In this document: in pieces, positions 1-28,970 of the stretch
How positions within the stretch are numbered: the stretch's first letter is position 1
Layout of the letters: every line of letters begins with the position of its first letter
Source of the DNA: a virus
Direction: 5' to 3' (one strand)
IMG/VR virus record: IMGVR_UViG_3300020391_000015
Coordinates: 1 to 28,970 of that record
DNA: 28,970 nucleotides
The notes under the pieces: model-generated
Database searches by the model: none
Seen by the model: the letters and a program-made list of their open reading frames with translations, nothing else
Told to the model about the DNA's origin: nothing
Program-made: the position numbers and the translations under genes

Positions 1-707
1 GATGCAAAAGGTGACTCCAAAATTACTGAATTTTGACCGTCGATCGTTTGTGAACCAGACGCTAAAATTGTAACATTGTTCGATGCTGCTGTGCCGGCCT
101 CATCTTTCACAACATAGGTTTGACCATCTAAAAGGTTAGCAGCATCAGGCAATCTAATTGATAGTACACCATTAGTTGTGTTGGTGCCAATATAATAATC
201 TGTAGTGGATGCTGTTATTGTAGTGTTTGTATTTCTTCTATTTAATTTAAGACCACCAAAAACTTGAAGAATATTATTGTTGAATATCAAATTATTTGAT
301 CCACTGATTGTTCCAGCGCCCGCATCATTGCGAAATTGAAGTGCACCCAATGGACCTTGTGCATTTGCACTTCCCCCACCTCCACCACCAACAATGCCTG
401 TTAGGAGACTGCCATCACCCATCAGATATGAAGCAGAGATACCTGTGCTTGCCGTAATTTCTCCAGTAACATTTAATGTTTCACCATCAAATGTAAGATT
501 AGACTCACAAGTTAATGTATTAGCATTGCCATCTACATTTGTTATTATGGCGTTATTTGTTGCATTACCAACTCTGGGGACATTAATAACTTCTGCACCA
601 TCTGATGTGCTTAGGTTACCAGATACAATATTTCCCGGGGCTTGATCTTTGCCCGGGCCAAAGTATAAGGGTGCAATCACTGAGCCGGTGAAAGAGTTTT
701 TTGCCAT
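1..707 (-). CDS. Partial beta-rich virion protein (probable fibre/decoration), 3' end off window
   Basis: The reading frame starts at the ATG at 705-707 behind an AAGGAG site and stays open to the left edge, so about 235 residues are visible and the C-terminus is missing. The protein begins MAKNSFTGSVIAPLYFGPG and is rich in Gly, Ser, Thr and Asn. It has a short all-glycine stretch near residue 115 and a YVVKDEAGT motif near residue 208. The gene 20 bases upstream has the matching motif WTIKDEVPA followed by a similar NN-[IV]-T segment, so the two are likely paralogues. Such low-complexity beta-rich proteins are typical of fibres, collars or head decorations. The exact role is not known. Virion assignment rests on composition and on the neighbouring genes. 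Confidence 0.7.
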   Translation of the reverse strand, partial: MAKNSFTGSVIAPLYFGPGKDQAPGNIVSGNLSTSDGAEVINVPRVGNATNNAIITNVDGNANTLTCESNLTFDGETLNVTGEITASTGISASYLMGDGSLLTGIVGGGGGGSANAQGPLGALQFRNDAGAGTISGSNNLIFNNNILQVFGGLKLNRRNTNTTITASTTDYYIGTNTTNGVLSIRLPDAANLLDGQTYVVKDEAGTAASNNVTILASGSQTIDGQNSVILESPFA

Positions 708-726
708 GCGGTGTCTCCTTCTTTAA

Positions 727-1437
727 TTAGAAGACAAACCAGTTTGTCCCGTTTGAATACACACTAATCGCCGGCATAGTACCAGTAAGAACATATGTTC
801 CTTCATTATCAAACAATTGATTACCGCCAGCAGTACCAGTTAATGTAATATTGTTACCCCCACCGGTTCTCGCAGGAACTTCATCTTTAATAGTCCAAAT
901 TAATCCGGTTGGTACCGATGAAGCGGATGGAAATATTAATGTAGTAGCTGTAGTTCTAGTCACACCATATATATGACTATCTTGTGTGAGTGGCGTATTT
1001 GTAGCATCGATCGCTGTATACTTGCCGGCGAATCCGGCAACACTAACAACCTTTTGAGTTGCACTAGCACTTAAAACAAAATTTGTTGCTGGGCCGGCGC
1101 CGGCTTCTGTAACAACCAAGCTGCCTGTCCGCATGTGAGTGTCATCGTTTGTATTACCAAAAAATGTAGAACCAGTTGCATCAATCCTAGTGATATCTTC
1201 ATAATGAAAAACACTTGCTGACACTGAGCCAGTGACTAAAAGGTTTCCAGATAAAACAAGAGTATTGGGTGAATAAGGATGCAATGATGTATCGGAGGCA
1301 GTATGATAAACAAGCGCTGCCACACCGAGAGTAGAATTATGGCCAGTTAAAAACTGAACAGAACCTGTTGGTCCTGCAGCTTGTCCACCGCTACTCTCAT
1401 CGGTGCAATTTACATATGCCCATCCAAAATTCGCCAC
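727..1437 (-). CDS. Beta-rich virion protein, paralogue of the next gene
   Basis: This 236-residue protein starts at GTG 1435-1437, with a GGAG about 12 bases upstream inside the end of the preceding gene. It has repeated Thr/Ser/Gly-rich segments such as LVLSGNLLVTGSVSAS (about residues 61-76), which look like beta-strands. The C-terminal third has the WTIKDEVPA...NNITLTG pattern shared with the downstream gene. It ends in GTNWFVF, an aromatic-ending C-terminus often seen in fibre-like proteins. No enzymatic motif is visible. It is most likely a tail fibre, whisker or head-fibre component and lies in the same late transcription unit as its neighbours. Confidence 0.7.
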   Translation of the reverse strand: MANFGWAYVNCTDESSGGQAAGPTGSVQFLTGHNSTLGVAALVYHTASDTSLHPYSPNTLVLSGNLLVTGSVSASVFHYEDITRIDATGSTFFGNTNDDTHMRTGSLVVTEAGAGPATNFVLSASATQKVVSVAGFAGKYTAIDATNTPLTQDSHIYGVTRTTATTLIFPSASSVPTGLIWTIKDEVPARTGGGNNITLTGTAGGNQLFDNEGTYVLTGTMPAISVYSNGTNWFVF

Positions 1438-1441
1438 GGGC

Positions 1442-1858
1442 CTAGCCTACTCCGTCAGAGCCTTTCCAGTTTGGACCGGCATCGGTTTCAACTGATGAGG
1501 CATCAATATTGGTTAAGCCAGCAACAATATCAAACTTAAAAGTAGTAGCATCTACAGCTACAAAATATAACTCACTAACTTTTAAATCTAACGCTTGAGA
1601 TGTACTAGAGCTAACATTAACAAAAAAATGATTGTTACCAATTGTACCTGCGTGGCTAAAACCAACTCTTACATCACCCAACTCATTACTGTCTGGAATA
1701 ATTTGAACCCACTTTGTGACCTTTGGGAATGTTATTTTTAATGTATTTGAACCAGTGGCAGGCGCCAAGCACGAACCTGTTGCAAACGGCTTTCCGCTAA
1801 CTTGAAAAGAACCAACGTTATTTAGTCCAACTCTTGTATTCCAGTTTTGTAGTGCCAT
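1442..1858 (-). CDS. Small beta-rich virion protein (possible head decoration)
   Basis: A 138-residue protein starting at ATG 1856-1858 with a good AAGGAG site. It begins MALQNWNTRVGLNNVGSFQVSG and is almost entirely predicted beta-strand and loop, with no signal peptide, membrane segment or catalytic motif. The sequence VTKWVQIIPDSNELGDVRVGF (about residues 47-67) looks like a compact beta-sandwich core. It is the first gene after a 41-base gap that carries a candidate ACTATTTA promoter element, so it may head a strongly expressed late unit. An abundant small decoration or fibre-base protein would fit. Function is inferred from composition and position. Confidence 0.7.
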   Translation of the reverse strand: MALQNWNTRVGLNNVGSFQVSGKPFATGSCLAPATGSNTLKITFPKVTKWVQIIPDSNELGDVRVGFSHAGTIGNNHFFVNVSSSTSQALDLKVSELYFVAVDATTFKFDIVAGLTNIDASSVETDAGPNWKGSDGVG

Positions 1859-1889
1859 TATTAAACTCCTTAAAATTTGTTTTACATTG

Positions 1890-1897
1890 TAAATAGT
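1890..1897 (-). promoter_or_regulatory. Candidate late promoter element ACTATTTA
   Basis: On the minus strand ACTATTTA stands 31 bases upstream of the ATG of the 138-residue virion gene, directly after the bS21 stop codon. The same octamer occurs in two other intergenic gaps (12962-12969 and 27094-27101), both before structural or leader genes. A promoter role is inferred from this recurrence. Confidence 0.35.
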
Positions 1898-1899
1898 TG

Positions 1900-2142
1900 C
1901 TAAATTTTTCTACGCCGTCTTTCTATGGCCCTTTGCTTTTTTCTTTCTTCTCTAAGACGTGCTCGCTGGGCTCTTTCTTTTTTAATCTTCTTTTTCACAG
2001 AAGGTTTCTCATAGTGTTTTCTATCCCTAACTTCTTCTACAATTCTTTCTTTCTTGACTTTCTTAAGAAAACGACGAATTAATCTTTCATTGCTTTCTCT
2101 ATTGTTAAATCTTTTTGTGACAACTTGTGATTTTTTTTTCAT
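1900..2142 (-). CDS. rpsU: Phage-encoded ribosomal protein bS21
   Basis: This 80-residue, extremely basic protein matches the bS21 layout. A segment NERLIRRFLKKVKKERIVEEV (about residues 18-38) corresponds to the bacterial ALRRFKRSCEKAGVLAEV region. It is followed by the hallmark RDRKHYEKPS, matching bacterial RRREFYEKP, and then a long Arg/Lys-rich helical tail. bS21 sits on the small ribosomal subunit near the platform and is involved in translation initiation. Phage copies are known in aquatic phages and are thought to replace the host protein and favour phage mRNAs. Here it sits in the late structural block, between a leader-like protein and a virion protein, with an AGTAGG site before its ATG. 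Confidence 0.87.
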   Translation of the reverse strand: MKKKSQVVTKRFNNRESNERLIRRFLKKVKKERIVEEVRDRKHYEKPSVKKKIKKERAQRARLREERKKQRAIERRRRKI

Positions 2143-2148
2143 TATTAC

Positions 2149-2538
2149 CTACTTTAATCTTTCCCATATTTTAGATGACTTACCTAAGATAGAGCTAATA
2201 TCAACACCGGCGTCACTAGGATCGCCTAAGTCAACAGCACCCGCAGCCTGTTCACGCTGAGCAGGGACAGGCGTAGTTCCTTCAAATAAGTCTACACCAT
2301 TGAAAGCATCTTTATTGATTGCTTCCATTAATTTCTTACGTTGCTCTTTTAGCTTAGTGTTCTTAGGCTCTCTAACAATTTGTCTAGGGGGCTCCTTGCT
2401 TTCAACAATAGGGGCGGCTCCCACACCCTTAACTACTTCAGAAACAACACTAGACAAAAGCCCTTCTTCTATAAGAACTTCATGAATACACTCTTTTACG
2501 AGTGGCTTGATAACTTTTTTTAATTCTGATTTTTTCAT
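2149..2538 (-). CDS. Hypothetical protein with divergent IxE-type N-terminal leader
   Basis: A 129-residue protein starting MKKSELKKVIKPLVKECIHEV. The first 10 residues resemble the leader seen on six other proteins in the window (compare MKIKKSELKKLIKEE), but here the acidic end is replaced and extended. Residues 40-75 are charged and probably disordered, and the C-terminal part (VDISSILGKSSKIWERL) could be a short helix. No enzymatic motif is visible. It has an AAGAGAG ribosome site and sits between the 225-residue membrane-segment protein and bS21. It is probably a minor virion or assembly protein. The function is unknown. Confidence 0.65.
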   Translation of the reverse strand: MKKSELKKVIKPLVKECIHEVLIEEGLLSSVVSEVVKGVGAAPIVESKEPPRQIVREPKNTKLKEQRKKLMEAINKDAFNGVDLFEGTTPVPAQREQAAGAVDLGDPSDAGVDISSILGKSSKIWERLK

Positions 2539-2554
2539 TATACTCTCTTAATTT

Positions 2555-3232
2555 TTATTCTTTTGAAAAGGGACTTGGTGTTAGCTGGGGCTGCCCCGGC
2601 TCACGCTTTAGTTTGCGCTTTTTTGCTGTGTCTTGTGTTTGTGTATTTTTAAGCACATTAGCAAGTTCAGCTTCTTTATCTTTTTTAGCGTTAGCATCTG
2701 CTGCTTTAGCATCCTTAACAAGTTCATCGGGCTTACTACTTGCAAAAAGTCTTAACAATCTCTTAGCATTCGCCCTTTCCGTAGCTATGTGATCAACAAT
2801 TTTAAGGTATTCGATTATCTCAGGATTATTGTCGGGAAGCTCCTCCCCATTGGGTCCAGTTGGTTTAGGCGGGTATGGTGTTTCTGCAATTTGTTTTAAT
2901 TTTTTTCCAATAGTACCTCCGCCCTTCACCGCGACCATGGCAAGGCGACCGACTAAAACTGGAAATTCTCTGGTGAGGTCGAATATATTATTAACATCCA
3001 TTGGTTCTACATCAGCAATTTTTCTAACTTTATCATTAACATAATCTGTACCTCTGCGGGCCGCGGCATTGGCGGCCAAGTAGGCTGTGTAACCAACAAC
3101 ACCGACTAAACTAACGCCAGTTAGTAAATCTTTAAACAATGTCATTTCATCTTCTAATAGAATATCATTCTCTTGCTCATTAAGATATCGATCCCAGTTT
3201 TCTTTGATTAAGCCATAATTCTCATGCTTCAT
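2555..3232 (-). CDS. Putative virion protein with N-terminal leader-like helix and hydrophobic segment
   Basis: A 225-residue protein whose start overlaps the end of the prohead protease gene by 11 bases (GAGG site inside that gene), so translation is probably coupled. The N-terminus MKHENYGLIKENWDRYLNE forms an amphipathic helix with two possible [LI]-x-E protease sites, I-K-E and L-N-E. Residues about 37-57 form one hydrophobic segment rich in Val, Ala and Gly. The rest is charged and helical, ending in a Lys/Pro-rich tail. The slot just after the gp21-like protease would hold the scaffold in T4, but the hydrophobic segment is not typical of a scaffold. An internal head or core protein is a reasonable guess. 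Confidence 0.6.
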   Translation of the reverse strand: MKHENYGLIKENWDRYLNEQENDILLEDEMTLFKDLLTGVSLVGVVGYTAYLAANAAARRGTDYVNDKVRKIADVEPMDVNNIFDLTREFPVLVGRLAMVAVKGGGTIGKKLKQIAETPYPPKPTGPNGEELPDNNPEIIEYLKIVDHIATERANAKRLLRLFASSKPDELVKDAKAADANAKKDKEAELANVLKNTQTQDTAKKRKLKREPGQPQLTPSPFSKE

Positions 3233-3827
3233 TGTCTAAAACCTCATCGATAAGTTGATTAATTTTAGATTGCTTTCCTTCCTTCAGTCCAAACTCTTTT
3301 GCTTCTCGCATCATAAATGCACCGGGAGTTGATGGCTCTGATACCACATCGAAACATACTAACTCAAAATCTTCTTGCACTATAGATTTACCATTGCGCT
3401 CAGTGACAGAGCCAGTTCCACGAGATGATATTCCAATAGAGCATCCGCCCTCTACTAAAGCACGCAATGTTTTGCCGGCCGGCGTTTCAAGGACTTGAAT
3501 CTTACCCATTACTTTATTGCCTTCCATCCAGATTTCATTGACTTTGTGAGATACTTTTTCAAGCGATACTTCAACCTTGTCAGGATGATCTAGCTCGCCT
3601 AAAGCTCTGTTTTGTTCAACAAGTTGTTGATACTTTTTGACTTCTCTTTCAAGGACTGGTCTTGTATAGACACGACCGTTACCGTTTAGCGTTTCGCACA
3701 TTTGCATAATTCCAGAAAGGATCATACCGCCTTCTGAAACAAACCGCTTTTCAGCTTCAGTTAACAAATCTTGACAAACTCCGCCTTCGCAAAGTTCGTA
3801 AAATTCTCTCAATAATTTTTTACCCAT
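3222..3827 (-). CDS. Prohead core maturation protease (T4 gp21-like)
   Basis: A 201-residue serine protease of the T4 gp21 (herpes assemblin-like, S80) family. Visible motifs are GELDHPD with candidate catalytic His81, GGCSIGISSRGTGS (128-140) with the serine-containing ISSRG core, and FDVVSEPS (159-166). In T4 this enzyme is packed inside the prohead, cleaves scaffold and internal proteins after [IL]-x-E, then digests itself. An upstream TTG at 3848 would add seven residues, but ATG 3825-3827 has an AGGG site and begins MGKKLLREF, so it is preferred. The N-terminal LREF and LLTEA also fit self-cleavage sites. The start lies 24 bases after the upstream membrane-protein gene. Confidence 0.9.
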   Translation of the reverse strand: MGKKLLREFYELCEGGVCQDLLTEAEKRFVSEGGMILSGIMQMCETLNGNGRVYTRPVLEREVKKYQQLVEQNRALGELDHPDKVEVSLEKVSHKVNEIWMEGNKVMGKIQVLETPAGKTLRALVEGGCSIGISSRGTGSVTERNGKSIVQEDFELVCFDVVSEPSTPGAFMMREAKEFGLKEGKQSKINQLIDEVLDNEA

Positions 3828-3851
3828 AGTTAAGACCCTTTGCAGCAACGT

Positions 3852-4202
3852 CTAACTGGTTGAAGCATCCACTTGTTTGTCCAAGTGGCAGGACTCTGGG
3901 TTTGCGTGTTTGTGTTCATGTTTAATTCCCTCATCTCCAAAAATCATATTAAGCACATATGATGTTCCTGATGATAACCATCCCATAAGGAAAAAATTGG
4001 TTACCGTCACATCAAAGTTAAATAGTTCTGTGAATGGAGAAAGCAGCAATAAAAACCACCCTATGTGAAAGCCCATACACATAGGACAATTAAATAGTTC
4101 TCCTAAACGGCCTTCTTTGGGGCGAATGTTTTTAAAAATTTTACCGTATACTACTATTTGTGTTAATCCATATGCACATAGTATAAATGTTATTAGTTCC
4201 AT
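3852..4202 (-). CDS. Small membrane protein with CPMC motif (DUF1360-like)
   Basis: A 116-residue membrane protein. ATG 4200-4202 with a GAGGA site just upstream is chosen over longer in-frame starts that would run into the preceding gene. It begins with a hydrophobic segment (residues 2-20). It then has LFNCPMCMGFHIGWFLLLL (37-54), joining a CxxC pair to a membrane helix, and a third hydrophobic segment near 66-88. The tail is His/Cys-containing (HEHKHANPESCH, 95-106) and could bind metal. The CPxC-xGF pattern resembles the small phage and bacterial family DUF1360, whose role is unknown. It is odd to find a membrane protein in the portal-protease cluster. Confidence 0.65.
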   Translation of the reverse strand: MELITFILCAYGLTQIVVYGKIFKNIRPKEGRLGELFNCPMCMGFHIGWFLLLLSPFTELFNFDVTVTNFFLMGWLSSGTSYVLNMIFGDEGIKHEHKHANPESCHLDKQVDASTS

Positions 4203-4209
4203 TAATTCC

Positions 4210-4749
4210 TCAAATAGTATACATATAGTTATAGGCGTATGGGTCACGTATATACCCGGGCCTAATTGAACCCTTTTCTGCAGCTTGTGGGACTTCACCA
4301 AGCTCTGTTGAGTATTCCTTATCAGGATCTAACGTGTGATTATCGTCCATAGAAACAATCGCCTCTACTTGTTCAAAGTAAGGTCTTTCTTCTTCAATAA
4401 AATTGTGTATATTAATCAATGCCATTTTGGCGGATGACGCATCGGGATCTGTGGATTCTTCAAGTGTTGCCTCGAAGGAACCGTAGAAAGCGCCGGCTTG
4501 GACACTCTCAGGAATGACGATTCCCTTTTTTCTCAAGCAAGCAAACAATCTATTTTGTGCACCATACACTAAGTCAGTCATTGTTTCTTTTGGAAAAGCA
4601 ACGACCTTCTTTTTATTTGGAGATAATACAATATCAATATCTCCGTGATCAAAAATCATTAAATCACCGTTTAGCGAACGGCGTAAGTCAAGCTCTAATC
4701 TAACTTTCTTTTGATTAGACTTTTTACCAACCTTAATGATTACCGGCAT
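4210..4749 (-). CDS. Conserved-looking hypothetical protein of the head-gene cluster
   Basis: A 179-residue protein starting MPVIIKVGKKSNQKKVRLEL. The ATG at 4747-4749 has an AAAGGA site 8 bases upstream and is preferred to the upstream TTG or GTG codons. It overlaps the end of the 266-residue gene by 17 bases. Residues 15-55 look like beta-strands (LMIFDHGDIDIVLSP). The middle is helical, and the C-terminus is Tyr/Asp-rich (DPYAYNYMYTI). No known catalytic motif is seen. Its place between portal and protease corresponds to the T4 interval that holds core proteins 67 and 68, so an assembly or head role is plausible, but there is no direct sequence evidence. Confidence 0.6.
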   Translation of the reverse strand: MPVIIKVGKKSNQKKVRLELDLRRSLNGDLMIFDHGDIDIVLSPNKKKVVAFPKETMTDLVYGAQNRLFACLRKKGIVIPESVQAGAFYGSFEATLEESTDPDASSAKMALINIHNFIEEERPYFEQVEAIVSMDDNHTLDPDKEYSTELGEVPQAAEKGSIRPGYIRDPYAYNYMYTI

Positions 4750-5533
4750 CACCAATTTCCTTTACAAGTTGTTGAGTCTTTAAGACTGTCAATAATAAGT
4801 TATCGTCAATTTCTGTAGCCTGAAAAGAACTAAGCTTTTCACTTATTAAATCACGACGACCATCAAGCTGGCTATCTGGAATCGAAGCAACAGTCTTCCT
4901 AAGTCTAGTTAATTCTTCATTGAGAAACATTTTAAGCTCGACTGCATTGTCAACAAAAGAAGCGATATAGTGGTTTAACAATTCTTTTTGTTCATCAAGT
5001 AGCTCATCAGAGTATTTCTGGTTAAACTTGTTTACAAAAGTTGTTAGAGTAAGAGTGTCAATTTCAGTTTCAGTTTCTAATTCAACACTCTTTGACATAT
5101 CTTCAATTATTTTATTTTCTAACATAACCTTATTTTTTGGTGTTGTTTTTATATTAAAGATCTGGTCAATGGTTGCTAATGTTTTATAGTTTGGCACAAA
5201 ATTATTAAATACAGTTGGGTCAAGCTCTTTGTTAATATCATTGATAAGTTCAGTTTGCTGCTTAAACAATCCGTGTGGATCAATTAGACGCGCAGAGATG
5301 TTAGCTTCTTTTAAAATCTTTTCACAAGTTTCAATTGGAAGACTTTGATTTTCATATAAAGACTTATAGCAATCGAGATGTTGTCTCAAATAACTACCGG
5401 GCTTAAAGTGTTTCTTCACAAGTGATACAGCAATATTTTTTCTTTCAGTGTCATTTTTAATAATCGCTGCTGTTATTTCTTTTACTAGCGATTCAAAAAC
5501 AAATGCCGTATTTCTTTTTTTATTGTGTTTCAT
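4733..5533 (-). CDS. Hypothetical helical protein next to portal (possible head-core protein)
   Basis: A 266-residue, mostly alpha-helical, Lys/Glu/Leu-rich protein starting MKHNKKRNTAFVFESLVKEI. Its ATG lies inside the last codons of the portal gene (14-base overlap) behind a GGAG site, so the two are translationally coupled. No Cys-rich, membrane or nucleotide-binding motif is visible. Long helices (about 90-210) suggest oligomerisation. In T4 the small core proteins 67 and 68 follow the portal gene, and this protein fills a similar position but is larger. A role in the prohead core or portal assembly is inferred from position only. Confidence 0.6.
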   Translation of the reverse strand: MKHNKKRNTAFVFESLVKEITAAIIKNDTERKNIAVSLVKKHFKPGSYLRQHLDCYKSLYENQSLPIETCEKILKEANISARLIDPHGLFKQQTELINDINKELDPTVFNNFVPNYKTLATIDQIFNIKTTPKNKVMLENKIIEDMSKSVELETETEIDTLTLTTFVNKFNQKYSDELLDEQKELLNHYIASFVDNAVELKMFLNEELTRLRKTVASIPDSQLDGRRDLISEKLSSFQATEIDDNLLLTVLKTQQLVKEIGDAGNH

Positions 5534-7508
5534 CTTTTTGCTCCGTCAATAGTTTATTTTTCTTTTCTAAAACATCAATTAATGATTTTACAGAATTATT
5601 CATCTCAAGAATTTTTTGTTCTTCGTCTAATTCTCTATCAGAATATATAGATGTTTGTTCTGTAAAAACTCCTCTACCCAATGATCTTAACTCTGGATAG
5701 CCTAGATTATTCTTTCTCATAGTATTGGTTTCCGGTGTAGCAATCGACCCATACGATTGAGATCTTTTACCTAATGGTCTCTTATCATTGGTGCCATCCT
5801 TTCTTACGTAAGTACTCTTATCATACACACTCAACTTTTTTGATGGACGTGAGCCGGGAGGTACTGCCAGTAATGGTGAATCATCTCCTGTATCATCTGG
5901 CGCTGGTGTTGTATCTGTTACATCTGCTGCTGGTATTTCGGCCGGGCCTCCGCCAGCAGCATCACCCGCATCATCGCCAAGATCTAAGTCACCACCTCCA
6001 AGATCACCACCTAAACCGCCACCAAGGGCATCACCGCCACCACCGGCAGCACCTGCGGCGCCTTCGGCAACTTGTTGTAGCGATGCATCATGTTTACGGT
6101 CGTAATACATTTCACGTTGATTGCGTACAAATTCTTCGTGATTGATACCAAAAATATTTTCAGACACCCAGCGGCGTGAGAAGTAACCTTCAGTGGCCGA
6201 TGCTGCAATGTCAAACTTCGCTTTCCAATGCTCAATTTCTTGTATCTCTGCAATCTTCGACGGGTTGTTGAGTGAGAGCTTGAATGAAAGCAGGTCATCG
6301 CCGCGGAACCCAAGTGTATAAAGATGAATAATCCCTATCTTCTCAAGCTCAGATATAACAACTCTCTGCAATCTCTGGATAGTTCTAGCAAAACGAATAT
6401 CTTTTTGCGCTAATGTTGTTTTATCTTCGGTCGCTCCCTCGCCCATCGTGAGATATGACTGAGGTATCTTAAGCGCTGAGAATAACTTATCGCGTAAATA
6501 TTTAACATCATCAATTGCTGTAATATTTTGGGCCCCTGCTAATGATACAATATCGGTTTGTGAGCCAGCACGGACTGGGATATAATAATCTTCTTCGATA
6601 CTCATCGGGTTGTAACGCAAATCGACGCGGCCAGTGTCAGGATTGACAACAGAATTTCTTTTAAGTTGAGTAACTACTTTTTCCATATACTGTTCAACTT
6701 CATTTGGAGGAATAGCACCAACATCGATCTTAAACACACGTCTCTCTGACGAACGTACAACACGGTAGGCCATCATTGCATCCTCCATTAGAGTAAGCTG
6801 ACGCCAGATACGACGTGAAGGCTCAAGAATAGAAGTTCCATAAGGTGCATACTTGTCGTTACCTAATACTCTGAAATGTGCAATTTGCCAGTTTTCAAAT
6901 GTTAAGCCAGCCGAGTTCCATTGATATTGCACATAATTAGGGTTTGTGGCATCCTGCCCTTCTAATCTCTCAACTTCTTGTGGGGGGAGTGAGATAGCAG
7001 ACTGTACTCCGTACTTATCATCGATGTCTAAGTACAGGACAAAATCACCGTACTTACACATTGTTCTTGACCAACCAAACAAGTTGTATTCTACGTTAAG
7101 AATATTCTCATACAAGATTGCCAACACGGCTCTTAACTCTTCATTAGGGCAACTAATATTTAGCATTGGTCTTAAATCAGAATAAGTTGTCATTTCATCT
7201 GCATAGATATCAAGAGTTGATGCAATTTCAGGAGTGTATTCCATTTGATCAAAATCAACGTAGCGCTCCGAACGACGTTGATTGGCAATTGCATTAGAGC
7301 CAATCTGATCTAATGGACTGTAATGAGTCTTCTTAAATTGTTGCCCAGATGCAGTTTTAAACCTTGAAGAAAATTTATCAAGGTGCTGTCGTCTAATTCT
7401 ACGTCCTGATTGAGAACGATAATTAATTATAGGACCAGAGAATAATCTCGTCAAAGACTTAAATAATTGAGATTGATTATTTCTGGGATTGTTTTTATTG
7501 TCGGCCAT
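5520..7508 (-). CDS. Portal protein (T4 gp20-like)
   Basis: A 662-residue portal protein. It would form the dodecameric ring at the head vertex through which DNA enters and leaves. T4-type portal features include YTPEIASTLDIYADEMTTY (91-109), GWSRTMCKYGDFVLYLDID (145-163), the DAMMAYRVVRSSERRVFKIDVG stem region (243-264), LRYNPMSIEEDYYIPV (297-312) and IPQSYLTMGEGATEDKTTLA (348-367). Residues about 481-545 are a Gly/Ala/Asp-rich low-complexity insert, followed by a basic tail. The gene starts 8 bases after the terminase stop, with no sheath or tube gene between, unlike T4. Confidence 0.93.
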   Translation of the reverse strand: MADNKNNPRNNQSQLFKSLTRLFSGPIINYRSQSGRRIRRQHLDKFSSRFKTASGQQFKKTHYSPLDQIGSNAIANQRRSERYVDFDQMEYTPEIASTLDIYADEMTTYSDLRPMLNISCPNEELRAVLAILYENILNVEYNLFGWSRTMCKYGDFVLYLDIDDKYGVQSAISLPPQEVERLEGQDATNPNYVQYQWNSAGLTFENWQIAHFRVLGNDKYAPYGTSILEPSRRIWRQLTLMEDAMMAYRVVRSSERRVFKIDVGAIPPNEVEQYMEKVVTQLKRNSVVNPDTGRVDLRYNPMSIEEDYYIPVRAGSQTDIVSLAGAQNITAIDDVKYLRDKLFSALKIPQSYLTMGEGATEDKTTLAQKDIRFARTIQRLQRVVISELEKIGIIHLYTLGFRGDDLLSFKLSLNNPSKIAEIQEIEHWKAKFDIAASATEGYFSRRWVSENIFGINHEEFVRNQREMYYDRKHDASLQQVAEGAAGAAGGGGDALGGGLGGDLGGGDLDLGDDAGDAAGGGPAEIPAADVTDTTPAPDDTGDDSPLLAVPPGSRPSKKLSVYDKSTYVRKDGTNDKRPLGKRSQSYGSIATPETNTMRKNNLGYPELRSLGRGVFTEQTSIYSDRELDEEQKILEMNNSVKSLIDVLEKKNKLLTEQKDETQ

Positions 7509-7516
7509 TTATTTTC

Positions 7517-9100
7517 TCACTTTATAATCCAATTAAATTGGTTGTAAATTCTTTTTGCTTCGTCTATTTTATCAAATGATTCTTTTTCTTTGTATCCAAT
7601 CTGTCCTTTTATTTGTGTGTTCATAGTAGTTCTGGATGTAATAATTGCATTCGCAAAAGCTTTCTGATAGTTCAAATCTCTTGCGCTGTTTTGTATTGCA
7701 GTGTCTCTCACCCAACAAGCAATCGCTAATGCCATTATCAAATCATCATGATAACCTTTCATTGCTTGTGGTCTACCATTCCTCCAAATAAAGGTTTTCA
7801 TCTCATTAATGGTGCGAGACGAATATACCGTAATTAGTTTATTTCTGATAAACTCTTCTAATTTCGCTACTATAAGAGGTCGAGTCTTAGAAGACGTTGT
7901 AAAACCGGGCACTGCAGAGTTTCTATATTCAGCTTGGTGTTGCTCAATATATTCGTGTGTTGACTTAATAGAGTGATACAAGTTTGGATATCCAGCATCT
8001 AATAATTTATCTAACACTGAATAACCAACATTGTTGTTTTCAACAACAAGCATCGCATTACCAAACTCTCTACCAACTTGATTTAATATATTTGCATACA
8101 TATCGAGTGTTGGCTTGCCTTGATATTCGCCAACAACTTGCAAAGTTTCTAATTTTATCATATGAAAAGTTGAATAATCAGCACCATCACCACGAGCTAC
8201 ATCAGCGACCATAAGATAATTACAGCTTGGATCATACTCTTCCCAAATCCAAAAGTTTCTATCAAAACCAGTTCTATACTTTGGTTCACATACATTGCTA
8301 AGCAACCACTCCATACAATCTGGATCAATCACAGTCTCCCCAGATGTGTTGAAATTACATTCTAATTCTTGGGCAATCTGTCGTTTAGACATATTTTTAG
8401 TTTCTTTCTTGTACCATTCTTCATCTCTATCAGGATGAACGTCCCATGGTAGTGTTGTAAGGTTAAAATTATTTGCCCCACTCTCAGCATCAACACAATT
8501 TTTATGAAACCAATTACCAACACCGTTGGGTGTAGACAGAGCAATACATCGCCCACCGGTTGACAGTGTAGGATACAGACCAGTCCACAATTCTTCCAAG
8601 CCCTCAATGTGTGCTGCCTCATCAAGAACAAGCAATGACAATGCCTCAGAACGACCTGCATCTCCAGATGTTGAGGCAGCCTTAATAGAAGAGGCATTTG
8701 ATAACTCAAATGATGTGCGGTTGTCAACAGAAATAGTGGCTATACGAATCCACTCTGGCAAATTCTTCATAATGCTTTTAACCTTTTTAACAAGATTACC
8801 AGCAGTTGCAAACTTAGTTGCCATAACAAGGATTGACTTATCTTTATGAAAAAGCATAAGCCAAGAAATATATCCGGCTGTAATAGTTGAAATACCCAAC
8901 TGTCTTGCTTTTAAAATAATATTAAAACGATAATCGTTAAAATCATTTAATAGTGTATCTTGAAAGTCATATGTATCAAAAAGGATTAGCCCGTGCATCG
9001 GATGTGATATACGGGCATAATTTTTCAAGAAGTATGCAGGGTCTTTACCGCACTTTAATATTTCTTGAAACTTTTGTTTTTTGGTAAGTTCAAAACTCAT
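7517..9100 (-). CDS. terL: Terminase large subunit (T4 gp17-like)
   Basis: A 527-residue packaging motor. The ATPase domain has Walker A KARQLGIST (64-72), Walker B LLVLDEAAH (156-164) and coupling motif ALSTP (187-191). The nuclease domain of RNase H fold has VADVARGDG with Asp300, VVENNNVG with Glu354 and HDDLIMALA with Asp452/453, so all three acidic ligands are present. The protein binds the portal, pumps DNA into the head and cuts concatemers. Its ATG overlaps the stop of the upstream leader-protein gene in an ATGA arrangement, which implies coupled translation. The length is slightly shorter than T4 gp17. No intein or frameshift is seen. Confidence 0.96.
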   Translation of the reverse strand: MSFELTKKQKFQEILKCGKDPAYFLKNYARISHPMHGLILFDTYDFQDTLLNDFNDYRFNIILKARQLGISTITAGYISWLMLFHKDKSILVMATKFATAGNLVKKVKSIMKNLPEWIRIATISVDNRTSFELSNASSIKAASTSGDAGRSEALSLLVLDEAAHIEGLEELWTGLYPTLSTGGRCIALSTPNGVGNWFHKNCVDAESGANNFNLTTLPWDVHPDRDEEWYKKETKNMSKRQIAQELECNFNTSGETVIDPDCMEWLLSNVCEPKYRTGFDRNFWIWEEYDPSCNYLMVADVARGDGADYSTFHMIKLETLQVVGEYQGKPTLDMYANILNQVGREFGNAMLVVENNNVGYSVLDKLLDAGYPNLYHSIKSTHEYIEQHQAEYRNSAVPGFTTSSKTRPLIVAKLEEFIRNKLITVYSSRTINEMKTFIWRNGRPQAMKGYHDDLIMALAIACWVRDTAIQNSARDLNYQKAFANAIITSRTTMNTQIKGQIGYKEKESFDKIDEAKRIYNQFNWIIK

Positions 9101-9543
9101 ACATCCCTAATCATTGTACGAATCATTTCTTGTAGTGCAGACAAATCAAAATCTTCTCTAACAGGACCAAGTGTGATTGGAGACCTTCCATCGTCACTTG
9201 GATCGCCATATAATGAGGGTGGCTCAGGTTCATCATCTTGCATTTCTACACCCGGTAGTCTAGAGAAAACAGATTGAAATAACTCTGCCACATCGTCTGG
9301 GTCCATACCCTGAACCAAATTAGCTATCTTATCCTGTATTGAATCAGATCGTTTTTGCATTGATGCTGTTTGTCCATCATTTCGATCTCTGGGCATTTCA
9401 AGCTCTCTACGACGCCTATACTCATCGTCACCAATCATTCGCCTAATAAGCTCTTCAGCCTCTTCACTATACTCAGTAATATTTTCTTCTTTCATATATT
9501 CTTCTAGAATAATTTTACGAAGTTGCTTTTTAGTAATCTGCAT
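9097..9543 (-). CDS. Leader-bearing hypothetical protein directly upstream of terminase
   Basis: A 148-residue acidic protein. The start is ATG 9541-9543, with AAGGAG upstream; longer in-frame starts lie inside the previous gene and lack the motif. It begins MQITKKQLRKIILEEYMKEE, one of six copies of the leader described in the findings, here with I-L-E as the putative protease site. The remainder is charged (EEAEELIRRMIGDDEYRRRRE, 26-46), then helical, and the C-terminus LQEMIRTMIRDV is amphipathic. It overlaps terL by four bases. A small terminase subunit could lie here, but no DNA-binding helix-turn-helix is evident and the leader argues for a virion-associated role. Confidence 0.65.
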   Translation of the reverse strand: MQITKKQLRKIILEEYMKEENITEYSEEAEELIRRMIGDDEYRRRRELEMPRDRNDGQTASMQKRSDSIQDKIANLVQGMDPDDVAELFQSVFSRLPGVEMQDDEPEPPSLYGDPSDDGRSPITLGPVREDFDLSALQEMIRTMIRDV

Positions 9544-9547
9544 TATC

Positions 9548-10090
9548 TTACTCCTTCTTTCTGGTGTCATTGGATGGGCGCTTCCCGCCATCACCAGTCC
9601 AGCCACCTTGGGACATAAAGTCTTGCCAGTAGGCATCAGGTGCTTTTGAGGCATCTTCATTATTCATTGATTCATCTAAGCCACCTACAGTAAACTGTTG
9701 TACTGCTGTCAAAAATGTACGCACGTTGGACACATTCTCAACTCTAATATCTGGTTCTTCGACTTCGGTAAGTGTTACAGAACTACCTGTAATTTTACGA
9801 TATTCCTTCTTAAGAAACTTGACAACCTCAGACATAATCCCTGTGATGTCGTCTTCAAAACCGTTTTCGTGAACTTTCTTTAAATGTACTTCCGACATGT
9901 ATGTAAGGTGCATAATGTTGCCTGCAAACCTAACATTAAAGCCATCAATAATGCGTCTATCTAAAATAGGATCGCCAGCCTCACGCTGCAAGCCTGCCTC
10001 AATGGGTTCGTTGTTTTCATCAAGAGCGCCGTCATAAACATTAGCTGCTGCTTGGGAAAGTCCTTGTACTATTTCGTATACTGTTGCCAT
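9548..10090 (-). CDS. Hypothetical protein, probable head/neck-cluster member
   Basis: A 180-residue protein starting MATVYEIVQGLSQAAANVYD with an AAGGATAAT ribosome site. The N-terminal half mixes helix and strand (DPILDRRIIDGFNVRFAGNIM, 40-60), the middle is a charged helix (about 88-97), and the C-terminus is a hydrophilic tail (GGKRPSNDTRKKE). No enzymatic or membrane motif is visible. It lies two genes before the terminase in the late unit, starts one base after the zinc-ribbon gene and ends five bases before the next. A structural role such as neck or head completion is possible, but nothing in the sequence proves it. Confidence 0.6.
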   Translation of the reverse strand: MATVYEIVQGLSQAAANVYDGALDENNEPIEAGLQREAGDPILDRRIIDGFNVRFAGNIMHLTYMSEVHLKKVHENGFEDDITGIMSEVVKFLKKEYRKITGSSVTLTEVEEPDIRVENVSNVRTFLTAVQQFTVGGLDESMNNEDASKAPDAYWQDFMSQGGWTGDGGKRPSNDTRKKE

Positions 10091-10091
10091 T

Positions 10092-10484
10092 TTAATTATC
10101 CTTTTTTAAATTTGGTCTCCAACCATTTTTCCAACGCTCTTCTCTATCTTCGACATATTTTATGTAGCAATTATTACAACACTCAAATTTGACTAAACAG
10201 ACATCATCCATCGAAGTCTTTGGAAACTTTCCACAGACAGGACAATTTTTACGCGGTTCTTTATTAAGTAGTTTTTTGCTTACCTTTATACCATTTACAT
10301 CAATTTTATCTTCCCATTCAGAATTTTTGGATGTCTTAGCGTAAAATTCTTTCATTTGTTGAAGATATTCTTTTTCCTTATCTTCATCCCAAAATGCTTT
10401 GGGATTTGCGATTGCATCATCGCCATACTTTTCTTTTATGGCTTTCTCAATAGCAGCGATTTGATTAAGATTTTTATTCTTCAT
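10092..10484 (-). CDS. Small zinc-ribbon-like protein of unknown function
   Basis: A 130-residue protein starting MKNKNLNQIAAIEKAIKEKYG. The start is ATG 10482-10484, with AAGG just upstream, inside the end of the preceding lysis-type gene (11-base overlap). Residues 30-75 are charged helix (FWDEDKEKEYLQQMKEFYAK). The C-terminal half has two cysteine pairs, CPVC (81-84) and CNNC (103-106), with further Cys at 96 and 102, the pattern of a zinc ribbon. It ends ERWKNGWRPNLKK. Such modules bind nucleic acid or protein partners, but the target here is unknown. The position just before terminase-cluster genes could suggest a packaging or late-transcription link, which is inference. Confidence 0.65.
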   Translation of the reverse strand: MKNKNLNQIAAIEKAIKEKYGDDAIANPKAFWDEDKEKEYLQQMKEFYAKTSKNSEWEDKIDVNGIKVSKKLLNKEPRKNCPVCGKFPKTSMDDVCLVKFECCNNCYIKYVEDREERWKNGWRPNLKKDN

Positions 10485-10896
10485 TAAATACCTTATAAGC
10501 ACCGTATGCACTCGCAGTGCCAACAGCGACACCTCCAGCAAACCACCACCATTTATATTTTGGTGCTGTTTTCTCTAGAGAGTTTACAAGTGCTTTTATT
10601 TCCTTGTCTTTCTCCATTATAAACAAGTCGTATTCTTTTGTTAAAGCATTGTGTTCTATTTTTAAATTCTCTAATTTAAATTCGTATTCTTCTCTTAACA
10701 CTTTGAGTTCATACTCTGTTTTTATCTCGCAAGAGTATAATGCTATATCATAACTTGACAATACCTTTGCCATCGCATTTTCATCAAACAAGACACCGGC
10801 AAAAGGTGCTGGTGCTTTGTATTCCAACACTGTGAACTTTGCGGGCTCGGTAGCATTAGCAGCCATCGTCAACAATAGTAATAATTTAAGGAACAT
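10474..10896 (-). CDS. Exported coiled-coil protein with C-terminal membrane anchor (putative spanin-type lysis protein)
   Basis: A 140-residue protein with a hydrophobic signal peptide MFLKLLLLLTMAANA followed by TEPAKF, fitting a signal peptidase I site. A coiled coil covers about residues 58-110, and KYKWWWFAGGVAVGTASAYGA (113-133) is a membrane helix. There is no lipobox Cys, so it is not a classical outer-membrane spanin lipoprotein. ATG 10894-10896 is chosen; the upstream TTG would hide the signal peptide. It overlaps the i-spanin-like gene by 11 bases, an arrangement common for lysis genes. Together with the preceding two genes it makes a holin/spanin-like cassette. A periplasmic disruption role is inferred. 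Confidence 0.6.
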   Translation of the reverse strand: MFLKLLLLLTMAANATEPAKFTVLEYKAPAPFAGVLFDENAMAKVLSSYDIALYSCEIKTEYELKVLREEYEFKLENLKIEHNALTKEYDLFIMEKDKEIKALVNSLEKTAPKYKWWWFAGGVAVGTASAYGAYKVFNEE

Positions 10897-11269
10897 ATTC
10901 GATACCAAACTTAGATTCTATATCTTTAATTAGTTCTTCTCTATCACTATTAAACTTATTCCTGTATTTGCCAGCTTTGTCTTGTCTTAGTTCGTCTATC
11001 ATATCAAGAGCATCTTCGTAATCTTTTTCTATTTCGGCGATTGATTCAAGATGACTTTCCATAAGCAATTGCTTTTCTTTAATCTCTTGCTTGTGTATTT
11101 CTTTAAGACCTTCAATTTGTGATTGTGCAGATTCTATTTGTGTCTTATATGTTTTCTGCATTAGATTGTAGTCATACCTCGTCTTAGCGACAACTACGAT
11201 TGCTAATACAACTATTAGTATTTCTTTCCAGTGTGATATAACAAACTCTAAAATTTGTTTTCTAATCAT
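10886..11269 (-). CDS. i-spanin (Rz)-like protein: N-terminal membrane helix plus coiled coil
   Basis: A 127-residue protein starting MIRKQILEF. ATG 11267-11269 has a GAGG site and overlaps the holin-like gene by 8 bases. Residues about 15-29 (KEILIVVLAIVVVAK) form one membrane helix with a basic cytoplasmic side, and residues 33-110 form a long Gln/Glu/Lys-rich coiled coil that would lie in the periplasm. This is the topology of phage inner-membrane spanins (Rz-like), which act with an outer-membrane partner in the last step of lysis. No sequence motif defines the family, so the call rests on topology and neighbours. Confidence 0.6.
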   Translation of the reverse strand: MIRKQILEFVISHWKEILIVVLAIVVVAKTRYDYNLMQKTYKTQIESAQSQIEGLKEIHKQEIKEKQLLMESHLESIAEIEKDYEDALDMIDELRQDKAGKYRNKFNSDREELIKDIESKFGIEYVP

Positions 11270-11459
11270 TGTAACCTCGCAATCTAGAGATGCCATCAAT
11301 AATGGTTTGGCCCCCGATATAGATTGCTGAAATAATCACCCAGTCTTCGCTAGTAACATGTCCTGCTAGTGTTAAGCCAGTTGCTGCCAGCCAAACCATT
11401 AATTTACGTGATGTAAGCTTGGCTAACCAAGTGTCTAAAAATGCTTGTGCTTTTACCAT
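11262..11459 (-). CDS. Putative holin
   Basis: A 65-residue protein with two hydrophobic segments, about 19-33 (KLMVWLAATGLTLAG) and 40-56 (WVIISAIYIGGQTIIDG), and a charged C-terminus. Small two-helix proteins of this form, directly ahead of overlapping spanin-like genes, are typical holins, which permeabilise the inner membrane at lysis time. The SRKLMVWLAATG start of the first helix and YIGGQ in the second resemble small phage holins. It has a strong AGAGG site and lies between a leader protein and the i-spanin-like gene. No endolysin gene is recognised nearby, so lysis genes are incomplete within this window. Confidence 0.6.
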   Translation of the reverse strand: MVKAQAFLDTWLAKLTSRKLMVWLAATGLTLAGHVTSEDWVIISAIYIGGQTIIDGISRLRGYND

Positions 11460-11468
11460 ATTATACCT

Positions 11469-12074
11469 CTATACAGTTTCAGTAGTTTCGCTTGGAGGTG
11501 TGGGGCTGGTAGTCGTGGTGATATCTGCTGAGTCTGGCAATTGACCTTTTATTGTTTCTGCCATTTTATTAACTGCTGCAGCTAAACCACCCATTGCAAG
11601 GGCAGATATAATTGCTGGTTGTTCAGCCATCTTTTTCATAACATTAAATAACAACTCAACATTTTCAGGTGTTAATTGTTCAAGTCCTTCTTCAAGTTTG
11701 CTCTCATTGGCATCACCAACATTTGCATAAAGTGCAGCTAAATAATCTTTTACTGGGCCATCTGTGCAGCCAACTTTTGAATTGTCTTCTTTTTTGTAAA
11801 CGCACTTTCCTTTAGAGTAATAGCCTTCAGACAGTTGTTCACCCCTCATATAATTTAATACTGAACTAAGGTAATCTTGCGACTTAGTAATCTTGGATTC
11901 AACCCACTCTTCAAGGTTAGTGTCGTCTCCAATCATATCTTGTAGCATCAGTGCAAGTTCCGCTGTTCTGCCAAGTTGGCTGCGAGCCATTGAGCCTTCA
12001 CCATAACCACCTTCGTCAAGAGAATCAATTTCCTCTTGTATAATTTGTTTAAGTTCGGAGATAGTAATTTTCAT
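11469..12074 (-). CDS. Leader-bearing putative internal virion protein
   Basis: A 201-residue protein starting MKITISELKQIIQEEIDSL, a clear copy of the shared leader with I-Q-E as the putative protease site. Residues 24-78 contain a Gly/Ser turn followed by helices (MARSQLGRTAELALMLQDM). A Cys pair is at 91 and 103. Residues 154-168 (AIISALAMGGLAAAV) form a hydrophobic Ala/Gly-rich segment, and the C-terminus is a Thr/Pro/Ser-rich tail (SPTPPSETTETV). It has an AGGTGG site and lies between the 102-residue gene and the holin. Leader plus hydrophobic segment would suit a protein packed in the head and delivered to the membrane, which is inference. Confidence 0.65.
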   Translation of the reverse strand: MKITISELKQIIQEEIDSLDEGGYGEGSMARSQLGRTAELALMLQDMIGDDTNLEEWVESKITKSQDYLSSVLNYMRGEQLSEGYYSKGKCVYKKEDNSKVGCTDGPVKDYLAALYANVGDANESKLEEGLEQLTPENVELLFNVMKKMAEQPAIISALAMGGLAAAVNKMAETIKGQLPDSADITTTTSPTPPSETTETV

Positions 12075-12077
12075 TTT

Positions 12078-12386
12078 TTAAAATCCACCTATAGATGTCA
12101 TCTTTGCATTGATCGCAGGATCTGTTAATTTAAATTCAGCAAACGATGCTCTGATAGATTCTTCATCCGCATCTCCGCCATACCATTGAACAAACTTTTC
12201 AGTTGCGTTTAAGCCTTCAAGAAACTTACCACCAAGTCCTGCTTGCTTGCAGATGCCCTCAAAGATCTCTGCTACAGGAGAATCTTCCTCTTCAACCAAA
12301 ACCTCGACAACCTCTTCACTAACTTCTTCAGTAACCGTTGAGGTTTTTCTAACTAAGGTAGTCCATAAACTTTTTAACCAATTCAT
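12078..12386 (-). CDS. Small hypothetical protein with amphipathic N-terminus
   Basis: A 102-residue protein beginning MNWLKSLWTTLVRKTSTV, a Trp/Leu amphipathic helix that could touch a membrane. An acidic stretch (EEVSEEVVEVLVEEEDS, 20-36) follows, then a compact C-terminal region ending TSIGGF. Its start overlaps the stop of the preceding leader gene (ATGA), and it ends three bases before the next leader gene. It lacks the MKIT leader itself. No family is recognised. Its membership in this gene block suggests a virion or lysis-related role, but the sequence does not settle it. Confidence 0.55.
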   Translation of the reverse strand: MNWLKSLWTTLVRKTSTVTEEVSEEVVEVLVEEEDSPVAEIFEGICKQAGLGGKFLEGLNATEKFVQWYGGDADEESIRASFAEFKLTDPAINAKMTSIGGF

Positions 12387-12931
12387 TTTATTTCTCCTTC
12401 ATTCTTTAATGCTTGATGTATGGCCTGAATAACACCATCATTAAGGTGACTAAAAACGGGAGGGTCTTTTTTGGCATCCTCGGCTGCAGCGATAATTTTT
12501 TCTGCAAGCTTGTCTCTTGCTTGACCAACAGTTAATATGCCATAACCGGAGATCAAAATTTCACGCTCCATATCTTGTTCTTCTGTTACTCGTTTTCGTT
12601 TATTGTATAATTCTAATGCTTTCTCAGCATATAACTGCTGGTTTGATTCATGATCTTCCGCATTCATTCTAGCATAATCATCAGCTTGTTTCTCTGCTTC
12701 AGGGTTGTTCTTCAGCCATTCAAGTGCTTTTTGAACATCACTCTTTGGTTCTTTGGCGCGCATTGCGCGGACCTTTGCTTGATGTGCTTTTTTTTGTGCA
12801 GGTGTCCTGTTTCTTGCATCGCCGGAAAATCCAGAACCGCCTGAGCCATCAGGGTCTTTGGAGCGCTCATCTAATACTGACTCGAATTCTTCTTTAATAA
12901 TTTCTTTAAGTTGTTGTTTTGTGATTTTCAT
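12383..12931 (-). CDS. Leader-bearing putative internal virion protein
   Basis: A 182-residue protein. ATG 12929-12931, with AAGG seven bases upstream, is chosen because it starts the leader MKITKQQLKEIIKEEFESV; an earlier in-frame codon would add ten unrelated residues. After the leader comes a Gly/Ser/Asp-rich linker (GSGGSGFSG, about 30-38), then a basic helical region (KKAHQAKVRAMRAKE), and a charged helical C-terminus. It is the first gene after a 55-base gap with the ACTATTTA element and a 13-base palindrome, so it may head the late unit that runs through lysis genes to terminase and portal. The specific role is unknown. Confidence 0.65.
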   Translation of the reverse strand: MKITKQQLKEIIKEEFESVLDERSKDPDGSGGSGFSGDARNRTPAQKKAHQAKVRAMRAKEPKSDVQKALEWLKNNPEAEKQADDYARMNAEDHESNQQLYAEKALELYNKRKRVTEEQDMEREILISGYGILTVGQARDKLAEKIIAAAEDAKKDPPVFSHLNDGVIQAIHQALKNEGEIK

Positions 12932-12945
12932 AGTATAACCTTCTA

Positions 12946-12958
12946 TTAGTACTACTAA
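12946..12958. repeat. 13-base palindrome TTAGTA-C-TACTAA in leader of a late gene
   Basis: A perfect six-base inverted repeat with one central base lies between the ACTATTTA element and the ribosome binding site of the 182-residue leader gene. It could be an operator or only a weak hairpin. Its position is the only functional evidence. Confidence 0.35.
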
Positions 12959-12961
12959 CAC

Positions 12962-12969
12962 TAAATAGT
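12962..12969 (-). promoter_or_regulatory. Candidate late promoter element ACTATTTA
   Basis: On the minus strand ACTATTTA stands 30 bases before the ATG of the 182-residue leader gene. This matches the spacing (31 bases) at the 138-residue virion gene. The gap lies between genes 12987-13634 and 12383-12931. The promoter role is inferred from recurrence of the octamer in three gaps. Confidence 0.38.
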
Positions 12970-12986
12970 TTCATTTATAGTAAAAA

Positions 12987-13634
12987 CTAATTTTCAGATG
13001 TAGCCCATATTATATTTTTAAATTTCTCGGGCTGTAAACCATAGTAGTTAGTTTTCCACTCTGACTGCTCAAAAAAATCTAAATTAATCCAATCATCTCT
13101 AAACTGCCAAAGTTTCTCTGCCTCTTCATCCCATTTTTTACTTAAAACAAAAGATTCGATTTCTTGTTTTTTAGTTTGCACAGTATCATAATCAAACCCA
13201 TCCCACTCATAGTGAAAAACCTCGAAGACACGACCAGAACGATCTACAAAATCTATACTGACATCTATACCCCATTTTGGTTGCATGTTGATAATTTTCC
13301 AAAGCATTGGATTCGCGCCAGAGTATTTTATCAGTTGTTCACGAGCTTCGCCTGAGAACGACTTTCTTTCAAATAATTCACAGTGATTAAAATGTGCGCC
13401 ACTATTTTTATCCCACTTCATCCACGGCTTATGAATGACCCAATCTTGCCTTCGTAAGTTAATATTGTAATCTGAAACATTTGCATATGCTCGTTCGACT
13501 TCTGTCAGATGATAACCATTCTGATCAAACAAGCTAGCGCAGTTAGGATCTAATAATATATCAGGATCTATTATGGGTTTTGTCCAAAAACCATCTGTGT
13601 CAAACAAAGATTCTAGAACAACTATTTCGTTCAT
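12987..13634 (-). CDS. Hypothetical protein, Trp/Asp-rich
   Basis: A 215-residue soluble protein starting MNEIVVLESLFDTDGFWTKP. It is rich in aromatic and acidic residues, for example WVIHKPWMKWDKNSG (about 65-79) and WGIDVSIDFVDRSGRVFEVFHYEWD (120-144), an alternating pattern that looks like beta-strands. There is no membrane segment, no leader and no recognised catalytic motif. Its ribosome site is weak (AAGAA). It ends just before the gap with the candidate late promoter, so it is probably the last gene of the unit that starts at the 19.7 kb promoter. The function is unknown. Confidence 0.6.
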   Translation of the reverse strand: MNEIVVLESLFDTDGFWTKPIIDPDILLDPNCASLFDQNGYHLTEVERAYANVSDYNINLRRQDWVIHKPWMKWDKNSGAHFNHCELFERKSFSGEAREQLIKYSGANPMLWKIINMQPKWGIDVSIDFVDRSGRVFEVFHYEWDGFDYDTVQTKKQEIESFVLSKKWDEEAEKLWQFRDDWINLDFFEQSEWKTNYYGLQPEKFKNIIWATSEN

Positions 13635-13645
13635 TTCTTGTATTG

Positions 13646-13867
13646 CTAATCTATTTCCACAGGGGAATCTAAGATATCTCGTATTTGTGATATTAGTTCT
13701 GGACCACGATAGTGCGAAATTCTACCAGACTTCATAGCACTATCCAGTATATCTTTAATGGCATTAACTTTGTTCAAAGCTTCCATCCCTTCTGGTGTAA
13801 CACGCTCAGATACCGATGCAAGTTCTTCTTTGATGATCTTTTTAAGTTGATTTTTTGTAATCTTCAT
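13646..13867 (-). CDS. Short leader-bearing protein (73 residues)
   Basis: Starts MKITKNQLKKIIKEELASV, the cleanest copy of the shared leader, and continues only to residue 73 with a small helical domain (ALNKVNAIKDILDSAMKSG, 30-48) ending SPVEID. If the leader is cut after I-K-E, a mature protein of about 59 residues would remain. It has an AAGGAAC site. It is placed between the FtsZ-associated membrane protein and the Trp-rich hypothetical gene. It is the minimal leader protein in the set and a useful test case. The function of the mature part is unknown. Confidence 0.65.
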   Translation of the reverse strand: MKITKNQLKKIIKEELASVSERVTPEGMEALNKVNAIKDILDSAMKSGRISHYRGPELISQIRDILDSPVEID

Positions 13868-13881
13868 TGAGTAAGTTCCTT

Positions 13882-14604
13882 TTATATTTCAGGCGGGCGT
13901 TGGCCCGACGATTCGGATTGAGACATTTCTTTTAATTGTTCCATAAGAGACTCAAATACATGCGCCACACTTTCATCTAGTTCAACTGTAAGAGCAGCAG
14001 TGTCGTCGGCATCCTGTTTTTCTATTGCCAGAAGTAGCCGTTCGGTAATATCCTTGCAATCTTTATCATTGTGAACAGCATCGTTGACAATTTGCATCAA
14101 AGACTTAGCCTCTTGTTTTGACATATTCGTCTGGTCCACAATTTGACTAATGCTGTCGCGGATGCTATTTTGGGCTACTTGTAGGGGATCTTCTTTTTTA
14201 CTAAACATGTTAAAAACTCGCTTCATCCACTTTGGCATTGCAATTTTTGCTTTTATTGACGCCCACGCAAAAGCGCCGGCCAACATAAGAGGGATTGCAC
14301 TGGTAGACAAAAAGAAGGCCACTCCTGTTGCGGTAGTAGCATTTAACGCTGCAATGTTTAGTGCTGAATAGGCGGCCGTCGCAGAAACTGCTACTAAGGC
14401 ACCCCAAGGTCCGATTGCTTGAATTTTACCACTAACACCTTCGGGGCCTATTTGAAACTGGGAGCTAGCTTCTCTTAACATTTTTTGCCTCTGGGCATGC
14501 GTGCGGGCACTAGTTTCGTAAAATACCTCAACGCAATCTCTTGTGACCGTCTCGTTTAAAAAATAACGAGGGTCAATTCTTTTTATGTTTTTTCTGATCG
14601 GCAT
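13882..14604 (-). CDS. Membrane protein with second-type N-terminal leader, downstream of FtsZ-like gene
   Basis: A 240-residue protein beginning MPIRKNIKRIDPRYFLNETV, with L-N-E as a possible gp21-type cleavage site but a sequence different from the MKIT leader. Residues about 66-118 are strongly hydrophobic and Ala-rich, enough for two membrane helices (GALVAVSATAAYSALNIAAL; ATGVAFFLSTSAIPLMLAGAF). They are followed by a basic stretch MPKWMKRVFNMFSKK (123-137) and a long charged helical C-terminus. It starts ten bases after the FtsZ-like gene with an AGGAG site. It could anchor the FtsZ-like protein to the membrane or be an ejected virion protein. Both are inference. Confidence 0.6.
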   Translation of the reverse strand: MPIRKNIKRIDPRYFLNETVTRDCVEVFYETSARTHAQRQKMLREASSQFQIGPEGVSGKIQAIGPWGALVAVSATAAYSALNIAALNATTATGVAFFLSTSAIPLMLAGAFAWASIKAKIAMPKWMKRVFNMFSKKEDPLQVAQNSIRDSISQIVDQTNMSKQEAKSLMQIVNDAVHNDKDCKDITERLLLAIEKQDADDTAALTVELDESVAHVFESLMEQLKEMSQSESSGQRPPEI

Positions 14605-14614
14605 TTTAAATCTC

Positions 14615-15751
14615 CTATGTTGCTAATCCATTCATACTTAGTATCGCAATCAAGCCGGGCACATTTTTTCTGACATAAACACCAGAAAAAAGTGTCTCGC
14701 ATCGACCGCCGACATAAGCGATTGCCGACTCGATATTCTTGCTAACTCTTGGGTCAGCTACCATCTCTTCTGACACAACCAGCACCAACGAACCTGCTGC
14801 GGCCTTGCCCTTGGGTGGAGGACAAGCAGAACGATTCATGCAGTTGTGGAGGATCACCGATCCAAGCTTTCCAGTATTTGGATCTTTAATCATAGTTGAG
14901 CCCATGAAGGCACGACCGTCATTGCCCAGACAAGTTTCTAAGTCCTTACTATCAAAAGACTGGATCGGTGAATCCTCATTGGAGAGTTTCAAAACTTGGG
15001 CTAATGACTTTGCAAATTGTGTGTTGGCAACTGGATACATACCCAGCATACCAATTCTACCACGAAGTAATCTTGTTGCTCGTTCGTTATCAAGGATGAT
15101 GTGTGGGTATTTCGACACATCATTCGCAAGAGCGAGAGCATTTCTAGCTATTGTGGGGTTCAGGTTTTCTTGTGCTGTTGGCCAAGATGTAACATATACT
15201 ACTTGTCCAGAAGCTTGAACAGAGCGAAGGTACCGCTCAAACACAGGATGAAGAGCAGTGACACTACTACCGGTCCCACCGCCACCACCAGCAAGGACGA
15301 ATAACCAATCAACTTTCCCCAGTTTGATGCGGAGAGCATCTTCAACAATCGCTCCATTTTGTGTTAATACCTCTTTTCCATATTCTACATTTTTACCAAT
15401 ACCGTCAGCATCGGGAATGAGGACAACATGATCCTCTTCAACATTCTTAGGAATGTCTTTGCCTGTTGTGTTAACAAGCAATGTTTTGTTGAAGCCAAGC
15501 TCAATAAAAGCATTGGCCATTTTGTTTCCACCACCACCAACACCAACAAACCCCACATTAATAGATGATGGGGCTGTGTTTTCGGGCAGTAAATCTTCAT
15601 CAGAGTATTCCATCTGTAGACCAAAGTCTTCTACCATTCCAAAGTCTTCTGCTTCTACCTCTTCGTGATAGTGGTCTTTCTCCTGATTAAAGGAGGGTGG
15701 TGGCTCTGCGGGAGGCAGAAAATCAAATTCGTTATCGTTATCGTTTGACAT
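14615..15751 (-). CDS. FtsZ/tubulin-family GTPase
   Basis: A 378-residue cytoskeletal GTPase. Residues 1-62 are an acidic, Pro-rich disordered extension. The nucleotide-binding domain follows with INVGFVGVGGGGNKMANAF (64-82), LVNTTGKD (92-99) and the tubulin signature AGGGGGTGSS (154-163). The T7-loop region SFDSKDLETCL (265-275) lines up with FtsZ NxDxxD: both Asp (267 and 270) are kept and the leading Asn is Ser. It is followed by GRAFMGS (279-285), as in FtsZ. The protein ends near residue 378 without an obvious FtsZ C-terminal tail. It would polymerise with GTP in the host cytoplasm. A filament for positioning DNA or heads, as with PhuZ in jumbo phages, is likely but unproven. Confidence 0.9.
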   Translation of the reverse strand: MSNDNDNEFDFLPPAEPPPSFNQEKDHYHEEVEAEDFGMVEDFGLQMEYSDEDLLPENTAPSSINVGFVGVGGGGNKMANAFIELGFNKTLLVNTTGKDIPKNVEEDHVVLIPDADGIGKNVEYGKEVLTQNGAIVEDALRIKLGKVDWLFVLAGGGGGTGSSVTALHPVFERYLRSVQASGQVVYVTSWPTAQENLNPTIARNALALANDVSKYPHIILDNERATRLLRGRIGMLGMYPVANTQFAKSLAQVLKLSNEDSPIQSFDSKDLETCLGNDGRAFMGSTMIKDPNTGKLGSVILHNCMNRSACPPPKGKAAAGSLVLVVSEEMVADPRVSKNIESAIAYVGGRCETLFSGVYVRKNVPGLIAILSMNGLAT

Positions 15752-15762
15752 TGTTTGTTTCC

Positions 15763-16428
15763 TTATTGTTCGTCATCGGGTTCCTTTGCTTTGGTTTTGT
15801 AAATGTCTTTTTTAGATATACCCTGCTTGAATTTAGGAATCATCTTTTGAGCCCTTTTCAGAAGACTAATTAACTCAAAAAAATGCTCATTGGACACCGG
15901 GTCGGGTAAGCCTTCCTTTTGTGAAGTTTCTCTATCTGTTTTGTAGCCTCGCTCACTAAAATCTGCACGGCCAATATCAGGTTCTGGTGCAATATTTGAT
16001 GGATGATTTTGAATTCTGTCAAGACCATCTTTTATAGCTTTTAAATTTTTCATATATTCTTCTTGCCACTGATTAAATAAACCTGCTTTTGGGCGATCAA
16101 GGGATGCACCAATAGAACTGAGGTTCGGCTCATTAATCGATAAATTTTTCAAAAGATTCCTCAATCCTGATATGGCTTGAAGGTCAGCCACGGCACCATC
16201 GCGAGTCTTTTCTATTTGGACACCGCGAGCGGCATCATAATTATTAAGTATTCTAAGGCTTTGTCCAACATTTCTCGCCGCTCGATCGAGGAGGTCGCCT
16301 GTTTGATCAAAAGTATCTCGATAAAGTTTGCGAGCAGCCGGAAACAACTCATCTAGTTGCTGTTCATCAATGACAGCTTCGAGTTCTTCTTTGATAAGTT
16401 TCTTAAGTTCTGATTTTTTGATTTTCAT
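15763..16428 (-). CDS. Leader-bearing helical protein between Mre11-Rad50 fusion and FtsZ-like gene
   Basis: A 221-residue protein starting MKIKKSELKKLIKEELEAV, with I-K-E as the putative protease site. Its start overlaps the stop of the nuclease fusion gene by one base (TAATG). After the leader it has LDELFPAARKLYRDTF and long charged helices, a disordered Pro/Asp/Glu segment (about 150-180) and a basic helical C-terminus (RAQKMIPKFKQGISKKD). There is no membrane segment or enzymatic motif. Like the other leader proteins it may be an internal head protein, but its place in a unit with recombination genes leaves other roles open. Confidence 0.65.
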   Translation of the reverse strand: MKIKKSELKKLIKEELEAVIDEQQLDELFPAARKLYRDTFDQTGDLLDRAARNVGQSLRILNNYDAARGVQIEKTRDGAVADLQAISGLRNLLKNLSINEPNLSSIGASLDRPKAGLFNQWQEEYMKNLKAIKDGLDRIQNHPSNIAPEPDIGRADFSERGYKTDRETSQKEGLPDPVSNEHFFELISLLKRAQKMIPKFKQGISKKDIYKTKAKEPDDEQ

Positions 16429-19400
16429 TATTGGTTAACCCTTGCATATCCTGCTTTCTTTTCAATCACGATTTGCATATCAACACAATCTTTGAGCGAA
16501 TCAAGGTGCGAGATCAACAAAACATTCTTGAAATATACCTTAATTAGTTCCAAAATCTGAATAAAACCCGACATATTGTCTTCGTCAAGTGCTGTACCCG
16601 GTTCATCAAGAATAAATAAGTCTGACTTTGGCAGTGATGAAACTCCCAACAATGCTAGACGGATAGCCATAGCAGACAGTGATTTCTCTGCACCTGATGC
16701 CATCTCTATCGGTCGCTCTTCATACTTTGGATGCTTGATATTGATGTCAAACTTATTACCTGCAGCTTCAAAGAATACTTCAAAGTCAACAATATTAGCA
16801 AGCACCTTCGCAATCTCTTCGTTGATTACTGGTATCTTCTTCTTAATGACATCGTAAGCGATACCATTCGGGTGCATACAAATCATAAACAAATGATATG
16901 CAGCGAACTCTGTCTGTAAATCTTGGTACTCCTGCTTTTGTTCTTTAATAGTCTCAATCTTTTGTTCGTATGAACCAACAGATTTGACAAGCTCAAGTGT
17001 GACAGCATCACAGGTATCAATCTTCTTTTGTGTTTGTTCAATCTTATAATGACACTTGTTAAGCTGAATAACTAAGGCTTCAAGGTTTTCAATTGCTTCT
17101 TTGTTTTCTTCATATTCATCCCGCTTGGCACACAGTTCTTTCAGTTTATCTTCCAAAAACAAAATGGAGTTTTTATTTCTTTCAATTTCAAGATTCAGAT
17201 CAGCGATTTCAGATGAAACTGTATGCTTGTTAGACTCAATCTTATTATACCGTTCAAATTGTATTTCAACATCTGTAGGGTTTAGTCCCTTGATTTCATC
17301 GGTAATTATATTAATAGTCTGTAGTGTATCTGATTGTTGTGACTCTACATCGGCTTTTCTACTAACTGCCGCTTGTGCCTCTTTAACAAACTCGTTACTA
17401 GAGCAATATTTACAATCGGGATCATATTCATGATCGTGTAGCAAATTTTCTTTCTTTAGAATATGATTGTGCTCTTCAAGTAATTTATCAAGATTATCCT
17501 CTTGTATTTTTAGCTGTTCTTTGTATTGATTAATCTGTCGTCGCTGCGTTTCAAACTTATGCAAATCAAACTCATCGAGAAAACTTACAATTTTCTCATA
17601 CACACCTTGCTTTGTTTTTAAGGTACTGGCAAATTTATCGTTCTCAATATTATGCTTAGTTATCAGATTTTCTTTTAATCTGATTTCCTTATTGACTGCT
17701 GCAATATCAATAATTTCTGCCGGTATAGAATCAATCTTAGACTCAATCTCATTTTTAACATCAGTTAATTCTAAGACTGCTTCTTTTAGGGCAGTACAAA
17801 TTGACTTGTGTTCGCTCATTTGTTGTCTAGCATCTATGAGTGACGCATTCACAGCATCTAATTCATCATCATAGTTTTTACTTTCCAGTCTCTTTAGTGC
17901 ACCCTTAAGGTCAACTGAGTCTTCTTTCGCTAGCTTAAACTTGCGATCAAACAATTCAAGATCGAGAAACTTCGCGATGATTTCCTTACGACGGGTTGAT
18001 CCCTCATCAATGAATGCTAGTGCGCCATGTTGTGATGATAGGGATGATACTGCAAAGTCGTCAAGTGTGCCAAACTGTTTTCGTATATTGGCATCTGTTA
18101 AGGTTCTAGTGAGACCATTTAAAGATGTGGTTTCATCCGTTACTGGATCATACACTTCAAAGTTTAACTCAGTCTTGGCTTCTAGTGTTTCTTCGCCTTT
18201 CAGTCTCTTAATATACTTCTTGGCTTTTCGTTCAACTGTATAAACCAAATCATTAATCTGTATTGTAACCTTTCCACGACAATCTTCTTTATTCTGATTG
18301 ATTACATTTAAGTTCTTTCGTTCGTTCTTGGATGTTGTATTGAATAGTGTCCACAGGATACCATCAATGATGCTGCTTTTACCAGAAAAGTTTTTACCAA
18401 AGATACCAATAATACCACTTAGCTCTTCAAAGCTAACATTATTACCATCCCCGTAATTAAACAAATTGTCAAACTCAAAGTCAACAAGTTTCCAGTTAAT
18501 ATTTCTCGATACATCTTCATTGTCCTCAACAATTTTATTATACTTCTTATTTAGTTCGTAAACTTTCTCAAGTGTGTTTTCTGCTACTTCATAGTCGACT
18601 AAATATTCGTCGATAAGTTCTTCTTGTACTTTTATATCTCTAAGGTTTTCCGTTTGCAGGCCATCTGTTATTCCCTCTACAGAGCCCCTTTCACCTGAAG
18701 CTCTGTTAAGAAAAGATATGCATTCAGGCTTAAATCTATGTTTGGCGATATCAACCGCTCTTTTCATAGAATCTAGCGGAAGATTGTTATTGCTAACGAG
18801 CCGCAAACGAGCACCAAGCGGAATAGAAATATTCTTTGGCATTCGTCCCTTGCGAGTAAGCTCGATAGTAATAAATGGCTTCGGGTTAGTAAGAGAGACA
18901 TGCCTTGTTGCCCAAGCATTTTTATCTTGGATATCCCAAATGAGATAACCCTTATCATTTGACTCTCCGTGATTTTGTTGAACAAGTGAGCCCGGATACC
19001 TAGCTCTCCCTTGATTATCTACTTTTTGATTTGTCTTGTGGATATCTCCAAGAAGAGCATAATCATATTTTTCTAATTCGTCAAGTGAAATATCTCCATG
19101 AGTCATCATCCAGCCACTGTCGGTTACAGAACCAACAACAGAACCATGGTACAACGCAATATTAACTCGATCATCCGGCAGTTCTTTTTGCCAATTCTCT
19201 GGGTCCACTATTGATAGAACGTGCAAGTCAATACCGGGTGCAACCTCGACCACTGATGCATACTTATGAAAGTGTATATTAGGATGTTCCAAGTAATCCA
19301 CAATAGGCGATATCGCATCAAGCCTACCACTGTTCTTCAGGTTCATATCATGATTACCCAGAATCATATGATAGGGTGCAATATCAGCTAAGCCAACAAA

Positions 19401-19595
19401 CAATTCACTCATCATTCTAATTGCTTCAGGACTTAAATCAAGCTTTGTATGAAACGTATCACCGGTGTTAACGATAATATCAGGTTTTTCTTCTCTCAGC
19501 TTTTCATAAAGCTGCTCAAACACGGCTCGATATTCTTTGTGATATTTAAGTTTTCGCACATGAATATCAGAGACGTGTGCTATTTTAATGCTCAC
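16428..19595 (-). CDS. Fused Mre11-Rad50 (SbcD-SbcC; T4 gp47-gp46) recombination nuclease
   Basis: A 1055-residue protein joining two normally separate subunits. The N-terminal phosphoesterase has HVSDIHVR (6-13), NTGDTFH (43-49), GNHD (80-83), LYHG (148-151) and GDIH (183-186). The Rad50 part has Walker A GKNFSGKSS (400-408), long coiled coils, zinc hook CKYC (728-731), signature ASGAEKSLS (966-974) and Walker B FILDEP (994-999). The complex resects DNA ends for recombination-dependent replication. GTG 19593-19595 with AGGAG upstream starts MSIKIAHVSD; a longer TTG start is less likely. The ribosome site overlaps the stop of a 31-codon gene. All key motifs are intact, so this is a true fusion rather than a broken pair. 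Confidence 0.93.
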   Translation of the reverse strand: MSIKIAHVSDIHVRKLKYHKEYRAVFEQLYEKLREEKPDIIVNTGDTFHTKLDLSPEAIRMMSELFVGLADIAPYHMILGNHDMNLKNSGRLDAISPIVDYLEHPNIHFHKYASVVEVAPGIDLHVLSIVDPENWQKELPDDRVNIALYHGSVVGSVTDSGWMMTHGDISLDELEKYDYALLGDIHKTNQKVDNQGRARYPGSLVQQNHGESNDKGYLIWDIQDKNAWATRHVSLTNPKPFITIELTRKGRMPKNISIPLGARLRLVSNNNLPLDSMKRAVDIAKHRFKPECISFLNRASGERGSVEGITDGLQTENLRDIKVQEELIDEYLVDYEVAENTLEKVYELNKKYNKIVEDNEDVSRNINWKLVDFEFDNLFNYGDGNNVSFEELSGIIGIFGKNFSGKSSIIDGILWTLFNTTSKNERKNLNVINQNKEDCRGKVTIQINDLVYTVERKAKKYIKRLKGEETLEAKTELNFEVYDPVTDETTSLNGLTRTLTDANIRKQFGTLDDFAVSSLSSQHGALAFIDEGSTRRKEIIAKFLDLELFDRKFKLAKEDSVDLKGALKRLESKNYDDELDAVNASLIDARQQMSEHKSICTALKEAVLELTDVKNEIESKIDSIPAEIIDIAAVNKEIRLKENLITKHNIENDKFASTLKTKQGVYEKIVSFLDEFDLHKFETQRRQINQYKEQLKIQEDNLDKLLEEHNHILKKENLLHDHEYDPDCKYCSSNEFVKEAQAAVSRKADVESQQSDTLQTINIITDEIKGLNPTDVEIQFERYNKIESNKHTVSSEIADLNLEIERNKNSILFLEDKLKELCAKRDEYEENKEAIENLEALVIQLNKCHYKIEQTQKKIDTCDAVTLELVKSVGSYEQKIETIKEQKQEYQDLQTEFAAYHLFMICMHPNGIAYDVIKKKIPVINEEIAKVLANIVDFEVFFEAAGNKFDINIKHPKYEERPIEMASGAEKSLSAMAIRLALLGVSSLPKSDLFILDEPGTALDEDNMSGFIQILELIKVYFKNVLLISHLDSLKDCVDMQIVIEKKAGYARVNQ

Positions 19596-19603
19596 AAACT
19601 CTC

Positions 19604-19699
19604 CTAGTTTAACATCATCCAAGCGAGGGCACTAAAACCATACCAAGAAGTGTAAATAATGATTGCTTTTACAAGTGTATCGATAATAAAGTTTCTCAT
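19604..19699 (-). CDS. 31-residue hydrophobic microprotein at head of operon
   Basis: A short open frame starting at ATG 19697-19699, six bases after an AAGAGGG site and about 20 bases after the -10 of a strong promoter. It reads MRNFIIDTLVKAIIIYTSWY, then GFSALAWMMLN. This is one hydrophobic, aromatic-ended segment with a basic N-terminus, fitting a single membrane helix. Its stop codon overlaps the ribosome site of the nuclease fusion gene, so it could be a coupling leader peptide, a true small membrane protein, or both. No homologue is recognised. The signals before it are better than for many annotated genes. Confidence 0.55.
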   Translation of the reverse strand: MRNFIIDTLVKAIIIYTSWYGFSALAWMMLN

Positions 19700-19718
19700 A
19701 TATGCCCTCTTATATAAT

Positions 19719-19747
19719 ACTATATCATCACACAGTATGGCTGTCAA
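19719..19747 (-). promoter_or_regulatory. Sigma70-type promoter TTGACA-N17-TATAGT
   Basis: On the minus strand TTGACA (19742-19747) and TATAGT (19719-19724) are separated by exactly 17 bases. They lie in the gap before the 31-residue gene and the nuclease fusion. The match to the bacterial housekeeping consensus is nearly perfect. A second copy with identical hexamers and spacing precedes uvsE. Confidence 0.8.
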
Positions 19748-19752
19748 GTAAT

Positions 19753-20700
19753 TTATCGCCTTCTTTGTTGATTTCGTCGTTGTAATTTGGCAATGTTCCT
19801 GTCACCGCGATCAGCAGTTCTTTGAACTAAATCACTGTCTACTTGTGTGTCAGGGTCTGGAGTCACTGTCATGACTTCATCAGGTTTTTCTGCCGCGGCG
19901 GCACGACCCTCGGGACTTCTTCGCTGCATCTTGTCAAGGTAACCTTGAATTAGGGCCGAAAAGTCGGGTGTTAATAATTTACCCGGGCCGTTGGGCCCAT
20001 CGACAGTTATAAACTTTCCGGGTCCGAAGTGAGCAAACATATTGATATTGGTAGGCTTTAAAATTTGTTTTAGACCTGATGGTGATTGCTGTTGATATCT
20101 TTCTCGCTTGCCGTCAATACCCTCCGAACCGGTTGTATAATCGGTATAAGTGGGATTTTTATTAACAATCTTTGAATATGGTACATAGTAATATAAATTA
20201 CCCATTCGATCAGTTATCGGTCCGTTCTTTGTTTTTAACAAAGTTATATCACTAGAAAAATCACCTATAAATTTGTCCACGACTTTTCTTCTTTCTGCAT
20301 CTGGTAAATCTTTACCCATTTCAGCAGTTCCCCTGTCCATTGCTGCTTGTACACGGTCTTGTAATTCCTTGTCTTTTAAAACTTGAATATATTCTCTTGT
20401 ATCAGAAGCATTCTGCATCTGTTGTGCCACCGCCGGTTTGATACCCACACCGTCTAGAACTTGTAGGTCATTGGCAGCTTCAAGACCAAAAGCACCAAGA
20501 GCGATGGCCGCAATCAAATACTTACTACCACCGGCCGCATCTCTTATGGCACCAAGAACAGTTTTTTCTAATAATATTGTCTGTTCTTCTGTCAGGCCAA
20601 GTTGCATTTCTGCTATAACTTCGGTAATTGTTTGCTTCACAATCCGAAGTTCTACTTCTTCACGAATAATTTGTTTTAGTCTAGTTTCAGTAATTAACAT
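19753..20700 (-). CDS. Leader-bearing putative membrane/virion protein
   Basis: A 315-residue protein starting MLITETRLKQIIREEVELR, a variant of the shared leader with I-R-E. Residues 45-75 include an Ala/Gly-rich hydrophobic segment (YLIAAIALGAFGLEAA, 61-76). The middle is charged and probably globular, with YYYVPYSKIVNKNPTYTDYTT (about 169-189). The C-terminus is very basic (NIAKLQRRNQQRRR). It follows the primase gene after two bases and ends at the second promoter. Leader, hydrophobic segment and basic DNA-binding-like tail would suit an internal head protein or ejection protein. Co-transcription with primase is unexpected for a structural protein. Confidence 0.62.
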   Translation of the reverse strand: MLITETRLKQIIREEVELRIVKQTITEVIAEMQLGLTEEQTILLEKTVLGAIRDAAGGSKYLIAAIALGAFGLEAANDLQVLDGVGIKPAVAQQMQNASDTREYIQVLKDKELQDRVQAAMDRGTAEMGKDLPDAERRKVVDKFIGDFSSDITLLKTKNGPITDRMGNLYYYVPYSKIVNKNPTYTDYTTGSEGIDGKRERYQQQSPSGLKQILKPTNINMFAHFGPGKFITVDGPNGPGKLLTPDFSALIQGYLDKMQRRSPEGRAAAAEKPDEVMTVTPDPDTQVDSDLVQRTADRGDRNIAKLQRRNQQRRR

Positions 20701-20702
20701 TA

Positions 20703-21641
20703 TTAAACTGCCGAGAGTAAATCTAGCAGTAAATAGTTATCAGTATCAATAAAAGATGCATTCTTTTTTCTTTGGTCAAATACAGATTTAGGCATTGCTC
20801 CAACATCTTCGTATCCTGACACATCTATTTTATACAATTCAATATCATATTCCAAAAGCATTTTAATAATCCGCCTTTCTTTTGTAGCGGCATCGGGGTC
20901 GAGTGCGATATAGATTGGTGTGTCGTTCCGTACAATCTTTCGTAATAAGTTGGACCCTGACCGTAGGGTTGAACCCAATATAGGAACAGCATTTCCGGCG
21001 ACCAGTGCATCAAATACTCCTTCGACCAATACTAGGTCTTTATTCCAGTCGATATATAGTTCATTAAAGGTTATATCTTTAGAGGCTCTTGGATTTTTAT
21101 ACTTGTAAGAGTCTCCATTATAAGAACGAGCAATAAAATAATTTATATCACCATCATCATCAAAAGATGGAATGACAATTCGGTTACGATATTCGCCGCT
21201 AAAGCAATAGCCAATCTTCCATTTAAGAATATCAGTCTTAGTTATGCCGCGTTTCATCAGATAGTTGTAAGCGTATACCGCAGTTGCTGGCAGTTTATCG
21301 GCTGCAAGACTTAAAAATTCATCAGGTAGTTCTAGCTTTTGAAGGACTTTCTCAGACTTTTCCTCCATAAAGAGGTCATTAAATCTCTCCAAATCCTGAC
21401 GCCCGAATATTTGGTCCCACGCAGCAAGTTGGTTATAGTTGCCAAACCGACGCACAACACGCCTAATGTTGCGGCCGCGATAATCACAAATCCAACATTT
21501 ATAAACATTCTTATCAACATTAACAGAAAACTTACGTTTGTGATGATGACAGACCGGACAAGTGAATAACATTTCTGAGCCCTTGTCGTGGCAGTTACCC
21601 AAGACTCCTTGCAATATTTTCTTAGCTTGTGCATTTTTCAT
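20703..21641 (-). CDS. DnaG-type DNA primase
   Basis: A 312-residue primase. The N-terminal zinc ribbon has CPVC (28-31) and CWIC (49-52). A basic core follows (YRNRIVIPSFDDDGDINYF, 151-169). The Toprim domain shows VEGVFDAL (206-213) with the catalytic Glu and ALDPDAA (246-252) with the Asp pair. It makes RNA primers for lagging-strand synthesis and would need a helicase not found in this window. It is shorter than bacterial DnaG and lacks a fused helicase, similar in scale to T4 gp61. Its ATG overlaps the stop of the 70-residue upstream gene (ATGA), so translation is coupled. Confidence 0.9.
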   Translation of the reverse strand: MKNAQAKKILQGVLGNCHDKGSEMLFTCPVCHHHKRKFSVNVDKNVYKCWICDYRGRNIRRVVRRFGNYNQLAAWDQIFGRQDLERFNDLFMEEKSEKVLQKLELPDEFLSLAADKLPATAVYAYNYLMKRGITKTDILKWKIGYCFSGEYRNRIVIPSFDDDGDINYFIARSYNGDSYKYKNPRASKDITFNELYIDWNKDLVLVEGVFDALVAGNAVPILGSTLRSGSNLLRKIVRNDTPIYIALDPDAATKERRIIKMLLEYDIELYKIDVSGYEDVGAMPKSVFDQRKKNASFIDTDNYLLLDLLSAV

Positions 21642-21850
21642 TCATCACCTATTATGGTATAAAAGCCATCTCTTATTGGTATAGGCCCAAAGCTACTCTG
21701 CTTAAAAAAGAAAGCATGAATTGTATCGCTATCAGGCTCAATACTCACTACTATACCACAATCTTCCATTTCAGTAAACTTGAAATTAATTTGCTTAGCT
21801 GGTGGGACAGCAGTATACCAACTTCTTTTTATTAAATCACCAACTTTCAC
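21638..21850 (-). CDS. Small SH3-like hypothetical protein
   Basis: About 70 residues starting VKVGDLIKRSWYTAVPP at GTG 21848-21850, in a GTGA overlap with uvsE; an alternative GTG at 21865 adds five residues. The pattern K-x-GD-[LI], GIVVSIE and a Phe-rich strand resembles small beta-barrel proteins common in phages. A related gene lies at 22838-23074 on the other side of uvsE. No active site is visible. It sits between two DNA-metabolism genes and may be an accessory factor. The function is unknown. Confidence 0.6.
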   Translation of the reverse strand: MKVGDLIKRSWYTAVPPAKQINFKFTEMEDCGIVVSIEPDSDTIHAFFFKQSSFGPIPIRDGFYTIIGDE

Positions 21851-22779
21851 TTTGCGGCTAGGCACTTCTGATTCTCGCGGTATCGTAGTAGCGCTAGCTC
21901 CTTGTGTTTAGCTTCGATCATAATATCAAACTCGTTGCCATAATCATCAAGAGTATTGTACACAAGATCTGAGTGCGCTTGTGGTTTAATTTTTGGATTG
22001 TTGTGTTCAAGCGAGCGAGACTCTGCATAATGTACAACAGGCTTAATATCACCCCACGTAGATAGTGCTAGCTCAAGTGCCTCTTGTTCTGTTTGTCCAC
22101 CGGGATGCAGCATGTGATGATGATAATCAAACACAATTGGAATACCAATACGCTTATATACTCCCTCATACAGTTCTAATGTAGAATACAATGAAGTCTT
22201 ATCATCATTCTCGACTGTCAAGCGTGAGCGTACGTTGTCGGGTAGCCGCTCAAAATTGCGACAAAAGTTATCGAGGGCAAAAGGCTTATCACCGTAGGCT
22301 GCACCAACGTGAATATTAAGCTTAGCATATGGTGTGCGGGGCAAGCCCATAAGATCAAACAAATCACCGTGTACAGATAAATCAGTCTTAGTCAATTCAA
22401 ACACCCTCTCCTTGGGTGATGCTAGCTTGTTAAACGGCCCCGGATGGGCTGTAAGCCGCATTCCGTGCTTGCGGGCAAAGTTACCTGCCTTAAGTGCCGC
22501 GGCGTGTATAGCGCCAAAATTAGGCAGTTCTGTGAGATCATATTCAGATGCCCACGGAATAATGTCGGAGGAAAGACGATAAAAGTAAATATCGTGCTCT
22601 AAATTCCATTCAAGAATAGTATATAAGTCACGTAAATTCTGTAGTGCAAGTTCTGCAGCATATTCAATTCCACGCTCATCAAACGTGCGCTTAATCATAC
22701 TGCGATTAGTAGTAATACGCTGCGACTTTGGCAGCGAAGAAAAACCCATATTGATACAGGCATAGCCCAAATGATTCAT
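21847..22779 (-). CDS. uvsE: UV-damage endonuclease (UVDE/UvsE family)
   Basis: A 310-residue TIM-barrel repair enzyme that nicks DNA 5' of UV photoproducts. Family motifs appear in order: LGYACIN (4-10), RLSSDIIPW (68-76), HPGPF (112-116), NIHVG (155-159), GDKP (163-166), VENDD (189-193), FDYHHH (217-222), VVHYAES (248-254), AHSDL (268-272) and MIEAKHKELALL (287-298). These include the His, Glu and Asp ligands of the metal cluster. ATG 22777-22779 with GGAGG upstream is preferred to GTG 22791. The gene is the first after the 22.8 kb promoter. T4 uses a different enzyme (DenV), so this is an alternative repair strategy for a sunlit environment. Confidence 0.93.
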   Translation of the reverse strand: MNHLGYACINMGFSSLPKSQRITTNRSMIKRTFDERGIEYAAELALQNLRDLYTILEWNLEHDIYFYRLSSDIIPWASEYDLTELPNFGAIHAAALKAGNFARKHGMRLTAHPGPFNKLASPKERVFELTKTDLSVHGDLFDLMGLPRTPYAKLNIHVGAAYGDKPFALDNFCRNFERLPDNVRSRLTVENDDKTSLYSTLELYEGVYKRIGIPIVFDYHHHMLHPGGQTEQEALELALSTWGDIKPVVHYAESRSLEHNNPKIKPQAHSDLVYNTLDDYGNEFDIMIEAKHKELALLRYRENQKCLAAK

Positions 22780-22795
22780 AACAACCTCCACACTA

Positions 22796-22824
22796 ACTAT
22801 AGCCTACTTGAAGTAGCTTGTCAA
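22796..22824 (-). promoter_or_regulatory. Sigma70-type promoter TTGACA-N17-TATAGT before uvsE
   Basis: Minus-strand TTGACA (22819-22824) and TATAGT (22796-22801) are 17 bases apart, identical in both hexamers and spacing to the promoter at 19719-19747. The ribosome site GGAGG and ATG of uvsE follow within about 20 bases. Host sigma70 polymerase could read it directly. Confidence 0.8.
22804..22816. promoter_or_regulatory. Palindrome CTACTT-G-AAGTAG inside the promoter spacer (operator candidate)
   Basis: A perfect six-base inverted repeat with one central base occupies the spacer between -10 and -35 of the uvsE promoter. A dimeric repressor bound here would block polymerase. The other promoter of the pair lacks it. 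The operator role is inferred from position and symmetry. Confidence 0.4.
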
Positions 22825-22837
22825 CATAAACATACAA

Positions 22838-23074
22838 TTATTCTGCACGATACCACAGCAGTAAAACTGAAGATGGTAATTGCTCGGTCATTCCATTATC
22901 TAGCCACAGTACAGTCACGCGATCTTGAGTTTCAGGACTTTCCAAGGTAGTAAAAATCCAAGCTGCTCTTTCGATTGAAATAACTATTCCGTTCCATCTA
23001 TTCCTATCACTCGGGACAATTAGTTCCTGCTCTGTTACAATATCACCAATCTTAAATATTTTGTTTCTACTCAC
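22838..23074 (-). CDS. Small SH3-like hypothetical protein
   Basis: A 78-residue protein starting MSRNKIFKIGDIVTEQE at GTG 23072-23074; the ribosome site is weak. It has the same K-x-GD-[IL] and GIV-[IV]-SIE pattern as the 70-residue gene beyond uvsE. It then shows VTVLWLDNGMTEQLPSSVLLLW, which looks like the last strands of a small beta-barrel. It lies seven bases after the resolvase gene and is the last gene before the 22.8 kb promoter. The function is unknown. Confidence 0.6.
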   Translation of the reverse strand: MSRNKIFKIGDIVTEQELIVPSDRNRWNGIVISIERAAWIFTTLESPETQDRVTVLWLDNGMTEQLPSSVLLLWYRAE

Positions 23075-23081
23075 AAAATAA

Positions 23082-23648
23082 CTAGCGTTGACTTTCTATA
23101 TCCCATCCAGCTTTCGCAATTATAATAGCATCAGCACGATCATAACTTTCCGGTCTCGGGTTACCATGTTTAGTGTACTCTATGTGAAAAGCTGGCTCTG
23201 TCTCTAGTAAATGTTCTAATACTACTTGCTTAGCTTTTTGACCGCGTGGAACCTTAATCCCAACCTGTTTGCGTGCAGAAGTAGCTCCAATATACTCAGG
23301 ACGTATTTCAAACACTTCAAAGAGCAACCAAGATACAATGCCATTAAATCTTTGAAGGGCAGCCATTGTTTTACCAGAGGAACCACCAGAATTAAAAAAT
23401 GTGAAAGGCTGTTCAATATAAATGTGCTCAATAGGAAACTTGGCGTCTCCAAAGCCTGCCGAAGAATTATCATCATTATTAAGCTGATACATTTCATACA
23501 GGTCAAGTATTTTTTCTTTTATTGCAATTGTTTTGTCAAAAACATTTTTGTATTTTCTTAAATCAATAGAATCATAATATACTAGCTGGTCATCAGCTAT
23601 TACAGCAAAACCGGTGATACTGGTTGATACATCTACGCCTAAAATCAT
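23082..23648 (-). CDS. ruvC: RuvC-type Holliday junction resolvase
   Basis: A 188-residue nuclease of RNase H fold. MILGVDVSTSITGFAV gives the first catalytic Asp (6), IYIEQPF the Glu (79), and SYDRADAIIIAKAG the C-terminal Asp pair (170 and 173). A segment GATSARKQVGIKVPRGQKAK (121-140) matches the RuvC basic region. It would cut four-way junctions to debranch replicated DNA before packaging, the job of endonuclease VII in T4. It follows a structural gene by 12 bases with no clear promoter, so it is probably expressed with late genes, in line with that role. The ribosome site is weak. Confidence 0.88.
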   Translation of the reverse strand: MILGVDVSTSITGFAVIADDQLVYYDSIDLRKYKNVFDKTIAIKEKILDLYEMYQLNNDDNSSAGFGDAKFPIEHIYIEQPFTFFNSGGSSGKTMAALQRFNGIVSWLLFEVFEIRPEYIGATSARKQVGIKVPRGQKAKQVVLEHLLETEPAFHIEYTKHGNPRPESYDRADAIIIAKAGWDIESQR

Positions 23649-23660
23649 AATGATATTCTA

Positions 23661-24932
23661 CTATATATCCAACTTAATCTTAAATGCTAAATCGTTTTCT
23701 TCTTCTTTAAGCACAGGGTTTGCCAAAGTTGCAACACCTATAAGATTTTTATTCTCATCATAAATACCTATTCTTGAAATAAAGACTTGTCTTTTAAAGG
23801 GTTCATTATGGCTGGCAAAACTAGATGACGCAATATTCTTTATTGTTCTTTTAGGGTTTTCTTCAAATATGTTTGAGCTAGTACGTAAAAGATAATTTTG
23901 TCCTTTAGTTACAAATGTTGGATTATTAGAATAATTAGCTTCACCTCTGCCAGCTTTTGCAAACATCGTATATACTTGTGTAGTGTTTTCAGCCTCAAAG
24001 TTAATACCAAATGATGCAGATGCAAATGCCACATCGGCTCTATCTGGATTAATCTTACTGTCATTACCGCCAACTCCAAAGTATAACCATTTAGGCTTTA
24101 CAAGGCCGCCTGATGTTAATCCATCATTGAGTGGTAGACTAACTTCAGGATCAACTTCCCAAGAGCCTGTCAGCATAATAACACCTTCGTTATATAGAAC
24201 AACCCCAGCAACAAGACCATTACCAGTTGAATTGGAACTTGTGACTTCTATAAGCTCACCGTTTTCTTTTGTATCTCTAATCTCAGCAGCCAATGTACCG
24301 CTTACATACCATTTTAAGCAAACGGAGCCCGGGTTGATTCTGCTACCATAAAATATAGAAGGTATATACAAAACATTTATAGCTTGTTCGGCTTTATTCC
24401 ATCCTGACTCAAAATTAGATTGAACTCTATAATGCTCACTGTATCTAGCGTAGTGATTAAGTCTATTTTTTAATGCAAAGAAATGAGGATGTGATGGGAT
24501 ACCAGCAGATGCAGTAACAATACCGGTTTCAGTATTAATAACTGGGCCACGAGCGCCTGCTGCTGGGCTCATAAATTCTCTAGATATCGAAGCAGTCATA
24601 GGATAAAACCCTTCGATACGATCTCCGTATTGAAACTCTGTCGAGTATGTCGTAGGAGCTACAGTTTTAAACGAGGCGCCAGCAGAATCCTTGGTGATAA
24701 AAGGAACTATAGGATTATTAGAGCCTGTAAGTCTATCAATATTGTACTCATATAAACTTACACCACCACTAAAACTGGCAGTAATTCCCAAAATAGCATC
24801 GGAATAAGAACCAGACTCATGTCTTTTGTCATTGAAGTATATTCTACCATTGTATATGAAGAAGTCCACTATTGGGTGGGTCTTCATTGTGTTCAGTAGA
24901 ACATCATTTTTACCGAACTTACGGTAAGACAT
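23661..24932 (-). CDS. Structural protein with C-terminal domain shared with the upstream gene
   Basis: A 423-residue beta-rich protein starting MSYRKFGKNDVLLNTMKTHP. It contains many Ser/Thr/Gly/Asn segments and no catalytic motif. The last about 90 residues (ANYSNNPTFVTKG ... GIYDENKNLIGVATLANP ... FKIKLDI) align with the C-terminus of the 371-residue protein encoded just upstream, so the two are partial paralogues. It is probably a tail, baseplate or neck component. The ATG follows the stop of that gene by one base, with a poor ribosome site, suggesting coupled translation. Confidence 0.72.
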   Translation of the reverse strand: MSYRKFGKNDVLLNTMKTHPIVDFFIYNGRIYFNDKRHESGSYSDAILGITASFSGGVSLYEYNIDRLTGSNNPIVPFITKDSAGASFKTVAPTTYSTEFQYGDRIEGFYPMTASISREFMSPAAGARGPVINTETGIVTASAGIPSHPHFFALKNRLNHYARYSEHYRVQSNFESGWNKAEQAINVLYIPSIFYGSRINPGSVCLKWYVSGTLAAEIRDTKENGELIEVTSSNSTGNGLVAGVVLYNEGVIMLTGSWEVDPEVSLPLNDGLTSGGLVKPKWLYFGVGGNDSKINPDRADVAFASASFGINFEAENTTQVYTMFAKAGRGEANYSNNPTFVTKGQNYLLRTSSNIFEENPKRTIKNIASSSFASHNEPFKRQVFISRIGIYDENKNLIGVATLANPVLKEEENDLAFKIKLDI

Positions 24933-24933
24933 T

Positions 24934-26049
24934 TTAGTAGTCCAATCGAACTCTAAGAGTCAATTCGTTTTGTGGAGTTTTCTTAAGTGGCTCAGACAGC
25001 TTAGCAACCGCAAGTAGTTCGTTTCTTGCATTGTAAAGTCCAACAGTGGTGACATAAGATACAGGCAAGTCGCTAGCTTCATTCTTAACTTGAATCTTGC
25101 TGTCCTTAGTGTAAGTTGGGTTAGAACTATAGTTAAACTTGTTGACAGGTAATCTACAGAAATAAATCGTAGAGTTAATCTCTGTGGAGTTGTTAAAGCT
25201 AATGTTGTAGATACGATGCCTAAAAGCATCACAAGAAGCAGAAATAGAAGAACCGGTCATAAAGGCATCAATTGTGTTTACTCCACCGGGGTTGCCAGTT
25301 CCAAAATCTGATATTCTATCATCAGGGACACCAAGAGAAGTAGTGGTGCTAAAGATTGAAGCTGTGAGAATTGCAACACCAGCTTGATAAAATACAACAC
25401 CAGAACCAGAACCAAAGTATGAACCATCGTTAAATCTTTGGTAGAGCACGCCATAATCGCCACCAATTGTAGGCGCGGTGCCTCCATTGGCAGACGCCGA
25501 TGCATCTTGAAGAAGCATACGTGAGCCGCCCGGGGCTAAGTGATTTGTAGTGAACGGGCTAGCAAATGAGCCGGTACCTATTTCAATACTAAATGTTCCT
25601 TTTTTAATTTGATCTTTTGTTATCAATCTTGAGAAAGGAATAATTACAACTTCCTTCATCAGCCCTATGTCGTCGCCTAACTCTAAATCAACTTCAAATT
25701 TTCTAACCTCGTTAGATGATCCAGTATAACCAAGTAACAATTGGGAAAACTGGTTGTAGATATTAATTTTCTTACTGTTTTGAACCGATGCCGAACTGCT
25801 TAGTGACGAGGACTCATCATATGCGAAAGTGATATCATATATGTGGTTGGCAGACGAACTTAAGAAAGGGTAGTCATATACTGACTGGAACATACCGTGA
25901 GTATAGTTTTTAATGTTAAAACTGGTACCGTCTTCACTATCATATGTGCCACTGGCTAATGTTCCTGTTAATGGCAATACTTCATGTAAAATGGTTTTAG
26001 TTGTTGTTGAATCAGTGTTTACGTCTAAAACTTCGTAAGTTGATGGCAT
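24934..26049 (-). CDS. Structural protein, paralogous C-terminus with next gene
   Basis: A 371-residue beta-rich protein starting MPSTYEVLDVNTDSTTTKTI with a GGAG site. It is rich in Ser, Thr and Gly, with repeated VVFYQAGVAILTAS-like strands (about 220-233); the next gene has GVVLYNEGVIMLTGS in the matching place. The C-terminus FNYSSNPTYTKDS ... VGLYNARNELLAVAKLSEP ... LRVRLDY is shared with that gene. No enzymatic motif is seen. It is likely a baseplate or tail protein in the late structural block. Exact identity cannot be assigned from sequence alone. Confidence 0.72.
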   Translation of the reverse strand: MPSTYEVLDVNTDSTTTKTILHEVLPLTGTLASGTYDSEDGTSFNIKNYTHGMFQSVYDYPFLSSSANHIYDITFAYDESSSLSSSASVQNSKKINIYNQFSQLLLGYTGSSNEVRKFEVDLELGDDIGLMKEVVIIPFSRLITKDQIKKGTFSIEIGTGSFASPFTTNHLAPGGSRMLLQDASASANGGTAPTIGGDYGVLYQRFNDGSYFGSGSGVVFYQAGVAILTASIFSTTTSLGVPDDRISDFGTGNPGGVNTIDAFMTGSSISASCDAFRHRIYNISFNNSTEINSTIYFCRLPVNKFNYSSNPTYTKDSKIQVKNEASDLPVSYVTTVGLYNARNELLAVAKLSEPLKKTPQNELTLRVRLDY

Positions 26050-26062
26050 TTATAATCTCCGT

Positions 26063-27076
26063 TTATGATGCTGAATTTCTAATAATTCTTATTGGTAATT
26101 GCAAAGTTACTTGTGTTGCATTCCCTTGAACATACACTACTGTGTCGATATAGTCATATGTCTGAGAACTAGCACCTTGTGATTGTGCAACTTTACCATA
26201 TACTGTATAGTCGTCTAATGAAAGGTCTGTATTTATTGTTAATCCAAGCAATCCAAAGCTAGCTCTAGGTCCATTGATAGCTGAGTGGGTTGTTGATGTG
26301 TCACCACTTTTATTTTGATTAAAGTACACTCTATTCAAACCACCATTGACAGTGGCCTGAACATAGTTAGCTACCGTTGTGGTGCCATTCGATGGTTCTC
26401 CATCTACAAGAGTACTATAAATTAAACTTGCTGCACCACCTTCAGTGTTATTAGAAAACTGAGCGGATCGTGGTTGGCCTTGAACAGAGGCGATAAATCG
26501 ACTGTCGTATGAGACAGTAAAGCTCTGATCATTGAGACCAACTGACAAAATATAATTTGATTGATTGGCAGACGATGGTGTTGGTGTGCTATTCGCAGGT
26601 GTGTTGATACCAGTTTCAAAAAATATAGACCTTGATGCACCGCGATCACCACTGACCATTATTGCTTCAGCACCACCTAAGTCTACAATTAAATTTTCTT
26701 CGGTAGCACTTGAGTCTGCAGCACTGGCAAGATAAATAACACCGTTGGAATGCTTTTTGACTATTTTTGCGTTCATTTTTTGATTTAATTCAATCGCTGG
26801 TAAATATAACAAATCTTGTCTAGGATAGGACAAAAGACCGTAGTTGATATTGGCATTAATTTGTGTGAAAGCTTCTAATACAGGAGTTTGTAAAATTTCC
26901 AAATCATAATAAGCAGAACCCGATGGATGATCTTTGTTGTAGAGACCGTAGTCAATCTCGTCATCACCAATTGCGAACTTGGAGATACTAAAGTCTCCCT
27001 GTGCCATTCTTTTACGCCCTACATCTGTAAGTACAGCGTCAAGAATAATATCTCCACTGTTATCTAAAAATGCCAT
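26063..27076 (-). CDS. Structural protein (baseplate/tail type)
   Basis: A 337-residue protein starting MAFLDNSGDIILDAVLTDVG with a GAGGTAA ribosome site. The N-terminal region (about 1-50) has RKRMAQGDFSISKFAIGDDEIDYG, a motif I associate with phage structural proteins of baseplate or tail clusters. The rest is Ser/Thr/Asn-rich with beta-strand patterns, and a C-terminal hydrophobic strand (TQVTLQLPIRIIRNS). It is the first gene after a 37-base gap with the ACTATTTA element, so it may head a late unit together with the two paralogous structural genes. Confidence 0.72.
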   Translation of the reverse strand: MAFLDNSGDIILDAVLTDVGRKRMAQGDFSISKFAIGDDEIDYGLYNKDHPSGSAYYDLEILQTPVLEAFTQINANINYGLLSYPRQDLLYLPAIELNQKMNAKIVKKHSNGVIYLASAADSSATEENLIVDLGGAEAIMVSGDRGASRSIFFETGINTPANSTPTPSSANQSNYILSVGLNDQSFTVSYDSRFIASVQGQPRSAQFSNNTEGGAASLIYSTLVDGEPSNGTTTVANYVQATVNGGLNRVYFNQNKSGDTSTTHSAINGPRASFGLLGLTINTDLSLDDYTVYGKVAQSQGASSQTYDYIDTVVYVQGNATQVTLQLPIRIIRNSAS

Positions 27077-27093
27077 TTTGTTACCTCTTCCTA

Positions 27094-27101
27094 TAAATAG
27101 T
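27094..27101 (-). promoter_or_regulatory. Candidate late promoter element ACTATTTA
   Basis: Minus-strand ACTATTTA stands 17 bases before the ATG of the 337-residue structural gene, in the only gap of this block. The distance is shorter than the 30-31 bases at the other two copies, which weakens the case for one fixed promoter geometry. Confidence 0.3.
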
Positions 27102-27113
27102 ATTGATTTTTAG

Positions 27114-28970
27114 TTATTCATCCAATTTTACATTTGGATCATTATAAGTAATGTTTAAATCTATTTTTTTGCCTGTTTTCTTTGACGTAAGTCTCAATTT
27201 AAAAGTATTATTCCAGATTAATTCTTCAGCATCTCCAACTTTTAAATTTTCATACTGAGAAGCTGCTGACTGAGAATAATCAACTCCGTCGTCATTAAAG
27301 ACTAAGTGCTTTGCGTTTGGTATTACTTCTATTAATCTCTTGAATGGTTCGGAGATATTTTTGTAATTTTCTACAATCATGTCTCGGTCATTCATTACAT
27401 CAAATAGTGCATACTTGTAACCACCATCATTTACTAATTCAGCTTTTATAATCTGACTATTTTGTCCTGAAATATTCAATTCATTCCTAGTTCTAAACAA
27501 ATAGTAATATTGCTTATTGGACTTTACTTTATCATAGAATATTGATGATTTGTATGCAAAATCTTTGTCTGCAATTTTATTATCAATTGTTTTAAGATAG
27601 CCAGACTCAAAGTCAAGATAAGACTTGGGCTTCTTGTCGATTCTATAAATATCAATAAATCTTGCAGGAGACACTGTATTTTTTCTTAGTTTCATTACGT
27701 TAGTTAAATCGTTTGAGTTCAAATACTTTGCCTTAAAAGTCTCCTCTGCTGCGGTAGTGATTTTTGGATATAACTCTGGTGTAAAAATTTGATAGTTTAA
27801 ATTAAAGATCAATGTGTTGCTGTTGTCTAAACTGTATGATGGGTCAACATTTACATTATTTGGAACGTGATCAGTAATTGTAATTTGCTTGGTGTGAATT
27901 GGTACCTCAACTAACTTTAATGATGGCTGAGTTGTTACAATAAAATTAGCAAAATAGGGTGGTATTATTTCATCTGATGCTGAAGATCTTCTAATTCTAA
28001 TTGTGTCTTCTACAGCAAATGAGGTTATTGTTCCAACACCCACATCGCCAACCTCACCTTCAAGTAAATCGACAACCAAATCACCAGTAACGGGATCGTA
28101 ATATTCAACGCAATAAGCAGTTACAGGATTATCAAGAGGTGAAATACTATCTGAGCCAGCGCCACTGGGTATATCGGTATCACCAGAATACCCTGATTGT
28201 TCACGGACTGTGCCTACAACTCTTGTTAATTGAAGATTTGAGAATTTGTATTTTACACCTTCAATGAGGTAGTAGGCATAAATTTTGTAAGTGTAATCAG
28301 TATTGTATTTTACTTGTGAATCAATCAAGTTAAATTCTTCCAAGTCTTCACTATTAAAAATCCAAAAGTTTTGAATTGTGCCTTGTGTATTTGAATCGCC
28401 AGACACAGCCCCAGCGATTTTTTCCACTCTATAAGCGACGGCTTCGTTTGGTTTTTGTTGAGGCTGGTTAAATGGCCCAACTCCGCCATCAACTGTTTTA
28501 TTTTGTAGATTTAAAAGTGAATTAATATCTGACATATAAAATGCGTTAGAATCATTAACAAAGTTTGAGATCGTATCGTTTATAGTTCTTAAAGTGTTTC
28601 GTGTATTGAAAGCACGGTAAACACCGACTGTATCGCTTGCTGCTTTAGACTCTACGTTTGTCTGACCAATAACAGTAAAATCACCCTGATCATCTTTTAT
28701 TTTATTATGTGAATACAACAATAATTCTGTAAAGTCAACTCCTCGAAATTCCACCGTTTGACTTGTTGATTTTCCAACATCATATTTCGTATCTATAGAA
28801 GCAGATAAAAATCTCTCATTTATCATGAATTGTAGTTGTTCAGTGGGAAGTAGCTCATTTGTCTGATTAAGAAACACTTCTTTGATTGTTCTTAAAAAAG
28901 TTGTAGAGTATTTATTTTTACTTATTTCTTTGCCGTACTTGCCTGTTCTTTCAACTGTAAAATTAATTTT
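27114..28970 (-). CDS. Large structural protein, 5' end off window
   Basis: The frame is open to the right edge, so 618 residues are visible and the true start lies outside; a GTG at 28877 is internal. The protein is beta-rich with no catalytic motif. Segments such as DYTYKIYAYYLIEGVKYKFSN resemble fibronectin-type III strands, and the C-terminus FKLRLTSKKTGKKIDLNITY looks like a closing beta-domain. A large protein of this kind at the start of a structural block is likely a baseplate or tail component. It ends 37 bases before the next structural gene. Confidence 0.72.
   Translation of the reverse strand, partial: KINFTVERTGKYGKEISKNKYSTTFLRTIKEVFLNQTNELLPTEQLQFMINERFLSASIDTKYDVGKSTSQTVEFRGVDFTELLLYSHNKIKDDQGDFTVIGQTNVESKAASDTVGVYRAFNTRNTLRTINDTISNFVNDSNAFYMSDINSLLNLQNKTVDGGVGPFNQPQQKPNEAVAYRVEKIAGAVSGDSNTQGTIQNFWIFNSEDLEEFNLIDSQVKYNTDYTYKIYAYYLIEGVKYKFSNLQLTRVVGTVREQSGYSGDTDIPSGAGSDSISPLDNPVTAYCVEYYDPVTGDLVVDLLEGEVGDVGVGTITSFAVEDTIRIRRSSASDEIIPPYFANFIVTTQPSLKLVEVPIHTKQITITDHVPNNVNVDPSYSLDNSNTLIFNLNYQIFTPELYPKITTAAEETFKAKYLNSNDLTNVMKLRKNTVSPARFIDIYRIDKKPKSYLDFESGYLKTIDNKIADKDFAYKSSIFYDKVKSNKQYYYLFRTRNELNISGQNSQIIKAELVNDGGYKYALFDVMNDRDMIVENYKNISEPFKRLIEVIPNAKHLVFNDDGVDYSQSAASQYENLKVGDAEELIWNNTFKLRLTSKKTGKKIDLNITYNDPNVKLDE

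Follow-up and report, generated by a model that had tools for sequence, protein, structure and literature searches.

We found that the minus strand at positions 16428-19595 of the 28,970-nucleotide stretch of DNA analysed here (the window; IMG/VR virus record IMGVR_UViG_3300020391_000015) very probably encodes a single-chain Mre11-Rad50 (SbcD-SbcC) protein of the Mimivirus R555 and marine phage type, which would be the counterpart of gp46/gp47 in a T4-like phage. In one uninterrupted frame of 1055 amino acids from a GTG, a complete Mre11/SbcD nuclease precedes a complete Rad50/SbcC ATPase, which supports the fusion proposed in a preliminary description of this DNA, and for both halves the family matches are far better than expected by chance: PHROG_100 (SbcD) at residues 12-363 with E 4e-33, PHROG_77 (SbcC) at residues 345-1063 with E 5e-51, Pfam Metallophos at residues 12-195 with E 9e-13, and Pfam SMC_N/AAA_23 at residues 386-1028. 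The frame is open over 1064 codons, from TTG 19622 (the mechanical start) or GTG 19595 to a stop at 16428-16430; residues are numbered here from the TTG, and numbers counted from the GTG are lower by 9. The GTG, already chosen in the preliminary description, is the preferred start because a TAGGAGA ribosome-binding site (19600-19606, minus strand) precedes it and close relatives keep the same arrangement. Since both domains lie on one chain, the Mre11:Rad50 ratio is fixed at 1:1, as had been proposed.

Two scans of IMG/VR confirmed at least 585 of 600 candidate stretches as relatives of this gene. The full fusion was present in a single frame at 107 loci, with 101 distinct sequences as some contigs are duplicated, and these full-length relatives span 24-97% identity; the search of phage proteins for the same domain order, suggested in the preliminary description, gave at least these 107 loci as well as fusions in isolated phages. 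Nearly all other loci are truncated at contig ends, the remainder being one scaffolded copy (L115), one copy with an insert that breaks the gene (L031) and two Mre11-only pieces. Two adjacent genes joined by an assembly or sequencing error could in principle look alike, as in many phages the SbcD and SbcC genes adjoin in the same order as in the fusion, and in Pseudoalteromonas phage XG4 they share a frame and are separated by a single stop. However, the 107 single-frame loci over such a range of identity, together with residues that are invariant across the join, exclude a chance or assembly origin, and we give the error practically no weight.

The fusion is the sole convincing SbcC and SbcD copy in marine relatives with 127-204 kb of sequence, a status that was judged from these long relatives, the window record being a 29 kb fragment. 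A second SbcD-like match, very weak (E 1e-4), occurs in one 159 kb relative, and Microcystis phage Mel-JY01 has no SbcD match other than the fusion. Searching the long records of the closest relatives with PHROG_77/PHROG_100 revealed no pair of split genes. Flavobacterium phage immuto, which has the nearest terminase (47%), was considered as a split-gene relative and rejected, as no SbcC match was obtained in it. In L031 (3665-4582; LR756508, a 484 kb phage) the insert splits the fusion gene between GDIHK and GSLIQQNHGE and carries a protein with a TnsA-like endonuclease domain; a group I intron was discarded for this copy, with no match in Rfam. L115 is found in the chromosome of a WOR-3 bacterium (CP070664) and was also considered as a prophage, but stretches of N enclose its phage genes, the fusion among them, and therefore it is probably a scaffolding artefact in the public record of a bacterial MAG chromosome.

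All five Mre11 phosphodiesterase motifs are present in the nuclease domain (residues 12-235; 18918-19589, minus strand, as all features of the gene), which was delimited by Pfam, motifs, alignment and an AlphaFold2 model: DxH (D19, H21), GDxxH as GDTFH (54-58), GNHD (89-92), H159 and GDIH (192-195). The Rad50 half shows the SbcC/Rad50 layout, in which a coiled coil separates two lobes that together carry Walker A, signature, Walker B and switch His. According to Pfam, motifs and the model, the N-terminal ATPase lobe (residues 376-560; 17943-18497) contains the Walker A GKNFSGKSS (409-417; 18372-18398), and the C-terminal lobe (residues 905-1064; 16431-16910) contains the signature SGAEK (976-980; 16683-16697), the Walker B/D-loop ILDEPGTALD (1004-1013; 16584-16613) and the switch H1039 (16506-16508). 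Between the lobes, coil comparisons and the model place an ascending coiled coil (residues 570-725; 17448-17915), which is hypervariable, and a descending one (residues 750-904; 16911-17375), hypervariable to about residue 880; they flank a coil apex recognized by its motif (residues 726-749; 17376-17447), with CKYC at 17403-17414. The claim that a single frame holds all motifs of both proteins stood for the five nuclease motifs and those of the ATPase, CKYC included, while three of them needed correction: metal motif 2 is GDxxH and not GDxxD, motif 5 is GDIH and not GHxH, and the ABC signature is SGAEK and not LSGGE.

Most nuclease and ATPase motifs of the fusion are invariant among relatives. 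In a set of 59, D55, N90, H91, H159, D193 and H195 were invariant, as were G54, H58 and the whole of G192-H195, and D19 and H21 were kept in at least 90%. GDIH has an Asp at the place of His206 of P. furiosus Mre11, a change of metal ligand that could weaken or alter the nuclease. It was considered whether the protein is a structural, SMC-like DNA tether with a degenerate, non-catalytic nuclease half, since both this substitution and that of GDxxD by GDxxH depart from canonical Mre11, and the long coils and the apex cysteine pair are kept. We regard this as unlikely, given that the other ligand-like residues are invariant or nearly so in the 59 relatives, and that the alignment also places GDxxH in the SbcD of Herelleviridae, there with the usual GHxH as last motif.

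The same window encodes a T4-type portal, a terminase and a prohead protease (Pfam, PHROG). Upstream of the fusion and on the same strand, Pfam and PHROG matches identify a DnaG-type primase (20703-21641) and a RuvC-like Holliday junction resolvase (23082-23648), and the survey of neighbours found a primase within 6 kb upstream in 64 of 65 loci and a RuvC-like resolvase upstream in 60 of the 65. Of 13 long relatives, 11 carry a gene of the RecA family. The repair gene for a UV endonuclease UvdE (21847-22791, minus, E 1e-59) also lies upstream, an arrangement shared by only 7 of the 65 loci. This context also bears on whether the product could be an anti-phage or superinfection-exclusion SMC protein similar to Lamassu LmuB instead of a replication enzyme, an idea suggested by the PADLOC match of LmuB to residues 391-1041 (E 5.5e-24). 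PHROG_77 is a far better match (E 5e-51), and Lamassu LmuB is an SMC protein without Mre11 that is encoded with LmuA and LmuC, whereas here the Mre11 half is present and the neighbours with matches are primase, UvdE, RuvC, an FtsZ-like protein and packaging proteins, none noticed as LmuA or LmuC. Furthermore, the gene has primase/RuvC on one side and packaging genes on the other, and it belongs to the core genes of the group, so that the defense role seems very unlikely.

T4 gp46/gp47 carry out DNA-end resection for recombination-dependent replication. By analogy with them, we infer nuclease activity, dimer geometry and a role in replication for the single-chain Mre11-Rad50. Two fusion chains would contact each other at the nuclease domains and, with ATP bound, at the heads; the helix-loop-helix of each Mre11 half would sit against a Rad50 coil at its root, and the hook would bridge the paired chains. 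ATP hydrolysis would open the nuclease to DNA ends, which would be resected to 3' single strands, and these may feed RecA/UvsX-driven recombination-dependent replication and repair.

Solved complexes show the Mre11 helix-loop-helix bound to the Rad50 coil at its root. The AlphaFold2 model, built on an alignment of 59 relatives (mean pLDDT 81, pTM 0.49), indicates how this element and the join may be arranged. The Mre11 capping domain is placed at about residues 236-306 (18705-18917) from the secondary structure of the model and matches to the Mre11 fold, with its last strand predicted at 301-306, and is followed by a loose loop at 309-323. Helices 330-340 and 348-367 are modelled at the place of the helix-loop-helix (residues 330-367; 18522-18635), which the alignment and the published description (PMC3175470) also point to as the expected coil-root binder, and the first Rad50 strand starts at 376. 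The preliminary description had put the linker at about residues 300-370. That stretch is instead the end of the capping domain, the loose loop and mostly the helix-loop-helix, and the covalent linker in the model is only about 8 residues, approximately 368-375 (18498-18521). It contains R373 and N374 which, together with W377 on the other side of the join, are invariant among relatives. In the T. maritima complex the end of Mre11 and the start of Rad50 are about 28 Å apart, and 9-12 linker residues are expected for such fusions (PMC3175470). As the linker is short and close to that length, and the helix-loop-helix is in place, the changed architecture suggested earlier is not implied; the simplest reading of the model would be a normal Mre11-Rad50 geometry made covalent. 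Packing of the helix-loop-helix on the coil root is held as an expectation, given the pTM of 0.49.

Fusions of this kind have been known since Yoshida, Claverie and Ogata described them in 2011 in Mimivirus (R555), Bacillus phage 0305phi8-36, bacteria and eukaryotes, proposing several fusion events across all domains of life; abundant marine homologues were argued to be phage genes, as phage-type primases were found on the same scaffolds (PMC3175470). Hence the novelty implied in the preliminary description does not hold: such fusions are also present in several isolated phages and are common in marine ones, and the window gene is a further member that closely fits the 2011 description. It shares with Mimivirus R555, compared by its published description (PMC3175470), the domain order of a complete Mre11 with capping domain and helix-loop-helix, a short linker and a complete Rad50, as well as GDxxH and the His206-to-Asp substitution; R555, however, has 1351 amino acids and belongs to a giant virus, while the window protein has 1055 and belongs to a tailed phage. 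The phage 0305phi8-36 fusion, by contrast, is reported to be without the capping/helix-loop-helix part and one P-loop segment (PMC3175470). In a fold search, the full-length matches were giant-virus fusions (Tupanvirus, Harvfovirus and Catovirus, at the top), about 20% identical to the window protein, and those of Tenacibaculum phages pT24 and PTm1, and matches to Mre11 and Rad50 structures were also obtained.

By tblastn, we found fusions in the isolated phages Mel-JY01, pT24, PTm1, PTm5, PAU, MA9V-1 and MA9V-2. The Mel-JY01 protein is full-length and 31% identical to that of the window over 99%, with an upstream primase in both phages. The fusions of Tenacibaculum (pT24, PTm1, PTm5), Chryseobacterium (MA9V-1, MA9V-2) and Sphingomonas (PAU) phages are also full-length, but about 250 amino acids longer and strongly diverged; a pattern search found no GDxxD/H motif in them, and their annotations go no further than 'metallo-phosphoesterase', 'DNA repair (exonuclease)' or gp288. 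The domains and expected function of the window protein are also those of T4 gp46/gp47 and E. coli SbcC/SbcD. In T4 and other split phages these are two genes, in contrast to the single frame of the window gene and the 107 loci, and gp47 has GDxxD and GHxH where the window protein has GDxxH and GDIH. Separate trees of each half, unrooted and made of phage sequences only, divided 20 fusions from 8 split phage pairs by a branch with support of 99/95 for Rad50 and 84/87 for Mre11, the latter not decisive; Mel-JY01, pT24, PTm1, MA9V-1 and PAU were on the fusion side in both. These phage-only, unrooted trees are compatible with one old fusion event in these phages.

The diversity of the hook is an unexpected observation, separate from the fusion. 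The preliminary description was right in placing a zinc hook motif in the window protein: a CxxC is located at the coil apex (CKYC, 737-740, in the context HEYDPDCKYC), and would constitute a predicted zinc hook. This CxxC hook has been described as conserved in all life forms, even viruses (PMC5093744). At least two apex cysteines were found in all 101 distinct fusions, versus 37 of 993 background coil windows of 24 amino acids, with variable spacing: C-x6-C in 65 fusions, CxxC in 27, C-x7-C in 5, CxC in 3 and C-x3-C in 1. The commonest apex is PCGxxFPxCKFI, and CxxC is the form in the fusions of isolated phages that lie outside the marine branch. The literature searched, with subscription journals mostly outside its scope, yielded no report of hooks with C-x6-C.

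When mapped on a head-only tree, the five classes of hook require at least 15 changes. Hook type (CxxC vs C-x6-C) and the surrounding coil differ at 90-97% head identity in loci L002, L008, L009, L012, L037, L088 and L102. Coil identity is about 90% for pairs with the same hook and heads 97-98% identical, versus about 52% for pairs with different hooks and heads 95-97% identical, the two sets being imperfectly matched for divergence. For instance, L008 (CxxC) and L009 (C-x6-C) share 97% of their heads and 52% of their coils. The divergent coil stretch goes from near residue 565 to near 885. This difference in coil identity weakens fast evolution as the whole cause, although it contributes; the sequences fit a coil-plus-hook module having been exchanged. 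The best-supported case of exchange is L002, because its coil is nearest to that of L027 and its head to that of L007, whereas the L009 coil is still nearest to that of L008; a putative donor lineage is visible for L002 only. It is possible, and we hold it with slightly less than even confidence, that in the marine branch the apex is an interchangeable part, mostly C-x6-C (PCGxxFPxC), and that hook and coil have been repeatedly swapped among almost identical enzymes.

The fusion itself settles nothing new, but a single-chain 1:1 Mre11-Rad50 of 1055 amino acids is a convenient object for structural work, and isolated fusion-bearing phages exist (Mel-JY01, PTm1, PAU). The hook result would be weightier, if it holds. 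Yeast Mre11/Rad50 is functional with a MukB hinge replacing the hook (PMC6969161), and a comparable exchange would have occurred seemingly about 14-15 times in one enzyme family. What a hook must do would then become testable with natural pairs such as L008/L009. Additionally, differing hooks would stop the enzymes of co-infecting relatives from cross-pairing, or would bind metal differently.

Two other observations were made in the window. Downstream of the fusion, an FtsZ/tubulin-like protein (14615-15751, minus) has the motif GGGGGTGS and matches Pfam Tubulin and FtsZ structures with E about 1e-10; about 30 of the related loci have it, in most cases with 80-99% identity, and its sole match in an isolated phage is a weak one in Bacillus phage G. 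Furthermore, five different, otherwise unrelated-looking proteins (starts 12074, 12931, 13867, 16428 and 20700, minus) have the N-terminus MKITxxxLKxIIKEE. Such sharing was absent from 20 shuffled windows, and two or more copies were found in 18 of 137 loci; it resembles a common N-terminal tag, which might, for example, serve targeting or be cut by the prohead protease.
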